Of a stretch of DNA of 64,000 nucleotides, positions 1 to 64,000 are shown in pieces. The DNA is from Firmicutes bacterium HGW-Firmicutes-14 (GTDB lineage Bacteria; Bacillota; Thermincolia; Thermincolales; UBA2595): assembly GCA_002840275.1 (NCBI GenBank), contig PHAB01000010.1, forward strand, positions 1 through 64,000. The letters are read 5' to 3'. Numbering within the stretch: the first letter of the stretch is position 1; the number at the start of each line of letters is the position of its first letter. Under the pieces are notes generated by a model. It saw nothing but the letters and a program-made list of their open reading frames with translations. It was not told the DNA's origin and did no database searches. The position numbers were made by a program, and so were the translations under genes.

Positions 1-74
1 ACCGGCAAATCCGGTTTCGCGCCATGCTCGCTGCTGAACTACCGCATTTACTGTTACTTTGCTTTTGCTTTCGT

Positions 75-250
75 CCCGCTCCGTTTCTCCGGCGCGGAAC
101 TTTATCTTACCACACCCGACCCGGCAGGGTCAAGCGGTAATCTCTGGTATTTTTCCGGCAGTTCTTCAGTCCGCCTGACTCCTGTCTGCTGCTTCTGACT
201 GCCTTCTTTTTTTCCGCTCCGTCTCCGGCGCGGAATCTTATCTTACCATA
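75..250. repeat. Direct repeat spanning two promoter start regions
   Basis: About 39 bp at 75-113 and 212-250 are nearly identical, differing by two single-base gaps and a few substitutions. Each copy covers the -10 hexamer and the transcribed start of one leftward promoter, so the array probably arose by duplication of a promoter unit. Confidence 0.6.
104..133 (-). promoter_or_regulatory. Sigma-A promoter 1 of a leftward tandem array
   Basis: On the minus strand a TTGACC -35 (128-133) and TAAGAT -10 (104-109) are separated by 18 bp. The downstream sequence AAAGTTCCGCGCCGG is nearly repeated after promoter 2. Transcription would leave the window at position 1. Because lysS commonly precedes an rRNA operon in Firmicutes, an rRNA promoter is the likely role (inference). 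Confidence 0.6.
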
Positions 251-269
251 GTCACTGTTCTTGTGTCAA
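240..269 (-). promoter_or_regulatory. Sigma-A promoter 2 of a leftward tandem array
   Basis: A perfect TTGACA -35 (264-269) and TAAGAT -10 (240-245) with an 18-bp spacer lie on the minus strand. The core and initial transcribed region (about 212-250) is a near copy of that of promoter 1 (about 75-113), including the CCGCTCC and CCGGCGCGGAA stretches. Such duplicated promoters are typical of rRNA operons. Confidence 0.65.
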
Positions 270-323
270 ACGTATTTTATGGTAATTGTTAAAAAGCGCT
301 CGGCACGCGCTTTTGGGAATTTT

Positions 324-353
324 ATTGTATCACAGCAAATCAAGTTTTGTCAA
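324..353 (-). promoter_or_regulatory. Sigma-A promoter 3 of a leftward tandem array
   Basis: TTGACA (348-353) and TACAAT (324-329) on the minus strand are separated by 18 bp, the same spacing as the two promoters downstream. Its initial region differs, with a GC-rich inverted sequence (AAAAGCGC/GCGC around 293-313). Confidence 0.6.
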
Positions 354-533
354 GTTGCCCTAATGATTTTACCAATTGTTGAAACTCACTTTTTCTGCAC
401 GACATCTAAAAATATATCACACAAATTCTCAGGTCGTCAAATTAGAAATCAAGCTGTTTTAAGGCAGTAAACTGCTATATATGGGCATTGGGCCAAAATA
501 TCTCTGTTTTTTCTATTCAATCTGCAGACAGGG
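354..533. other. Intergenic, no gene seen
   Basis: AT-rich sequence between the promoter array and the 3' end of lysS. I see no supported gene or RNA here. A hairpin (GAAGCCCC 534-541 with GGGGCTTC 559-566) overlaps the lysS stop codon but lacks a clear T-tract. Confidence 0.4.
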
Positions 534-550
534 TTGAAGCCCCTGATTAT

Positions 551-2050
<1,500 letters not shown>

Positions 2051-2076
2051 TTAAAGGTTCCGGACTTGGTATCGAA

Positions 2077-2553
2077 TTATTTACTGATGTTCATAATCTG
2101 GTACCTCAGTATTCCGGCCGGGACCGAAACTTCCACAACACTTCCGGTTTTTTCACCAAGTATGGCCTTCCCCACCGGGGATTCATTGGAAATCCTGCTC
2201 TTTGCAGGGTCTGCCTCGGCGGAACCAACAATGGTATAGTCAATCACATCTCCGGTTTCCAGGTCCTTAAGACACACTGTTGAACCTACGGAAACCACAT
2301 CTGTATGAATATCTCCCTCATCAATCAGCCGAGCATTGCGCAACATCTTTTCCAGGGTTAAAATCCTTCCTTCAATCATCGCCTGCTCATTTTTGGCGTC
2401 TTCATATTCAGAGTTTTCGCTAATGTCCCCAAACTCTATGGCTTCCTTAATTCTCTCCGCCACCTCTCTCCTCTTGACAGATTTAAAATGTTCCAGTTCC
2501 TGTTCAAGTTTCTTGAGGCCGCCAAGAGTAAGTAGCACTTCTTTGTCTGCCAT
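2077..2553 (-). CDS. greA: Transcription elongation factor GreA
   Basis: GreA enters the RNA polymerase secondary channel and stimulates cleavage of backtracked transcripts. The 158-residue product has the family length: an N-terminal coiled coil (about 1-75) with the acidic tip ([11 protein letters not shown]) and a C-terminal FKBP-like domain (about 80-158) ending in a YQIMNI-type strand. The ATG at 2553 is preceded by GGGGAGCGAG. First gene of a greA-lysS unit with its own promoter about 200 bp upstream. Confidence 0.96.
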
Positions 2554-2657
2554 ATTTTCTCGCTCCCCTATTCATTAAGGTTTTTAGGCAAAAATATGAT
2601 GCTAATGCAGCATTGTATGCAAAAGCAACAGTTTATGTCCCTCTAATCACTAAAATA

Positions 2658-2679
2658 GTGTCAAGTATTTGCTTGACAC
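2658..2679. repeat. Perfect inverted repeat in the greA leader
   Basis: GTGTCAAG (2658-2665) and CTTGACAC (2672-2679) form an 8-bp perfect inverted repeat with a 6-nt centre, between the greA promoter and its start codon. It could be a regulator operator or an RNA hairpin. No T-tract follows it, so it is not a canonical terminator. Confidence 0.55.
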
Positions 2680-2734
2680 AGTAATCAGGTTTTAACCGGC
2701 TATCTTTATTATCAGTATGCTTCTTTATGCAAAT

Positions 2735-2763
2735 ATTATAAAGACATTAAGTGACGTTGTCAA
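2735..2763 (-). promoter_or_regulatory. Sigma-A promoter of greA-lysS
   Basis: Consensus TTGACA (2758-2763) and TATAAT (2735-2740) on the minus strand with a 17-bp spacer. The leader to greA is about 180 nt and holds the inverted repeat at 2658-2679. Confidence 0.85.
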
Positions 2764-2791
2764 GGAGAACCGGTCAAAAACAGCATCTGTT

Positions 2792-3883
2792 TCATACTGC
2801 ACGGTTTACCAAATAACGGCTTATCCCATATTCCCCCAGCATCGGGATTTCCCCTTGGCTTACTGCGACGCCGGAAGTAACGATTCCGGAGACCCTGAAC
2901 CCATGTTTGTCTGCCAGTCTTTTAATCTTTTTAATCTGTCCCGGGTCAGGCTCGTATCCCGGGCTGAAGTCTGTATAATTCTTCTCCAGGGCCAGAATCA
3001 TCGTTTCTGCGATACATGGGTGTATCACTTTGTCAGGGAGGCCAAAATTATAACTTGTCTGAACATCTCCCGGAATTTCTACAAGACTTCCTTCCATAAT
3101 AATTATATCTTCCCTTAAGCGAGGTGTGCCGGGGCGCATTAACGACGGTGCTGATCCATCAAATACCAGGGAACCCGGCTTTAAACCCAGAACAATATTC
3201 TCAAACTCATTAGACTGAATATCTGTTATTATGATAATATCTGCATTCATTAATACCTTATCATCAACCATCCTGACTTTGGCCGCCATACCGGTATCAT
3301 ATAATATTCTGTCAGCCAGTTTACGCAGTTCTGTCAGGTTACGGTCAGAGAGGGTGAGGTCTTTTGCTTCACAGGCCAGGATAGAAGCATATAATTTCCC
3401 CATAAGCCCGGCAGCCCCGATAACTGTCACCTTCGCTGTACTAAGGTCATTCCCCTGGGCGGCGGCTGCCATCTTTAAGCCTTCTATCGCCGCAGCTACC
3501 GTATAGCTTAATCCCATAGTAACAGGTATATCCAGATAATCCGCCAGAACCGTTCCGGCTTCCCCGAGCACAGACAGATATCCGCCCAGGCCAATGATTC
3601 CTGCCCCGGACTGCCCAGCCGCTTTTCCGGCCATGACAATTTTTTTGATTACTTGCGGTTCCGGAAGACCGGCAATCTGGCCTGCCGTTAATGGGCACAT
3701 AATGTAGCTTCCTTCAGCCTGTACATTTTCATACCCAATACCTTTTATTTCTGCCAGTTTTACCGGAGGGGCATATTTCAGCAGAGGCTTAAGCATAAAT
3801 CTTGGCATAACTTTCAGCGCCGGGAATATTCCGGTTATATCTGATTCATCCCTGGGGTGAAATATAAAGGCAAACCGGTTCAC
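2792..3883 (-). CDS. Acyl-ACP-reductase-like / shikimate-dehydrogenase-like dehydrogenase (COG5322 type)
   Basis: 363 residues with a Rossmann NAD(P) motif (G156-A-A-G159-L-M-G162) and a C-terminal segment P-C290-I-A-E-T-M-I-L-A-L-E. The order and motifs resemble the cyanobacterial long-chain acyl-ACP reductase (AAR): a G-LGGY/F-TS-like strand near 98-104, the Rossmann fold, then the catalytic-cysteine helix. Such proteins are often labelled shikimate dehydrogenase or predicted amino acid dehydrogenase in databases; the true substrate is unknown. The GTG at 3883 follows GGAGGGGGAATCCCC. It is the last gene of the coaX-dusB-(3900-4805) operon. A second copy of this domain is fused to an aminotransferase at 12915-15614. 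Confidence 0.7.
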   Translation of the reverse strand: MNRFAFIFHPRDESDITGIFPALKVMPRFMLKPLLKYAPPVKLAEIKGIGYENVQAEGSYIMCPLTAGQIAGLPEPQVIKKIVMAGKAAGQSGAGIIGLGGYLSVLGEAGTVLADYLDIPVTMGLSYTVAAAIEGLKMAAAAQGNDLSTAKVTVIGAAGLMGKLYASILACEAKDLTLSDRNLTELRKLADRILYDTGMAAKVRMVDDKVLMNADIIIITDIQSNEFENIVLGLKPGSLVFDGSAPSLMRPGTPRLREDIIIMEGSLVEIPGDVQTSYNFGLPDKVIHPCIAETMILALEKNYTDFSPGYEPDPGQIKKIKRLADKHGFRVSGIVTSGVAVSQGEIPMLGEYGISRYLVNRAV

Positions 3884-3899
3884 GGGGATTCCCCCTCCG

Positions 3900-4805
3900 T
3901 TAAGGTGAAAACTTTACAACCCTTGGCTTAAAACCTATTTTTTCCAGAAGTTCGGAATAATCCTCAGGCAGCATGTCTTCCGGTCTCCTCCCGGACAGCG
4001 CTACCAGGACTCCTTCCATGACATTTGTTCCGAAAGACCTTCCCCTAAGCTCAGGTGTTGTAGTGACTAACAGCCTGATACCTCTTTCTTTCAACAATTC
4101 TATGTCCTTTTCCGTTACCGTATTCGTAATAATCAATTTTCCCGTCAACTTTTCCGGCATATATCTTCTTATAAAGTGAAAATCCCCGGCTATGACTTCA
4201 GCTTTTTCAAAGTAGCGGCCATACTTGGGTTCAAATTTTTCCTGTTTATCTCCGGTGGGATATACCAATTTGAATGGAAGTTTAACCACTATAGGTGCAA
4301 TAATCCTTGCTATTCGCTCCAGTGACTTCATGGAGGAGATGCTAAAAGGCATACCAAGGGCAAAAATGAGATCACCAAAAGTCATATCAGCTCCGGCACG
4401 GCAAAAACTCTCAGCCATACCAAACCTGTCGACAGCACACACCATCAATACTTTTTTGTCTGTAAAACTCATTCCCAACTCTTCCTGCAGGTATGTAATG
4501 ACCTTTCGTTCCAGGGTGTTTTTCAGCCCGCTTCCGTCCACTACAGGCGTAACCCTGGCCGCCCGTGCAATTTTTTCGGCATCCCTAAAAGTATACCTTT
4601 TGGGTCCCGCATATATATAAAGGTCAATACCGCCCAGGCCGAAGGCGCTGACTTTACCGTCATATTCCCGGATGATTTGTACCGCCCGGTCGATATCCCC
4701 ATCGGTCCCGATACGTTCTATTAACATCTTCTCACCCAGAACCTCTGTTTCAACCGAATGGTCCCTGGATGAAGAACCCAGGCTTACACTCATGACCCGT
4801 TTCAC
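3900..4805 (-). CDS. Conserved protein of the 'quinate 5-dehydrogenase' annotation class
   Basis: 301 residues, cytoplasmic by appearance, with no signal peptide or membrane segment. Recognisable stretches include FGLGGIDLYIYAG near 56-68 and a C-terminal GRSFGTNVMEG segment. Related proteins of thermophilic Clostridia carry the name quinate 5-dehydrogenase, but I see no classical Rossmann glycine motif, so I treat that name as unproven. The GTG at 4805 overlaps the dusB stop by 4 bp behind GGGAGG, and 16 bp separate it from the acyl-reductase-like gene. Translational coupling and pairing suggest that the two act together. Confidence 0.6.
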   Translation of the reverse strand: MKRVMSVSLGSSSRDHSVETEVLGEKMLIERIGTDGDIDRAVQIIREYDGKVSAFGLGGIDLYIYAGPKRYTFRDAEKIARAARVTPVVDGSGLKNTLERKVITYLQEELGMSFTDKKVLMVCAVDRFGMAESFCRAGADMTFGDLIFALGMPFSISSMKSLERIARIIAPIVVKLPFKLVYPTGDKQEKFEPKYGRYFEKAEVIAGDFHFIRRYMPEKLTGKLIITNTVTEKDIELLKERGIRLLVTTTPELRGRSFGTNVMEGVLVALSGRRPEDMLPEDYSELLEKIGFKPRVVKFSP

Positions 4806-5806
4806 TTGATTTCCTCCCTATATCCTCTATCTTGGACTCCTTTTTCCAGGTCCTCCCTGTATTCTATCAGGATTTCCCGTAATGCAGCCGCTGTTACGGC
4901 CTTATTAACATAATCCCGCATTTTTGATGAATCCTGAAGGCCTTTAAGGTACCATGCGATGTGTTTCCGCATTTCCTTTACAGCCCTGGGTTCATCTTTA
5001 TACCGGCAGACCATTTCCAGATGCCGTAGTGCCATATCAATCCGGTCCCTGAAATCAGGGCCGGGAATGTTTTCCCGGTCAGCAATCAGGTGGATGGAAC
5101 GTTTAAGGAGCCATGGGTTACCCAGAGATCCACGGCCGATCATTACAGCATCACACCCGGTCAGGGTCATCATGGAGACGGCGTCTTCCGGTGCGAAAAT
5201 GTCCCCATTCCCTACAACCGCAATGTTTACAGCTTTTTTAACCTGGGTTATTATGTCCCAGTCGGCTTTACCGGAATAAAATTGTCCCCTGGTACGCCCA
5301 TGGACAGTAACCGACTTGGCCCCGCATGATTCTGCCACCCGGGCCAGCTCCGGAGCATTGACAGAGTTTTCATCCCAGCCTTTCCTCATTTTGACCGTCA
5401 CGGGAATACCTACCGCCCTTACCACAGCCTTAATAATCCTTTCAGCCAGCGGGATATCTCTCATCAATGCACATCCCTCGAGGTTCTTTACCACCTTCGG
5501 AGCCGGACATCCCATATTTATATCCACCACACCGGCCCCCGCACTTTCGGCAGCTATTGCGGCACCGGCCATCCTCCGGGGCTCACTGCCGAATATCTGG
5601 ACAGCTGTCGGACCTCTCTCACCCGTCAGATCAAACATCGACCTGGTTCTTTGGCTGTCATATGCCAGGGCGTTTACACTTATCATTTCGGTATACACCA
5701 AACCGCACCCGGCTTCTTCAGCCAGCAATCTGAAGGCTTTATCCGAAATACCTGACATTGGGGCCAGTATTACGGGATTGGCCAGTTCCAAGTTGCCTAT
5801 TCTCAT
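4802..5806 (-). CDS. dusB: tRNA-dihydrouridine synthase
   Basis: FMN-dependent reduction of uridines to dihydrouridine in the tRNA D-loop. The 334-residue product has the TIM-barrel start ([16 protein letters not shown]), the catalytic-cysteine motif N-M-G-C100-P and the VHGRTR segment. Length fits DusB. The ATG at 5806 overlaps the coaX stop (ATGA), and the 3' end overlaps the next gene, indicating tight coupling in a coaX-dusB operon. dusB also precedes lysS in the B. subtilis order. Confidence 0.95.
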
Positions 5807-6588
5807 ATTTCCCTTCCAAATTCCCCTTTATTTCTCTCATAAATAATGCGCAACCCCTCCAGCGTAAGGTCGGGATTCACCCGGTCGATCTGCTCCGATT
5901 CCTGGCTGATTAACTCTGCCAGGCCTCCGGTGGCAACAACATAAGCTTTTCCACCCATCTCTTTTTTCATGCGTGCCACAATACCGTCAGTCTGACCGGC
6001 AAATCCATATACTATTCCTGCCTGCATGCTGGAGACAGTATTCTTACCTATGACAGTCCTTGGTTTTACCAGTTCTATCCGGGTTAGTTTCGCTGCCCTG
6101 GTATAGAGGGCTTCTGTAGATATACCTATTCCCGGGGCTATGGCACCCCCAAGATATTCCCCTTCTTTGGATATGGCATCAAAGGTTGTTGCCGTTCCAA
6201 AATCCACCACGATTAACGGTCCTCCATAAAGGTCATAGGCCGCGATGGCATTCACAATACGGTCAGCTCCCACTTCTTTCGGGTTGTCATACCTGATCGG
6301 CATAGCTGTCTTAACCCCCGGTCCCACAACCAGGGGTTTGATACCGAAATACTTGACTGCCATCCCTTCCATCGCAGGCATAATTGTTGGGACAACCGAT
6401 GAAATTATTATGGATTCTACATCTTCACATCTTATGTGGGAGTATTCAAAAAGAACCCTTATCTGGATACCGTATTCATCAGAGGTCTTATCCTTATTGG
6501 TGGAAATCCTCCAGCTTCTTACGATTTTTTTGTCCTTAAAAATCCCAAGTACGATATTAGTATTCCCCACATCAATTACCAGAATCAT
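5803..6588 (-). CDS. coaX: Type III pantothenate kinase
   Basis: First step of coenzyme A synthesis: phosphorylation of pantothenate. About 261 residues with the ASKHA-fold phosphate-1 motif D-V-G-N-T-N at the N-terminus, the pantothenate-binding GADR motif and the [10 protein letters not shown] segment. I chose the ATG at 6588, 9 nt after an AGGTG site; an in-frame TTG lies two codons earlier at 6594. It heads the coaX-dusB operon and matches functionally with panBCD at 20.9-23.0 kb. Confidence 0.95.
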
Positions 6589-6628
6589 ATTCAATCACAC
6601 CTTCTCTTTAATCCCATGAGCTATGAAA

Positions 6629-6657
6629 ATTATACCACATTTTCCGGGCATCATAAA
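6629..6657 (-). promoter_or_regulatory. Extended -10 promoter of the coaX operon
   Basis: TATAAT (6629-6634, minus strand) is preceded by TG in the extended -10 arrangement (TGGTATAAT). The -35 is weak (TTTATG, 17 bp away) and lies in the T-tract side of the cheX terminator stem. Confidence 0.5.
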
Positions 6658-6697
6658 AGCGCGCGTATTTTTGTTTTCATCCTTACCGCGCGCTTTT
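6655..6697 (-). terminator. Terminator after cheX
   Basis: AAAAGCGCGCG (6655-6665) pairs perfectly with CGCGCGCTTTT (6687-6697), an 11-bp stem with a 21-nt loop. The T-rich flanks on both strands make it potentially bidirectional; it separates cheX from coaX. Confidence 0.65.
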
Positions 6698-6752
6698 CTC
6701 TGTTCATTAAGTTAAACAACAGGGAGAAAAATTCTTTAAAAATAAAAGACCG

Positions 6753-7229
6753 TCATCTGAGGTTATTTTCTCTGAGGGCGATACCTATCTCGATGTCTCC
6801 GAATTCTGTTTTGATGGGAATCTGCAATCTTTTAATATTTATTGTGGAAATGACAACTCCACGGCCTGATATAACAGTCGGGGGAGCAATCGTGGAAGGG
6901 TAACCGGCCTTTTCCAGCTCAGCACTTGCTATACCGGTAATTACATTACCCATTTCCGCTACGGCGCTTTCAACCATTTCATTAAAAACAACGATCCTTT
7001 CATCCAACAGGGCTGATACAATATTCTTTGCCGTACGTTCCGACATTCCGTAAATCACTATCCCCTGCACAGCGCCAATTACTCCTATAAGAACCGTAAC
7101 GTCCTGACAGGTATGAGAAGATGCTTCTAAAGTCAACTGCCCTTTTTCAATGGGAATAGTTCTGCCTGTCTCGGTTTCAAGGACACTGATAGTTGCAGTA
7201 ACAAAAGGGCTGATAAACTCAACCTTCAA
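6753..7229 (-). CDS. CheX-like chemotaxis phosphatase
   Basis: CheX proteins remove the phosphoryl group from CheY~P. The 158-residue product matches the family in length and in the helix that carries the catalytic E-x-x-N motif (E92-M-G-N95). The TTG at 7229 is set by GAGGAGTG seven bases upstream. It is an orphan: no other chemotaxis or flagellar gene is in the window. A perfect Spo0A-box match lies 35 bp upstream, so sporulation or stationary-phase control is possible (inference). The partner response regulator is not identifiable here. Confidence 0.85.
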   Translation of the reverse strand: MKVEFISPFVTATISVLETETGRTIPIEKGQLTLEASSHTCQDVTVLIGVIGAVQGIVIYGMSERTAKNIVSALLDERIVVFNEMVESAVAEMGNVITGIASAELEKAGYPSTIAPPTVISGRGVVISTINIKRLQIPIKTEFGDIEIGIALRENNLR

Positions 7230-7262
7230 ATCTTCCCACTCCTCTCAGTTCTAAGAACAATG

Positions 7263-7273
7263 TTTCGACAAAA
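7263..7273 (-). promoter_or_regulatory. Spo0A-box candidate upstream of cheX
   Basis: The minus strand reads TTTTGTCGAAA, containing the 0A-box core TGTCGAA (7264-7270). It is 35 bp upstream of the cheX TTG. The organism carries Spo0A-regulon genes such as spoIIE, which makes the match plausible. Confidence 0.5.
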
Positions 7274-7281
7274 CAATTGTT

Positions 7282-7307
7282 TTCCCTTCCTGGAAGGGAA
7301 TTTTTTT
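7282..7307 (+). terminator. Plus-strand terminator-like hairpin in the cheX/AAA+ intergenic region
   Basis: TTCCCTTCC and GGAAGGGAA form a perfect inverted repeat (7282-7300) followed by seven T residues (7301-7307) on the plus strand. No plus-strand gene lies upstream in the window, so it may stop antisense transcription from the left. The rest of 7308-7468 is AT-rich with no gene seen. Confidence 0.45.
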
Positions 7308-7468
7308 AAAGTTTTCATAAATTATTTAGTTTTTAAGTATATTAACCTGAAAACCTTTAAATTCCTTATACTACCGTTCACGGAATGCGGGACTTTTTAT
7401 ATGACCTCATCTTAAGTCCCATTATTACCCAAAAAAGAAGTGAAATCGGCACTTGGGATAATTTCTAG

Positions 7469-7498
7469 TTGCATTCGGAACGCTAATTTGTTTATAAT
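7469..7498 (+). promoter_or_regulatory. Promoter of the AAA+/VWA operon
   Basis: TTGCAT (7469-7474) and a consensus TATAAT (7493-7498) with an 18-bp spacer, about 95 bp upstream of the AAA+ gene start. Confidence 0.55.
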
Positions 7499-7592
7499 TA
7501 GACATATATATTGTAAATTAACAATAAACATTCCTGTTAAAGTTGCTCTTTTCACAATCTCTTAAAGCCAGGTAAAGGCAGGAGGAAGAAAT

Positions 7593-8951
7593 ATGAAGTC
7601 TTATATGGAACTGGCTCGTCATGACGGCAATGCCACGCTGTTTGAGGTCGTCGAGATGGGTATTATCTCAATGTTATGGAACATCCCTCTTCACATACAT
7701 GCAGAGGGCCTGAGAGGGACGGGTAAGACGACCATTATGAGGGCTGCCAGGCAGATTATGCCGCCTATAGACCGGATCAAAGGTTGTCTGTATAACTGCG
7801 ACCCGGTTAATCCTCACTGCCCCAGCCATAAACATCTTTCACCTGAAGAAATAGCCGCCATTGGAACTGAAACAGTATTACGCCCTTTTCTGGAAATATC
7901 TCATTCCGCAAAAATAGGGACTATTGCAGGCAGTATCGACCTTCAGAAGATAACCAATACAGCCAATCCGGAAGCAGCCCTGTTGCCGGGTATAATCCCA
8001 CAAGCCCACCGGGGAGTTATATTTATCGATGAGATAAACCGTCTCGCCGATACATCTCCGGAGATAACGGATATCCTTCTTGATGTAATGGGCACCAAAC
8101 CCGGACGGGTTCAGATTGAAGAAACCGGACTGCCTGTTGTTGAACTGCCGGTTCAGGTATCAGTATGGGCAGCATCCAACCCCGATGAAGAACCGGGCCC
8201 CCTTCAGGAGATTAGAAGACAGTTATCAGACCGTTTCGACCTGGTGGTTGAAATGGGGCGTACTACCAGTCCTGATGCCATTGCTGATATCCTGATCCAG
8301 AGTGAACAGAGAAGACTGGGCAATAAAGAAGTGTCTGTCAAAACCGCTGATCATTCAGCCCGCATGCAAAAAGAAATGGATAAGGTTGCCAAAAAATTTG
8401 AAAAACTGTCAATGCCTGATTTCCTTAGAAACTACATTGCCAGGCTTTATGTAAAATATAACCTGGAGAGCTTCCGGGCCATAGAAGCAATTCAGCATGC
8501 CGCACTTCTCCACTGTGCCCTCAGGCAAAGGGAACAACCCCTTGTCAGTGATATACTGAAAGTAATTCCCCTTGCTTTAAAGCACCGGGTTGACATGGAT
8601 ACCCTGACAAAGATAATGAATTCTTCTTCAGACCCAAAACCGGTGGTTTCAAGTGACAGCCCCGCAATGAACCTGTCGTCACAGCAAAAAAAAAACAAAC
8701 CCGGGACTTTTTCTTCCGGGTATGAGCCGGCAGTCAATGACGGCATAGAAACTGAAATCCATGATAATTCTCAGCAAAAAGAAGGGAAATCGATTTTTCA
8801 GCCTTTAAAACAGCTTTTTTCGGGCAAACAGAAACCGGAAGAGGACACTTCCCAAGGCGATCCTGTCAAAGCATCTCCTCTAAATAAAGCCAAACGATTG
8901 CCCGACATGAATTTGGATGAACTTATTAAATCAGAAGGGGATTTCAAGTAA
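7593..8951 (+). CDS. AAA+ ATPase of the BchI/ChlI (magnesium chelatase subunit I) / MoxR type
   Basis: 452 residues. Walker A is G39-L-R-G-T-G-K45-T, Walker B is I-F-I-D146-E147, and sensor 1 N196 lies in A-A-S-N-P. Between Walker A and B is a short Cys-rich stretch with C65, C69 and C76 that could bind metal or a cluster. The C-terminal 100 residues are polar and of low complexity. The ATG follows GCAGGAGGAAG. Two VWA proteins follow on the same strand, the usual ATPase-plus-VWA pairing of MoxR/chelatase-like chaperone systems. No cobaltochelatase or chlorophyll genes are nearby, so a chaperone or metal-insertion role is more likely than tetrapyrrole chelation (inference). Confidence 0.85.
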   Translation: MKSYMELARHDGNATLFEVVEMGIISMLWNIPLHIHAEGLRGTGKTTIMRAARQIMPPIDRIKGCLYNCDPVNPHCPSHKHLSPEEIAAIGTETVLRPFLEISHSAKIGTIAGSIDLQKITNTANPEAALLPGIIPQAHRGVIFIDEINRLADTSPEITDILLDVMGTKPGRVQIEETGLPVVELPVQVSVWAASNPDEEPGPLQEIRRQLSDRFDLVVEMGRTTSPDAIADILIQSEQRRLGNKEVSVKTADHSARMQKEMDKVAKKFEKLSMPDFLRNYIARLYVKYNLESFRAIEAIQHAALLHCALRQREQPLVSDILKVIPLALKHRVDMDTLTKIMNSSSDPKPVVSSDSPAMNLSSQQKKNKPGTFSSGYEPAVNDGIETEIHDNSQQKEGKSIFQPLKQLFSGKQKPEEDTSQGDPVKASPLNKAKRLPDMNLDELIKSEGDFK

Positions 8952-9035
8952 ACATTTTACGGCCGGGTTATCCCGGCCGATGCCTTATTATGCACGGTGA
9001 TATACCGCCTTCACCGGTGAAAGGGGGAATATCCT

Positions 9036-10793
9036 TTGGAAAGTTCTGAGCGACATCAGCGGATGACCCTGGAACATTATCTCATGGCCTATTTCAAGAA
9101 AAACCAGGGAGTGCGCCTTGGAGAAACGACTGTTATAAGCAATAAGGTCCATGGCAACGACCCCAAGGCCCCGGGTGAAATCAGGATTTATACGGACCAG
9201 GATGCAGGCCGCTATTACCTTAAGCACTCCGAAGAGAATATGTTCCTGCATATGGACGTCTTCCACGAACCGGCTTCCCTCGACCCGGTTTATGTGGCCC
9301 GCCGTATATGGCAGGGAGTCGATAATTATTTTGCCAAACTGAGGGATGAAAACCGTTCAGGATACAGCCAGGATGTGATTAAGGAACTGTCAAAAAAACT
9401 TGTGGAAAATATCCTTGTCCGGACCGGCGGGGGCCGGGGCAGCGTTTTTGACCTTTCAAGCCGCAAGGGTGAACTTGTCGACAGCAAGGCAGCCAAGCCT
9501 GAAACCCATGTCCATCTTCTCTTCTCAGTTGAACCGAAATATTATGACAGCATCCTGTTTGTCGCTGATGCCGTAGAACAGGCTATAATGAACCAGGGAT
9601 TTGAAATACGGCGCGTGGAAAAAATCCTTCACTGTGAAAAAGAACTGGAAACCAGGTCCGGCATGGGGATAGGACTCGGCCTGCCGGGTTTTAGGTCTCC
9701 CGAAGCACAGGAACACAGGGCACACCAGAACCGCCTGCAGATTATCATGAACCTGGCGAGTGCCTTCGGGAGTGTGGAAGATACGGCCAGGTTCCTTGAA
9801 TCCCTGACTGCCACCGGCAATGTTTTCCTGGGGTCTTTTGCCAAGAAACACAGTGACGGCGACCTGAAACAGACCCTGCTGGACCTCACAAACAGCGACA
9901 TAGTGAAAAAAGGGAGGTTTGCCTTTACCCTCACAGATGAAGGTAAAGCCCTGCGCGATTTTATAAGGGATCACCAGAAAGAACTGGAGGCCCAGGTCAG
10001 AAAATCTATTCGCCGGTACCAGATTGTCCGCCATAATTACAGGACATTCCGCAACTCAGACCTTAAATCCCGGAAAAATCAGCTGATCGACCATAAAAAG
10101 GTGGTTGGATGGATAGACCAGTCCTGGATGAGTGATATAGCTATTCCGGAAACCGTGGTCAGCGCTTCAGCACGGAGTTTTCTCGAGGGACAGCCCCATA
10201 TGAGCATTAAGAAAAAAGACATCAAGGTCTTCGGCAAGAAGTCCTTTGCTCCAATTGATACCTGTATTGCCATAGACTGCAGCGGAAGTATGGTCGGGGA
10301 AAAAATAAGGGCTGTATCATATATGGCTGAACACTTCCTTCTGACATCCAAAGAAAAGGTAAGCATCCTGACTTTCCAGGAGACGAAGGCCAGGGTAGTT
10401 ATCCCCTTTACAAAGAGTTACCAGAAACTGCAGGACGGACTCCGGTCCATCGAGCCTGAAGGCTTGACTCCCCTGGCTAAAGGAATAGTTGAAAGTGTCG
10501 AGCTGATTAATAAGAGAAAGGCCCGCAACCCCCTCCTGGTGCTTATAACAGACGGTATCCCAAATTATCCCCTGTGGACCAACGATGCCCAGAAAGATGC
10601 CCTCCGGGCCGCTGAAATGATAGCCGAAAACAGGATACGGCTTGTTTGTATCGGAGTTATCCCAAACGAAAGCTTTATGAAGGAACTGGCCTATGCCGGC
10701 CAGGGAAACCTTTATATAGTAGATGAGTTGAACAAAGACAGCCTTGTCGATGTCGTAACCCGCGAGTGGGAACAATACAAATATAGTAAATAA
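9036..10793 (+). CDS. VWA-domain protein, first of a tandem pair
   Basis: 585 residues with a C-terminal von Willebrand factor A domain (about 405-580) and a complete MIDAS metal site: D414-x-S416-x-S418, T478 and D506. The N-terminal 400 residues are conserved with the next gene but match no domain I can name. The TTG start lies about 9 bp after AAAGGGGG. It is 84 bp downstream of the AAA+ ATPase. By analogy with BchI/BchD and MoxR/VWA pairs, this protein would be the substrate-engaging partner of the ATPase. The target is unknown. Confidence 0.85.
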   Translation: MESSERHQRMTLEHYLMAYFKKNQGVRLGETTVISNKVHGNDPKAPGEIRIYTDQDAGRYYLKHSEENMFLHMDVFHEPASLDPVYVARRIWQGVDNYFAKLRDENRSGYSQDVIKELSKKLVENILVRTGGGRGSVFDLSSRKGELVDSKAAKPETHVHLLFSVEPKYYDSILFVADAVEQAIMNQGFEIRRVEKILHCEKELETRSGMGIGLGLPGFRSPEAQEHRAHQNRLQIIMNLASAFGSVEDTARFLESLTATGNVFLGSFAKKHSDGDLKQTLLDLTNSDIVKKGRFAFTLTDEGKALRDFIRDHQKELEAQVRKSIRRYQIVRHNYRTFRNSDLKSRKNQLIDHKKVVGWIDQSWMSDIAIPETVVSASARSFLEGQPHMSIKKKDIKVFGKKSFAPIDTCIAIDCSGSMVGEKIRAVSYMAEHFLLTSKEKVSILTFQETKARVVIPFTKSYQKLQDGLRSIEPEGLTPLAKGIVESVELINKRKARNPLLVLITDGIPNYPLWTNDAQKDALRAAEMIAENRIRLVCIGVIPNESFMKELAYAGQGNLYIVDELNKDSLVDVVTREWEQYKYSK

Positions 10794-10866
10794 CATGACA
10801 GTATTAAGATGCCAGATTTCTGTTACAGGAAAAGGTCGGCTTGAGTATCAAAGGAGGGCAAGACCT

Positions 10867-12621
10867 TTGGAAAATTATGAACGTCACCATAGAATGACCC
10901 TCGAGAATTATCTCACTGCCTATTTTAAAAAAAACCAGGGTGTGCGCTTAGGTGAAACCACTGTGCTCAGCAGTAAGGTTCACGGTAATGACCCCAAAAC
11001 CCCTGGTGAAATACGGATATACACTGACCAGGATGCAGGCCGCTATTATCTGAAAAACACTGAAAATGACCTGGTTCTGCATATGGATGTTTTCCATGAG
11101 CCGGCAACACTGGACCCGGTGTATGTGGCCCGGAGGATTTGGCAGGGCATCGAAACTTATTACATTAAACTGCGGGGTGAAGACCGTTCAGCATACATAA
11201 AAGATGAGATTACATCCCTTACAATAGCCCTGGCAAAGAAGATTGTCCTCAAGACCTCCGGCGGAAACGGCAGTATATTTGATTTGGCCAGCCGGAAGGT
11301 CGAACTCATCCCCGAAAAAGCCAGGAAACCCCAGACCCATGTCCATCTTCTTTTTTCAGTTGACCCCAATCATTATGACAGTATCCTGTTTATTGCTGAT
11401 GCGGTGGAACAAGCCATTATGAACCAGGGCTTTGAAATAAGAAGGGTCGAAAAAATTATTCACTGTGAGAAGGAAATAGAAACCACACCAGGCATGGGTA
11501 TAGGTCTGGGGCTGCCGGGATTTAAATCTCCCGAAGCACAAAAATACCGGGCCCACCAGAACCGCCTGCAAATAATAATGAACCTGGCAAGCGCCTTTGG
11601 AAGCGTTGAGGAAGCAGCCAGGTTTATGGAAGCCCTCTCAACGGCAGGAAACGTTTTTCTCGGCGCCTTTGCCAAAAGACATGGTGACGGCGACCTGAAA
11701 CAGACATTATTGGATCTTTCTAACGCCAATATCGTGAAAAAAGGCACTTTTGCCTTTACATTGACCGATGAAGGAAAAGCCCTGCGCGATTTCATGCGGG
11801 ACCACCAAAAGGAACTGGAAGCTCAGGTCAGGAAATCTATCAGAAGGTATCAGATAGTCCGCCACAATTATAAAAGTTACCGGAACTCAGAATTAAAATC
11901 CCGTAAGAGCCAGCTCACAGACCACAAAAAAACCATGAGCCTGAACGACAGGGCCTGGCTGAGTGATATTGCCATACCGGAAACCATAATCAGCGCTTCG
12001 GCCCGTAATTTCCTTGAAGGCCGCCCCAGGATAGAAATTAAGAAGAAAGACATCAAAATATTTGGGCAAAAGTCCTTCGCTCCCATAGATACCTGCATAG
12101 CCATTGATTGCAGCGGCAGTATGGTCGGTGAAAAAATAAGGGCTGTATCCTACCTGGCCGAACATTTTCTCCTCACTTCCAAGGAAAAGGTCAGTGTTGT
12201 GGCTTTCCAGGAAATGAAGGCTCGTGTGGTAGTGCCTTTTACCAAGAACTATCAAAAATTACAGGACGGCCTGCGTACAGTCCAGCCCGAAGGACTTACT
12301 CCCCTGGCCCAGGGTATTGTCACCAGTATTGAACTCATTGGGCGGAAAAGGGCCCGCAACCCGCTGCTGGTTCTGATTACCGACGGGATACCCAATTTCC
12401 CCTTATGGACTACCGATGCCCAAAAAGATGCCCTTAGGGCCGCCAAAATGATTTCAGATAACAAAATCCGCCTGGTATGTATAGGGGTTATTCCAAACGA
12501 AGATTTTATGAAAGAACTGGCTTCTGTAGGCGAGGGTAACCTCTACATCGTTGATGAACTTGATAAGAACAGCCTGGTCGATGTCGTAACCCAGGAATGG
12601 CAGCAGTACAAATACAGTTAA
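10867..12621 (+). CDS. VWA-domain protein, second of a tandem pair
   Basis: 584 residues from the TTG at 10867, chosen because AAGGAGGGC (10851-10859) precedes it and because the protein then aligns with the start of its neighbour; a longer in-frame ATG exists at 10795. It is collinear with 9036-10793 over its whole length and mostly identical by eye, with the same MIDAS motif DCSGSMVGEKIRAVSY. Divergence is concentrated around 100-150 and 350-400. The pair is a tandem duplication, and both copies look intact and constrained, so they may form a hetero-oligomer with the AAA+ protein. Confidence 0.85.
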   Translation: MENYERHHRMTLENYLTAYFKKNQGVRLGETTVLSSKVHGNDPKTPGEIRIYTDQDAGRYYLKNTENDLVLHMDVFHEPATLDPVYVARRIWQGIETYYIKLRGEDRSAYIKDEITSLTIALAKKIVLKTSGGNGSIFDLASRKVELIPEKARKPQTHVHLLFSVDPNHYDSILFIADAVEQAIMNQGFEIRRVEKIIHCEKEIETTPGMGIGLGLPGFKSPEAQKYRAHQNRLQIIMNLASAFGSVEEAARFMEALSTAGNVFLGAFAKRHGDGDLKQTLLDLSNANIVKKGTFAFTLTDEGKALRDFMRDHQKELEAQVRKSIRRYQIVRHNYKSYRNSELKSRKSQLTDHKKTMSLNDRAWLSDIAIPETIISASARNFLEGRPRIEIKKKDIKIFGQKSFAPIDTCIAIDCSGSMVGEKIRAVSYLAEHFLLTSKEKVSVVAFQEMKARVVVPFTKNYQKLQDGLRTVQPEGLTPLAQGIVTSIELIGRKRARNPLLVLITDGIPNFPLWTTDAQKDALRAAKMISDNKIRLVCIGVIPNEDFMKELASVGEGNLYIVDELDKNSLVDVVTQEWQQYKYS

Positions 12622-12665
12622 CACATCCTTCTTGTTAAGCATCTAAGATACCGGAACAAATTATT

Positions 12666-12725
12666 AAAAGGGGTTATTGGGGTCTGTATCCAATTGCAGC
12701 AACCCAATTAACCCTTTAACTTTTT
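12666..12725 (+). terminator. Terminator after the VWA pair
   Basis: GGGGTTATTGGG (about 12670-12681) pairs with CCCAATTAACCC (12703-12714), extended by AAA/TTT, followed by five T residues (12721-12725). The remaining 190 bp to the next gene is AT-rich and holds no gene; presumably it contains the promoter of the aminotransferase fusion. Confidence 0.65.
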
Positions 12726-12914
12726 AACTCAAATATTAACAACTTAGAGGAAGAAAACATTTTTTGGAGAACATTAAAATGTATTCATCCATTGAACAGG
12801 AAAATTTTTTTATATAACAGACTAAAATCCGGAAATTTGAGCATATATTAAATGTTAGCCTTTATTATAACAGATATATGTTCTTCTGTACTTTGTTGAA
12901 GGGAATGAGCAGTT

Positions 12915-15614
12915 TTGCCAACTTTCGGCCTGTTAAATCCAACTCTCAGTGAACTATTACAAAAGTTTAAACTGGATAAGGAATACACCGGCGCTGACGG
13001 TGTCTTCCTTTATGACTGTCAGGGAAATACTTACCTGGACTTTATCTCCCAATACGGCTCTGTGCCTTTCGGTTATAACCCCCCGGAAATTTTAAATGCC
13101 GTCAGGGAGTTCCTTGATTCCCGTCTCCCTGCCATGGTTCAGCCTTCTGTCCCCATTAAGGCTGTTGAACTGGCAGAATCGCTGATAAAACTGGCTCCCT
13201 GCGCCATGGCGCAGGCGACATTCTGCCAGAGCGGCGCAGAAGCCGTTGAAGCAGCCATTAAGCTCGCCCGCTCCACTATGGGAAAGGCCGGAATAATTTC
13301 CGCCACAAACAGTTTTCATGGAAAAACCATGGGTGCCTTATCTGCTACAGGACGGGATGTTTATCAGAAACCCTTTTTCTCCCCTGCCCCGGGATTCATG
13401 ACCATTCCCTTTGACGACTTGGATGCCCTGGAAGATGTGCTGAAAAGCGCCAGCCAGGAAATCGCCGCTTTTATTGTGGAGCCCGTTCAGGGAGAAGGTG
13501 GGATAATTATCCCTTCTGACGGTTACCTAAAACAAGCTGAAATCCTTTGCAGGAAACATAATGTACTGTTTATTGTTGATGAAATCCAGACAGGTCTTGG
13601 CCGCACCGGATACCTTTTCGCCTGCGAAAGGGAAGGGGTTGAACCTGATATCCTGCTTCTGTCCAAGGCCCTGGGCGGGGGCCTGGTACCCATCGGAGTG
13701 TGTCTCAGTTCCAAAAAAGCATGGAATGATGATTTTGGCCGGCTGCACAGCTCAACATTTGCTAATAACAATTTCACCTGTTCTATCGGCCTGGCCGTAC
13801 TTGATAAACTCACGGAAAACAACCGAGCCATAATAGACAATGCAGCAAAAAGAGGGCAAGACCTTCTTTATGGCCTGAAGGAGATTGCCGGGCGTTTCCC
13901 GGGAGTGATCAGGGAAGTAAGAGGCATCGGCCTGATGGCAGGGGTAGAGTTTAACGGGTTCGACGGGTCAGAATCCTTCAGCATCAAATTCCTGGCCGAG
14001 CAGGGCGGGTTTTCTGCCCTGCTGGCCGGATATCTTCTCCACAACCACCGGGTAAGGTGTGCTCCCTTCCTGAATAACCCGATGACTTTAAGGCTTCAGC
14101 CTTCCCTGAACATTACCCGGAAGGAAATTGACATGGCCCTTACTGCCGTCAGCAAAACAGTGGAAATACTTTATTACCGGGATTACAGTGAATTGTACAG
14201 TTATCTGGTTGACAGGAAGTCCAGTGAAGTAATTATTGATTTCCGTAACAAGCAAAAACCGGTCATAGGTTCAAAGCTGGGACCGGGTGAAAAGCCGACG
14301 GAAAAATTTGCTTTTCTTATCCATTACCCGGCAACTGAAGATGTGGCCAAAAACAACCCTTCGTTCTCCAGGTTTTCACAAAAAGAAATGGGGAAAATCC
14401 TTGACTGGGAAGCTTCTCTTAATTCTCCCCCTGTCGTTATAGTACATTTACCGGCCCTGAAATCAAAGGCCGGCAAAATAGCGGAAGGCTGGTTAATCGG
14501 AATTCCGTACAGTGGAAAACATCTTATGGAAATGCCCCGTCAAAGGGCGATAGCGGTTTTGGCCGAAGCAGTGGAACTGGCCAAAGACCTGGGGGCCGGA
14601 ATATTAGGCCTGGGCGCTTACACCTCTGTAGTCAGCCGGGGTGGAACCGACCTGCAGGGCCGGGGTATAGCAATTACTTCCGGTAACAGCTTCACTGTAG
14701 CAACAGCTTTTGATGCCCTGCTGGAAGGAGCCGCTATGATGGAAATCGACCCCGGAAGGGCCGTGGGTTCTGTCATTGGGGCCACCGGGGCAATAGGAAG
14801 GGTCTGTGCCATTATGCTGGCCGAAGAGGTTGAACAGCTGTTCCTTGTCGGTAATCCGGAAAAGGAAAAGACAAGTCTGCGCAGGCTTGAACGTCTTTCT
14901 GACGAAATTTATAAACATGCAATGCATATTATTCTCACTAACCGAAACAACCTGAAAAGCCTGAAAGGGATATCCCGTTGGCTGTTTAGCTTCTTTAACC
15001 GCCTTGAAGACCTGACACCGGGAACCTGGAAAAAGGTGCAGTCTGAAATAGAAAACACCTCTTTTTCCATGACTTCATTTATAAACAACAGCCTGGCCAA
15101 ACATGGCCAATACAGCAGCCCTCCCGTTAAAATTACGGTAAATATCAGACAGGCCCTGCTGGTTTCCGACCTGGTCATTTCTGCATCAAGCTCGGTATCC
15201 AGCCTGATCTGGCCTGAATATCTCAAGCCGGGATGTGTAATATGTGACGTTGCCCGGCCGGCAGACGTGTCCAGGGCAGTCCTCAACAACCGTAAGGATG
15301 TGCTGGTAATTGAAGGCGGCCTGGTCAGGTACCCTGACAAGATCTGTTTTGGCCAAAACATCGGTTATGAACCCGGGATGAACCTGGCATGTCTTTCGGA
15401 AACAATGCTCCTGGCCCTTGAGAGTGATTACAGGGACTTCAGTATTGGAATTAAAATTCCTTTGCAGGACATTTATTACCTCCGGGATTTAGCCGCAAAA
15501 CATGGTTTCGAATTAGCAATGCCCCAGAATGAACAACAAAAAATTACTCCAAAAGTGGCAGCTGCGGCCCGTAAGGCCGCCTCGAGCAGAAATGTACGCC
15601 TTAAAAAAGCTTAG
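12915..15614 (+). CDS. Class III aminotransferase fused to an acyl-reductase-like dehydrogenase domain
   Basis: 899 residues in two modules. Residues 1-430 are a class III PLP aminotransferase: PLP-binding aspartate in V-D222-E-I-Q-T-G, Schiff-base lysine L-L-S-K251-A-L-G-G-G, and TGRD- and EPVQGEGG-type segments. Residues about 460-870 match the AAR/COG5322 domain also encoded at 2792-3883: LGAYTSVV, Rossmann motif G622-A-T-G-A-I-G628, and the catalytic-cysteine helix A-C826-L-S-E-T-M-L-L-A-L-E. About 75 extra residues (660-735) interrupt the Rossmann half. If both sites work, an acyl thioester could be reduced to an aldehyde and then transaminated to an amine (inference). TTG start; monocistronic. 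Confidence 0.75.
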   Translation: MPTFGLLNPTLSELLQKFKLDKEYTGADGVFLYDCQGNTYLDFISQYGSVPFGYNPPEILNAVREFLDSRLPAMVQPSVPIKAVELAESLIKLAPCAMAQATFCQSGAEAVEAAIKLARSTMGKAGIISATNSFHGKTMGALSATGRDVYQKPFFSPAPGFMTIPFDDLDALEDVLKSASQEIAAFIVEPVQGEGGIIIPSDGYLKQAEILCRKHNVLFIVDEIQTGLGRTGYLFACEREGVEPDILLLSKALGGGLVPIGVCLSSKKAWNDDFGRLHSSTFANNNFTCSIGLAVLDKLTENNRAIIDNAAKRGQDLLYGLKEIAGRFPGVIREVRGIGLMAGVEFNGFDGSESFSIKFLAEQGGFSALLAGYLLHNHRVRCAPFLNNPMTLRLQPSLNITRKEIDMALTAVSKTVEILYYRDYSELYSYLVDRKSSEVIIDFRNKQKPVIGSKLGPGEKPTEKFAFLIHYPATEDVAKNNPSFSRFSQKEMGKILDWEASLNSPPVVIVHLPALKSKAGKIAEGWLIGIPYSGKHLMEMPRQRAIAVLAEAVELAKDLGAGILGLGAYTSVVSRGGTDLQGRGIAITSGNSFTVATAFDALLEGAAMMEIDPGRAVGSVIGATGAIGRVCAIMLAEEVEQLFLVGNPEKEKTSLRRLERLSDEIYKHAMHIILTNRNNLKSLKGISRWLFSFFNRLEDLTPGTWKKVQSEIENTSFSMTSFINNSLAKHGQYSSPPVKITVNIRQALLVSDLVISASSSVSSLIWPEYLKPGCVICDVARPADVSRAVLNNRKDVLVIEGGLVRYPDKICFGQNIGYEPGMNLACLSETMLLALESDYRDFSIGIKIPLQDIYYLRDLAAKHGFELAMPQNEQQKITPKVAAAARKAASSRNVRLKKA

Positions 15615-15644
15615 GACACTACCTTTTTTAGCCTTGAAAGCCAA

Positions 15645-15715
15645 GGAGTGGCAGACATATTCCTCCAGGATGTGAGACTCATCCTTCCTGAACATATCTG
15701 CCACTCCCTCTTTTT
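15645..15715 (+). terminator. Long hairpin terminator between convergent genes
   Basis: GGAGTGGCAGA (15645-15655) pairs perfectly with TCTGCCACTCC (15697-15707), followed by CTCTTTTT. An inner hairpin (GGATG/CATCC) sits in the loop. It ends the aminotransferase fusion on the plus strand and may also serve bioY. Confidence 0.7.
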
Positions 15716-15724
15716 ACTGTATTT

Positions 15725-16294
15725 TTAGCCCGTAGGGCGCATCAAGCGGACCTGTTTCGCCACAGGCACGGCAATGACCGATGCCACCCCCGCCTTAATC
15801 AGGTCAAAACCGATAAAAGGCAGAAACGCCACCTTCAGCACAGCCCATATACCAATGGCTTTGCCTAGGTAATAATTCATTGTCAGGTAAAGATACGGCA
15901 GGCCGATTAGATAAAGGACAACCAGACCTATGACTGAAGCCGACATATAGGCCCAAACAGTGTTTTTCCCGATCTTCTCAGCTGTCTTACCGGCAGCATA
16001 TGCCGCACCGATAAAACCGAACAGAAAACCGGCAGTAGGTTTTATAAAGTAAGCCGGCCCACCGAACGGAGGGGTGGCAAAGACCGGAACCCCGGTGAGG
16101 CCGATAAAAAGATATAATGCCAGGCTCAAAGCTCCCAGCCTTCCCCCCAGCAAAATACCGGAAAGAAGGGTGATAAAAGGTAAAATACTGAAAGGAACCA
16201 TACCATCCCCGCCAAACCTCAGAATCAATCCCCCGGCACAGGCAAGGGCTGTAAACATAGATACCAGGGACATTTCCCTGACTGTCAGCTTCAT
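15725..16294 (-). CDS. bioY: BioY, biotin-uptake substrate-binding membrane component
   Basis: S-component of an ECF-type biotin transporter in the cytoplasmic membrane. The 189-residue product has about six hydrophobic helices and the BioY pattern with a GG-(R/K)-LG-A segment and G-x-F-x-G-P-T-A-G-F-L-F-like loop (here KPTAGFLFG). The ATG follows AGGAGGAATAAGTT. It lies 30 bp downstream of birA in a birA-bioY operon under a BirA operator. No dedicated ECF ATPase is adjacent; a shared energizing module or solo function is possible. Confidence 0.93.
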   Translation of the reverse strand: MKLTVREMSLVSMFTALACAGGLILRFGGDGMVPFSILPFITLLSGILLGGRLGALSLALYLFIGLTGVPVFATPPFGGPAYFIKPTAGFLFGFIGAAYAAGKTAEKIGKNTVWAYMSASVIGLVVLYLIGLPYLYLTMNYYLGKAIGIWAVLKVAFLPFIGFDLIKAGVASVIAVPVAKQVRLMRPTG

Positions 16295-16324
16295 AACTTA
16301 TTCCTCCTTAAGTTTGTATCTTAT

Positions 16325-17293
16325 CTAGCGCAGGCTTACATCCCCAGCCAGTATCCTCCTGACTGACCCGTCCTTCTTCCGGAGAAGCAGAGCTCCTTCT
16401 TCATCTACATCAAAAGCCAAACCTTCATCAGTATCATGGAGGGAAGTAACCTTTACCAACTTACCAAGGGTAACAGACATTTTTCTCCATTCTATAAGTA
16501 TCTGGCTGAAATTCCCGTCTATAAACTCCCTGTATAACCGGTCCAGGTCGTTCAGAATGGCGGCCAGAAGCTCAATCCGGCTCAAGTGCCGGCCTGCCTC
16601 TTCTTCCAGTGAGGCCAGCGCTGCCGCCAACTCTGATGAAACCTGACCACGGTCAACATTTATATTAATTCCAATACCTACCACCAGGTAGTTTACCCGG
16701 TCAATCTCAGCATTCATTTCCGTGAGGATGCCTACCGCTTTACGGCCGGACAGAAGGATGTCATTGGGCCACTTTATCCCTGCAGCCAGGCCGGTATACT
16801 CCCTTATGCCTCTTGCTGCTGCCACAGCGCTGACCATGGTGATCTTTGCAGCATCAGCCGGGTTAACGGGCGGTCTTAATATCAGGGTAAACCAAATTCC
16901 CTGCCCGGGAGGAGAATACCATGACCTCCCCATCCTGCCCCTGCCTCCCGTCTGTTCTTCGGCAATAACCACTGTCCCGTCCGGACTTCCTTCCTGGGCC
17001 AGGGTGCGGGCAAGGTTATTAGTCGAATCAACTGATTCACAATAAACAATTTTTTTTCCTATCAGTTCTGTGCGAAGCAGACCGGACAGTTCATGTTCAT
17101 ATAACCGGTCCGGACTCTCCAGCAAGCGGTACCCCACCTTGGATCGGGATTCAATCCGGTAACCCTGGTCCCTCAGTCCCCGGATGTGTTTCCAGACAGC
17201 CGTACGGGATACCCCCAGCAGGCTGCTGATCTCTTCCCCGGAAACATATTCAGGATACCTCTTTTTTAATAATAAAATTATGTCACCCTTCAT
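16325..17293 (-). CDS. birA: Bifunctional biotin-protein ligase and biotin operon repressor
   Basis: Makes biotinyl-AMP, biotinylates carrier proteins and represses biotin genes. The 322-residue product has an N-terminal winged helix (1-60, with a GVSRTAVWKHI recognition helix), a central catalytic domain with the biotinyl-AMP loop G117-R-G-R-M-G and the K174-W-P-N-D motif, and a C-terminal SH3-like cap. The ATG follows GAGGTG. The promoter upstream has a palindromic operator over its -35, so autorepression of birA-bioY is expected. Confidence 0.96.
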   Translation of the reverse strand: MKGDIILLLKKRYPEYVSGEEISSLLGVSRTAVWKHIRGLRDQGYRIESRSKVGYRLLESPDRLYEHELSGLLRTELIGKKIVYCESVDSTNNLARTLAQEGSPDGTVVIAEEQTGGRGRMGRSWYSPPGQGIWFTLILRPPVNPADAAKITMVSAVAAARGIREYTGLAAGIKWPNDILLSGRKAVGILTEMNAEIDRVNYLVVGIGININVDRGQVSSELAAALASLEEEAGRHLSRIELLAAILNDLDRLYREFIDGNFSQILIEWRKMSVTLGKLVKVTSLHDTDEGLAFDVDEEGALLLRKKDGSVRRILAGDVSLR

Positions 17294-17314
17294 AGCAGCA
17301 CCTCAACTATTTAC

Positions 17315-17343
17315 ATTCTAAACACAAAACAGTATATTGTCAA
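17315..17343 (-). promoter_or_regulatory. Sigma-A promoter of birA-bioY
   Basis: Minus-strand TTGACA (17338-17343) and TAGAAT (17315-17320) separated by 17 bp. The -35 hexamer is inside one arm of the BirA operator. Confidence 0.85.
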
Positions 17344-17368
17344 CCCAATTACTAATCATGGTTAACAA
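17337..17368. promoter_or_regulatory. BirA operator
   Basis: TTGTCAACC (17337-17345) and GGTTAACAA (17360-17368) form an inverted repeat with 8 of 9 bases symmetric and a 14-bp spacer. This matches the TTGTTAACC-N14/15-GGTTAACAA type of BirA site. One arm covers the -35 box of the birA-bioY promoter, so bound holo-BirA would block RNA polymerase. Confidence 0.85.
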
Positions 17369-17409
17369 ATATACTGTATACCGAACAATAGTGTTTGATA
17401 AGTTTCTAT

Positions 17410-18264
17410 TTATTTTTTTATCTTAATCTCCCCCAGGTCCAGGCTGATATCAAGCGCTTTGACCGAATGAGTCAGAGCTCCGACAGAAATGATGTCAACT
17501 CCCTTTGCTGCATAACCGGCGACCGTATCCTCGTTTACCCCGCCTGAAACTTCGACCTGGGCCCGGCCTTTTATAATTCTGACCGCTTCTTCCACAGCAG
17601 CATAATCCATATTATCGAGCATGATGATGTCTGCCCCGGCTGCCAACGCCTCCCTCACGCCTGCAAGGTCTTCGACTTCTACCTCAATTTTCAGGGAATG
17701 AGGGGCATTCTGCCTTGCCATATCCACAGCGTTTTTGATTCCCCCGGCAACTTTGATATGGTTGTCTTTAATTAAAATGCCGTCATAAAGCCCAAACCGG
17801 TGATTTTTTCCCCCTCCGGCACGCACTGCATATTTCTCAAGCACTCTCAGACCGGGAGTGGTCTTTCTGGTATCCACTATCACTGCAGGGAAATCCTTTA
17901 CCTTACCGGCAAGACCGGCGGTTCTGGTTGCTATACCTGAAAGCCTCTGCAAGAGATTCAGAGCTACCCTCTCACCGCTTAAAAGAGCCCGTGCCGGCCC
18001 CCTCACATCAGCCAGGATATCCCCATGAGAAACCCTGTCCCCGTCTGTAACCCGGGCATTAAATACAATCTCCTCACTAAGGATTTTAAACACCCTTTCA
18101 GAAATTGGCAGACCTGCCACAATCCCTGTTTCTTTGGCATAAATAAAGCCCTCGGCTGTCGCTCCGGCAGGAATGGTACTCAGAGAGGTAAGGTCCCCGG
18201 TTCCAATGTCTTCCCTAAGGGCCCCTTCAATAATTTCATCAACTAAGTTCATGTTCAAATCCAC
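17410..18264 (-). CDS. nadC: Nicotinate-nucleotide pyrophosphorylase (quinolinate phosphoribosyltransferase)
   Basis: Converts quinolinate and PRPP to nicotinate mononucleotide, the third step of de novo NAD synthesis. About 284 residues with the R-K-T-T-P-G-L-R active-site stretch, GGGKNHR and the K-D-N-H-I loop. I placed the start at GTG 18264, seven bases after GGAGGT; longer in-frame starts lie within nadB and are unlikely. It overlaps the nadB 3' end by about 26 bp and is the last gene of nadA-nadB-nadC. Confidence 0.95.
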   Translation of the reverse strand: MDLNMNLVDEIIEGALREDIGTGDLTSLSTIPAGATAEGFIYAKETGIVAGLPISERVFKILSEEIVFNARVTDGDRVSHGDILADVRGPARALLSGERVALNLLQRLSGIATRTAGLAGKVKDFPAVIVDTRKTTPGLRVLEKYAVRAGGGKNHRFGLYDGILIKDNHIKVAGGIKNAVDMARQNAPHSLKIEVEVEDLAGVREALAAGADIIMLDNMDYAAVEEAVRIIKGRAQVEVSGGVNEDTVAGYAAKGVDIISVGALTHSVKALDISLDLGEIKIKK

Positions 18265-19885
18265 ATATCCCACCTCCAGGATTCCTCCGCAGGACCACAT
18301 GTTTTTTCCAGTGGACATCATCTCTCATGACAAAGTCAGTCCTGTAATGCCCGCCCCTGCTTTCCGACCTGGTCAGGGCTGCCCGGGCAATAATTTCACC
18401 AACAGTTAGGATGTTATATGTTTCCATATCATCAACACCACAGGCTTCGTTTAATAATACAGGTTCCGTTTCATGAAGCTTATCCAGGGCAGTCTGAAGG
18501 CCCTGTCCGTCCCTGACAATCCCAACCTTGTCCCACATAATTTTCTGTATCTTTTCCCTCACGCCCGCTGTTTCTCCGGGTTTACATGTATGTAACTGTC
18601 TATTCTTAAACCTGCGGCCCCGGGGGATTTCCCCCCGATTTAACCGGTGCCGGCTGTGTTCTACAATCCTATAGCCGAAGACCAGCCCATCCAGAAGTGA
18701 ATTGCTGGCCAGACGGTTGGCCCCGTGAACCCCCTGGCAGGCAACCTCTCCACAGGCATAAAGGCCCCTGACAGATGTCTCCCCATCCAGGTTCGTCTGC
18801 ACACCACCCATCATGTAATGGGCTGCAGGAGCTACGGGAATCATTTCATTAATTATATCTATTCCGTATTGGGCACATGTTCTGGTGATAGTGGGGAACC
18901 TTTTCTTTACTTTTTCCCCGGCCATGGGGGAAAGGTCAAGATAGACATGGGAGCCTCCCGTAACAGCCATTTCCCTGATTATGGCCCTGGCAACAATATC
19001 CCTGGACGCCAGCTCTGCACCCGGGTGATATCGCGGCATAAACCTTTCTCCATGGATGTTCCGCAATACTGCCCCCTCTCCCCTGACAGCTTCTGAAATT
19101 AAAAACCGGGGAGCCCCCGGGAGATAAAGAGCAGTGGGATGGAACTGGACAAATTCCATATCCGTTACTGCCGCCCCTGCCCTGAAAGCCAGTGCTATCC
19201 CGTCTCCGGTCGCTATATCCGGGTTTGTGGTATTCTTAAACACCTGGCCGACGCCTCCTGCTGCCAATACCGTTATCCGGGCCAGGTAAACCACCGTCCG
19301 CCCTGTGGTATTATCCCAGACAAGGGCGCCATAACACCTGTTATCATCAGTAAGCAGGTCTATAACCATATTATCTTCAAGAAACCGCACCGCATTTTGG
19401 CGAAATTCAGAATTTATTCCTTCCAGGAGGTTACTGGCAAGGGTACTCTGAATCTCTTCACCCGTGGAGTCACCCGCATGAAGAATCCTCCGGCGGCAGT
19501 GGGCGGCCTCCCTGGCAAATGCCAGTTCACCATCCAGCCGGTCAAAATTGGCGCCCAGGCTGATTAGTTCCCGTACCCTGTCGGGACCTTCATTGACCAG
19601 CACTTCAACAGCGTCAATGTCACACAATCCGGCCCCGGCCTCGAGGGTATCCGCCCTGTGCAGTGAAGGGGAATCAGTACTGTGGATGGCAGCTGCGATA
19701 CCCCCCTGAGCTCTCTCCGTATTGGTATCTCCCAGTTTCTTCTTTGTCAGAACCGTTACATCTGCAAAACTGCTTGCCTTCAGTGCAGTATAAAGACCTG
19801 CAATTCCACTGCCTATGATAAGGAAATCGGTCTGTATCAATGGAAGGTCTCTTGTATCGAAATTAATTATATACCTGGGTATCAA
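18239..19885 (-). CDS. nadB: L-aspartate oxidase
   Basis: FAD enzyme oxidising L-aspartate to iminoaspartate, which NadA condenses to quinolinate. The 548-residue product has the dinucleotide motif GSGIAGLYTA at 24-33, the conserved ERAQGGIA segment, an HPT(A) active-site stretch (VQFHPTALY) and a helical C-terminal domain. TTG start behind GGGGGAGGG. In anaerobes fumarate rather than oxygen is the likely electron acceptor (known for the family). It lies 16 bp after nadA. Confidence 0.95.
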   Translation of the reverse strand: MIPRYIINFDTRDLPLIQTDFLIIGSGIAGLYTALKASSFADVTVLTKKKLGDTNTERAQGGIAAAIHSTDSPSLHRADTLEAGAGLCDIDAVEVLVNEGPDRVRELISLGANFDRLDGELAFAREAAHCRRRILHAGDSTGEEIQSTLASNLLEGINSEFRQNAVRFLEDNMVIDLLTDDNRCYGALVWDNTTGRTVVYLARITVLAAGGVGQVFKNTTNPDIATGDGIALAFRAGAAVTDMEFVQFHPTALYLPGAPRFLISEAVRGEGAVLRNIHGERFMPRYHPGAELASRDIVARAIIREMAVTGGSHVYLDLSPMAGEKVKKRFPTITRTCAQYGIDIINEMIPVAPAAHYMMGGVQTNLDGETSVRGLYACGEVACQGVHGANRLASNSLLDGLVFGYRIVEHSRHRLNRGEIPRGRRFKNRQLHTCKPGETAGVREKIQKIMWDKVGIVRDGQGLQTALDKLHETEPVLLNEACGVDDMETYNILTVGEIIARAALTRSESRGGHYRTDFVMRDDVHWKKHVVLRRNPGGGICGFEHELS

Positions 19886-19900
19886 AAGAAACCCTCCCCC

Positions 19901-20818
19901 TTATTTAACGGCTATCATCCGCTCAACAGCTCCCAGGGCCTTTTCCCGTATTTCATCAGGCACCATTATACGGGGCTGCATTTCCTCAAGGGCCCATTTC
20001 ACCTTTTCGAGGGATGTAGCTTTCATGTTGGGACATACAAGCTTGTCAGAAGCCAGGTGAAAAATTTTTTCAGGGGCAGTCTTATAAAGCTGGTGGAGTA
20101 TACCCATTTCAGTTCCGATAATGAATTCCCGGTTGTCGCTTTCTCTGGCGAACCTGATCATCCCGGAAGTGCTGAAAACCTGATCGGCAAGTTCGATGAC
20201 CTCCGGCCTGCATTCGGGGTGGACCATAACCGTTGCATCAGGGTGAGCCGCCATAGCCTTTTTTACGTCTTCCGCCGTTAGCTTGTCATGGGTGTTGCAA
20301 TAACCGTCCCAGTATATTATTTCCCGGCCTGACTGTATACCCACATAGTGACCTAAGTTCCTGTCCGGTACAAACAGAACTCTCTTGTCAGCCGGAACAG
20401 AGCGGACAATTTTGACTGCATTTGCCGAAGTACAGCATATATCGGATTCAGCCTTAACTTCGGCGGAGGAATTTACATAGCACACCACTACCGCATCAGG
20501 ATACTCCCTTTTCTTTTCCCTCAATGCTTCAGCTGTAACCATATCTGCCATCGGGCAACCTGCATTTATTTCAGGCAGCAGCACTGTTTTCTCCGGAGAA
20601 AGTATGGCAGCAGTTTCGGCCATAAAATGAACCCCGCAAAACACTATTACATCTGCATCAGTTTTGGCAGCCTCCTGGGAAAGACCCAGTGAATCTCCCA
20701 CAAAATCGGCGATGTCCTGAACCTCAGCCTGCTGGTATAGGTGAGCCAGTATAACGGCATTATACCTTTCCCTAAGGTTTTTTATTACTTCGATGGTCTG
20801 ATTTATATCTGCAGCCAT
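19901..20818 (-). CDS. nadA: Quinolinate synthase A
   Basis: [4Fe-4S] enzyme that condenses iminoaspartate with dihydroxyacetone phosphate to quinolinate. The 305-residue product has the compact length of the thermophile/anaerobe form. Three cluster cysteines are visible: A-G-C88-P-M-A-D-M, the cysteine of H-P-E-C-R-P-E and that of L-V-C-P-N-M-K. The ATG at 20818 follows GGGAGTTG. First gene of the nadABC operon; no NadR/NiaR operator was recognised. Confidence 0.96.
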
Positions 20819-20888
20819 ATTATCAACTCCCTATGCTGATTCTTAGAAGCTTAATTCAATATCGTTCCGGGAAAACCTGCAAAAAGTA

Positions 20889-21272
20889 TCACTTAATTTC
20901 GCCGGCCCTTTCTTCTGAGCAGGCTTCACAGATGCAGTTATTATCATCCACAAAAATTATTTTTGGCTTATATGCCGATGCTTCCCGGTTATCAATCATG
21001 GCATAGGATATTATAATTATCCTGTCTCCCGGCTGGACTAATCTTGCTGCAGCCCCATTAAGGCAGACAACTCCTGAGTCCCTGGGCCCGCTGATGACGT
21101 AGGTTTCAAACCGGGACCCATTATTATTGTTCACTATCTGCACTTTCTCATTCGGAAAAATGTCTGCAGCCTCCATCAGGACCTCATCTATGGTAATACT
21201 GCCGACATAATTCAAGTCCGCTTCGGTAACCTTTGCCCTGTGAATTTTTGACTTTAACATTGTCCTGAACAT
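20889..21272 (-). CDS. panD: Aspartate 1-decarboxylase proenzyme
   Basis: Makes beta-alanine for pantothenate. The pyruvoyl cofactor arises by self-cleavage between G24 and S25 in Y-V-G-S-I-T-I-D. About 127 residues from the ATG at 21272; an in-frame GTG at 21287 is a less likely start. The core matches PanD, followed by a C-terminal tail with C-x-C-x-x-C-like spacing ([10 protein letters not shown]) that is not part of the usual enzyme. Last gene of panG-panB-panC-panD. Confidence 0.94.
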
Positions 21273-21318
21273 TTTACTTACCCCCACTCCCCCGTGTCAA
21301 ACAGTTAGAATTACATTA

Positions 21319-22164
21319 TCAAACTGTCAGAATTACATTATCAATCAGTCTGGTCTTTCCTATATATACTGCCAACGCCAGCAGCGCTTTCCCCTCCAGG
21401 GTTTCCCTTTCTTCCAGGTCAGGCACAGATAAGATATCAACATAATCAATCTTTGCCAGGGGCTCCCCGGTGATAAACTCTGTGACCTCGCTTTTCAAAA
21501 AGGGAATGTTTCTTTCACCGGAATCTACCAGCTTAGCGGCCATATCCAGGCTGCGGGACAATACCAGGGCGGCCTCCCGCTCAGCCGGCGCCAGGTAAGT
21601 ATTTCTTGAGCTCATGGCCAGGCCGTCTTGTTCACGTACTGTGGGAACAACCTCAATTTCCACATTCATATTAAGGTCTTGGGCCATCTTTTGCAAGACA
21701 ATCACCTGCTGGGCATCTTTTTGCCCAAAAAAGGCGATGTCAGGTTCAACAATATTTAACAATTTGGTCACCACTGTGGTAACCCCCCTGAAATGGCCCG
21801 GTCTCGATCTGCCACACAGTTTGCCTGTCAGTTTTTCAACCTCTACAAAGGTCGCATACCCTGGTGGATACATGTCCCTGACCGCCGGGGCAAATATAGC
21901 TTCAACCCCTGCCCCTTCAGCCAGTTCTGTATCCCGGGACAGATCCCGGGGATAATCCTCGTAGTCTTCACCCACTCCAAACTGAAGGGGATTAACAAAA
22001 ATACTGGCTGCAACAAAGTCAGTTTTCCTTTTGGCCGTTCTCATCAGGGTGAGATGGCCCTCGTGCAGGTATCCCATGGTAGGAACAAACCCAACTGTCT
22101 TTCCCTGCCTGCGAATATCCCGAATCAGGTCCTTCATTTGGTCAATCCTGTTAATAACTTGCAT
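21319..22164 (-). CDS. panC: Pantoate--beta-alanine ligase (pantothenate synthetase)
   Basis: ATP-dependent joining of pantoate and beta-alanine. About 281 residues with the nucleotidyltransferase H-E-G-H motif in T-M-G-Y-L-H-E-G-H and the K-M-S-like S-S-R-N loop (AMSSRNTYL). I chose the ATG at 22164, six bases after AGAGG; an in-frame GTG lies at 22182. It directly follows panB. Confidence 0.96.
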   Translation of the reverse strand: MQVINRIDQMKDLIRDIRRQGKTVGFVPTMGYLHEGHLTLMRTAKRKTDFVAASIFVNPLQFGVGEDYEDYPRDLSRDTELAEGAGVEAIFAPAVRDMYPPGYATFVEVEKLTGKLCGRSRPGHFRGVTTVVTKLLNIVEPDIAFFGQKDAQQVIVLQKMAQDLNMNVEIEVVPTVREQDGLAMSSRNTYLAPAEREAALVLSRSLDMAAKLVDSGERNIPFLKSEVTEFITGEPLAKIDYVDILSVPDLEERETLEGKALLALAVYIGKTRLIDNVILTV

Positions 22165-22175
22165 AGCGAGCCTCT

Positions 22176-23018
22176 TTAACACAATTTTCCCAGGGTTTTT
22201 TCATCCATTTCAAAGCTGTGTTCTGCCCCTGGAAACAAGCCTGATTTTACTTCCAGCTTGTACTGGCTTACAGCTTCAATTATTTTAAGGCGTAATGAAG
22301 CATATCTCTTGACAAACTTTGGTGATAAATCGGAGTATAGCCCCAATACATCGTGTAATACCAAAACCTGCCCGTCACATCCAATTCCTGCCCCTATACC
22401 TATGGTAGGAATATCAATTTTCTCTGTCAGCATTTTTGCCAGGGGTGCCGGTATACATTCAAGCACTATGGCGAAGGCTCCGGCATCCTGCAGCGCTAAA
22501 GCATTGTTGAGGATAATTCGTGCCGCATCTTCATCCGTCCCCTGTATGCGGTAGCCTCCCAGTTTGTTCACAGACTGGGGAGTAAGGCCCAGATGGCCCA
22601 TAACGGGGATACCCGCATCATTGATAGCCTTCACGGTACAGGCTATTTCCCTGCCTCCCTCAAGTTTAACAGCATTGGCACCGGCTTCCTGGAGAAACCT
22701 CCCCGCATTTCTGACACTTTCACTAACAGAAACATGATATGACATAAAAGGCATATCTCCTATCACCAGGGCTTTTTTGGTACCCCTGGAAACTGCCCTG
22801 GTATAGATAATCATTTCATCCATGGTAACCGGAATAGTTGAATCATATCCCAGCATCACCATGCCCAGGGAATCTCCCACCAGCAGGACCTCTATACCCA
22901 CCTCATCCAGCATCTTTGCGGTGGAATAGTCATAACAGGTGAGTATAGTAATCTTCTCTCCTTTTTTTTTCATTTCTTTCAGTTTTACGGTAGTAACCTT
23001 GCCGTTAGACACAGTCAT
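22176..23018 (-). CDS. panB: 3-Methyl-2-oxobutanoate hydroxymethyltransferase
   Basis: Transfers a hydroxymethyl group from 5,10-methylene-THF to alpha-ketoisovalerate, giving ketopantoate. About 280 residues with the TCYDYS-A start, the metal-binding V-G-D-S-L-G-M motif and the IPVMGHLGLTPQS segment. I chose the ATG at 23018, which has GGGAGGGGG before it and gives the family length; a longer reading would run into the upstream gene. It overlaps that gene by 14 bp. Confidence 0.95.
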   Translation of the reverse strand: MTVSNGKVTTVKLKEMKKKGEKITILTCYDYSTAKMLDEVGIEVLLVGDSLGMVMLGYDSTIPVTMDEMIIYTRAVSRGTKKALVIGDMPFMSYHVSVSESVRNAGRFLQEAGANAVKLEGGREIACTVKAINDAGIPVMGHLGLTPQSVNKLGGYRIQGTDEDAARIILNNALALQDAGAFAIVLECIPAPLAKMLTEKIDIPTIGIGAGIGCDGQVLVLHDVLGLYSDLSPKFVKRYASLRLKIIEAVSQYKLEVKSGLFPGAEHSFEMDEKTLGKLC

Positions 23019-23889
23019 CTTCCCCCTCCCGGAACATACACAGCAGCCTCTGTGCTCTGTTTTCATCCAGGCTTTTCTTTTCCACAGCCACCTTAACTGT
23101 ATACCTGCCAAGGGTCTTATACAGGTCTGCCAGCCCCGGGTCCCAGGCTTCAATAGCCTCTAAATGCCGGCTGACCGTACCCAAGTCCCCTCTGGCAACC
23201 GGGCCCGTTAGGGCCCTGGCAGGCCCTAATTCAGCGATATTGGCCAATGTCCCTTTTATTAAAGGCATCAGGGCTTCAACTGCTTGTTCCCCGGTCATGC
23301 CAATGTGCCTGTAAGCCCTAACAGCTGAATGGATCAGAGTGACCAGATAGTTGGATGCGATACACGCACCCAGGTGGTACATAGGTTTATCCTCATTCTT
23401 TATTATAAAAGGATGCCCCGACAAGTCGTTAACTATTTTAAAAGCAGTTTCCACTGCCCGCTCCTCCCCCTGAATCGCGAAAAATGACCCGGCAAGATTG
23501 GCGGCAGCTTTTTCGACAGAAGCAAATGACTGCAATGGATGGATAGAACCGGCAGCAGCACCTTTTTTGGTTAATGGGGTCAGGATTTCTGCGGGCAAAG
23601 CGCCACTCATGTGGAAAAATACCTGGCCGGTTTTTACCCTGCCTGATTCAGCTAATTGGTATGCTATATTCTCTACTTCCCTGTCAGGAGTGGTTATGAA
23701 TATGACTTCCGCAGACGGTAAGGCCTCTGCCGGTTCATCAAAAACCGGGCAGCCAATGCAGGCAGCCAGTTGTGAAGCTGCAACACCGGTTTTTGAACAG
23801 ACTCCGGTTACCGGGTAACCTTTTTGCCCAAGCAGCAGCGCAACAGCCGAACCAACGATGCCGGTTCCTATCACAGCAATCCTGTTCAT
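23005..23889 (-). CDS. Rossmann-like/DUF2520 oxidoreductase, candidate ketopantoate reductase
   Basis: 294 residues: an N-terminal NAD(P) Rossmann domain (G-T-G-I-V-G-S at 8-14, then HMSGALPA and IHPLQSF segments) and a C-terminal helical DUF2520 domain. Proteins of this architecture include PanG, described as a ketopantoate reductase in Francisella. No panE or ilvC-type gene is in the cluster, and this gene overlaps panB by 14 bp as first gene of the pan operon. Reduction of ketopantoate to pantoate is therefore the best guess (inference from family and position). Confidence 0.7.
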   Translation of the reverse strand: MNRIAVIGTGIVGSAVALLLGQKGYPVTGVCSKTGVAASQLAACIGCPVFDEPAEALPSAEVIFITTPDREVENIAYQLAESGRVKTGQVFFHMSGALPAEILTPLTKKGAAAGSIHPLQSFASVEKAAANLAGSFFAIQGEERAVETAFKIVNDLSGHPFIIKNEDKPMYHLGACIASNYLVTLIHSAVRAYRHIGMTGEQAVEALMPLIKGTLANIAELGPARALTGPVARGDLGTVSRHLEAIEAWDPGLADLYKTLGRYTVKVAVEKKSLDENRAQRLLCMFREGEDDCV

Positions 23890-23967
23890 GCGGAAGCTCC
23901 TTTTAATTGAACTTTTAGATAATTGAAAAGAAACTTAGCGGCGGTCAGGTATGAATTATTGAAATAT

Positions 23968-23995
23968 AAAAACCCTCCGGACAAACTCCGAAAGG
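23968..23995 (-). terminator. Terminator between the fol and pan operons
   Basis: On the minus strand CCTTTCGGA pairs with TCCGGAGGG (9-bp stem with G-T pairs, 5-nt loop, 23973-23995), followed by TTTTTAT (23968-23972). Confidence 0.65.
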
Positions 23996-24070
23996 TATTT
24001 GACAAACTGATCAATTATCCCTTCCGTCTCGGTCCTTACGGCTCCAAGCGGTTTTCTTGGAAAAATATGC

Positions 24071-24089
24071 TGCACCGGCAGCCGGTGCA
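24071..24089. repeat. Perfect GC-rich inverted repeat downstream of folK
   Basis: TGCACCGG and CCGGTGCA flank CAG (24071-24089). The 150 bp around it (23996-24148) are GC-richer than normal intergenic sequence and open in more than one frame, but no start with a ribosome-binding site or known family supports a gene. Confidence 0.5.
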
Positions 24090-24148
24090 TCGATGTACTG
24101 TAGAACCCGGTGAAGTTCCGGTAAGGATACTTCCCGGCAACCTTAATT

Positions 24149-24643
24149 TTACCATACTTTTTGCATAATGCAAATGTATTTTTTCTCCTCCCCCAGCCTG
24201 TTCCTGGCTTCTATGACCGTTTCCCCGTCAGGGAAACAGGCATCTGGGGCAATTTCTGCCAGGGGGACCATAACAAAGGCCCGTTCTCTCATCCTGGGAT
24301 GAGGAATTATAAGTCTTTCCCCATTCAGCTGAACCCGGTCATATAGCAGGATATCAAGGTCAATTGTCCTGGGTCCCCACCTGACTGTTCTTTCCCGGCC
24401 CAGCCGGTTTTCAATGCCTTGAAGCACTTCCAGCAGCTGTTCTGCTGACAGGGTGGTTTCAACTTCAGCTATACAGTTATAAAACCAGGGCTGGTCTTCA
24501 TAACCCACCGGCTCCGTCAGGTAGACGGAAGATACACCGGTCACCTCCACCCCTTCAGCTTCATGAACCAGTTTAAGGGCTTTTTTCAGGTTTTGCGCCT
24601 GGTGACCCTGGTTGGAACCCAGCCCGATGTACGCTCGGGCCAT
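24149..24643 (-). CDS. folK: 2-amino-4-hydroxy-6-hydroxymethyldihydropteridine pyrophosphokinase
   Basis: Transfers pyrophosphate from ATP to 6-hydroxymethyl-7,8-dihydropterin in folate synthesis. The 164-residue product has the HPPK hallmarks: Y-I-G-L-G-S-N near the N-terminus, R-W-G-P-R-T-I-D-L-D-I-L-L with the metal-binding D-x-D, and I-P-H-P-R-M-R-E-R-A-F-V. Its ATG overlaps the folB stop (TAATG). Last of HD-gene-folP-folB-folK. Confidence 0.97.
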   Translation of the reverse strand: MARAYIGLGSNQGHQAQNLKKALKLVHEAEGVEVTGVSSVYLTEPVGYEDQPWFYNCIAEVETTLSAEQLLEVLQGIENRLGRERTVRWGPRTIDLDILLYDRVQLNGERLIIPHPRMRERAFVMVPLAEIAPDACFPDGETVIEARNRLGEEKKYICIMQKVW

Positions 24644-25011
24644 TATTCCTTATTCCCCCTGGTAATTTCACAACCCATGTAATCAAAAATGCCGCTTATC
24701 GGTGCATGAGGTTTCTGTATCCTTACCCTAACCTGGTCAACGCGGTATTTTGCCAGGATTTTCTGGGCAATAGCCTCAGCCAGGGCTTCTATCAGGTTAA
24801 AGGAGTTTTGTGTGGTTACATTCTTCACCGTTGCATATACATCGGCATAATTGGGTGAATGGCTTATCTCGTCACTGGTTCCGGCCTTCCTAAGGTCCAG
24901 TGACAGTTCAACATCGATAACAAATTTCTGGCCCATCGCCTTCTCTTCCGGGAATACGCCGTGTCTCCCATAGAACTGCATACCTGACAGTATAAGTTTA
25001 TCTTTACCCAT
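24643..25011 (-). CDS. folB: Dihydroneopterin aldolase
   Basis: Cleaves dihydroneopterin to 6-hydroxymethyldihydropterin and glycolaldehyde. About 122 residues, with F-Y-G-R-H-G-V-F-P-E-E near the N-terminus and a C-terminal V-R-I-Q-K-P-x-A-P-I catalytic-lysine segment. I chose the ATG at 25011 behind AGGAGGT; an upstream in-frame ATG would overlap folP. Between folP and folK, as in B. subtilis. Confidence 0.95.
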   Translation of the reverse strand: MGKDKLILSGMQFYGRHGVFPEEKAMGQKFVIDVELSLDLRKAGTSDEISHSPNYADVYATVKNVTTQNSFNLIEALAEAIAQKILAKYRVDQVRVRIQKPHAPISGIFDYMGCEITRGNKE

Positions 25012-25015
25012 AATT

Positions 25016-26203
25016 TTACCTCCTGACCATCGCATCAGTCATTCTGACCACCCTGATCATTTCCCGGATGTCGTGTACCCGGACAATATCAGCTCCCTGG
25101 GAAATACCAAAAGCCACCGTGGCGGCTGTACCCTCCATCCTCTCTGTTACCGGCAGGTCAAGTGTATTGCCGATCATTGATTTCCTCGAAGTCCCCAGGA
25201 GAATCGGATATCCGAGGGTCTTAAACTCCCACAGCCGGTTCATAACTTCCAGGTTCTGACCGGTATCTTTGCCAAACCCTATTCCCGGGTCCAGAATTAT
25301 GTTCTCCTTCCTGACACCTGCTTCCAGAGCCTTATCGGCGCTTTCCTCAAGGGAAGTGAGAATATCATCCATCATACTTTTATATTCTGTCCCCTTTTGG
25401 TTGTGCATAAGTATCAGAGGTACATCACTGTATTCTGCAGTCACTTTGGCCAAATCCGGATCAGCCTTAAGCCCCCATACGTCATTGATGATATGAGCCC
25501 CTGCCTGCAACGCCTGCCTGGCAACCTCTGCCTTATAAGTATCAACCGAAACAGGCACATCCAATTCATCAAGCAGTTTCTCAAGCACCGGCATGACCCT
25601 GTTTAATTCCTCCTCCAAAGTCACCGGAGCAGCGTTGGGTCTGGTCGATTCACCACCGATATCAATTATGTCTGCTCCTTTTTCCACCATGTCCAGGGCA
25701 TGCCTGACGGCAAGATCAAGGTCAAAGAATTTTCCGCCATCGGAAAAAGAATCAGGAGTGATGTTCAGAATTCCCATAATTATAGTTCTCTGTCCCATAG
25801 GCAGGTGATAGCCGCGGCAGTTCAAATCCTGGGGGAGGTTGCATCTCTCCAGGTTGTTTAGTACCTGGCACAGGGATTCTGCCAGCCTGTTCAAACCGAA
25901 AGGCTGGGCCCTCAGTTTACTGATCAGACGGTTATACTGTTTAACAGTCCCCATTAGCAGCACATCGGTTTTATCGGTCGAGAAATTTCCCACAGCCCTG
26001 CTGACAGCCGCTTCTCCCCCTTTGGACAGCATCTCCTGTTTAAGGATAACCGCCGCCTTAGCCGGGATTGATTCAACCTTAATCACCCGGTGAATAGCCT
26101 TCGGAGTCATAACCTTTACCCCGGCATCATCTGCTCCTATTGAAGCAATTTCCTTTCTGGCCTTTACAACATCACTAATCTGAATAGCCCTTACCCTAAC
26201 CAC
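25016..26203 (-). CDS. folP: Dihydropteroate synthase with N-terminal extension
   Basis: Condenses 6-hydroxymethyldihydropterin pyrophosphate with p-aminobenzoate. The catalytic TIM barrel spans about 138-395 (G144-I-L-N-I-T-P-D-S-F-S-D-G-G, the D-I-G-G-E-S-T-R-P segment, then the SRK loop). The 395 residues exceed the usual 260-280 because of an N-terminal domain of about 135 residues that resembles extensions in other Clostridia; its function is unknown. GTG start at 26203 behind GGAGGAATAATTA. Confidence 0.93.
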   Translation of the reverse strand: MVRVRAIQISDVVKARKEIASIGADDAGVKVMTPKAIHRVIKVESIPAKAAVILKQEMLSKGGEAAVSRAVGNFSTDKTDVLLMGTVKQYNRLISKLRAQPFGLNRLAESLCQVLNNLERCNLPQDLNCRGYHLPMGQRTIIMGILNITPDSFSDGGKFFDLDLAVRHALDMVEKGADIIDIGGESTRPNAAPVTLEEELNRVMPVLEKLLDELDVPVSVDTYKAEVARQALQAGAHIINDVWGLKADPDLAKVTAEYSDVPLILMHNQKGTEYKSMMDDILTSLEESADKALEAGVRKENIILDPGIGFGKDTGQNLEVMNRLWEFKTLGYPILLGTSRKSMIGNTLDLPVTERMEGTAATVAFGISQGADIVRVHDIREMIRVVRMTDAMVRR

Positions 26204-26220
26204 TAATTATTCCTCCGTTT

Positions 26221-26742
26221 CTAGTAAATCAGGGGCTTACGGCCCGTTTCCATCTCCTCCACCTTGAAGCATTCATCCCTCGCCTCACATCTGGTACACA
26301 GTCTGGATAAACCGTCAGCCCTATGCAGGTATTTACCGAGAAGGGACCTGTCCGGCACCCCTCTCCGGTGTTCCCTGATACCTGAGGTTATTATGCTCTT
26401 TTCTTTTTCATTAAACCCGGCTCTTTCAAGAATCCCTTCCGCCAGCTCTGCGCCCACAAGGGAGTGGTCTTCCCCCGTTTCATACTCCCTCCAGCGGCCG
26501 ATATCATGCAGGATAGCTGCGGTATAAATGAGTTCTTTTGCCAGTTTCCGGTTCAGGTCATTTTCCTCCATAAATGCAGTGATATTCCCACTCTCCAGTA
26601 TTAGGATATATGTTATCCGGGCAACATCCAGATAATGCTGAAAGGTATGCCTGCAGAATTTGCGTTCAGTTTCGTTTTTATTGTTTTTTAACAGGTATTC
26701 TTTAAATAACGGGTCCTCTAAAACCGCTTCCAGTCTGGTCAA
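26221..26742 (-). CDS. HD-domain phosphohydrolase-like protein
   Basis: About 173 residues. A metal-dependent HD domain is visible: H-T-F-Q-H-Y-L-D-V-A near the N-terminus, then A-I-L-H-D-I-G-R-W and an H-S-L-V-G-A segment. The C-terminus carries C-x-x-C-x(4)-C. I prefer the TTG at 26742, preceded by GGGGGGAG; an ATG at 26787 lacks a site. Substrate unknown. It is first in the folate operon (18 bp before folP), so a role with pterin or nucleotide phosphates is possible but unproven. Confidence 0.75.
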   Translation of the reverse strand: MTRLEAVLEDPLFKEYLLKNNKNETERKFCRHTFQHYLDVARITYILILESGNITAFMEENDLNRKLAKELIYTAAILHDIGRWREYETGEDHSLVGAELAEGILERAGFNEKEKSIITSGIREHRRGVPDRSLLGKYLHRADGLSRLCTRCEARDECFKVEEMETGRKPLIY

Positions 26743-26901
26743 AGGACTCCCCCCGGTAAGTGACATAGTTCTCTTCATGTTTAACATAGCTTACAGAACA
26801 GTACCATACTTTATTAGACATATTCCGCAGAAATCCTGCCGCTGGAACAAAAAGGATTTAAGCATATATGTATTGAAGGGTTATAGTGAGGAGTGATACA
26901 G

Positions 26902-27726
26902 ATGAAAGTGAATAAGTACCTTTTCGCTGAAATGACCTGGCCGGAGGTCAAACAGGTAATCTCGGAAGGACGGGCTGCTGTTGTTCCAGTAGCAGTTATA
27001 GAGGAACACGGTCATCACCTGCCCATTGACACCGACCTTGTCCTGGCTTATGAAGTCTGTATCAGGGCAGGGAAAAAAATACCGGAGGAAATGGTGGTTA
27101 TCCCTCCTGTGAATCATGGGTATTCCCCTCATCAGATGGATTTTCCCGGCGTTATATCTATCAGCGGAGAAACCTTTGTCCGATATGTGGCTGACATCTG
27201 CAGGAGCCTGGCCCACCAGGGGTTTAAGAAAATTATCCTTTTAAACGGACATGGAAGCAATATTTGTTACCTTCAGGCTGCCGCCCGGGCAGTAATGCTT
27301 GACTACCCTGATGTAATGTGTGCTTTGATATCACATTGGGATTTCCAGCCGGTAATAGAACTGGCCGGACAAATCCGCGATTCCGAAAACCCCGGTGGGA
27401 TAAACCATGCTTGTGAACTTGAAACATCGATGTACCTTGCGATCAAGGAAGACCTTGTCCAGATGGACAAAGCCGTCAGGGATATGAATAAATTCGAGAC
27501 ATCCAAGTACTTCTGGCTGGACCTGGTTGGCAAAGGAGAAGGACGGCCAGTATCCATGATTCCCTATTGGAGTAGCATTTCCGAGACCGGTGTCCTGGGG
27601 GACCCCACCACAGCCAGCAGGGAAAAAGGAGAAAAACTGCTTGCTGCCGCGGTGGAAGGTCTGATAGAATTTATCCGGATTTTTAAAACCCGGGAATTAA
27701 ACCCACGGATTAACCACCACTTCTAG
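26902..27726 (+). CDS. Creatininase-family amidohydrolase
   Basis: 274 residues from the ATG at 26902 behind GAGGAGTG (an in-frame GTG is at 26893). Metal-binding motifs of the creatininase fold are visible: E-E-H-G-H-H-L-P-I-D-T-D, L-N-G-H-G-S-N and H-A-C-E-L-E-T-S. Members hydrolyse cyclic amides such as creatinine or N-formylated intermediates, and others act in peptide-cofactor maturation; nothing here fixes the substrate. Divergent from the folate operon and monocistronic. Confidence 0.85.
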   Translation: MKVNKYLFAEMTWPEVKQVISEGRAAVVPVAVIEEHGHHLPIDTDLVLAYEVCIRAGKKIPEEMVVIPPVNHGYSPHQMDFPGVISISGETFVRYVADICRSLAHQGFKKIILLNGHGSNICYLQAAARAVMLDYPDVMCALISHWDFQPVIELAGQIRDSENPGGINHACELETSMYLAIKEDLVQMDKAVRDMNKFETSKYFWLDLVGKGEGRPVSMIPYWSSISETGVLGDPTTASREKGEKLLAAAVEGLIEFIRIFKTRELNPRINHHF

Positions 27727-27730
27727 GATG

Positions 27731-27762
27731 GGTTGAGTTCCGCCTGAGCGTGAAAAGCCCCT
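27731..27762. repeat. Partial copy of the 117-bp hairpin element arm
   Basis: This 32-bp stretch matches 27890-27920 closely (GGTTGAGTTC-x-GCCTGAGCGT followed by AAA and CCCCT), in direct orientation about 160 bp from the right arm of the intact element. It may be a remnant of a second copy. Confidence 0.6.
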
Positions 27763-27777
27763 GACCACGCCCCTAAC

Positions 27778-27803
27778 GGCAGGTACAATAACCTGTCTTT
27801 TTT
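27778..27803 (+). terminator. Terminator after the creatininase-family gene
   Basis: GGCAGGT and ACCTGTC pair across a 6-nt loop and are followed by TTTTTT. Confidence 0.65.
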
Positions 27804-27812
27804 ATACGGAAT

Positions 27813-27929
27813 GAGGAGGGGAGGGGTTTCCTAAGCGAAGGCGTAGGACGTCAACCGGTCAGCGAGCCGCGCCAGCGGGAGCTGTCCCCGGTTGAGTTCT
27901 GCCTGAGCGTGGAAACCCCTTCCCTCCTC
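27813..27929. repeat. 117-bp palindromic element
   Basis: Terminal 19-bp arms (27813-27831 and 27911-27929) are complementary with one G-T pair. Inner sequence continues the pairing around TCAACCGG (27851-27858) and CCGGTTGA (27889-27896). It codes for nothing. The shape suits a MITE/REP-like repeat or a structured RNA; the adjacent partial copy favours a repetitive element. Confidence 0.6.
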
Positions 27930-27940
27930 TCATGTTCAGT

Positions 27941-27972
27941 AAAAAAGAAGGCAGGTTTTTATACCTGCCTTC
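27941..27972 (-). terminator. Terminator after fhs
   Basis: GAAGGCAGGT (27947-27956) pairs perfectly with ACCTGCCTTC (27963-27972); on the minus strand TTTTTT follows (27941-27946). Confidence 0.85.
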
Positions 27973-27981
27973 TCAGCATTT

Positions 27982-29757
27982 TTAGAACAATCCGCTTACT
28001 TCTCCGGTTTCAGTATTTACATCGACTCTTCTGTAAGCCGGGTCGGAAGCGGTACCGGGCATCAGGGAGATATCCCCGGCGCATGGGCAGAGGAACTTGG
28101 CGCCACTGTAGACCAATACGTCGCGGATCGGCAGCATCCAGCCCTTGGGAACACCCTTCAGGGTAGGATCATGGGTCAGACTGAGGTGGGTCTTAACCAT
28201 CATGGTTTGGAAATCAGCGAACTGCGGGTCAGATTCAAACCTCTTGGCTTTTTCTTCAGCAATAGGAGCCCAGTTTACGCCGTCTGCGCCGTAAACTTCC
28301 TTGGCAATCATTTCTACGCGCTGGCGGAGAGGCATTTCCAGCGGATAAAGCGGCTTGTAATTTGATTTCTCGTTGCAGGCATCCATAACGACATCAGCCA
28401 GCTCAGCAGCACCTTCGCCACCGTACATCCAGTGATCGGACCTGGCGCAGCGGACACCAAACTCAGCACACTTCTTCCTGATCAGATCAATCTCTGCATC
28501 AGTATCAGTGTAGAAACTGTTGATACACACAACCGGAACGATGCCGGACTTCTTGACGACATTGACCATATGGAACAGGTTTTCGCAGCCCTTGTCGACC
28601 AGGTCGAGGTTCTCCTGGGTGTATTCGGCCGGCAGCGGACGTCCGGGAGCAACTTTCGGGCCGCCACCGTGCATCTTGAGAGCGCGGATGGTAGCAACAA
28701 TAACAGATACGTTAGGAATATTGCCACTTAAGCGGCATTTTACGTTCCAGAATTTCTCGAAACCGATATCAGCAGCAAAACCGGACTCGGTTACAAGATA
28801 ATCAAACAATTTCATCCCCACGCGGTCAGCGATAACAGAACTTTGTCCAATAGCAATATTAGCAAAGGGGCCGGCATGAACCAGCACAGGCTGACCTTCT
28901 ACCGAGTAGCAGAGAGTCGGGTTGATGGTGTTTCTCATCCATGCACACATCGCGCCGGCTACATCCAGGTCGGAAGTGGTGATCGGTTTTCCGGTCCTGT
29001 CATAAGCAACAGTAATCTTGCCAAGACGGTCTCTCAGGTCAGCCAGGTCACGGGAAACAGCGAGAATAGCCATCAACTCTGACCCAACAGCGATACCAAA
29101 CCGTGATGGCATCGGATAACCATCCTTCTTGCCGCCAAGACCAATCATGATATTCCGCAGAGACTGGGCACAGAAATCAATTATCCAGCCCATTTCCATG
29201 TTTTTCGGGTCTATGTCCAGACGCCTCAGGCCACGCTTGGTGAGTTCTTCGTCGGTATAATTGCACTCGTGCTGGTAACGGGAAGTTGCAGCCACCATGG
29301 CGAGGTTATGGGCGTTCATGATATCATTGATATCCCCGGTGAGACCAAGGGAAAACTCGGTCATCGGGATAAGCAGGGCGTTCCCGCCGCCGGCAGCGGT
29401 CCCTTTAACGTTCATTGTGGGGCCGCCGGAAGGCTGGCGCAATGCGCCTCCAACATTCATGCCTTTTACTCCAAGGCCTTGAATAAGTCCCATAGCTACA
29501 GTGGTCTTGCCTTCACCAAAGGGAGTCGGAGTGATAGCGGTAACTTCGATAAACTTACCGTCCGGCTTATCCTTAAGGCGGTTCATAATCTTAATGAAGT
29601 CCAGTTTGGGGGTTTTGCCAAAAGGAATCATTTCTTCTTTGAGAAGCCCCAGTTTTTCGATCCATTCATCAGGTGTCGGCAGAAACTTTTCAGCCTCCTG
29701 GGCAATTTGGTAATCTTTAAATTTTGTCGGGTCCATTGATCTCGGATTGTAAGGCAT
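27982..29757 (-). CDS. fhs: Formate--tetrahydrofolate ligase
   Basis: ATP-dependent formation of 10-formyl-THF from formate; methyl branch of the Wood-Ljungdahl pathway and source of one-carbon units. 591 residues with the P-loop-like T-P-F-G-E-G-K-T-T (78-86) and R-Q-P-S-G-G-P-T followed by G-G-G segments. It is about 30 residues longer than typical (about 556-560), mainly at the N-terminus. The ATG at 29757 follows GGGAGAG. Codon use looks more GC-rich and regular than its neighbours, consistent with high expression. A long structured leader precedes it. Confidence 0.95.
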
Positions 29758-29822
29758 TATACAATCTCTCCCTTCATTTCTTTTCTAATTTTTAATCTTT
29801 TAGTATTAATAGATTAAAAGAT

Positions 29823-29842
29823 GCAAGAAGCTTACTTCTTGC
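29823..29842 (-). terminator. Attenuator-like hairpin in the fhs leader
   Basis: GCAAGAAG and CTTCTTGC form a perfect 8-bp stem with a 4-nt loop, followed on the minus strand by ATCTTTTAATC. It lies 66-85 bp upstream of the fhs start and could end a leader RNA or act as a regulated terminator. Confidence 0.5.
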
Positions 29843-29879
29843 GTTCGGAACAGATCCCCCCTTTGACTTTAATTATTGG

Positions 29880-30060
29880 GTATTTTAACGGCAACCTTAT
29901 AAAGGAAACCTGCTTCAGGTGGAGTTTTTAATTCCATCTGAAGTGTAGTTGACTTACCCAGAGGCTCGGTCGCCTTTCGGTCCAAGGATAACCATTATTA
30001 CCAGATATTATGAAATATTTCACAAGCCCCTCGTTGTCTAAAAATCCCTAAATCAGAAGC
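29880..30060 (-). ncRNA. Candidate structured leader RNA or small RNA upstream of fhs
   Basis: The 478-bp gap before fhs has no gene but dense RNA-like structure. On the minus strand CTTGG-A-CC-GAAA-GG-CGA-CCGAG forms a stem with a GNRA-capped inner hairpin (about 29963-29987), enclosed by TTATCC/GGGTAA. CTTCAGATGGA pairs with TCCACCTGAAG (about 29917-29947), and GGTTTCC/GGTTGCC elements follow. With the downstream hairpin this looks like a riboswitch or an independent ncRNA. I cannot assign a class; ZTP/pfl, THF and raiA types should be tested. Orientation is inferred from fhs. Confidence 0.45.
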
Positions 30061-30235
30061 CACATTGATTTATTCACAAATAAATGCTTTTTTGTCAGCT
30101 TAATAAATATTCGCGACATTTGCCCGAACTCCTGCCAATAAAGACAAAATATTTAAAAAATTAATAATTTTACTACCCCATAAATCTCGTTTTGCAACCC
30201 GGTTTTTAACTTATGCAGATTCGTTCCAAATAGAA

Positions 30236-30637
30236 CTAGCCCCCGGTCTTTTTAGCTTCGGTCCTCTTCATGAATTTTTCGCTGTTGATTATAAACCTTT
30301 CATGGGTGCCTTCGCCAATTTTATCAGCATCATCATAAGCCTCTACTCTGAAGACCAGTCGCTTTCCATCTATTTCAACCAACTCACTCCTGGCAGTAAC
30401 CTCCATACCTACCGGAGTTGCGGCAACATGTGAGGAACTTATTTTTATTCCAACGGTAGTATGTCCTTCCGGAAGATAAGGTTCCACAGAAGAAAGAGCC
30501 GCATTTTCCATGAGAGCAATCATTGCCGGTGTCGCAAAAACAGGCACACCCCCGCTCCCATGGGCTATTGCGGTATTCTTGTCGTTCACCGCTGTCTTTG
30601 CCTCCCCTTTAATCCCAATCTTTACAGACGGTTCCAT
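30236..30637 (-). CDS. Thioesterase of the FlK (fluoroacetyl-CoA thioesterase-like) hotdog family
   Basis: 133 residues from the ATG at 30637 (GGAGGTG site). The segment F-A-T-P-A-M-I-A-L-M-E-N-A holds the conserved Thr and Glu of the FlK active site, followed by H-T-T-V-G-I and S-S-S-H-V-A-A-T-P-V-G, the usual hotdog signature with a catalytic His. Related clostridial proteins are generic acyl-CoA thioesterases; fluoroacetate itself is an unlikely substrate. Monocistronic. Confidence 0.85.
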   Translation of the reverse strand: MEPSVKIGIKGEAKTAVNDKNTAIAHGSGGVPVFATPAMIALMENAALSSVEPYLPEGHTTVGIKISSSHVAATPVGMEVTARSELVEIDGKRLVFRVEAYDDADKIGEGTHERFIINSEKFMKRTEAKKTGG

Positions 30638-30811
30638 GGTTTCACCTCCATCAAAATTTTGGGGTAAAGTTAAGATTCGGTATATCTGGTAAAATTCCTT
30701 CCCCAAATCGCAAAAATTGTTATTTCCAAAATTCACTTGCCAAATTTGTGGCAGGATTTTATTGGGTTGCATAGAATAAATTTTAATAAACAACGTTAGG
30801 GGGCGGTCATT

Positions 30812-31039
30812 TTGCGTGTCAACCATTTGCCCATAAACGAATCCCGTGATAATGATTATCATATAGAAAAATATCTGTGCCCCTTCTGTCCAAATCCTTC
30901 CGGTGGTCCCGGTGAACTAACCATAGCGATTGATAAAACCACTATGAAGATAGCCTGGACAGAATGCACCAGGGGATATGCTAACTGCTGTTCCATCGCG
31001 GAACTCCATGCCAAACTGCCAATAATTGAACTCCATTAA
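30812..31039 (+). CDS. Small cysteine-rich protein, function unknown
   Basis: 75 residues from a TTG at 30812 behind AGGGGGC (30799-30805). It has C-P-F-C near residue 23, and C-T-R-G-Y-A-N-C-C near 52-60, a spacing that could bind zinc or iron. The body is balanced in composition and the ORF ends just before a strong plus-strand terminator, which supports a real gene. No family recognised. Confidence 0.5.
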   Translation: MRVNHLPINESRDNDYHIEKYLCPFCPNPSGGPGELTIAIDKTTMKIAWTECTRGYANCCSIAELHAKLPIIELH

Positions 31040-31047
31040 AGCTAGCA

Positions 31048-31087
31048 GGGCTGTCTATTTTGACTTGTAGACAGCCCCTTTTATTTT
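31048..31087 (+). terminator. Terminator after the small Cys-rich gene
   Basis: GGGCTGTCTA (31048-31057) pairs perfectly with TAGACAGCCC (31068-31077) and is followed by a T-rich tract. Confidence 0.8.
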
Positions 31088-31094
31088 TGTCAGC

Positions 31095-31128
31095 AAAAAA
31101 AGCTGTCCCATTCACTAATGAGACAGCC
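31095..31128 (-). terminator. Terminator after ndk
   Basis: On the minus strand GCTGTC-T-CATT pairs with AATG-G-GACAGC, followed by seven T residues (about 31095-31101). Confidence 0.8.
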
Positions 31129-31137
31129 TCACACAAC

Positions 31138-31587
31138 CTATTCGTAAATCCATTCGTCAAGAACTTTCTTATATTCATATAACTCTTGTTCCGTGAAATA
31201 GATGGCAATTTCCCGTTTTGCGCTCTCAACAGAATCAGAACCGTGAATTACATTCCTTCCAACCTCTATTGCATAATCCCCTCTTATGGTTCCGGGTCCT
31301 GCATTGGCCGGGTTGGTAGCACCATTCATGGCCCGGACAGTTGCAACAACGTCCTTACCTTCCAGGACCATTGCCACAACCGGACCGGAAGTGATATATG
31401 CCGCCAGATCTTCAAAAAAAGGTTTCCCGATATGTTCGGCATAGTGTTTTTCAGCTATCGCCCTGTCCATTTGTAACATTTTGAGACCGGCGATCTTAAA
31501 TCCCTTTTTTTCAAAACGGGATATGACCTCACCCACCAGGTTTTTCTGAACTCCGTCCGGCTTTATCATCACATACGTTCTTTCCAA
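31138..31587 (-). CDS. ndk: Nucleoside diphosphate kinase
   Basis: Transfers gamma-phosphate from ATP to nucleoside diphosphates through a phosphohistidine. The 149 residues have the full family pattern: [10 protein letters not shown] at the N-terminus and the active-site histidine in [11 protein letters not shown] start at 31587 behind GGAGGCGAACC. 32 bp downstream of ftsH, probably read through from it. Confidence 0.97.
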
Positions 31588-31618
31588 AATGGTTCGCCTC
31601 CTGGGAATAACATAGAAT

Positions 31619-33655
31619 TTATTTATTTTGGTCCTCTGCTTCGGGCTCCCGGGTCTTGCTGAACTTTACTTCAGGCCCATCATTGGGTTTGTGCGCTTTC
31701 TTTTCCGTATCTTCACATTGCGGCATCTCGTCAGCATCCGGCTCCACCGGGGCATGGTCCTCCTTTTTCGGGGCGTTTATTATGGTCTTGTGTTTTATCT
31801 GGTCCTCTTCCCTGGCCAGTCTTTCGCGTTTAATTTCCTCCACAGTCCGGTCTTCTATCAGGGCCGTAAACTCATCGGAATCAAGGGTTTCTTTTTCCAT
31901 AAGTGTATTTGCAATAAGGTGCAGTTTCTCCATGTTTTCATTCAAAAGCTGTTCTGCTTTTTCATAACTTTTGTCAATTATCTTACGGACTTCCTTGTCT
32001 ATAGCCGAAGCAACCTCTTCACTGTAGTTACGGTCACGGGCAATATCACGGCCGAGGAAAACCTGTTCAGTCTTCCGGCCCAGGGTCAGCGGGCCTATTT
32101 CTTCACTCATGCCATATTCCATGATCATCTTGCGGGCAATGCTTGTCGCCCTCTCCAGATCATTCTGGGCCCCGGTGCTGATATCACCAAGGACCAGGCT
32201 TTCTGCCACTCTTCCGCCCAGCAGTACTACTATTTCATCCAGGAGCATGGCTTTAGTGCGGTAATACCTGTCCTCGGTCGGCAGAATCAGGGTATATCCC
32301 CCGGCCCGGCCTCTGGGGATAATTGAAACTTTGTGCACCGGATCAGTATCAGGCAGCATGGTGCTAACCAGTGCATGGCCGGCCTCATGAAACGAAACCA
32401 GCTTCTTTTCTTTGTCGCTGATTACTTTGGATTTCTTCTCCGGCCCGGCTACGACCCGCTCAATGGAATCCTCCAGTTCAACCATTCCTACCTGTTTTTT
32501 ATTATGCCGGGCAGCCAAGAGGGCTGCCTCATTTACCAGGTTGGCCAGGTCAGCCCCGGTAAAGCCGGGAGTCCTGCGAGCCAGGACATTAAGATCGACA
32601 TCACTGCTAAGGGGTTTCCCTTTTATATGGACCTGTAGTATCTCCTTACGGCCCGTAACGTCAGGAACATCGACAACTACCTGCCGGTCAAAACGGCCGG
32701 GTCTCAAAAGCGCCGGGTCCAGAATATCAGGCCGGTTGGTAGCTGCAATAATAATTATTCCTTCGTTTGGGCTGAAGCCGTCCATCTCAACCAACAGCTG
32801 GTTAAGTGTTTGTTCACGTTCGTCATGGCCGCCGCCAAGACCGGCGCCACGCTGCCGGCCGACTGCATCGATTTCGTCAACAAAAACTATGCAGGGCGCA
32901 TTTTTCTTGGCCTGCTCAAAAAGGTCTCTGACCCGGGATGCACCGACACCTACAAACATTTCCACAAAATCGGAACCGCTGATGGTGAAAAACGGGACAC
33001 CTGCTTCACCTGCAACGGCTCGGGCAAGCAGTGTCTTACCGGTTCCGGGAGGTCCGAACAACAAAACACCTTTGGGAATTTTAGCGCCCAGTTCGTTAAA
33101 TTTCTTAGGATGTTTAAGAAATTCAACCACTTCTTCAAGTTCTTGCTTTACTTCATCGGCACCGGCCACATCTTCAAAGGTAATCCGTTTTTTATCGTCA
33201 GAATGCAAACGCGCACGGCTCTTACCAAATGACATAACTCTGTTCCCACCGCCCTGGGTCTGGTTGAGCATAAAAAACACTATCCCTATAAGAAGCAGGA
33301 TCGGTAAGAAATTGATAAACAGGTTTGTCCACCAGGGAGCCTTCGGAGTGGGGCGGAAATTAACTTTTATTTTTTTTGTCTGTTCCCTTAAGGTTTTGGC
33401 TATCTCATCCATTTCCTGAACGGAAGTAACAGAACTAAACGCTTTGCCCCCGCTGTATTCTCCCGAAATATGAGCTATTTGTTCTTCCGGCTGCATACTG
33501 ATTTTTTCTATAGTACCTTTTTTGATCTCTGCGTAAAGTTCGTCATTACTGAGTTCTGTAATCTGCTCTTGGGCCGGGGAAGTATATTTTATAATGGCAA
33601 CTGCCAAGACTACAATCAGCAGATATATACTAAGATTCTTGAAAATACGGTTCAT
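31619..33655 (-). CDS. ftsH: ATP-dependent zinc metalloprotease FtsH
   Basis: Membrane-anchored AAA+ protease. 678 residues: two N-terminal membrane helices (about 8-24 and 111-131) around an extracytoplasmic domain, AAA+ domain with Walker A G201-P-P-G-T-G-K-T, the second region of homology, and the zinc protease motif H-E-A-G-H near residue 425. The charged C-terminal 60 residues are extended and low in complexity. Downstream of tilS as in B. subtilis, but without hprT between them. Confidence 0.97.
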
Positions 33656-33731
33656 CTCTTCACCCCTTCCTGAAGGAGAAAATACGAAAATTTTTCATAC
33701 TTCGTAATTGTATCACAAAACAATCCGCTTT

Positions 33732-35144
33732 TCAATTTTGTTTTGTGACTTTTCTCATAAATTTCAACTTTAAGATTCTTTTGCTCTCCGGGCCTGGCTG
33801 CCATCTCCGGTCAGACCTTTCACCGGCGATCCAGACAATATGGTCATCACCGGTTACAATCAAGGGTATCCCCCCGCGTTCAGTCCTGGGCACTTTATTG
33901 TCGATAAAGAATTTCTTTAACTTCTTTGTCCCGTGGAAACCGGTTGGTTTAAAACTGTCCCCGGGTCTGCGGGAACGAACCTTCAGGGGTGGACTTATAC
34001 GGTCAAGGTCCACAAATGCTTCGTCAGGTTCAGGCATTTCGGCAGCGCTCCAGCCGCCTGCAACAACTTCTGCAAATATGGCATCCCCCGTCTCAGGTAT
34101 TAGTGTAATTCCGGGTACCATGATTTCATGGGAATAAACCGCTGTTTCATCATCCCCGGTATAACCCGCCAGGAAACTTAATACATCATAGTTCTTGGCA
34201 ACGGTGATATCCCCCGGCAAATCCATCCTGGCTCCATTATCAGCATCCCGCATAAAATCGATGGTTTTCACCAGATGTATATACCCCAGGGAATGGTCAT
34301 TTCCCGATAAAGTTTCCCACGCCCGGCGGATTATCCTTTTTTGAATTACCGGTGGCAAGGGGGAGAACCGATCCATATCAAAGGAAATCTTTCCTTTGCC
34401 CTGGTCCCGGCAGACTTGGTCCCAGTATTCCCGGGTCAGCCCGTCAAAATACTCCTCTTCCTCCCTGAAAATATCACTGGTCCTGGCCAGGGTCTCAACT
34501 ATGTTTTCATTATATTCTTTCTCCAGGAGGGGAATTAATTCCAGTCTCAATTTGTTCCTTGTATATACTGTCTTTAAATTGCTTTTGTCCAGCCTGGTTA
34601 CCAGGCCGTTGTCCCTGCAATACTGCTCAGTCAAAGATCTCCCGACCTCAATAAGGGGCCTGGTAATCCACCCATCCCGTACGGGAGGTATACCTTTCAA
34701 TCCTGAAGGTCCGGTACCCCTCAGGAAATTAAACAGAAGGGTTTCCGCCTGGTCATTTGCATTATGACCGGTGGCCAGCTTATTACATCCCAGCCTCTTT
34801 GCGGCATCTGAAAAAAAACGGTAGCGAACTTCCCTCGCTGCCGTTTGAAGAGACAGTTTGCTGCCTAAAGCATAACCCTCTACGTCTCTTTTTTCAACTA
34901 CGGCTGTCAGCTGCAGCTCTGCTGCAAGCTTCCGGACAAATTCCGCGTCCTGGTCTGATTCCCCTCCCCTTAATCCATGGTTAAGATGGGCAATAAACAC
35001 TTCAATCTGCAGGTCTCGTGCCAGTGTCTTTAAAACGTGTACCATTGCTACAGAATCAGGTCCCCCGGACACTCCTGCAAGAACCCGGTCCTTAGGGTTA
35101 AACATGCTGTGTTTTCTGATAGTTGCCTTAACCTGCTCAAGCAT
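33732..35144 (-). CDS. tilS: tRNA(Ile)-lysidine synthase
   Basis: Modifies C34 of the CAU-anticodon tRNA-Ile to lysidine so that it reads AUA. 470 residues with the N-type ATP-pyrophosphatase loop G-V-S-G-G-P-D-S at 24-31, the H-N-A-N-D-Q-A-E-T segment, and C-terminal TilS substrate-binding domains. The ATG at 35144 follows AGAGAGGTTG. Flanked by a kinase gene and ftsH, the usual spoIIE-yabT-tilS-ftsH order. Confidence 0.95.
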   Translation of the reverse strand: MLEQVKATIRKHSMFNPKDRVLAGVSGGPDSVAMVHVLKTLARDLQIEVFIAHLNHGLRGGESDQDAEFVRKLAAELQLTAVVEKRDVEGYALGSKLSLQTAAREVRYRFFSDAAKRLGCNKLATGHNANDQAETLLFNFLRGTGPSGLKGIPPVRDGWITRPLIEVGRSLTEQYCRDNGLVTRLDKSNLKTVYTRNKLRLELIPLLEKEYNENIVETLARTSDIFREEEEYFDGLTREYWDQVCRDQGKGKISFDMDRFSPLPPVIQKRIIRRAWETLSGNDHSLGYIHLVKTIDFMRDADNGARMDLPGDITVAKNYDVLSFLAGYTGDDETAVYSHEIMVPGITLIPETGDAIFAEVVAGGWSAAEMPEPDEAFVDLDRISPPLKVRSRRPGDSFKPTGFHGTKKLKKFFIDNKVPRTERGGIPLIVTGDDHIVWIAGERSDRRWQPGPESKRILKLKFMRKVTKQN

Positions 35145-35221
35145 GGCAACAACCTCTCTTTTTAATAGATACGATTTCCATTCGACACTGACTCGTCTTT
35201 TCCTGCACCCTTTGTGGTAAA

Positions 35222-36154
35222 TTATTGATAGTAATAAACTATGCCGAGAATACCTGAAATCAGAGAAACAGCCCCCGCCAGACTGACAAATACCGAATTT
35301 TCCCGGTTCCCGCCAGAACGCCCTGTTCCCCTGCCGTGTTTTTGCGTAATTTTAATTATTTCTGTTAGTTCTTCAACCATTTCCCGGCAGTCTGTATATT
35401 CCTGGTTTAATGCCTTTAGAATGACTTTTTTAAGCGGCAAGTGCCTCAGCTTCTTTGATATCCGGCAGATCACAGATGGCAGACCATTTTTATGGTCTAC
35501 GCCGGTTTTCCCCAATGCCAGTACGGTCATCAGCATGCCCAGGGAAAAGATATCATATTGTTCATCAGCCTTTCTGCTTCCCGAGCGCCAACTGGCCCTG
35601 TCGTAGACGGGAGTATACTGGTTAAAACTCTGGCCCTTAATCCTTACGCTTCCATAATCAACAATATGAACCGTTTGTGTCCCGAAATCATAAATTATGT
35701 TTCCCGGCTTCAGGTCACCGAAGATAACCCCGGATTCATGCAGGCAGGCCAAAAAGACAGCCACCTGTTTGCCGATACCTTCAACATCACCGGCAGGAAT
35801 TGTCCGGCGGTACCTGCCAATATTCACACCCTCACAGTAATCGGTTATAATATAGTGGTATACTGCCTGACCTGATTGGAAATCATCAAGTTCATATATC
35901 CGGGGAACCACTCCCGTCCGGTTTCTCACTCCGCTCCGGTTAATAAACAGAAGCATACGGTGTTCATGGGTAATACCGGCCAGGTCTGAAGAAACTTTCA
36001 TGGCCCGTAAATCACCGTATTCGCTTTCTGCAAGATAGACAAATCCGGACCCGCCCTTCCCCAGCAGCCTGACAATCTTATAGGAATTTCGTTCCCACCT
36101 TCCGGTGATTGTTTGTCCCCTTTTAAGTGCCGGGTCCCTGGCAAAACCGTTCAT
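35222..36154 (-). CDS. Membrane-tethered serine/threonine protein kinase (YabT-like position)
   Basis: About 310 residues. Hanks-type kinase features: glycine loop L-G-K-G-G-S-G-F-V-Y, lysine in A-M-K-V, catalytic loop F-G-D-L-K-P-G-N and D-Y-G in place of DFG. A single C-terminal membrane helix ends the protein, so the kinase faces the cytoplasm. I chose the ATG at 36154 behind AGAGGA. Its position between spoIIE and tilS matches B. subtilis yabT, a sporulation/DNA-damage kinase, but orthology is unproven. Confidence 0.85.
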   Translation of the reverse strand: MNGFARDPALKRGQTITGRWERNSYKIVRLLGKGGSGFVYLAESEYGDLRAMKVSSDLAGITHEHRMLLFINRSGVRNRTGVVPRIYELDDFQSGQAVYHYIITDYCEGVNIGRYRRTIPAGDVEGIGKQVAVFLACLHESGVIFGDLKPGNIIYDFGTQTVHIVDYGSVRIKGQSFNQYTPVYDRASWRSGSRKADEQYDIFSLGMLMTVLALGKTGVDHKNGLPSVICRISKKLRHLPLKKVILKALNQEYTDCREMVEELTEIIKITQKHGRGTGRSGGNRENSVFVSLAGAVSLISGILGIVYYYQ

Positions 36155-36187
36155 AAACATTCCTCTCAGTTCGATTTGTCTTACCAT

Positions 36188-36236
36188 GCCCCAAACCACT
36201 TGGGGCAGCAAAAAAAAACACCCCTTTTACAGGGTA
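36188..36236 (-). terminator. Terminator after spoIIE, double hairpin
   Basis: On the minus strand ACCCT/GGGGT (36220-36235) is followed by a run of nine T residues (36210-36218). A second hairpin, GCCCCAA/TTGGGGC (36188-36206), lies just beyond. The kinase gene starts 34 bp further on. Confidence 0.7.
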
Positions 36237-36263
36237 TTTTTCCCAAATCATGGCTTGGATATA

Positions 36264-38705
36264 CTAATGGGCTTTAACAACTGATACGAACCTGGATACC
36301 ACCACAGTCATATCATCCTCAACAACGCCTCCGGATCTGAGTATTGCCTTGTTCAATAAGAGGTCTGCAATGTTCTGGGGGTCTGTGGTCATAACGTTTT
36401 GCAAGACATCCAGTATCCAGGACTCCCCTTCCTCTTCATCTCCGGCCAGGCCAAGCAGGCCGTCAGACACCATTACCAGTATGTCATCATGTCCGATCTG
36501 CTGCTGGATAGCCCCAACCTCCAGGTTATTCAGGACCCCTATCGGCAAACTGTTGGCCCTGATCATGCCAACCTGGCCGCTCCGCTTTATAAAACTGGGG
36601 GCTGACCCGATTTTGACAAAATCGACGACACCATTCATGAGGTCAACAATAGCTAAATCAACAGTTGTAATGGTCTCATCAGGCGAACCGATAACAAGAA
36701 TGGAATTTACCGTTTTAACAGCAAGTTCCGTGTTAAACCCTGTCTCCATTAGCTTTTCCAGAAGGGTAATTGTTGCCTTGCTTTCTATGGAAGCCCTGGG
36801 GCCTACACCCATGCCGTCACTCAGGACAACAGCAAATTTATTGTCTGAAAGATCAAAGGTTGTAAAACTGTCTCCGGAAACAAGGCTGCAGTCTTTGGCC
36901 ACGCCGGATGACCCGATTTCTACGGTAAACGCCCTGGATGGAAGAAGCCTGAATTCACAAACGGGTTCCTCTGTCTTTTTAGTACAATAGTTTGCATTCA
37001 GAACCGACAGGGGTTGGGACAGAATACCCGAAACAAGGGGAGCAATCCCATTGACACATTCTGTCCTGCCGCCACAGGAAGGACAGGAAATACGTACTTC
37101 CAACGCATCCCCCGCATCACCGGTAACACTCAGGTCAAGGATATTGTATCCCGCTTTGGCCAGCTCGGAACGCAATATGGCTTCAATATCTTCGCGCATT
37201 CTCACATCTATCCTGACTTCATTTGCCAGGTTCTGCATTATCAGGGCGACCCCGTCAAGCTGCCCGGCAATAATATCCCTCCCTTCTGACATTTTACGCT
37301 GCCACATCTGGGCCTGTTTATATGTTTCAAAAAGACAGTTGACCGTCACAGCCAGCTCTTTAAGCCTGGTGCACCTTTTCCTGACCTCCTGGGAAATATG
37401 TTCTTCGGTAAGCCTCCCGTTCACTTCAATATGAGAAATCATATCCATAATATTACGGTATGTCTTATAAAATTCTTTGTCCCAGCAAATACGGTATAAT
37501 GAACACCCTTTACATACCTTGGATGCTACTCCGTTAAAAAGGTTTTGGAGATTGTTTTCTTCATAAACCCTCACATCACACGCTATTTCCCCAAAGGCTC
37601 TGGAAAGTTCCCGGAAAATCCTGGCGTATTCCCGAATCTTCCCTGCTGCCAGTTCTTTTATCCTTTTTTCCCCGGCAGGCCTTGAGTTATACCTGACCAG
37701 ACTTTTCCGGACAACAGACCTTAAGGCATATAAACGCTTTGAGGGAATAAACATAAACAGCACAACAGCTGCCCCGGTTTCTAAAAACGCTGTGATTAGC
37801 TGGGTATAGTCAGTCAGGTAAATAGACAAAAGGATATTCCCGAGCACGAACCCTATACAGATCCCTATGCGGTTAAAGCTCCTGAACATTCCGGCCATCA
37901 GACCCGAAAAAGAGTAGACCGCCACCATGCCCGGGGCTATGTCTGCCATGATACTGGGCACTATACCGACCAGGGTGCCCATGGCTGCTCCAAAACCGCT
38001 GCCCCCGGCAAAAGCGGCGAAAATAACCATGGCCCTTCCCAATACATTCTTAAGTTCAATCCCATATATCTCAAGTTCGGAAAGTCCTGTCAAAAAGGCT
38101 ATTATAATGACAGCCCCACCAATGATCTCCTCTTTTTTCAGGGCCCCGGCATTACCTTTTTTATGCAGGACCGGTAAAGTTCTGGCCAGGAGAAATGCCG
38201 CACACCCGGCAAGAATGCCTTCAAAAATAGCCACCAGATAATTATACAGGTCAGGGGCAAAATATGCATACACCCCGATTTTAAGGCTTATGACCAGCCC
38301 AGCCACCAGGATAGGCACACCATACCATTTCAGGCGAAACTGGCCCCTGGCCTGGCCTAAGATAATGAACAGCAGAACCAGTGCCAATACCGTTGCCCAC
38401 ATGTTATATCCCGAACTCACTGTGACCAGTCCCCCAATCACAGCCAGCAGCACCCATGCCCCTTTGTCAGGCAAAACAATCATGACCGCTGATAACACCG
38501 CTGCCGGAAAAGGCATAAGACCGCCGGACAAAACGGCACGGCCGGCAAAAAAAGATATAACCGATAAAAAGCCGGTTTCCCATGACAGGGTTTTTCTCAG
38601 GAAATTCTGGATACTCTCTCTGGGAAAAGAAGGCCACACAAACCTGGACCTGGCTTTACGGTCACTCAGCCTATGATAAGGATAGATGTTTGTTTTATCA
38701 CTCAT
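36264..38705 (-). CDS. spoIIE: Stage II sporulation protein E, PP2C-type phosphatase
   Basis: Dephosphorylates SpoIIAA to free sigma-F in the forespore and takes part in the polar septum. 813 residues: about ten membrane helices in the first 330, a central regulatory region, and a C-terminal PP2C/SpoIIE phosphatase domain (about 590-810) with V-L-S-D-G-M-G-V-G and V-S-D-G-L-L-G metal-binding motifs. A conserved C-x-x-C-x(3)-C-like stretch (CKGCSLYRIC) near 390-400 is typical of clostridial SpoIIE. Promoter and Spo0A-box candidate upstream. Confidence 0.96.
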   Translation of the reverse strand: MSDKTNIYPYHRLSDRKARSRFVWPSFPRESIQNFLRKTLSWETGFLSVISFFAGRAVLSGGLMPFPAAVLSAVMIVLPDKGAWVLLAVIGGLVTVSSGYNMWATVLALVLLFIILGQARGQFRLKWYGVPILVAGLVISLKIGVYAYFAPDLYNYLVAIFEGILAGCAAFLLARTLPVLHKKGNAGALKKEEIIGGAVIIIAFLTGLSELEIYGIELKNVLGRAMVIFAAFAGGSGFGAAMGTLVGIVPSIMADIAPGMVAVYSFSGLMAGMFRSFNRIGICIGFVLGNILLSIYLTDYTQLITAFLETGAAVVLFMFIPSKRLYALRSVVRKSLVRYNSRPAGEKRIKELAAGKIREYARIFRELSRAFGEIACDVRVYEENNLQNLFNGVASKVCKGCSLYRICWDKEFYKTYRNIMDMISHIEVNGRLTEEHISQEVRKRCTRLKELAVTVNCLFETYKQAQMWQRKMSEGRDIIAGQLDGVALIMQNLANEVRIDVRMREDIEAILRSELAKAGYNILDLSVTGDAGDALEVRISCPSCGGRTECVNGIAPLVSGILSQPLSVLNANYCTKKTEEPVCEFRLLPSRAFTVEIGSSGVAKDCSLVSGDSFTTFDLSDNKFAVVLSDGMGVGPRASIESKATITLLEKLMETGFNTELAVKTVNSILVIGSPDETITTVDLAIVDLMNGVVDFVKIGSAPSFIKRSGQVGMIRANSLPIGVLNNLEVGAIQQQIGHDDILVMVSDGLLGLAGDEEEGESWILDVLQNVMTTDPQNIADLLLNKAILRSGGVVEDDMTVVVSRFVSVVKAH

Positions 38706-38774
38706 TAAAACACCGCCCGCTGTTACCGTTTAATATGGACCCCCGGTGGGACCACAATCGCTTTATCCTATTGT

Positions 38775-38802
38775 ATTATATTAGCCGGGAAATTCTTGTC
38801 AG
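38775..38802 (-). promoter_or_regulatory. Sigma-A promoter of spoIIE
   Basis: CTGACA (38797-38802) and consensus TATAAT (38775-38780) on the minus strand with a 16-bp spacer, about 70 bp upstream of the start. B. subtilis spoIIE also uses sigma-A with phosphorylated Spo0A. Confidence 0.65.
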
Positions 38803-38828
38803 GATTGGTAGAATGAAAAAAAAATTGT

Positions 38829-38835
38829 TTCGACT
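38829..38835 (-). promoter_or_regulatory. Spo0A-box candidate of spoIIE
   Basis: The minus strand reads AGTCGAA, 6 of 7 to TGTCGAA, placed about 27 bp upstream of the -35 box, a position suited to activation. Confidence 0.45.
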
Positions 38836-38862
38836 CCATTCGTTTATATAACTGCAGGGGCA

Positions 38863-38889
38863 ACAAAAAAGCGTATGAGATTCATACGC
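38863..38889 (-). terminator. Terminator after the unknown two-gene operon
   Basis: GCGTATGA (38871-38878) pairs perfectly with TCATACGC (38882-38889). On the minus strand TTTTTTG follows. Confidence 0.85.
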
Positions 38890-38903
38890 ACTAAGACCTC
38901 TGC

Positions 38904-39428
38904 TTATCTCATTCTTTTTTTTGGCATGTTAACCAGGCCGAAAACCAGTTCCCCTTTCAACAGGCGTCCTTCTTCACTATCATTCAGGTTTATCTTCTCT
39001 ACAACCATACCTGGTTTGAAATTCACAAACCCATTTACCGTTTCCGGTTCCACAAATGTATGAAACGCACGGGAAAAATGCACCGTATACAATTCCGGAA
39101 AACCGGCTTCCCCGCCGGTTCCGGTATCATCCGTCTCAGCGAAAAGCCCGTCTGCCTGTAATTTCAAGTGACTGAAAAAATCGTCTTCTTCCAGTTCCCG
39201 GAATTCCGTGACCTCCTCATCTTCATTCGGTAATGCAGAGAAATACGATACTATTATCTGGTAAGAACCTTTTATTTCAAGTCCTTCCCTGCTGTACCTG
39301 TAAACCTTTATCTCAGGGACAACAGAAACATTGGAAATATTCCCTATATCCGGATAATTTTCCGGAAGCTCCAGCCTCAAAGGTATCCTTGGAAATATGT
39401 AACTCTTTTGAATATCCCGAAGTGCCAT
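38904..39428 (-). CDS. SPOCS-like (DUF3794-like) protein, probable spore-envelope factor
   Basis: 174 residues from the ATG at 39428 (AAGGAGGATT site). Residues about 17-95 follow the SPOCS/DUF3794 pattern of SipL and related clostridial spore proteins: an L-P-E-N-Y-P-D-I start, an E-I-K-V then G-L-E-I-K-G-S-Y-Q-I-I-V-S-Y-F strand pair, and an F-F-S-H-L-K-L strand. A second, weaker beta-rich half follows. No signal peptide. Its position beside spoIIE fits a sporulation role (inference). Paired with the next gene in a two-gene operon (11 bp apart). Confidence 0.6.
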   Translation of the reverse strand: MALRDIQKSYIFPRIPLRLELPENYPDIGNISNVSVVPEIKVYRYSREGLEIKGSYQIIVSYFSALPNEDEEVTEFRELEEDDFFSHLKLQADGLFAETDDTGTGGEAGFPELYTVHFSRAFHTFVEPETVNGFVNFKPGMVVEKINLNDSEEGRLLKGELVFGLVNMPKKRMR

Positions 39429-39439
39429 AATAATCCTCC

Positions 39440-40060
39440 TTAAAAAATGGCCCTGTTTTTTTTGCGTGGACAAAAGCCGTCGTTTAAATAAAGTTTTTCC
39501 GGATCCGGCTGTAGACTTATCCGCCACCAACTGGCATTGGGAATAGGTGGTTCAAAGGGTTCCACTCTCTCAAACAAGGGGTTGCCGCACTTCCCAGGGT
39601 TTGACCTTTTATCCTTCCCCTCCTTATTAAACTTTACAACCCGGCAGTCCCTTATTTCTTCAGGGAGTAAGACAATCCCCTCCATTATTACCCTTCCGCA
39701 ATCTACTTTTTCCGGTTCAGTGTCCCATCCGGACACAACCCTAAGGCGGTAAACCATTTCTTTATTCCCCCCCGGGCTGCTGCCTGCACTTACAGTATTA
39801 AAGTTCCAGCTGATACCGGACCCTGATGACCGTTGTTCTAATTTTCCTAAAACAGTAGTTACGGAATCTTTGGGTGATTGGAGCACCAGCCGGGTATCTT
39901 TTTTGGGTGAAGAAAAAACCTCCTGGTCTTTTCCCACAAAAAAATTTAATTGCCCTGCCCGGCCCCTAATGGTGATCTCAGCTGCCGCACACGGGTTTCC
40001 ATCCCTGAAACAGCCGGGCCGGAATAGATATGCCTTATAAAACCGATAGGGAATCTCCAT
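39440..40060 (-). CDS. Hypothetical protein of the spoIIE-adjacent cluster
   Basis: 206 residues, no membrane segment or signal peptide. The first half looks beta-rich; near the C-terminus P-I-P-N-A-S-W-W-R-I recalls the P-L-Y-Q-W-W-K-F stretch of 40662-41570. Several spaced cysteines (positions around 17, 24, 120, 139, 158 and 198). The ATG follows AAAGGAAGG. First gene of the operon with the SPOCS-like protein. I recognise no family. Confidence 0.65.
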   Translation of the reverse strand: MEIPYRFYKAYLFRPGCFRDGNPCAAAEITIRGRAGQLNFFVGKDQEVFSSPKKDTRLVLQSPKDSVTTVLGKLEQRSSGSGISWNFNTVSAGSSPGGNKEMVYRLRVVSGWDTEPEKVDCGRVIMEGIVLLPEEIRDCRVVKFNKEGKDKRSNPGKCGNPLFERVEPFEPPIPNASWWRISLQPDPEKLYLNDGFCPRKKNRAIF

Positions 40061-40231
40061 CCATTTCCTTCCTTTCCTCTTATATTTGACGGCCGTCCAA
40101 CCATGAAACCGGTCGTCATCTTTTTACCAGTATATTATTATCCGGAACCTTCCGTTACATCTAACAACTCCGTTGATGTTTTTGTCAACAAGAGCTGAAT
40201 CCCCATATATTACATAAAGGTGGTTTTTATA

Positions 40232-40564
40232 ATGAAATTCCTTTCTAAAGTAAAACAGATTTTCAATAGAAATGCCGGGACCGAACCGGGACTTGACTGG
40301 ATTGAAGTCACTGTACCCGGAGTTCATGCCAAGCTTGTACGGAAACTTCCTCTGCCTTTGCCCCATGAAGTCTCTGTGTTTATTCCACGCCTGGAAATTA
40401 AAAAAAAAGTTGCGGAAAACAATAAGACCACTGAAACTTCAATAGTTTTAAACAGCCTGACCCTGGTCAGCGCTCCGCGCCATGAACCTGTGGAGAGCAG
40501 GACCGGACCCGTGTCATTGTTGCAGTTATCGAAGACGGATGAAAAACAGAGCAGCAGAGTTTAG
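40232..40564 (+). CDS. Small hypothetical protein
   Basis: About 110 residues from the ATG at 40232 behind AAGGTGG; an in-frame GTG lies at 40220. Basic N-terminus, no membrane segment, Ser/Thr-rich tail. It is on the plus strand between two minus-strand unknowns, so it could be an antisense-free small gene or a spurious ORF; the site and composition slightly favour a gene. No family recognised. Confidence 0.4.
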   Translation: MKFLSKVKQIFNRNAGTEPGLDWIEVTVPGVHAKLVRKLPLPLPHEVSVFIPRLEIKKKVAENNKTTETSIVLNSLTLVSAPRHEPVESRTGPVSLLQLSKTDEKQSSRV

Positions 40565-40574
40565 GATATGCAAA

Positions 40575-40631
40575 GCCCCGGCGCGAGGCACGCTGCGGAC
40601 CCCTTGCGGGGAGACGCCACTGCGCTGGGGC
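40575..40631. repeat. GC-rich branched hairpin between convergent genes
   Basis: GCCCCGGCGC (40575-40584) pairs with GCGCTGGGGC (40622-40631), and CCCC-TTGC-GGGG (40600-40611) forms an inner hairpin. AATAGGTTTTTG follows on the plus strand. It may be a terminator or a small repetitive element; its GC content is far above its surroundings. Confidence 0.5.
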
Positions 40632-40661
40632 AATAGGTTTTTGTCTGTCGAGACATCATTT

Positions 40662-41570
40662 TTAACCTTTGATATCTTCCCTGTTACATTGTTCACAATC
40701 AGGTGGTTTGGTAGTTCTTTTCGGGAATACCACCTCCCCAGTCAAAGGGTTTATATGGATTAACCAGTAACCGTAATCTCCGGCCCTGTAATTCTGACCG
40801 GGCAAAGGATGCCAGTAAACATATCCGGTATCCCCACCGTAAGGTTGGTCCCGCAGGCAAAAGCGCCCTGGAATCCCATGAACTAAAAACTTTACCGTAC
40901 CCTTCCGGTCATATTGAAGGCCAATTAACTGATGGCCCCTGAAAACAGGTCCTGTCATAAAATTGCTGAATACGTCAGAACAGGCTTCTGTAAAGGCCTG
41001 TATATCACTAGGATTACTGTGGGCTAGTGGGTTATAAATCAGGTCATTAAAATAGCTGGGATAGAATTTCCACCACTGGTAAAGGGGCAAACCCGTACCA
41101 AAAGGTGAGACCTTTTCCATCTTGGGTTCTTCAGGTATATTTGCCTCTTCCAGTTCAAGCTCCCCAACAAGAACCCTGTCTCCGGGCAAGTGTTTGGCAG
41201 CCGTACAAACACAAACCTCCAATGTATCAAAAGAATCAATGCCGAGCCCCGTACCGTTCACATTACCGGTCGCAAAGCTCCATTCAGTTTCACCTATCCC
41301 CTCCTCACTTATTTCTATATTTCCTGCATGCACAGGAATTCTCCTATCACCGTGTTCACCGACAATCCATATCCCATACCCGGAATGTCTGTCCCTGGTT
41401 TTTGGCGGGCAGAGGTTTCGTACGGAACATCTGAGCACTCCTCTCGCTCCCGCAGTCTCTATAACAGCCTTTCCCCTCGGGCGTTTCACACGGGTAATAG
41501 CATAATCTCTCAAATCTTCCCGCAGGACGGCAGCATACCGACGGTATTCGGTTTCCGCATGACGGTTCAT
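40662..41570 (-). CDS. Hypothetical protein with an N-terminal beta-sandwich-like domain
   Basis: About 302 residues from the ATG at 41570 (AAGGGGG site). Residues about 35-150 resemble a small beta-sandwich with a Y-G-I-W-I-V-G...R-R-I-P-V...G-E-T-E-W-S-F pattern, similar in shape to anti-sigma-K-type domains. Residues 165-280 have P-L-Y-Q-W-W-K-F and repeated aromatic G-Y-V-Y-W-H-P / Y-G-Y-W-L-I-H strands. The tail ends in C-E-Q-C-N. No signal peptide or membrane helix. Probably a clostridial spore-related protein judging by position; not assigned to a family. Confidence 0.65.
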   Translation of the reverse strand: MNRHAETEYRRYAAVLREDLRDYAITRVKRPRGKAVIETAGARGVLRCSVRNLCPPKTRDRHSGYGIWIVGEHGDRRIPVHAGNIEISEEGIGETEWSFATGNVNGTGLGIDSFDTLEVCVCTAAKHLPGDRVLVGELELEEANIPEEPKMEKVSPFGTGLPLYQWWKFYPSYFNDLIYNPLAHSNPSDIQAFTEACSDVFSNFMTGPVFRGHQLIGLQYDRKGTVKFLVHGIPGRFCLRDQPYGGDTGYVYWHPLPGQNYRAGDYGYWLIHINPLTGEVVFPKRTTKPPDCEQCNREDIKG

Positions 41571-41684
41571 GCCGATCCCCCTTATTCGCACAGGTAAATA
41601 ATTACGTCCTGCCCTCTGTCTTTAATAAATATATGCCTTAATTCCCTAAACTTTAACTAAAATTTATATTTTTTTAATAGGACA

Positions 41685-42569
41685 CTACATCTTATACTCG
41701 ATTATCCGGTACAATAAGCCGTACATAAGATCTGTTTCACTTACCGTAATTCCATCAATCTTCAGGCCTTCAATCACAGCTGTCAAAATCCTGGTTCCGG
41801 CAACAATAATATCTGCCCTCTGAGGCTGCAAGCCGGGAACCTTTTTCCTCTGTTCGGGTGACATCCCTTCCAATTCCCTTAATATCTTTTTAATATCCTT
41901 TCCCGGAAGATAATATCCGTGTATCTTTTCCCGGTCGTATACTGTCATTTCCTGGTTAATGGCGGCCAGGGTCGTAGCAGTCCCCCCTACGCCGATGAGC
42001 CCGCCGAATTCCTTTAGCTTTGTAGAGCCGATTACTTCTCCAAGCATTTCTCTTATGTCGGGAAGAGTGTATCCTCTTTCAGTCATCCTAACCGCTCCAA
42101 TATTTACACTGACATACTCCGGACCCCTTTCACCGGTCCAGATAAATTCCGTACTTCCTCCTCCAATATCTATTACTACAGGATTAATACCCGCTTTTTT
42201 CAATCCCCGGACAGCTCCCAGGTAGCTCATTTCCGCCTCTTCCGTTCCTGATAAAACCCTTACATCCCATCCTATCCGCTTTTTCACCTCCATCAGGAAT
42301 GTATCGCGGTTTGCGGCATCCCGGACCGCACTGGTTGCAGCAGATATAACCCTGCTGACACTGTTTTCACCGATTATCTTCTTAAATTCTTCGAGCGCTT
42401 CAATTGTCCGCTCCACAGCCTGGTCACGAAGAAACTCCTGTGTACCTATCCCCTCCCCCAGCCTTGAGGTAATCAGGCCGGTCCCGATAACCTCAATCTC
42501 GCCATGATTCTCTTCGGCAATGAGCATCCTAACCGAATTTGTCCCGATATCGATGACTGCAGTTCGCAA
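41685..42569 (-). CDS. ppx: Ppx/GppA-family exopolyphosphatase
   Basis: 294 residues, the short single-module form. ASKHA-fold motifs: D-I-G-T-N-S-V-R-M-L-I at the N-terminus, then V-I-D-I-G-G-G-S-T-E-F near 136. Acts on polyphosphate and/or guanosine pentaphosphate; which one cannot be told from sequence. TTG start behind GAGGGAGGAAC. 105 bp downstream of the S1-domain gene but after a terminator, so separately transcribed. Confidence 0.93.
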   Translation of the reverse strand: MRTAVIDIGTNSVRMLIAEENHGEIEVIGTGLITSRLGEGIGTQEFLRDQAVERTIEALEEFKKIIGENSVSRVISAATSAVRDAANRDTFLMEVKKRIGWDVRVLSGTEEAEMSYLGAVRGLKKAGINPVVIDIGGGSTEFIWTGERGPEYVSVNIGAVRMTERGYTLPDIREMLGEVIGSTKLKEFGGLIGVGGTATTLAAINQEMTVYDREKIHGYYLPGKDIKKILRELEGMSPEQRKKVPGLQPQRADIIVAGTRILTAVIEGLKIDGITVSETDLMYGLLYRIIEYKM

Positions 42570-42621
42570 TATTGTTCCTCCCTCATTAGAAATTGGTCAC
42601 TTTTCAAGACAGAAACGCAAA

Positions 42622-42660
42622 ACAGAAAAGCCATCCCAAATTTAGTTTTGGGACAGCCTC
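42622..42660 (-). terminator. Terminator after the S1-domain gene
   Basis: GGCTGTCCCAAA pairs with TTTGGGATGGC on the minus strand, followed by TTTTCTGTTTT. Confidence 0.75.
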
Positions 42661-42673
42661 CGATATTACCATG

Positions 42674-43105
42674 CTAATATGATTTTTTAGAGCCCCTGCC
42701 GCCCCTCTTGGCATCTGTTTTACGGCGCAGGTCCTGCAGGCGTTCGTCACTTTCCTTTAAAAACTTTGTCAGCCTGTCTTCAAAGTTAGCCGAGTCCTTT
42801 TTTTCGTACCTGTCGTTTCTTTTATGGGAATGCTGATTATGACTACGGGGCACATCCTGGGCAGTATTTGTACTTGCCTTTAACTGTTTAATTGATAACC
42901 CGATTTTCCCCTTGTCTATTGATATGACTTTGACCGTAATCTTTTCCCGGTCTTTGAGAAAATCTTTAACATCCTTCACATAGGTATCGGCGACTTCGGA
43001 AATGTGGACCAGACCAGTCTGCCCGCCTGGTAGTTCTATGAAAGCCCCAAAGTTTGTGATCCCTGTGACCACTCCCTCGACGATGCTCCCCACTTCAACT
43101 GACAT
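42674..43105 (-). CDS. S1 RNA-binding domain protein (YabR-like)
   Basis: 143 residues with one S1/OB-fold domain (about 1-75: V-G-S-I-V-E-G-V-V-T, then G-A-F-I-E-L-P-G-G-Q-T-G-L-V-H-I-S-E) and a basic, low-complexity tail. Equivalent in place to B. subtilis yabR after divIC. Likely binds RNA; specific role unknown. The ATG follows AAGGAGGATTTTTTG. Confidence 0.92.
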   Translation of the reverse strand: MSVEVGSIVEGVVTGITNFGAFIELPGGQTGLVHISEVADTYVKDVKDFLKDREKITVKVISIDKGKIGLSIKQLKASTNTAQDVPRSHNQHSHKRNDRYEKKDSANFEDRLTKFLKESDERLQDLRRKTDAKRGGRGSKKSY

Positions 43106-43209
43106 ACAACAAAAAATCCTCCTTAGATGGTGCCAAAACTCAATTCCTGCTCAGTTAATCAATCAAATTATAACCGAAGGTGCTAAGAGTGTCAAGATGT
43201 CGATTATGG

Positions 43210-43623
43210 TTAATGTACCTCAATATTTTGGGGATTTTTCAATACTTCGGGAATAGTACTCCCTTTTTCTCCAGGTTTTGCTTCAAGAATAATCTTTTCT
43301 CCCGGCTTGACAAGTCCCAGCTTTTCGCGGGCTTCCCTTTCTATGTAAGCATCGGAACTAAGCTGTTCTACCTGCTGATTAAGCTCGGCGTTTTTCCTGC
43401 GAAGCTCGTCCATCTGCTGCTGAATATTTTCTATCTCGTGCTGGACGTTGTACATTTCTGCCATTTGGCCCCCTAAGGAATAGAAAATGAACCCGAGAAG
43501 TATCAGCAGTATTACAAACGGCCCGCTTAATTTAAATTTAAGTTTTTTATTCTTTGGCCGTTTATGTATAACAGGCATGTCCACCACATTATCAGATCTC
43601 TTGACTTTTGCGGACAAGACCAT
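43210..43623 (-). CDS. divIC: Septum formation initiator, FtsB/DivIC family
   Basis: 137 residues: a basic cytoplasmic N-terminus, one membrane helix (about 31-50), an extracytoplasmic coiled coil (about 55-90) and a short C-terminal domain. Part of the divisome with DivIB and FtsL. The ATG overlaps the stop of the HTH gene (TAATG), so the two are translationally coupled. Spaced just before the S1-domain gene as in B. subtilis. Confidence 0.93.
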   Translation of the reverse strand: MVLSAKVKRSDNVVDMPVIHKRPKNKKLKFKLSGPFVILLILLGFIFYSLGGQMAEMYNVQHEIENIQQQMDELRRKNAELNQQVEQLSSDAYIEREAREKLGLVKPGEKIILEAKPGEKGSTIPEVLKNPQNIEVH

Positions 43624-43856
43624 TAGGAATCACCTTCCTCTTCCTCAGGACCAAACAGTCCAAGAGCATTCCCCGGGATTATAATGACAACTTCGTATCC
43701 TTTTTGCCTGGCGCGGTTAAACAGGGTTGCCACGGTGCTGCCGGCCAACCCCAGTTTCTTAGCGATATGGTCATTGGAATAACCCATTTCTTTCAAAGTA
43801 ACCACCTGGCGCTCCCGAAAACTTAGTTTCTCCGCACCCCGTATTTCTATTTTCAT
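43623..43856 (-). CDS. Small LuxR/sigma-region-4-like HTH protein
   Basis: 77 residues from the ATG at 43856. Residues about 10-52 form a helix-turn-helix with an L-S-F-R-E-R-Q-V-V-T-L start and an N-D-H-I-A-K-K-L-G-L-A-G-S-T-V recognition part. The tail is short and acidic. Coupled to divIC. Tandem DnaA boxes lie 27-58 bp upstream, so DnaA may control it. Likely a transcription factor of cell division or sporulation, target unknown. Confidence 0.8.
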   Translation of the reverse strand: MKIEIRGAEKLSFRERQVVTLKEMGYSNDHIAKKLGLAGSTVATLFNRARQKGYEVVIIIPGNALGLFGPEEEEGDS

Positions 43857-43882
43857 TTCTGTCACCTGCCGGCCAGAGCCGG

Positions 43883-43914
43883 TTATCCACAAATTATCCA
43901 CAAATTGTGTACAA
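43883..43914. promoter_or_regulatory. DnaA-box cluster upstream of the HTH-divIC operon
   Basis: Two perfect DnaA boxes, TTATCCACA at 43883-43891 and 43894-43902, repeat at 11 bp, one helical turn. An inverted near-box (TTGTACACA on the minus strand, within 43903-43914) lies beside them. In Firmicutes DnaA is both initiator and transcription regulator. Confidence 0.65.
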
Positions 43915-43964
43915 CTTTAGTACAGATATTGATTCTACGCTAAAATTTAAAATCCTTCTAAAAT

Positions 43965-44519
43965 TTATTTTTTTTTGAAGAGGCCGTGCCATACCCGCCT
44001 GACTGTTTTTCTGACAGAGCCAGCCCTGTTTAAAAAAGGAGTAAATACTGCCTTGCGGATGAATCTCTTGGCAAGGCGGCCGGCCGCGCTGACAATGTTA
44101 CCAATATACCCGATGGGTATAACCACAATATTTCCGGCCAGGATAAAGGGGTAAGTTATCACAAACCAGGCAAACCTGGCAGTTTTTAAAAAATATTTAA
44201 CGAGTTTTTTGATAAAAATAATTAAACCGGTCAATCCCCATACCACAATACGACTCAGCAATTTTATGTATAAAATAATTCCCACAATGACTCCCAACAA
44301 AACATAAAACCGGAGTTCTCCCCAGTTCCCGACCAAAAGCATGAAAAAAACCACCACGGTGGTAATTACCCAGAACAATAAATCACTCACATAAGCAACT
44401 ACCTTCCGTGGACAGACAAATCCTTTGGTCACATTATAAGAATCAAACAGCACGCCTACGGTTATTCCCATCATAACAGTGACAATAAAGGCAAAAACCT
44501 GGGATTCCAGAGACTGCAT
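43965..44519 (-). CDS. yabQ: Spore cortex biosynthesis protein YabQ
   Basis: 184 residues with about four to five hydrophobic helices (around 5-25, 42-62, 68-85, 85-110 and 115-130) and a basic C-terminus. YabQ is a mother-cell membrane protein needed for cortex formation in B. subtilis. The ATG follows AGGGAGGGGACTA, 31 bp after yabP. Confidence 0.9.
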   Translation of the reverse strand: MQSLESQVFAFIVTVMMGITVGVLFDSYNVTKGFVCPRKVVAYVSDLLFWVITTVVVFFMLLVGNWGELRFYVLLGVIVGIILYIKLLSRIVVWGLTGLIIFIKKLVKYFLKTARFAWFVITYPFILAGNIVVIPIGYIGNIVSAAGRLAKRFIRKAVFTPFLNRAGSVRKTVRRVWHGLFKKK

Positions 44520-44550
44520 TAGTCCCCTCCCTTTCTCTAATGGTTTCCCT

Positions 44551-44844
44551 CTACCTCAAGATCCGTTCCATAAGGCCTTTGCCCCTGTTTTTAAAGCCCT
44601 TTGCACTCTTTTCTTCTGAAAAATCAAGGCTTTTGCAGAAACCTTCCACCATCAGGGTCCCCTCACCCAAATTCAACTGGATAATGTGCAGGTTATCCCC
44701 TTTTAAAATTAACAGTCCCTGTTTTGTTTCCAGGACTATTTCTTCATCATCGAAGCTTTCCACATTTTCCACACCTTCAACCGTAATGTTTTTGCGGTTG
44801 GTCATTACGATTCTATATTCCCTTGTCCCGTCCAAATCCGTCAC
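44551..44844 (-). CDS. yabP: Sporulation protein YabP
   Basis: About 97 residues from GTG 44844, chosen because AAGGAGGG precedes it and the length then equals B. subtilis YabP (100). A longer ATG at 44895 has no site. Beta-rich with the family's N-R-K-N-I-T-V-E-G-V-E-N-V-E-S-F-D pattern (I see this conserved stretch near the middle). Acts with YabQ in cortex/coat formation. Confidence 0.9.
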   Translation of the reverse strand: MTDLDGTREYRIVMTNRKNITVEGVENVESFDDEEIVLETKQGLLILKGDNLHIIQLNLGEGTLMVEGFCKSLDFSEEKSAKGFKNRGKGLMERILR

Positions 44845-44940
44845 GGCAGTTTCCCTCCTTAATACCGGTTTTGGCCATTTACGCTTTATTCCCATAAATA
44901 TTCAGAAACAGGACATAATATTCCATCTCCTAAATCAAAA

Positions 44941-44973
44941 TTAGAGGGAGCGCCAATCAATCGGCACTCCCTT
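44941..44973 (-). terminator. Terminator after the SpoIID-type gene
   Basis: AGGGAGTGCC pairs with GGCGCTCCCT on the minus strand, followed by CTAATTTTG. Confidence 0.65.
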
Positions 44974-44980
44974 CTGTTTA

Positions 44981-45931
44981 CTACTTCCATATCTTGTCAA
45001 CTGTAATATTTTTAAAATAGAACCTGATTATGTCCTCAGGCTTTTTACCGGCAGAAGCCATTTTCTTTGCACCCCACTGGCACATTCCTACCCCGTGGCC
45101 ATACCCTTTGCCACTCATGATAACATTACCGTTGCTGACAGAAATACTATCAAGGTAAATGGAACGCATTTTATCATTTCCGAGGGCAAGCCTCAGGGCA
45201 GCCCCACCCACGGTGGCCTTGCCGATTTTCAATGCCTCAGCCCTTCCGGAAGGGCCCTTCCTGGCAATAGATACACTGGTTATTTCTCCCGGGTCAGTAC
45301 CTGCTGTCTTCCTGACCGCCTCCCGGACAGTAGATACCGGAAACGATGCGTTCCAATCCCGGTTTTCAGGAACGGTTACTTCCAGGCAGCCGTCTTTAAC
45401 TCCCGCATTGATATACGGGGTTTCTTCTTTTTTAAATGATAATCCTTCGGCCGCTGATGCCTGCACTCCGCCGTCACATGCGCTGAACCAGGCATTGATA
45501 TACTCACCCTTGTATTTTATTACTTCACCGCGAGTCATTTCAACCGCGCGGCTGACATTATCATTAATCTTGCTGGGGTCATAAGCCTGAAATTCTTCCA
45601 CACTGGTAGAAGCATCAGTTCCATACCGGGGTACCCCGCCTTTGTCCTTCATCTGTTTCAGGGTAAAGGTCCTGGCAAGGATTGCCTGGGCGGCAAGGGC
45701 ATTGACAGGCCAGGCGGTATCCATCTCAGCCGCAACCACACCCTTAATATATTCTTCCATTTTTAACTTCTTAACCTGTCCCGTTTCATTCATATAAAGG
45801 CTTATGACAGGTTCCTCCCCCATTTTCCCCGGGAGAGGCTTCTTCTGCTGGTTGGCACACCCCGCGAACAGGCCGGACAAAAAGATAAATATCAGTGGCG
45901 CCGCCACTCTGATCAGGTTACTTCTTTTCAT
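44981..45931 (-). CDS. spoIID: SpoIID/LytB-domain lipoprotein
   Basis: About 316 residues from the ATG at 45931 (AAGGGGGT site); an earlier in-frame ATG would lack a site. Lipoprotein signal with lipobox cysteine C25 in F-A-G-C. The SpoIID domain (about 60-310) has the E-E-Y-I-K-G-V-V-A-A-E-M and H-G-V-G-M-C-Q-W-G-A motifs. SpoIID is a lytic transglycosylase of forespore engulfment. Whether this is the engulfment enzyme or a LytB-type relative is not certain; the spoIIP/spoIIM partners are not in the window. Confidence 0.88.
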   Translation of the reverse strand: MKRSNLIRVAAPLIFIFLSGLFAGCANQQKKPLPGKMGEEPVISLYMNETGQVKKLKMEEYIKGVVAAEMDTAWPVNALAAQAILARTFTLKQMKDKGGVPRYGTDASTSVEEFQAYDPSKINDNVSRAVEMTRGEVIKYKGEYINAWFSACDGGVQASAAEGLSFKKEETPYINAGVKDGCLEVTVPENRDWNASFPVSTVREAVRKTAGTDPGEITSVSIARKGPSGRAEALKIGKATVGGAALRLALGNDKMRSIYLDSISVSNGNVIMSGKGYGHGVGMCQWGAKKMASAGKKPEDIIRFYFKNITVDKIWK

Positions 45932-46032
45932 AAAAAATACCCCCTTAGTTATCAACAAACTGCTGTTGATAGTATTTTCCGGGGGTTTGTAACAATATAA
46001 GTGGAAATTAGAGGTTTCCAATTCCGGTTCAA

Positions 46033-46290
46033 TTAAAGAACCCTGGTTTCCTCAACAGTACGGTACAGGTCTTTAGCCTGGTCAGCCCGGACTGTTGGTG
46101 GTGTGGAAATGACCTCTACCTTAACGCGCTTGGTACCAAAATCAAGCTCCAGGATGTCCCCTGGCTTGACTTCCGCGCCTGGTTTGGCCGTTCTTCCATT
46201 CAATGAAACCCTGCCTCCTTCACAAACCTCCTTGGCAAGTGTCCTCCGTTTAATAATACGGGATACTTTTAAAAACTTATCCAGCCTCAT
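46033..46290 (-). CDS. rqcP: S4-domain RNA-binding protein (RqcP/YabO family)
   Basis: 85 residues with one S4 domain (M-R-L-D-K-F-L-K-V-S-R start, then V-S-L-N-G-R-T-A-K-P-G-A-E-V). The YabO/RqcP family helps alanine tailing in ribosome-associated quality control. The ATG follows GGGAGGATTACC. 102 bp upstream of the SpoIID-type gene. Confidence 0.93.
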   Translation of the reverse strand: MRLDKFLKVSRIIKRRTLAKEVCEGGRVSLNGRTAKPGAEVKPGDILELDFGTKRVKVEVISTPPTVRADQAKDLYRTVEETRVL

Positions 46291-46309
46291 GGTAATCCTC
46301 CCGTACTAG

Positions 46310-46350
46310 AAAAGTGCGCATATTTCAGTTCCCTATGCGCGCACTTTTCT
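46310..46350 (-). terminator. GC-rich inverted repeat between hup and rqcP
   Basis: AAAAGTGCGC pairs with GCGCACTTTT across about 20 nt. It is similar to the stem at 6655-6697. It could be a second hup terminator or a structure in the rqcP leader. Confidence 0.45.
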
Positions 46351-46368
46351 GTACTACATTCCTTGACC

Positions 46369-46388
46369 TTTTCCACATATGTGGAAAA
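46369..46388. repeat. 20-bp perfect palindrome TTTTCCACATATGTGGAAAA
   Basis: Each half contains TTTTCCACA, which fits the relaxed DnaA-box TTWTNCACA. It lies between the hup terminator and rqcP. An operator for DnaA or another dimeric regulator is the natural reading; role unknown. Confidence 0.5.
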
Positions 46389-46406
46389 GTTATAATTTTC
46401 TGTAGT

Positions 46407-46437
46407 AAATAAAATCAGGTTCTTACCGAACCTGATT
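46407..46437 (-). terminator. Terminator after hup
   Basis: AATCAGGTTC and GAACCTGATT form a perfect 10-bp stem with a 5-nt loop, followed on the minus strand by TTATTT. Confidence 0.8.
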
Positions 46438-46445
46438 CACAATCA

Positions 46446-46718
46446 CTATGACACAGCATCTTTAAGAGCCTTGCCCGCCTTAAATGCAGGAACTTTGGCA
46501 GCGGCAATTTCGATTTCAACACCGGTCTGCGGATTGCGGCCTTTCCTGGCAGCACGGTCACGCACTTCAAAAGTGCCGAATCCGACTAATTGAACTTTGT
46601 CACCCTTTGCGAGAGCCTCTTCAACACTCTGAAAAACGGCGTTAACTGCTTTTTCTGAATCCTTCTTGGTCAGACCTGCCTTCTCAGCTACACTGGCAAC
46701 TAGTTCTTGCTTGTTCAC
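46446..46718 (-). CDS. hup: HU-family DNA-binding protein
   Basis: 90 residues, the standard length of HU: helical N-terminus (M-N-K-Q-E-L-V-A-S), then V-G-F-G-T-F-E-V-R and the DNA-arm R-N-P-Q-T-G segment. Bends and compacts DNA. GTG start behind AGGAGGGG. In its own unit with a strong terminator. Confidence 0.97.
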
Positions 46719-46826
46719 AAAAACCCCTCCTAAATTTAATTATGTTGATTTATTGGAAATTCCTTTTATTGCTATTCGCTAAAACCCTTGAATCTCCTGC
46801 TTTTATCGCAATTTTTTCTTGAATCC

Positions 46827-48335
46827 TTATGTTTTTTTACTTTTTAACTCAGTTTTGGCCTCCTCCCATAAACTATCCAGTTCCTCCAGTACCATAGTCT
46901 TTAGGTCCCTATTGGCCTGAGCTGCCTTATTTTCCATATAGTTAAAACGGTCTTTAAATTTCCGAACTGCCGTCAATAAAGTTTCCTCAGAGTTGACCTT
47001 TAATAAACGGGCCAGGTTGACCACCGCAAATAAAAGGTCTCCGGTTTCTTCCCGAACCCGGTTAGGGTCATTTTCGGAAACTGCTTCTTTTAGTTCAGCA
47101 AGTTCTTCAACGACTTTTTCCATGGCTCCCCTGTAGTCAGGCCAATCGAACCCCACTTTGGCTGCTTTACTTTGAATCTTGTCGGCCCTCATCAGTGCCG
47201 GCATAGATTCAGGTATGCCGTCTAAAATCGACTGCCGTATTTCGCCTTTCTCTTTCAATTCCTTTTTTTTAATTTCCTCCCAGTTAACAGAAACTTCGGC
47301 ACTGTTCCTGACACTGGTTGTGCCAAAAACATGAGGATGCCTCCTAATGAGCTTTTTTGATATGACCTCAATAACATCATTCATATCAAAAAACCCGCTT
47401 TCCCTTGCTATCTCTGCGTGGAAGGTAATCTGTAATAATAAGTCTCCCAATTCTTCGCATAATTTATACATATTACCTTCATCAATTGCATCCAGGACTT
47501 CATAAGCTTCCTCAAGGAGATATTTCTTTAATGTCAGATGGGTCTGCTCACGGTCCCAGGGACATCCATCCTCATCCCGCAAGTCTCCCATGATATCGAC
47601 AACAGTGTCAAGCGGGTACCGGCTGACCGAGGTTTTTGACTCCTGTAAAGGTGGCAGGTAAATACATGTTAAGTGGTCAATCCAGTCAAGCCTGTCCATC
47701 TCAAAAAGGGGAATTGTTTCTACCCTTTCCATACCCTTTATGCCTGCATTTCCGATTACCTTTATAACATGCTCATCAGGATAGAATTCCATAAGTGAAA
47801 TTTTAATTTCTGAGGCAACAAGCCTGTTATGTACCTGCATAATCACATTGGGAACCCCCGGGTCAGGACGGTACTCCGGCCTGCTGCTGTCCAGGGCCAG
47901 TTGAAGTCCGTCGACCAGTTTGAGCCCTGGGGAGAGGTCCAGATTGGCGGCGACCAGCACAGGATCCAGAAAGCTCATGGCAGGCATGACTTTATAGGTC
48001 AGACCTTTTTCCCCGGCCAGGTTAATTATTTTGGCAACAGCTTCTTCCCCCACCAGGGGATGTCCGGGCACCGCAAATACAACAGGCCCCTTTTCAGCAG
48101 CCTCTGTTACTTCACAGGCAATATGAAAATAAACTTCCTGAAAATTGGTATATCTCTCATAAAGATAGTCAAAAGTGCTGAATTTAATGCCCATTCCGGT
48201 AAGGTCCCCGGCCACCGGATGCCTGCCTGTACGCAAAAAAAGTTTACAGGCATTCTTCAGGATTTCCAGCGTACCAACTGACAGGCACTCCATCCCCCCA
48301 GGGCCGAGACCCACTACAATAATACTCCTGTTCAT
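46827..48335 (-). CDS. mazG: MazG nucleotide pyrophosphohydrolase fused to a tetrapyrrole methylase-like domain (YabN)
   Basis: About 502 residues from the ATG at 48335 (GGAGGGTGATC site); a longer start would overlap the SpoVB gene. N-terminal SAM-dependent tetrapyrrole-methylase-like domain (G-L-G-P-G-G-M-E at 8-15) and C-terminal MazG repeats (C-P-W-D-R-E-Q-T-H and E-E-A-Y-E-V). MazG hydrolyses NTPs, removing damaged nucleotides. The fusion is the B. subtilis YabN architecture. Confidence 0.95.
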   Translation of the reverse strand: MNRSIIVVGLGPGGMECLSVGTLEILKNACKLFLRTGRHPVAGDLTGMGIKFSTFDYLYERYTNFQEVYFHIACEVTEAAEKGPVVFAVPGHPLVGEEAVAKIINLAGEKGLTYKVMPAMSFLDPVLVAANLDLSPGLKLVDGLQLALDSSRPEYRPDPGVPNVIMQVHNRLVASEIKISLMEFYPDEHVIKVIGNAGIKGMERVETIPLFEMDRLDWIDHLTCIYLPPLQESKTSVSRYPLDTVVDIMGDLRDEDGCPWDREQTHLTLKKYLLEEAYEVLDAIDEGNMYKLCEELGDLLLQITFHAEIARESGFFDMNDVIEVISKKLIRRHPHVFGTTSVRNSAEVSVNWEEIKKKELKEKGEIRQSILDGIPESMPALMRADKIQSKAAKVGFDWPDYRGAMEKVVEELAELKEAVSENDPNRVREETGDLLFAVVNLARLLKVNSEETLLTAVRKFKDRFNYMENKAAQANRDLKTMVLEELDSLWEEAKTELKSKKT

Positions 48336-48355
48336 GATCACCCTCCACGGCTTAT

Positions 48356-49933
48356 TCACCTTCTGCCAAACAATCTGGGGATAATGACCGGAATTGGCAT
48401 ACCGGTCTGTCTCAGCATACCGGTTGCCAGCAGGACAATAGAATATATAACTGCTCCCAAAAGAACAGAAGCCAAAGTTGCCCAGGAACTCCCCATGATT
48501 ATTGTTAATTCCCCATAGGAGAAATATACCCCTACAGCCATTATTGTAGCAGCTACAGCAGGCTTAATCAACACTGCGGTAAAATTCGGCTTCCATCCGG
48601 TAAGGCTCCGGATAAAAACACAGTTCATATATGAACACATCAAAAACCCGCATACAGTACCGGCTGCAGCCCCGATTATTCCTATCTGGGGAACAGCTGT
48701 AAGAGTATAATTTACAATGAATTTCACCACACCCCCCAATGCAAGATTAATTACCGGTATAAAGGTTTTCCCCATTCCCTGCAGAATTCCTGCCGTTGTC
48801 TGATGCAGCCCAAGAAGCAGGGCAGCCGGGGCAACATATACCAGGGGGATCCCGGCTTCAGGACATTTATACAACAGGTTGGCAATGGGGGCAGCCAGTA
48901 CAGCAAGACCTATACTCGCCGGAAGGCATACCAGAACGGTTATCTGTACTGCACTGTCAATCTGTCTTCTAACCTCGTAAAAATTTCTCCTTTCTACTAA
49001 ACGGGAAATTTCCGGGACGAGGGCTGCAGCCAGGGAAATTGTTATAACAGTTGGCAGGTTAATCAGGGTAACAGCGCCCCCTGCTAATTGCCCGTATAAT
49101 TCGGCCGCCCTGGAAACTGAATACCCGGCAAGGTGCAGGCGGACCGGCACAGTCAATGCGTCAAGGGTTTGCATAACCGGCAGGACTAATCCTCCCAGGG
49201 AAATCGGCAGGGCCAAAACTATGACCCTGTACAGGATTTGAAATACCCCGGCTGAACCGCTGCCCCTAAAACCTGCAAAAGACGCCGGTGCTGCTATAAA
49301 AAATGACCTTAATAAATAAAGCCCTGTCAGGAATAAAGCCCCTGTCGCTGCCCCGGTGACCGCCCCGAATGTGGCTGCAGCTGCTGCAAATTCAACCCCG
49401 CGGGGCAGAAATATATAGGCCCCAATCAGTACCGTAATAACTCTGATAAACTGCTCCAAGACCTGTGAATATGCTGTAGGGGCCATTTCCTGAAATCCCT
49501 GAAAATACCCCCTTAATACCGACAGGATACCCACAAAAAAAACAGCCGGGGAAATAGCCATAATCCCATAAACGGCTCTGGGGTCATGAAGCACCTCACA
49601 GGCCAGGAATCCGGCCCCTCTGTATAATGCAGCTGAAAGCAGCCCGGACGTTACTATAATGAACAACATAGATACCCGGATAATTTTTGCCACATCACCG
49701 TAATCCCTGCGGGCAAGGCTTTCGGAAATGAGTTTTGAGATTGCCACCGGAATTCCGGCGCTGGAAACTGCCAGAAGGATTGTGTATAAGGGATATGCCA
49801 TCTGATACAAGCCCATACCTTCAGAACCGACAACCCTGAAAAAAGGAATGCGATACAAGGCCCCCAGCAGCTTGCTTACCAGCCCCGCTATTGATAGTAC
49901 TACCGCTCCTTTAATAAATGACTGTGCTGTCAA
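48356..49933 (-). CDS. spoVB: SpoVB/MurJ-type polysaccharide-lipid flippase
   Basis: 525 residues with about 14 membrane helices, in the MVF/MATE-like superfamily that includes MurJ and SpoVB. The N-terminus reads F-I-K-G-A-V-V-L-S-I-A-G-L-V-S-K-L-L-G. In B. subtilis the gene at this place is yabM/spoVB-like and moves cell-wall lipid precursors. TTG start behind GGAGGTATAAG. It sits between spoVT and mazG as in B. subtilis. Confidence 0.88.
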   Translation of the reverse strand: MTAQSFIKGAVVLSIAGLVSKLLGALYRIPFFRVVGSEGMGLYQMAYPLYTILLAVSSAGIPVAISKLISESLARRDYGDVAKIIRVSMLFIIVTSGLLSAALYRGAGFLACEVLHDPRAVYGIMAISPAVFFVGILSVLRGYFQGFQEMAPTAYSQVLEQFIRVITVLIGAYIFLPRGVEFAAAAATFGAVTGAATGALFLTGLYLLRSFFIAAPASFAGFRGSGSAGVFQILYRVIVLALPISLGGLVLPVMQTLDALTVPVRLHLAGYSVSRAAELYGQLAGGAVTLINLPTVITISLAAALVPEISRLVERRNFYEVRRQIDSAVQITVLVCLPASIGLAVLAAPIANLLYKCPEAGIPLVYVAPAALLLGLHQTTAGILQGMGKTFIPVINLALGGVVKFIVNYTLTAVPQIGIIGAAAGTVCGFLMCSYMNCVFIRSLTGWKPNFTAVLIKPAVAATIMAVGVYFSYGELTIIMGSSWATLASVLLGAVIYSIVLLATGMLRQTGMPIPVIIPRLFGRR

Positions 49934-50046
49934 TCACTTATACCTCCAAAATTTATTCCTCTTAATGTTTATTTTGGGAGGCAGTGATTTATTATTTCCT
50001 CTGGAAACAAATAAGGACTGTCTGTAAAGACAGTCCCCTTAGTATA

Positions 50047-50616
50047 TCATTGTTCCATCTGTTTTGCCAAAAACCCAGCCGCAGTTTCAGCGAGCTTGAG
50101 TTCCATATCAGACATTTGGACCCCTTCTTCTTTAGAGAGAAGAATTACTGCACCGATGGGATCGCCTTCAGCAATGATCGGGGCAATTACCTCCGCTGTG
50201 AATTTACAGGGCTCGTCTTCATCTCCTTCAAGGATAGGGCAGTTTTTATAATTCATGTGAGTGCTAGGTTCATTTATCAATACAGGTTTACGGTCTTCCA
50301 TAACCTTTTCAATGGCAAGTCCGATAGATTTATTGATAAATTCCTTCTTGGGTGCACCCGAAACAGCAATAATGGTATCTCTGTCAGCAATACAGGCAAT
50401 ATGTCCAATAGCTTCGTACAGAGAATCCGCATATTCCTTCGCGAAATCACCCAACTCACCTATGGGAGAGTATTTTTTAAGAATAACCTCTCCTTCTCTA
50501 TCAACGAAAATCTCCAGAGGGTCCCCTTCGCGGATTCTTAGGGTTCTTCTGATCTCTTTCGGGATAACTACGCGTCCTAAGTCGTCTATTCTGCGCACTA
50601 TACCGGTCGCCTTCAT
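50047..50616 (-). CDS. spoVT: Stage V sporulation protein T
   Basis: Forespore transcription regulator. About 189 residues: N-terminal AbrB-type swapped-hairpin DNA-binding domain (D-D-L-G-R-V-V-I-P-K-E-I-R-R) and a C-terminal GAF-like domain. I chose the ATG at 50616. A sigma-G type promoter lies upstream, as in B. subtilis. Confidence 0.95.
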   Translation of the reverse strand: MKATGIVRRIDDLGRVVIPKEIRRTLRIREGDPLEIFVDREGEVILKKYSPIGELGDFAKEYADSLYEAIGHIACIADRDTIIAVSGAPKKEFINKSIGLAIEKVMEDRKPVLINEPSTHMNYKNCPILEGDEDEPCKFTAEVIAPIIAEGDPIGAVILLSKEEGVQMSDMELKLAETAAGFLAKQMEQ

Positions 50617-50667
50617 TAGTTTGTCTTCCCTCCTTTTCTGCACTATTTAGCAGTGACCTTTCACTGA

Positions 50668-50698
50668 TAGTATATAACACAGGAGAGGGAATTATTCA
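50668..50698 (-). promoter_or_regulatory. Sigma-G-like promoter of spoVT
   Basis: On the minus strand TGAATA (50693-50698) and TATACTA (50668-50674) are 18 bp apart, close to the forespore TGAATA/CATACTA consensus. Confidence 0.6.
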
Positions 50699-50757
50699 TT
50701 ATTTTCCATCGTTAGAATAAAAGTTGCCCGGTGACATTTCCCATAGTACCAGCAGCA

Positions 50758-51834
50758 TTATTTCTTGGGGTCGGCAGGAGGCATCTGCGGCTGTTGGGGT
50801 GCATCTGCTGCCAGTTTATTGACAATCTTAGAATTCTTGCGCAGTTCTTCCATATATTCGCCAAACTTCTGCTGTTTCTTAATCATAGGCAGTTCTGTTT
50901 CGATTTTGTCCTTGGCTTCTTCAAAGGAAAGCTGCTTTTCAGGGGTGAAGGATTCCAGTTTTATTACATAGTAACCCTGGCTGGTTTTAACAGGTTCCTT
51001 TGTATATTCTCCTGCTTTGAGTTTTATCGCTGCCTCATCAAATTCAGGAACCATAACTGTTCCTTTGGCATATGGACTTGTCTGTGCCATATCCTTGACC
51101 AAACCGCCGTCATCCTTAAACCGGTCGTCTTCGGATTTCTCTTTGGCCAGCCCGGCAAAATCAGTTCCTTTATCCAGTTCCTTGATAATATCTTCCGCTA
51201 TTTTCTTAGCATCTGCTTCACTGCGGCCTACTTTTGGCACAGGCTGTCCCATCGCAGATGTCTGGTTCGGGTCGTCAAACTTGATAAGGATGGCCCGGGC
51301 CCCAATTTTTGCCGGGTCCTTATAGCGTTCCGTATTCTCGTCATACCATTTTTTCATTTCATCTTCAGAAACCTTAACATCAGCGGTGACCTTCTCATAA
51401 AGGTTTGTATACGCAATCTTAAAGGCTTCACTGTTTTCGATATCCTTTTCGGTATAGCTATATTGTTTCAGGGCTTTTTTATACTCGGCCTCTCCGCCGA
51501 ATTTCTCTATAATTTCATTGACTCTCTCGGTGATTGCCTTCGTATCGGGATAAACCTTTTCTTTTTTGGCGGCCTGTTCTAAGAGCAGTTTGTCAATCAT
51601 GTCCTGCAGTGTCTGCTGTTCCAGGGCTTTTAACATCATTTGACCTTCTTGTCCGTTAAATGACGCCCCCTGTTGCTCAAGAACCAGTTTTTCTTTTTCC
51701 ATCCTTTTATCTAACTGGTCCTGGGTAATCTTTTCATCATTGACCTGAGCAACGGTTTTATTACCACATCCGATAATCGAAATTGAGAACACAAGAACTA
51801 TTATCAGGGCAATAATCCTCTTAAGGTTCACCAT
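50758..51834 (-). CDS. prsA: PrsA/SurA-like foldase lipoprotein
   Basis: 358 residues with a lipoprotein signal (C23 in I-I-G-C). An N-terminal SurA-like helical region is followed by a parvulin peptidyl-prolyl isomerase domain (about 185-300: A-R-A-I-L-I-K-F and G-L-V-K-D-M), then a C-terminal helix with a Q/P-rich tail. It would sit on the outer face of the membrane and fold secreted proteins. Upstream of spoVT and downstream of mfd. Confidence 0.92.
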   Translation of the reverse strand: MVNLKRIIALIIVLVFSISIIGCGNKTVAQVNDEKITQDQLDKRMEKEKLVLEQQGASFNGQEGQMMLKALEQQTLQDMIDKLLLEQAAKKEKVYPDTKAITERVNEIIEKFGGEAEYKKALKQYSYTEKDIENSEAFKIAYTNLYEKVTADVKVSEDEMKKWYDENTERYKDPAKIGARAILIKFDDPNQTSAMGQPVPKVGRSEADAKKIAEDIIKELDKGTDFAGLAKEKSEDDRFKDDGGLVKDMAQTSPYAKGTVMVPEFDEAAIKLKAGEYTKEPVKTSQGYYVIKLESFTPEKQLSFEEAKDKIETELPMIKKQQKFGEYMEELRKNSKIVNKLAADAPQQPQMPPADPKK

Positions 51835-51899
51835 GTAATACCCTCCCCTATTTAATCATAAATCTATTATACTGCTACGATATTTAATATTCAAGTTCT

Positions 51900-54800
51900 T
51901 TATTCTCCCTGGTTTACTAATTTAGTTAACAGAATTTCCAGTTTCTCCAAGACTTCAGAATCATCGAAACCCTTAATTTTCAAGATTATTTCAAAATGAT
52001 GGGTGACGGAAAATGAAATCCTTCTCTTAAAATAGTCTGTCAGGACCGCAAGCTTTTCTACTTTGATGTTTGAACCCTCATGAAACTTTATATTGACTGC
52101 ATCCTTATGATGAATAATGCTGCTGACTCCTAACCTTGCCGCCAGGGACTTAATCCTCGCTACGGCAACCAGGTTAACTACCGGAACAGGAATATCTCCA
52201 AAGCGGTCAGCCATTTCTTCCTCAATATCAGCTGAGTCAGCACGGTCCTCAACATGCATAATCTTTTTGTAAATCTCAATCTTTGCAGCCGGGTCGGATA
52301 TATAGCTGTCACTGATGAATGCATTTATATTCAAGTCAATACTGGGTTCAGGCAGCCGGTCGGAAACGGTCCCCCTGATTTCGTGGACAGCCTCCTCCAA
52401 TAACCGGCAGTACATATCGAACCCAACAGCCATCATATGCCCGTGCTGCTCAGGCCCAAGGATATTACCGGCACCTCTGATTTCCAGGTCCCTCATGGCG
52501 ATTTTAAATCCGGCCCCGAATTCGGTAAATTCACGTATTGCCTGCAGGCGTTTTTCCGCTATCTCTGAAAGACTTTTATCTTTTTTATAAGTGAAATAGG
52601 CATATGCCAGGCGGTGAGATCTTCCTACCCGCCCCCTGAGCTGGTGAAGCTGGGCCAGGCCCATTTTTTCCGCCTCATCGACAATCAGGGTATTTACATT
52701 TGGTATATCCAGACCGGTTTCAATAATAGTTGTACAAACCAGTATATTATATTCGCCGGCAATAAAATCCAGCATATGTTTTTCCAGCTGATCTTCCTTC
52801 ATTTGTCCGTGAGCCACCACGAGGCTGGCTTCGGGTATAACCGCTTTAAGCATTTTTGCCGTTTTGTCAATATCTTTTACCCGGTTGTGGACAAAGAACA
52901 CCTGTCCCCCCCGGTCAATCTCACGCCGGAGTGAATCTGCTATTATTTCAGGGTTAAATTCTAAAACATATGTCTGTACAGGGAACCGGTCTTCCGGCGG
53001 GGACTCCAGAATACTCATATCCCTGGCCCCAATCATAGCCATGTGCAGCGTTCTGGGAATCGGCGTTGCTGTGAGAGTAAGTACATCCACCATCTGTCTA
53101 AGGTGCTTTAGCCTTTCCTTATGAGTGACTCCGAAACGTTGTTCTTCATCTATTATTACAAGACCCAAATCCTTAAAGGCAACATCTTCCTGGAGAAGGC
53201 GGTGGGTTCCGATGATTACATCTACCATACCTTTTTTTACATTGTTCAGGATCAGTTTCTGTTCCCGTGCGGTTTTAAACCGGCTGAGCATTTCTACCTG
53301 GATTGGATAGCCGGAAAACCGGTCGGTAAAGGTGTTATAATGCTGCTGAGCCAAAATTGTGGTGGGAACCAAAACAGCAACTTGTTTGCTGTCCATAACA
53401 GCTTTAAATACAGCCCTGATAGCAACCTCTGTTTTCCCGTATCCCACATCCCCGCATAAAAGCCTGTCCATAGGCCTGGCTAATTCCATATCCTGTTTGA
53501 TTTCTTCGATAGCCCTAACCTGATCCGGAGTCTCCTCGAAAGGGAAAGAATCTTCAAATTCTTTCTGCCAAACGGTATCAGGTGAAAAACTAAACCCCGG
53601 AATCTTCTGTCTTGCCGCATATAGGGCTATCAAGTCATTGGCCAGGTCTTTGACAGATTCCTTAACCTTCTGTTTGACCCTATGCCATTCATGTCCACCA
53701 AGTTTATAGAGTTTTGGGGCAGTACCTTCTGCTCCCAGAAATTTCTGAATAAGTCCGATCTGGTCTGTGGGAACATAGAGCTTATCTTCACCCGAATACT
53801 TTACAAAAAGGTAATCTTTCCTGACACCGCCGACCTCCAGCTGCTTAATCCCCATATATTTTCCGATGCCGTGATTCACATGTACGACATAATCTCCGGG
53901 CCGCAGATCAGAAAAATGCTTGATTTTAGCCCCCTGCTGGGCTTGAGCCCGAACAGTGCGGGTCCTCTTGGGCTGCCTGTAAATTTCCCAGTCAGTGATT
54001 ACGGCAAGTTTGACAGGAGTCATCTCAAAACCCGCCTCAAGTACACCACAGGTAATTACAACATCTCCCGGCACGAGTCGCCTGGGAAGAACTTCTTCCA
54101 TCCGGACAGAAAATCCCTGGTCCCTGAACAACCCTTCTATTTTCTGTGCCCTGGCAGGGGTACTGGCAAATACCACTACCGAAAACCGGTTTTCTCTCAG
54201 AGTGCGGATTTCATCTATCAGCAGGTCGGTTTTTCCCTTAAACATATGCATGGTTTTGGCACTGAAGTTTACAATGTTGCCCGGACGAACATCTGCCTGC
54301 CGGGGCAGGAGCGAATAACCAATCCTGGGGAAACGGTTAAATGCCTTGCTGATCTCATCATAACTTACATGATTTTTAACCTGGGTGGGAAGTACCATCC
54401 CCTGTTCCAAAAGAGTTACATGAATTTCCGCCTGCTCCCTGACCCTGTTCTGCAGCAGTTCTTTCTGCCTGGATGGCTCTTCGATAAAAAATAATGTGCC
54501 CTGGGAAAAATAATCAAGGAGGGTTACACCGTCAGGATAAATAAAAGGAAACAGCCCGTCAATTCCTTCAGGCACGAGGCCCTGTTCAAGTTTCTCGATT
54601 ATTTCCCCCATCTTATCAGCCATGCGTTTATAAGCATCATTCTTCCCGGCCTTAAGAAGCATGGATTTCTGGGAAACAAATTCTCTTCTGATGGAAGGCA
54701 GGGCCTCTAAAATACGATCTGCCGGAAAAACAGCTTCCTTGGCAGGTAAAACCGATACCTTATTCAGCTTTTCCTGGGACCGCTGGGTTTCGATATTAAA

Positions 54801-55424
54801 ATTCCTGATAGAATCAACTTCATCATCAAACAATTCTATCCGGACAGGGTTATCAATAGCCGGGGGATATATATCAAATATCCCGCCCCTGATACTGAAA
54901 TGCCCCGGGCCTTCAACCATGTCCACCCTCTCATACCCCATATCAGCCAACCGGCCGGCAAACTCAGAAAGGTTAAGCCTCTGTCCCGGCTCAATATCCA
55001 AACAGTACCCGGCAAAAATCCCCGGGGGCATAAGCCTCTTCATCAAGGCCTCGGCAGGTAAGACCAACACAGCATCTTTTGACCGGATGACACCGTGCAG
55101 GGCTTCCAGCCTTCCAGTCATGACCTCCCTGCTCTGGGCAATAGCTCCGAACGGGACCGGATCGAGATCAGGAAACAGGAGTATCTCCCGGCCGGGCAGA
55201 AAAGCCTTAAACTCACTGACCTTCTTCTTTGCTGACTGAGAGCTTGCTGCCAGGAATACCACCTGCTGTGCGTATCCATTTATCAACCCTGCCGTCAGGT
55301 AAGTTGCCTGGGTGGAAGACAGGCCGTAAACCATTTGGTACCCGGTTTTCCTTTGAATACCCCGGGCCAATGATACATAATCTTTGTTTTCAAGCAATGG
55401 CCGGTAAAAACCGTGTAGGGTCAT
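51900..55424 (-). CDS. mfd: Transcription-repair coupling factor
   Basis: Removes stalled RNA polymerase and recruits UvrA. About 1174 residues: UvrB-like N-terminal module, CarD-like RNA-polymerase-interacting domain (about 490-560), SF2 translocase with G-D-V-G-Y-G-K-T-E-V-A and I-D-E-E-Q-R-F-G-V motifs, and C-terminal TRCF domain. I chose the ATG at 55424 after AGGA; a TTG at 55448 is in frame. Confidence 0.97.
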   Translation of the reverse strand: MTLHGFYRPLLENKDYVSLARGIQRKTGYQMVYGLSSTQATYLTAGLINGYAQQVVFLAASSQSAKKKVSEFKAFLPGREILLFPDLDPVPFGAIAQSREVMTGRLEALHGVIRSKDAVLVLPAEALMKRLMPPGIFAGYCLDIEPGQRLNLSEFAGRLADMGYERVDMVEGPGHFSIRGGIFDIYPPAIDNPVRIELFDDEVDSIRNFNIETQRSQEKLNKVSVLPAKEAVFPADRILEALPSIRREFVSQKSMLLKAGKNDAYKRMADKMGEIIEKLEQGLVPEGIDGLFPFIYPDGVTLLDYFSQGTLFFIEEPSRQKELLQNRVREQAEIHVTLLEQGMVLPTQVKNHVSYDEISKAFNRFPRIGYSLLPRQADVRPGNIVNFSAKTMHMFKGKTDLLIDEIRTLRENRFSVVVFASTPARAQKIEGLFRDQGFSVRMEEVLPRRLVPGDVVITCGVLEAGFEMTPVKLAVITDWEIYRQPKRTRTVRAQAQQGAKIKHFSDLRPGDYVVHVNHGIGKYMGIKQLEVGGVRKDYLFVKYSGEDKLYVPTDQIGLIQKFLGAEGTAPKLYKLGGHEWHRVKQKVKESVKDLANDLIALYAARQKIPGFSFSPDTVWQKEFEDSFPFEETPDQVRAIEEIKQDMELARPMDRLLCGDVGYGKTEVAIRAVFKAVMDSKQVAVLVPTTILAQQHYNTFTDRFSGYPIQVEMLSRFKTAREQKLILNNVKKGMVDVIIGTHRLLQEDVAFKDLGLVIIDEEQRFGVTHKERLKHLRQMVDVLTLTATPIPRTLHMAMIGARDMSILESPPEDRFPVQTYVLEFNPEIIADSLRREIDRGGQVFFVHNRVKDIDKTAKMLKAVIPEASLVVAHGQMKEDQLEKHMLDFIAGEYNILVCTTIIETGLDIPNVNTLIVDEAEKMGLAQLHQLRGRVGRSHRLAYAYFTYKKDKSLSEIAEKRLQAIREFTEFGAGFKIAMRDLEIRGAGNILGPEQHGHMMAVGFDMYCRLLEEAVHEIRGTVSDRLPEPSIDLNINAFISDSYISDPAAKIEIYKKIMHVEDRADSADIEEEMADRFGDIPVPVVNLVAVARIKSLAARLGVSSIIHHKDAVNIKFHEGSNIKVEKLAVLTDYFKRRISFSVTHHFEIILKIKGFDDSEVLEKLEILLTKLVNQGE

Positions 55425-55479
55425 TGTATTGTCCTCATTTCTGATCAACCGACATTTTTAAAACAATCCGGGCACGCCA

Positions 55480-55590
55480 AAAACACCGGTTTATTTACCG
55501 GTGGAGGTTAATCGCAATCCAGAAAGAGCTTCAGCATCACTTGCTAAAGCTCAAAACACGGCCTCTTATGAAAATTTTCATAAAAGCCCT
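55480..55590. repeat. Three consecutive hairpins between fin and mfd
   Basis: CACCGGT/ACCGGTG (55484-55503), GAGCTTCAGCA/TGCTAAAGCTC (55526-55552) and a palindromic GGCctcTTATGAAAA/TTTTCATAAaagCC (55560-55588) follow each other within 110 bp. The middle one, with CTCTTTCTG on the minus strand, may be the fin terminator. Confidence 0.55.
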
Positions 55591-55605
55591 CTTGGCAAAA
55601 GATAC

Positions 55606-55845
55606 TTAGTGTATCAGAGGGTTCCGGAAAAATACCAGGTCATCTTCACTACCGAGTCCAAGCGCCCTGGAGCACTCGCCACAGGTTGAAGAAACCAGGA
55701 CATCCGAATTACCGGCATCCTCTAATATTATATCCTGTGCTCCCGTATCAGTCAAGAATTCAATGTCCTCAGAAGCTTCCTCTTCAGGAGCCAGGGTTTC
55801 ATGAAATATCTTATCACAACAATTACAGATAAACCTCATTTTCAC
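55606..55845 (-). CDS. fin: Anti-sigma-F factor Fin (YabK)
   Basis: About 79 residues from GTG 55845 (AGGAGGTAAC site). Four-plus cysteines in two zinc-type pairs: C7-x-C9-C10 at the N-terminus and C55-x-x-C58 in S-T-C-G-E-C. Length, Cys layout and the place between pth and mfd equal B. subtilis Fin, which turns off sigma-F in the forespore so that sigma-G takes over. Confidence 0.85.
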   Translation of the reverse strand: MKMRFICNCCDKIFHETLAPEEEASEDIEFLTDTGAQDIILEDAGNSDVLVSSTCGECSRALGLGSEDDLVFFRNPLIH

Positions 55846-55850
55846 CGGGG

Positions 55851-56246
55851 TTACCTCCTTTTCCTTACCACAAACCTCAGGACAACCATATTCCACAGCA
55901 TATGAATCATATATCCGGCAATCACCGCCAACAGAATGCTTTGGCGTTTTTCCAGGACCAGAAAAGTCGCGTATCCATAAAAAACATGTCCTGCCAATCC
56001 GGTCAGGCCGGCCTTCAGCCCTCTTAGCCCGGCGCCCCATGCGTCATAAATACCCTCGATTAAGCCAAATATCCCGTGAGTTAATACCAGTGGGCTGCCG
56101 GTCAGAAAAGCCGTTCCGCTCTTTGCCGTCTCTTCAATAAGAGGCGACAGGAATACAATTACCCCGGTACCGGCAATTTTCAGGGCTGCCCGGTTTCCCG
56201 CCCAGGAAACAGCTGCGGCAATAATCCCGGCTATGAGAAACCGCAT
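55851..56246 (-). CDS. Small PrsW-like intramembrane protease-like protein
   Basis: 131 residues, four hydrophobic helices. Motifs of the PrsW/CPBP-type metalloprotease superfamily occur in order: P-L-I-E38-E39-T-A-K42, H57-G-I-F-G-L-I-E64, G-H87-V-F-Y-G and H115-M-L-W-N. It is shorter than typical PrsW (about 200). The fin start is 6 bp from its stop, so the two are probably coupled. PrsW cuts an anti-sigma factor in B. subtilis, but the target here is unknown. Confidence 0.6.
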   Translation of the reverse strand: MRFLIAGIIAAAVSWAGNRAALKIAGTGVIVFLSPLIEETAKSGTAFLTGSPLVLTHGIFGLIEGIYDAWGAGLRGLKAGLTGLAGHVFYGYATFLVLEKRQSILLAVIAGYMIHMLWNMVVLRFVVRKRR

Positions 56247-56271
56247 AACATCCCTCCCGATATATTACCCT

Positions 56272-56302
56272 TATATTGGGCAGTTTTGGTATTATTTATA
56301 CA
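56272..56302 (-). promoter_or_regulatory. Possible forespore promoter of the prsW-like/fin pair
   Basis: TGTATA (56297-56302) and CAATATA (56272-56278) on the minus strand are 18 bp apart, a loose match to sigma-F/G promoters. fin is sigma-F dependent in B. subtilis. Confidence 0.3.
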
Positions 56303-56311
56303 ACTGACGTT

Positions 56312-56878
56312 TCACTCCCTGTTCACTTCGTTCATTGCCTGCTCCACGCCTGTTTCCAAGGCTGCCACAACCGCATCAGCAGCTTTTTTTACGGCTGTGG
56401 TCATTATCTTTCCCTCTTCTTCATTAAATTTGCCCAGGACGTAATCCACCGATTCAAAACGTTCGTCTTCCGGGCGGCCGATTCCAATCCGCAGCCGGGG
56501 AAAATCCTCGGTCTGGATCATATAAATTATTGACTTCATGCCATTATGTCCCCCCGGTCCGCCTTTCATCCGGAGGCGGATTTTTCCCAGGGGCAGATCC
56601 ATATCATCATAGATTACCAGAATATCCCCGGGCTCGGCCTTGTACCACGAGATCATATCAAACACGGCCTCACCGCTGAGGTTCATAAATGTCTGGGGTT
56701 TGGCCAGGACCACCTTTTCCCCATTCACAAGCCCTTCCCCGATAAGACTTTTAAATTTAAGTTTGTCTGTTTTTATGCCCAGCTTTTCGGCGAGATAATC
56801 TATGGTCATGAACCCTGTGTTATGCCTGGTAGCGGCATAGTTCTTTCCGGGGTTTCCCAGTCCGATTATAAGTTTCAT
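56312..56878 (-). CDS. pth: Peptidyl-tRNA hydrolase
   Basis: Releases peptide from prematurely dropped peptidyl-tRNA. 188 residues with family signatures: I-I-G-L-G-N-P-G-K-N-Y at the N-terminus, the catalytic H20 in T-R-H-N-T-G-F, and G-G-H-N-G-M-K-S. The ATG follows GAGAGGTTGG. Follows ctc as in B. subtilis (spoVC). Confidence 0.97.
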   Translation of the reverse strand: MKLIIGLGNPGKNYAATRHNTGFMTIDYLAEKLGIKTDKLKFKSLIGEGLVNGEKVVLAKPQTFMNLSGEAVFDMISWYKAEPGDILVIYDDMDLPLGKIRLRMKGGPGGHNGMKSIIYMIQTEDFPRLRIGIGRPEDERFESVDYVLGKFNEEEGKIMTTAVKKAADAVVAALETGVEQAMNEVNRE

Positions 56879-57025
56879 GATAATTCCAACCTCTCTTGTT
56901 CCTGCTTTTCAATTCGATGACTTTGCCTGATTTCCTGCAAAACAAAAACGGGTGAGCAGAAATTACTACTCACCCCGTTAGACATGTCCACTGAACCCCA
57001 CTTATTTCAGGCAGGCGGACCTGGC

Positions 57026-57694
57026 TTATTCCCCGGCCTCTGTTTCAGGCCCAGTACCTTCTCCTGCAGGAGCGCCTCCGGCTTCAGTTCCCTCGGCCGC
57101 TTCGCCTTCCCCATCCCTGGGTTCCTCGGCCATTCTGGGGGCAACAATACTTACCAGTGTTGTATCAGAATCAGTAAGTATTTTATAATCAGGTGATTCA
57201 GGAATGTCACCTACAGTTAGCCTGTCACCAATATTTAGTGCACTGATATCGATCTGTATGGAATCAGGTATATTAGCAGGCAGACATTCGATTTCCAGTT
57301 CACGGACCCCGGTTTGCAGAATCCCTCCGTCCTTCTGGCCTTCTGGTTCCCCCCGAAGCGCCACGGGAGTTGTAGTATTAATCTTTTCCTTCATGGAAAT
57401 TTTGCACAAATCCGCGTGGATTATATTCCCCTTCAGGGGATCCCTCTGTAATTCTTTTACCATTACGACAAACTTATCCTGTCCGGACTTATTGCCGACC
57501 ACCAGGTCGATCAGGGTATTTCTGCCTTTTTTCCGGATTATGGATTCCAGTTCTTTGACATTAAGTTCGACCGGCTGTGCTTCAGTTCCCATTCCATAAA
57601 CCACCGCCGGTATTTTGCCCTGGTCGCGCAGGCCGTGAATATATCCTTTTGACTGGATTTCCCTCGCATTGGCATTGATAGTGACTTCAGCCAT
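57026..57694 (-). CDS. rplY: Ribosomal protein L25/general stress protein Ctc, long form
   Basis: 222 residues. N-terminal L25 domain (about 1-92) binds 5S rRNA, followed by a beta-rich TL5/Ctc C-terminal domain (about 95-190) and a Glu/Gly-rich tail. The ATG follows AAAGGAGGATAAAC. Between prs and pth in the B. subtilis order. Confidence 0.95.
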   Translation of the reverse strand: MAEVTINANAREIQSKGYIHGLRDQGKIPAVVYGMGTEAQPVELNVKELESIIRKKGRNTLIDLVVGNKSGQDKFVVMVKELQRDPLKGNIIHADLCKISMKEKINTTTPVALRGEPEGQKDGGILQTGVRELEIECLPANIPDSIQIDISALNIGDRLTVGDIPESPDYKILTDSDTTLVSIVAPRMAEEPRDGEGEAAEGTEAGGAPAGEGTGPETEAGE

Positions 57695-57914
57695 GTTTAT
57701 CCTCCTTTAATATGTATTATCTGTTATTAGTGTCCCAAAGAAGGAACTTTCCGTTTTCCTACTTCTATAAGCCAACAAAATATCCCTTTATTTTTTTATA
57801 TTTTGCGTCCATTTGAAGCAATTTTCCTTTATGGGCTAGTATTTCCCGTAAACTGGAATAACAAACATAATCCATGAATAATATGGTAGCAAAGAAATTT
57901 TTGGGGGGTTTTAA

Positions 57915-58712
57915 ATGAAAAAGAGCCGTAAATTCATCTCAATGCCAATAGTAAGTCTGGAAGAAGGCATTCAAATCGGTTCTGTAAGGAACCTGGTTGT
58001 TGACCCGGCGAAACAGGATATTGCAGCAATAATCGTTGATCAGCGCCGCTGGTTCCGGGAACAGAAAATAATCCCCTATGCAAAGGTAAGGAGTATAGGC
58101 AATGATGCCATAACCATAGACCAGTCAGCAAATGTCCAGAAATCCGTAAGCCTGCCGCAGATTCTGAAACTGATGAAGGAAAACATCAATCCCATTGGGG
58201 CCAGGGTAATTACGGAAAGCGGTACCGTCCTGGGAGAGGTTGATGAATACTACATAGATGAAGAAACAGGAAAGATTCTCCAGCTTGAAATCAGCGGCAA
58301 GCTGCTGGAAAGCCTTTTTAAGGGGAAAGGACTAATGTCCGCAGAATATATCCGGACCTTTGGTTCAAAAATAATTGTCGTCAGGGACGGCACCGAAGAA
58401 AAACTGGAAAAACTGGACGGCGGGCTTAATGAAACAATCCATACCATAAAAGAGAATACCACCAATCTCTGGGAGTCAACCAAAAAACAAACCAAAAAAA
58501 TAAGCAAAAACCTGAAGGATAAATACGAGAAAAAAAGTAAAGATGAAAAAACTGCTGTTGAAGAGCCGGCCCCCGAACCTGACCCCAATATGGATATTAC
58601 CGGAGAAGTAGAGATAAAAAATGAGGAAGTCCTTAATGAAATCTCCGATACATCCCAGACTTTAGATGAACCGGGTACGGAAAATGAACCGGAACAGCCT
58701 AAAGGCGTATAG
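57915..58712 (+). CDS. PRC-barrel domain protein
   Basis: 265 residues: two PRC-barrel beta domains (about 5-80 and 90-160), then a basic helical linker and a highly charged acidic tail. The PRC domain is found in photosynthetic, RNA-processing and sporulation proteins (YlmC/YmxH type). No membrane helix. It runs on the plus strand against its neighbours and may be inserted into the ctc-to-prs gap. Confidence 0.8.
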   Translation: MKKSRKFISMPIVSLEEGIQIGSVRNLVVDPAKQDIAAIIVDQRRWFREQKIIPYAKVRSIGNDAITIDQSANVQKSVSLPQILKLMKENINPIGARVITESGTVLGEVDEYYIDEETGKILQLEISGKLLESLFKGKGLMSAEYIRTFGSKIIVVRDGTEEKLEKLDGGLNETIHTIKENTTNLWESTKKQTKKISKNLKDKYEKKSKDEKTAVEEPAPEPDPNMDITGEVEIKNEEVLNEISDTSQTLDEPGTENEPEQPKGV

Positions 58713-58761
58713 TAAAAAAAAGAGGTCCCCGCTTCTGCAGCTTGTTGATGGGGCCTCTTTT
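58713..58761 (+). terminator. Convergent terminator after the PRC-barrel gene
   Basis: GAGGTCCCC and GGGGCCTC, around 58722-58756, form a stem followed by TTTTTT on the plus strand. The convergent ypiB-like gene may share it. Confidence 0.6.
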
Positions 58762-59307
58762 TTACTCCACTATTTTCTTGAATTCCGCAGTAAGGTCAAA
58801 GAATTTTTCCTTGTCACCTTCCTGCAGTGCTAGGTCGATCTGGGCCAAAAGCGTTGTCTTGTGCCGTTCTTTGCAAATTATCGCACGGGTCAATTCCCAT
58901 TCAAGCCTCTTAACCACCTGATGATAGAATATCTTGCGCCTTATATCCTGTTTATTATTTAAAACAGCCCGCTGCAGTGAAGATATTACTGTGGATTTAA
59001 AAGACAGACGGACAAAAAAGTCCTCGGGAGGGAGGGAATCCAGGAGATTCATTATTTCATCAATATCTTCATAATACCTGTCATTAAGCCGGCATAAAAA
59101 AGACACTGTTGATGAATCCACTGCAGAAATCAGCAGGGCATTGGGCAGGTATCTGACATCCTCAACAAAATGTGTCTTTATAAGCAGTTCCTCATTATCA
59201 ATAAGAAACTCTAAAATTTTTGCCGTGTCAGACCGTTTTAGTCTGTGTTTTTCCAAGAACCAGTCTATATATTTTTTTTTCTTATAAACTAAAATTGCCT
59301 CTTCCAT
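58762..59307 (-). CDS. YpiB-like (UPF0302) protein
   Basis: About 181 residues from the ATG at 59307 behind AGGTGG. The pattern matches B. subtilis YpiB: W-F-L-E-K-H-R-L-K-R near the N-terminus, then H-F-V-E-D-V-R-Y-L-P, V-R-L-S-F-K-S, and the C-terminal I-D-x-A-L-x-x-x-D-x-E-x-F helix. In Bacillus this family has an IDEAL/UPF0302 architecture linked to envelope stress control; function here unknown. Confidence 0.75.
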   Translation of the reverse strand: MEEAILVYKKKKYIDWFLEKHRLKRSDTAKILEFLIDNEELLIKTHFVEDVRYLPNALLISAVDSSTVSFLCRLNDRYYEDIDEIMNLLDSLPPEDFFVRLSFKSTVISSLQRAVLNNKQDIRRKIFYHQVVKRLEWELTRAIICKERHKTTLLAQIDLALQEGDKEKFFDLTAEFKKIVE

Positions 59308-59413
59308 AATTACCACCTAAAACTTATAGTCAACTTAGGTAATATTCTAAGCTGTAATAAGAATTAGACACCGTTAGATAAAAACCTTTTGTGTAATAGG
59401 TGGTAATTTATGG
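59304..59413. repeat. Inverted repeat pair of ribosome-site-like sequences
   Basis: CCATAATTACCACCTA (59304-59319) and TAGGTGGTAATTTATGG (59397-59413) are inverted copies with a one-base insertion, about 77 bp apart. Each contains AGGTGG plus ATGG. The left one is the ypiB-like start site; the right one opens only a 17-codon frame. CTTAG/CTAAG is a smaller repeat between them. Confidence 0.5.
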
Positions 59414-59428
59414 CAAGCAGGTCCGGGG

Positions 59429-61342
59429 TTAATCCAAGCCTATTTTTATACGTTTTTTTATAATATGTTTTTCAATACCCCATGCCGCTTCCTTCGGGTC
59501 ATCACTCAGGAAGGCCTTTCCTCCGGTGACCTTCTCCAGTCCCTCGGTCAGGAATCTGAGTACCCGGGGACCTCCCGTTACCTGGGGAAATGGTGATAAA
59601 TGTGTATATAAACCAAACGGCAGGGCAAACATGGCATAAATTAAACCTTTTTGATCCAGGTACTGGGACACCGAAACAGCCGCCGGCATATCTGCCGGGT
59701 CTATTCCCAACCGGTCTGCCAGGAGTGTTATAAGCATGGATACCCGTCCGGCATCGGCTGATGTCCCAAAATTAAGCGCCGGCGGGATATTCCAGTTACG
59801 GCATATTTCCTGCAGACCCGGCCCCGCCAAACCGGCTGCATCATTATTACTCAACCCGGCAGCTCCCAGGCCGATGCTACCGCTCCCACAACTGACAACC
59901 AGGATGTCTCTTTTGATAAGCTCCCCTGCCAGCTTTACAGCCATATAATCATGAGGACCGGTCGAAAGGGTGGTACCGTTAACCAGAGCCGCTATCCCCT
60001 TTAGTTTTCCCTCTTTAATAGCCATGACCAGTGGTCCGGGGTCACCCCCCATCATGTTGAGAAGAGACTCTGTAGAAAAGCCTGCTATCACCCTGTTAGT
60101 ATTTTGCGGAACTCCGCTGCCTGCATTTCCTTTCCGCTGCCGGAAATTTTCGACTGCCATTCCAATAAGTGTTTCGGCCAGCGACCCGGCTTCCGAAGGT
60201 TTATACGCAAGATTTCTCTCGACACCGGGAAGCCTCACCAACCCTCCGACAGTGACCAGTTTTACCCCGTACTTTGTTTCATAAGGTTTCAGGTTAGGCG
60301 GAGAACTTCCTGTATCCATAACAAATACATCTATAGTCCCGGTGGCAAGGGCCGGTTCTATTGTCAGCCAGTTGCCGGTCAGGCCACGGAATATTTCATC
60401 TGCGGGCAAACGCTGCATCATTTCCTGCCCGGTTTCACAAGAGCCGATGATTCGGAGGCCCTTGGCTCCGGCATCCCTGGCGAACTGTTGAACCTTAGAA
60501 TCCCTTGCCATATAATATGTGGCAAACCCAACCCAGGGCTGGTGCCCGTTAAACACAATATTAACATAATCAGGCTCCAGGACCCCCAAGTCGACCTCTG
60601 CTTCATGAGGCTCAGGAGTACCTAAAAGTATATCCTGAACCATTTCCAGCCCCACCTGAGCCCCGTAAACAGTGGAAATACCGAGGCACATGGCTTTTCG
60701 AGCCAATGATACAAAATCTCCGTCTGTATTTGTCAGACAACTGGCTGCAGCATCTTTAATCTCAAAAAGGATGCCGGTGGGATATATCCCCAGGTCCCGC
60801 CAAAGTTTCTGCCGGGATACGGGAGTAAAGGCATCGATTATTTTGCTTGACTGCCCATAACCACGGTGGAGTTCATACATTAAGAAATTACCCAACCCCA
60901 GGGCCACTTGTTCAGGGGTTCCATTGGTGGCAATCCCGCACCTCCCGGCAAACCAGTATAGTTTATTCCTGTCCATAATATTAAAGGGTGTCTTCCCTTC
61001 AGCCGTTGATTTCAAAGTTCTATACGCTTCATAAGCGTGATGTGCATATGCAGAAGCGCCCATAATATTACGTAAGAGCATATCCCGCATAGCCATGGCA
61101 TCCGGGCCTATACCACAGACCCCCAGTTCCGCACTGTATTCACTTGAAATACGGCAGGGTCCGTTAGTACAGAACTGGCAGCTGACCCCTGTGAGGCAAT
61201 AATTACACCTAATCTTTTCCTGGGGTTCATAACGGTCAAAAGTGTTGTTCATTCCATCTTCCCGGAGTATTTCGTACATTTTCCGGACAGAATCATGGAT
61301 ACTGACCCTCCCGTCCAGCCGGTTTCGATTCCTGTCAGCCAA
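59429..61342 (-). CDS. CO dehydrogenase (CooS)-family protein lacking C-cluster ligands
   Basis: About 637 residues with the full CooS fold by alignment to CooS-II of Carboxydothermus hydrogenoformans. B-cluster cysteines are present (C55, C58, C63, C76). One D-cluster cysteine (C46) remains but the second is Ser54. The C-cluster histidine (H266) and the catalytic lysine (K565) are kept, but all five C-cluster cysteines are replaced: C295 by Glu303 beside C302, C333 by S346, C446 by G456, C476 by S487 (C485 nearby) and C526 by S528. CO/CO2 chemistry is therefore unlikely. TTG start at 61342 behind AAAGGGGGA; a TTG at 61393 is also in frame. No cooC, cooF or acs gene is near. Confidence 0.85.
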   Translation of the reverse strand: MADRNRNRLDGRVSIHDSVRKMYEILREDGMNNTFDRYEPQEKIRCNYCLTGVSCQFCTNGPCRISSEYSAELGVCGIGPDAMAMRDMLLRNIMGASAYAHHAYEAYRTLKSTAEGKTPFNIMDRNKLYWFAGRCGIATNGTPEQVALGLGNFLMYELHRGYGQSSKIIDAFTPVSRQKLWRDLGIYPTGILFEIKDAAASCLTNTDGDFVSLARKAMCLGISTVYGAQVGLEMVQDILLGTPEPHEAEVDLGVLEPDYVNIVFNGHQPWVGFATYYMARDSKVQQFARDAGAKGLRIIGSCETGQEMMQRLPADEIFRGLTGNWLTIEPALATGTIDVFVMDTGSSPPNLKPYETKYGVKLVTVGGLVRLPGVERNLAYKPSEAGSLAETLIGMAVENFRQRKGNAGSGVPQNTNRVIAGFSTESLLNMMGGDPGPLVMAIKEGKLKGIAALVNGTTLSTGPHDYMAVKLAGELIKRDILVVSCGSGSIGLGAAGLSNNDAAGLAGPGLQEICRNWNIPPALNFGTSADAGRVSMLITLLADRLGIDPADMPAAVSVSQYLDQKGLIYAMFALPFGLYTHLSPFPQVTGGPRVLRFLTEGLEKVTGGKAFLSDDPKEAAWGIEKHIIKKRIKIGLD

Positions 61343-61414
61343 TGGTATGGATCCCCCTTTATCTAAATTACGGCATTCAATATTCTTCCTCAACAGGTCT
61401 TATTTATTCCGGAA

Positions 61415-61450
61415 ACAAAAAGGAGCCGATTCAACGTTTGAATCAGCTCC
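61415..61450 (-). terminator. Terminator after prs
   Basis: GGAGCTGATTCAA pairs with TTGAATCGGCTCC on the minus strand, followed by TTTTTG. Confidence 0.85.
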
Positions 61451-61476
61451 TTTTCGTTTTTGGCCCAAAAGCCGTA

Positions 61477-62424
61477 TTACGCAAACAGTTTACTGACCGA
61501 CAGGTCCTCATGTATTCTGATAATGGCTTCCCCCAGCAGAGGAGCCACTGACAGCACTCTTATTTTATCGATCGCTTTATGCTCAGGAAGTGGTATCGTA
61601 TTGGTTATAATCACTTCTTTTATGGGCGATTTCTCAAGCCTTTCTATGGCCGGTCCGGACAGTACACCATGGGTGCAGCAGGCGAATATTTCCTTTGCCC
61701 CGCGTTCCAGAAGGGCCTCAGCGCCCTGAGTAATGGTGCCTGCTGTGTCTATGATATCATCGATCATTATGATCGTCTTCCCGTTCACATCACCGATAAT
61801 GTTCATAATCTCAGCCACATTTGGCTCAGGTCTCCGTTTGTCTATTATAGCTATAGCCGCACCTATACGTTCTGCCATATCCCGGGAACGGGTAACCCCT
61901 CCCAAGTCTGGTGAAACAACCAACACATCTTCAAGGTTCTTACTGAGGAAGTATTCGGCCAATATAGGCACCCCGGGCAGATGATCCACAGGGATATCAA
62001 AAAAGCCCTGAATCTGGCCTGCGTGAAGGTCCATGGTAATGACTCTCATGGCCCCGCTCGCTGTTATTATATTGGCTAATAACTTTGAAGTTATCGGGTC
62101 ACGGGCCCTGGCCTTCCGGTCCTGCCTGGCGTATCCGTAATATGGGACTACTGCGGTAATCCTCCGTGCTGACGCCCTCTTCAGGGCATCAATAACAATC
62201 AGCAGTTCCATGATGTTCTCATTAACCGGCTCACAGGTAGGCTGGATAACGAAAACATCCGCTCCACGCACGCTCTCATTAATTTTAACATGGATTTCAC
62301 CGTCACTGAATCTGGATACTTTCGATTCACCCATTGATACACCCAGGTATTCTGCAATTTCCTGGGCCAGGCTCAAATTAGCGTTCCCCGAAAAGATTTT
62401 GAGTTTCCGATTAAAAATTGGCAT
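61477..62424 (-). CDS. prs: Ribose-phosphate pyrophosphokinase
   Basis: Makes PRPP from ribose-5-phosphate and ATP for nucleotide, NAD and His/Trp synthesis. 315 residues with the class I signatures: V-I-Q-P-T near 56, [11 protein letters not shown], and the PRPP loop [10 protein letters not shown]. The ATG follows GGGAGG about 12 bp upstream. 70 bp after glmU, as gcaD-prs in B. subtilis. Confidence 0.97.
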
Positions 62425-62494
62425 TGGCTGTAAAAACCTCCCAGCAAGAAAAATAAATAATATCTTTTTTACACTTTGTTCCTATATAATTATA

Positions 62495-63868
62495 TCACTT
62501 TTTCTTGGTTTTTCTAGCAACCCATCCCGGGTATACCACCTGTTTGCTTCTCTCCACACATAAAGCGCCTTCAGGAACATTCTTGGTCACTGTGGACCCG
62601 GCCCCCACTATAGCTTCCCGGCCAATATTCACCGGTGCGACCAGGTTGGAATTGCTTCCGATAAAGGCCTTATCCCCGATAACAGTTTTAGATTTTCTCG
62701 AACCGTCGTAATTGCACGTTATGGTGCCTGCCCCAACATTAACCTGTTCACCAATTTCAGCATCACCCACATAGCTCAGGTGAGGAACTTTACTGCCCTG
62801 GCCAATAACAGATTTTTTGATTTCTACGAAATCTCCTACTTTGACATCGTCTCTCAACACCGTCCCGGGCCTGATATAGGCAAAAGGCCCGACAGTAACA
62901 CTGTTCCCTATGACCGATTCCGCCACCACCGAATTGTGTATGGTTGAATCATGCCCCACTTCTACATGACTAAGGCGGGAATAAGGGCCGATACGGCAAT
63001 TAGGGCCAATTTGGCACCTGCCCTCAATAATTGTCCCGGGATAAATAATTGAATCCGGACCGATAGAAACATCCCTGTCTATATAAGTATTGTGAGGATC
63101 AATGATTGTTACACCCTCTACCATAAGCTCTTCCAGGACCCTGTGCCTTAATGCCCTTTCTGCTTCAGCCAGCTGGACCCTGTCGTTTATGCCCATAACT
63201 TCTAAAGAATCTCCTATCCTGACCGTCCCAATACTGTTCCCCATCTTTCTGATAATTGCAAGGACATCGGTAAGATAAAATTCCCCCTGGGCATTGGCCG
63301 GACTTATTTCCCGCAAACCGCTGAAGAGGCTTTGCCCGTTGAAACAATATATTCCCGTATTAATTTCATTAATATTAAGCTGTTCGGAAGAAGCATCTTT
63401 ATGTTCTACTATGCCTTCAACAGAGCCGTTTTCATTTCTTAAAATCCTCCCATATCCTTTAGGGTCATCCACGACCGCCGTCAAAACAGTGACAGAAGCG
63501 CCGGACCTGTCATGAGATTCAATCAATCCAGCCAGAGTATCAGGTGTAATGAGGGGAGTATCGCCACATAAAACCAGGACATTGCCGTTAACGCCGGACA
63601 GAAGCGGTCCTGCCTGCATTACGGCATGACCTGTCCCCAGTTGTTCTTCCTGTTTGACCCACTCAACTCCGGCATCAATCGCTTTCCGCACAGTTTCCGC
63701 TCCATGACCTATAACAACAATGTTACGGCTAATCCCCGCTTTCTCTGCCGCTCTTATTACGTGACAGAGCATCGGCTGCCCGCAAATATTATGCAAGACC
63801 TTGGGAATCTGTGATTTCATACGTGTACCCTTACCGGCTGCCAAAATAATTGAGACTGTGTTTCCCAA
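62495..63868 (-). CDS. glmU: Bifunctional GlmU, UDP-GlcNAc pyrophosphorylase/glucosamine-1-phosphate acetyltransferase
   Basis: Makes UDP-GlcNAc for peptidoglycan. 457 residues: N-terminal uridyltransferase with L-A-A-G-K-G-T-R-M-K and the C-G-D-T-P-L-I loop; C-terminal left-handed beta-helix of hexapeptide repeats (about 255-450) ending with the acetyltransferase site. TTG start behind GGGAGGAGACA. Heads the glmU-prs pair; purR-spoVG would be expected to the right in the conserved order. Confidence 0.97.
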   Translation of the reverse strand: MGNTVSIILAAGKGTRMKSQIPKVLHNICGQPMLCHVIRAAEKAGISRNIVVIGHGAETVRKAIDAGVEWVKQEEQLGTGHAVMQAGPLLSGVNGNVLVLCGDTPLITPDTLAGLIESHDRSGASVTVLTAVVDDPKGYGRILRNENGSVEGIVEHKDASSEQLNINEINTGIYCFNGQSLFSGLREISPANAQGEFYLTDVLAIIRKMGNSIGTVRIGDSLEVMGINDRVQLAEAERALRHRVLEELMVEGVTIIDPHNTYIDRDVSIGPDSIIYPGTIIEGRCQIGPNCRIGPYSRLSHVEVGHDSTIHNSVVAESVIGNSVTVGPFAYIRPGTVLRDDVKVGDFVEIKKSVIGQGSKVPHLSYVGDAEIGEQVNVGAGTITCNYDGSRKSKTVIGDKAFIGSNSNLVAPVNIGREAIVGAGSTVTKNVPEGALCVERSKQVVYPGWVARKTKKK

Positions 63869-64000
63869 TACTGTCTCCTCCCTGTTTAATGCTGTTAGCA
63901 GTCTTTGCCTTCAGATATTATATTATTCCACGGAAAACCGAGTTTTCCTGCGGTTTTTGAAAATCTTCGCGTGTCTTTTAACCACAAGGGGTTCTTCAAA
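63869..64000. other. Upstream region at right edge
   Basis: AT-rich sequence with a short hairpin (GGAAAAC/GTTTTCC around 63941-63957). The glmU promoter should lie here, but I see no convincing complete -35/-10 pair. Nothing else supported. Confidence 0.3.

Follow-up and report, generated by a model that had tools for sequence, protein, structure and literature searches.

A CooS-V-type protein that has lost four cysteines and one other hybrid-cluster ligand while keeping its reading frame

Genomic context of the gene

The window, i.e. the whole stretch of 64,000 nucleotides analysed here, contains on its minus strand a genuine open reading frame of 637 codons (hereafter the query), which runs from a TTG at 61342 to a stop at 59429. 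The query and its surroundings are organized as follows:

57915–58712, plus strand: PRC-barrel-type protein (name judged from sequence), neighbour conserved by synteny
58762–59316, minus strand: UPF0302/IDEAL (ReoY-like) protein, conserved downstream neighbour (profile matches, synteny)
59429–61342, minus strand: cooS-V-type (structural group D-1) gene, the query, with inherited Glu295 and four cysteines lost (alignment, profile and PDB matches)
61343–61420, minus strand: leader between the putative prs terminator and the TTG start, with the Shine-Dalgarno-like AAAGGGGG (sequence, relatives)
61420–61476, minus strand: hairpin followed by a T run (AAAAGGAGC..GCTCCTTTTT), after prs (read from the sequence)
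61477–62424, minus strand: prs (ribose-phosphate pyrophosphokinase), conserved upstream neighbour (ORF list, synteny)
62495–63868, minus strand: glmU, conserved neighbour (ORF list, synteny)

Thermincola and other family members share the gene order glmU–prs–cooS-V–UPF0302–PRC–L25–pth–mfd. The hairpin AAAAGGAGC..GCTCCTTTTT, which was not among the matches of a consensus terminator scan, is the probable terminator of prs, and the query gene would thus probably form its own transcription unit. Upstream of the TTG, AAAGGGGG stands in place of the AAGGAGG of relatives; start codon and altered Shine-Dalgarno together suggest, at most, weaker translation. A block common to the leaders of the family's cooS-V genes (ATAAATAA...GAGGAA) is partly kept in 61343–61420 and could be a promoter or a regulator site. 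The distance from prs to cooS-V is 780–1200 bp in relatives. In Thermincola, this spacer carries a divergent degV-like gene (L016 4947–5792, L024 4972–5826) that is absent from the window; since this is not an electron partner, loss of an upstream partner gene was rejected.

The complete genome G002, which belongs to the same family, cleanly lacks cooS-V and has prs adjoining UPF0302 (L099 2573–2803), so the gene is dispensable there. No CooS-V match was found in G001 or in G008, the latter only 75% complete. In G009 (L052), cooS-V is 86–90% identical to the orthologues of family f1 and mfd only 57–59%, a contrast to be put down either to transfer between families or to very strong conservation. 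The query's own genome holds no other D-1 gene able to take over, an intact ordinary CooS and, elsewhere, two hydroxylamine-reductase-type hybrid-cluster protein (HCP) genes of the normal kind. Two of its genes for acsA-type CO dehydrogenase (CODH), at C4:2337–4095 (L012, L014) and C66:201–1930 (L011, L013), both on the minus strand and near contig ends, are broken. The break falls at the same point of ~110 bp that are nearly identical between the copies, which makes misassembly of near-identical repeats the probable cause; a genuine break would put a frameshift in both CODH subunits of CODH/ACS.

The query is a CooS-V orthologue that lacks most active-site ligands

The query matches Prismane (PF03063) and is a full-length CODH-family protein. 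With 692 bits against NCBIfam TIGR01702 (cut-off 478), it lies far over the threshold for anaerobic CO dehydrogenase and would hence be annotated as a working CODH; the same search reported no HCP model. Its best PDB match is 7b7q, CooS-V of Carboxydothermus hydrogenoformans (782 bits, 55% identity), with the runner-up far behind at 363 bits. AlphaFold models, for which 12 sequences were used, reached mean pLDDT values of only 65.3 and 59.7 (low confidence); a Foldseek search with such a model still returned CooS-V first. In a FastTree protein tree, the query lies beside Thermincola CooS-V (support 0.91). The 7b7q match, the tree and the common locus all assign it to D-1/CooS-V and, judged by sequence and position, it is a positional orthologue of CooS-V rather than a CooS-II derivative. 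Because the protein and mfd trees both place it beside Thermincola and the locus is the same in the family, the gene is a vertical orthologue, neither a recent duplicate nor an import.

The hybrid (Fe/S/O) cluster of CooS-V is held by Cys338, Cys449, Cys480, Cys521, His259, Glu295 and Glu556 (PMC9311411). In the same numbering, the aligned query residues are His259, Glu295, Ser338, Gly449, Ser480, Ser521 and Asp556, along with Lys558. The five C-cluster cysteine positions therefore read E, S, G, S, S, exactly as a preliminary description of this DNA had it. That description was also right that the C-cluster histidine, the catalytic lysine and the four B-cluster cysteines (C47/C50/C55/C68) persist, and the type III D-cluster motif (C38/C41) is kept as well. 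Where it went astray was in taking CooS-II as the frame of comparison, which misplaces the change: Glu295 is ancestral to group D-1 (PMC6344411) and is found in all 62 distinct D-1 relatives, so only four of the five cysteines were lost on the query lineage. The extent of the loss was nonetheless understated, as position 556, a direct ligand and Glu in relatives, has become Asp, and substitutions have reshaped the second shell (N337G, H483I, T560L, D562Y and others). C338S, C449G, C480S, C521S and E556D, affecting five of the seven hybrid-cluster ligands, are lineage-specific.

Our comparison set comprised 75 relatives, 68 of them distinct (62 with Glu295, six with Cys295). All 68 keep the four cysteines; among the 69 sequences, loss of five of the seven ligands is seen in the query only. 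Likewise, a scan of 84,980 genomes, one per species, yielded 12 relatives, none without the four cysteines. No second genome with the query's substitutions was found in this one-per-species set or in a phylum sample, an even draw of 398 genomes that leaves room for a second case elsewhere. The query has neither the full C-cluster ligand set of a catalytic Ni,Fe-CODH, a histidine plus five cysteines, nor the hybrid-cluster ligand set of HCP. Of the features that define D-1, it has Glu at the first cysteine position (295), the type III D-cluster and the B-cluster cysteines, but S, G, S, S and D in place of Cys338/449/480/521 and Glu556.

Could the cysteines merely have shifted by a few residues, which the preliminary description had named as the finding that would overturn it? 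Two cysteines are new in the query, Cys294 (a two-step change from Ile) beside Glu295 and Cys478 near position 480; none lies near 338, 449 or 521, and simple displacement was rejected. The query can probably no longer hold the active-site metal cluster, and hybrid-cluster chemistry is very probably gone with it. A smaller metal site made up of His259, Glu295, Asp556 and the new Cys294 and Cys478 might have replaced the cluster. In reduced CooS-V, His259 and Glu295 hold the exo iron Fe4 (PMC9311411), both are kept together with Lys558, and Cys478 sits two residues before the lost Cys480. However, structure prediction did poorly here (mean pLDDT 65), and keeping three of eight functional residues matches chance expectation given that 85% of invariant columns are kept. 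We consider such a site unlikely.

Accelerated change centred on the pocket

The query carries 144 unique amino-acid changes as compared to 30 and 32 in the Thermincola (L016) and L015 orthologues, a ~4.6-fold excess. The six neighbour genes show no such excess in the query genome (query and the other two, respectively: prs 9, 6, 14; UPF0302 25, 23, 22), the largest contrast being that of glmU (50, 35, 24). A custom branch codon model gave an omega of 0.168 on the query branch versus 0.056 elsewhere, ~3-fold over background (2dlnL = 22.2 against one ratio), values that are approximate since synonymous change on this branch amounts to ~1.1 per site by our own conversion. For mfd from the same taxa, the model gave 0.103 versus 0.079 (2dlnL = 2.2, not significant); together with the six neighbours, this rules out fast evolution of the whole lineage. 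Neutrality (omega = 1) was rejected for the query branch (2dlnL = 84.4), the purifying selection so detected being an average over the branch.

Relaxation was steepest around the active site. Within five residues of the ligands, omega rose from 0.023 to 0.263, and elsewhere from 0.059 to 0.155, bearing in mind that estimates for single regions draw on fewer codons and that the branch length for the middle domain is clearly unreliable. Away from the ligands, omega = 1 was again rejected (2dlnL = 72.7). Invariance across 38 other sequences was found at 195 alignment columns; the query departs from it at 30, and half of these (15/30) fall within five residues of seven ligand or catalytic positions, with proximity to the pocket approximated by distance along the chain (Fisher p = 1.5e-4). 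In the N-terminal stretch with the B/D motif, one of 26 invariant columns is changed. Other family members have 0–6 changes at those columns, and CooS-V itself has 15, one of them near ligands.

Several pocket changes required more than one nucleotide step: three for N337 (AAC to GGA) and two each for C521 (TGT to TCA), T560 (ACA to TTA), H483 and I294. The loss must therefore have some age and is not very recent. Nevertheless, there are no stops or indels over the 637 codons and zero gap columns against the L015 orthologue, which, with the rejection of neutrality, bears out the earlier statement that the ORF is intact and its shape conserved. If the pocket sites have been neutral since the loss, the post-loss phase would make up roughly one quarter of the branch, and sites outside the pocket would have evolved in it at an omega near 0.45, i.e. 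below 1, provided that there was no positive selection at the pocket. This favours a protein that is still constrained, yet relaxed.

The pattern of change also speaks to the quality of the sequence. Two acsA-type genes of this assembly are interrupted at one and the same point, probably by an assembly fault, and one might suspect that sequencing or assembly error lies behind the query's substitutions, too. Four separate in-frame codon replacements accompanied by matching changes at dozens of pocket sites, some involving two or three nucleotides, in an unbroken frame and with third-position G+C like that of the neighbours, refute this and leave error with a negligible probability.

Discussion

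Has this protein been kept, or is it on its way out? The preliminary description held that it had probably been kept for another task. This is not demonstrated: omega is three times the background, G002 lacks the gene and no second genome has the substitutions, which makes slow decay nearly as likely as retention. As a close rival, then, a dispensable CooS-V would have lost its function and the constraint on its active site first, with the frame as yet unbroken, a course of events that is quite possible, if somewhat doubtful. The rise in omega that mfd does not share, the clean loss between prs and UPF0302 in G002 and the lack of a match in G001 and the incomplete G008 are in line with it. Moreover, the two hydroxylamine-reductase-type HCPs of the query's genome could cover the role, and deletion of a clade D gene of Clostridium autoethanogenum reportedly had little effect (PMC13056359). 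Against decay stand the rejection of omega = 1 and the six intact B/D cysteines. Furthermore, the ~80 excess amino-acid changes, if all from a fully neutral phase, would need ~110 neutral substitutions, and the simulated chance of finding no stop after 100 of these is ~5% with indels uncounted, of which none were observed.

The explanation we favour, at about even chance, is that the query is a pseudoenzyme: a protein whose catalytic residues are lost while fold and frame are kept under purifying selection, as found here. A CooS-V-type (D-1) protein would have lost its Fe/S/O hybrid cluster, leaving it without hydroxylamine-reductase or CO chemistry. It would still fold as a homodimer of the CODH type, with a B [4Fe-4S] cluster pair and a single bridging D cluster, and most likely was kept as a redox-active or partner-binding dimer. 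The protein would thus be made, lack the hybrid cluster and be functional in its retained part; electron relay, redox sensing or a scaffold are our guesses at its function. For normal clade D members, regulatory or stress functions have been suggested without proof (PMC13056359). Counting against retention are the constraint relaxed everywhere, 3-fold in omega, the clean absence in G002 and the restriction of the substitutions to one genome. Weaker translation, at most hinted at by the TTG and the altered Shine-Dalgarno, would point the same way.

What would be new about such a protein? CooS-V is a CODH scaffold whose chemistry was already altered by one Cys-to-Glu exchange, and the query would be the next step on it, with the whole cluster lost and the electron-transfer clusters intact. 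Should it prove functional, the fold's structural and electron-transfer roles would be separated from catalysis. At a little short of even chance, a CODH-fold protein lacking the active-site cluster has been kept for electron relay, as a redox sensor or around a new mononuclear metal site; that it represents a step beyond the CooS-V deviants is held just as tentatively. Our search of the open-access literature turned up no description of a CooS-V homologue lacking all the cysteines, which is weak evidence of novelty.

Among known systems, CooS-V (7b7q, 7b9a; PMC9311411) is the closest: homology extends over the whole length (55% identity) and includes the fold, Glu295, His259, Lys558, the type III D-cluster motif C38/C41 and the B-cluster motif. 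Cys338/449/480/521 and Glu556, all five retained by CooS-V, which assembles a [4Fe-3S-nO] hybrid cluster, are missing from the query. The preliminary description called the query more extreme than CooS-V; it is a further degenerated CooS-V and not an independent relative of it. It shares with group D-1 (PMC6344411) the Glu at Cys1, a Tyr for the acid-base His, the Lys, the type III D-cluster and the locus (glmU-prs-cooS-V-UPF0302, conserved in the Thermincola family), but the group was defined with Cys2 to Cys5 kept and the query is without all four. HCP, the hydroxylamine reductase, belongs to the same superfamily (Prismane, PF03063) and its active site is resembled by those of D-1, yet its hybrid-cluster ligand set is intact, unlike that of the query. 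To the Ni,Fe-CODHs, CooS-II and its relatives, the query is similar in fold, B and D clusters and the active-site His and Lys, whereas identity is only ~26–34% and all five C-cluster cysteines are missing.
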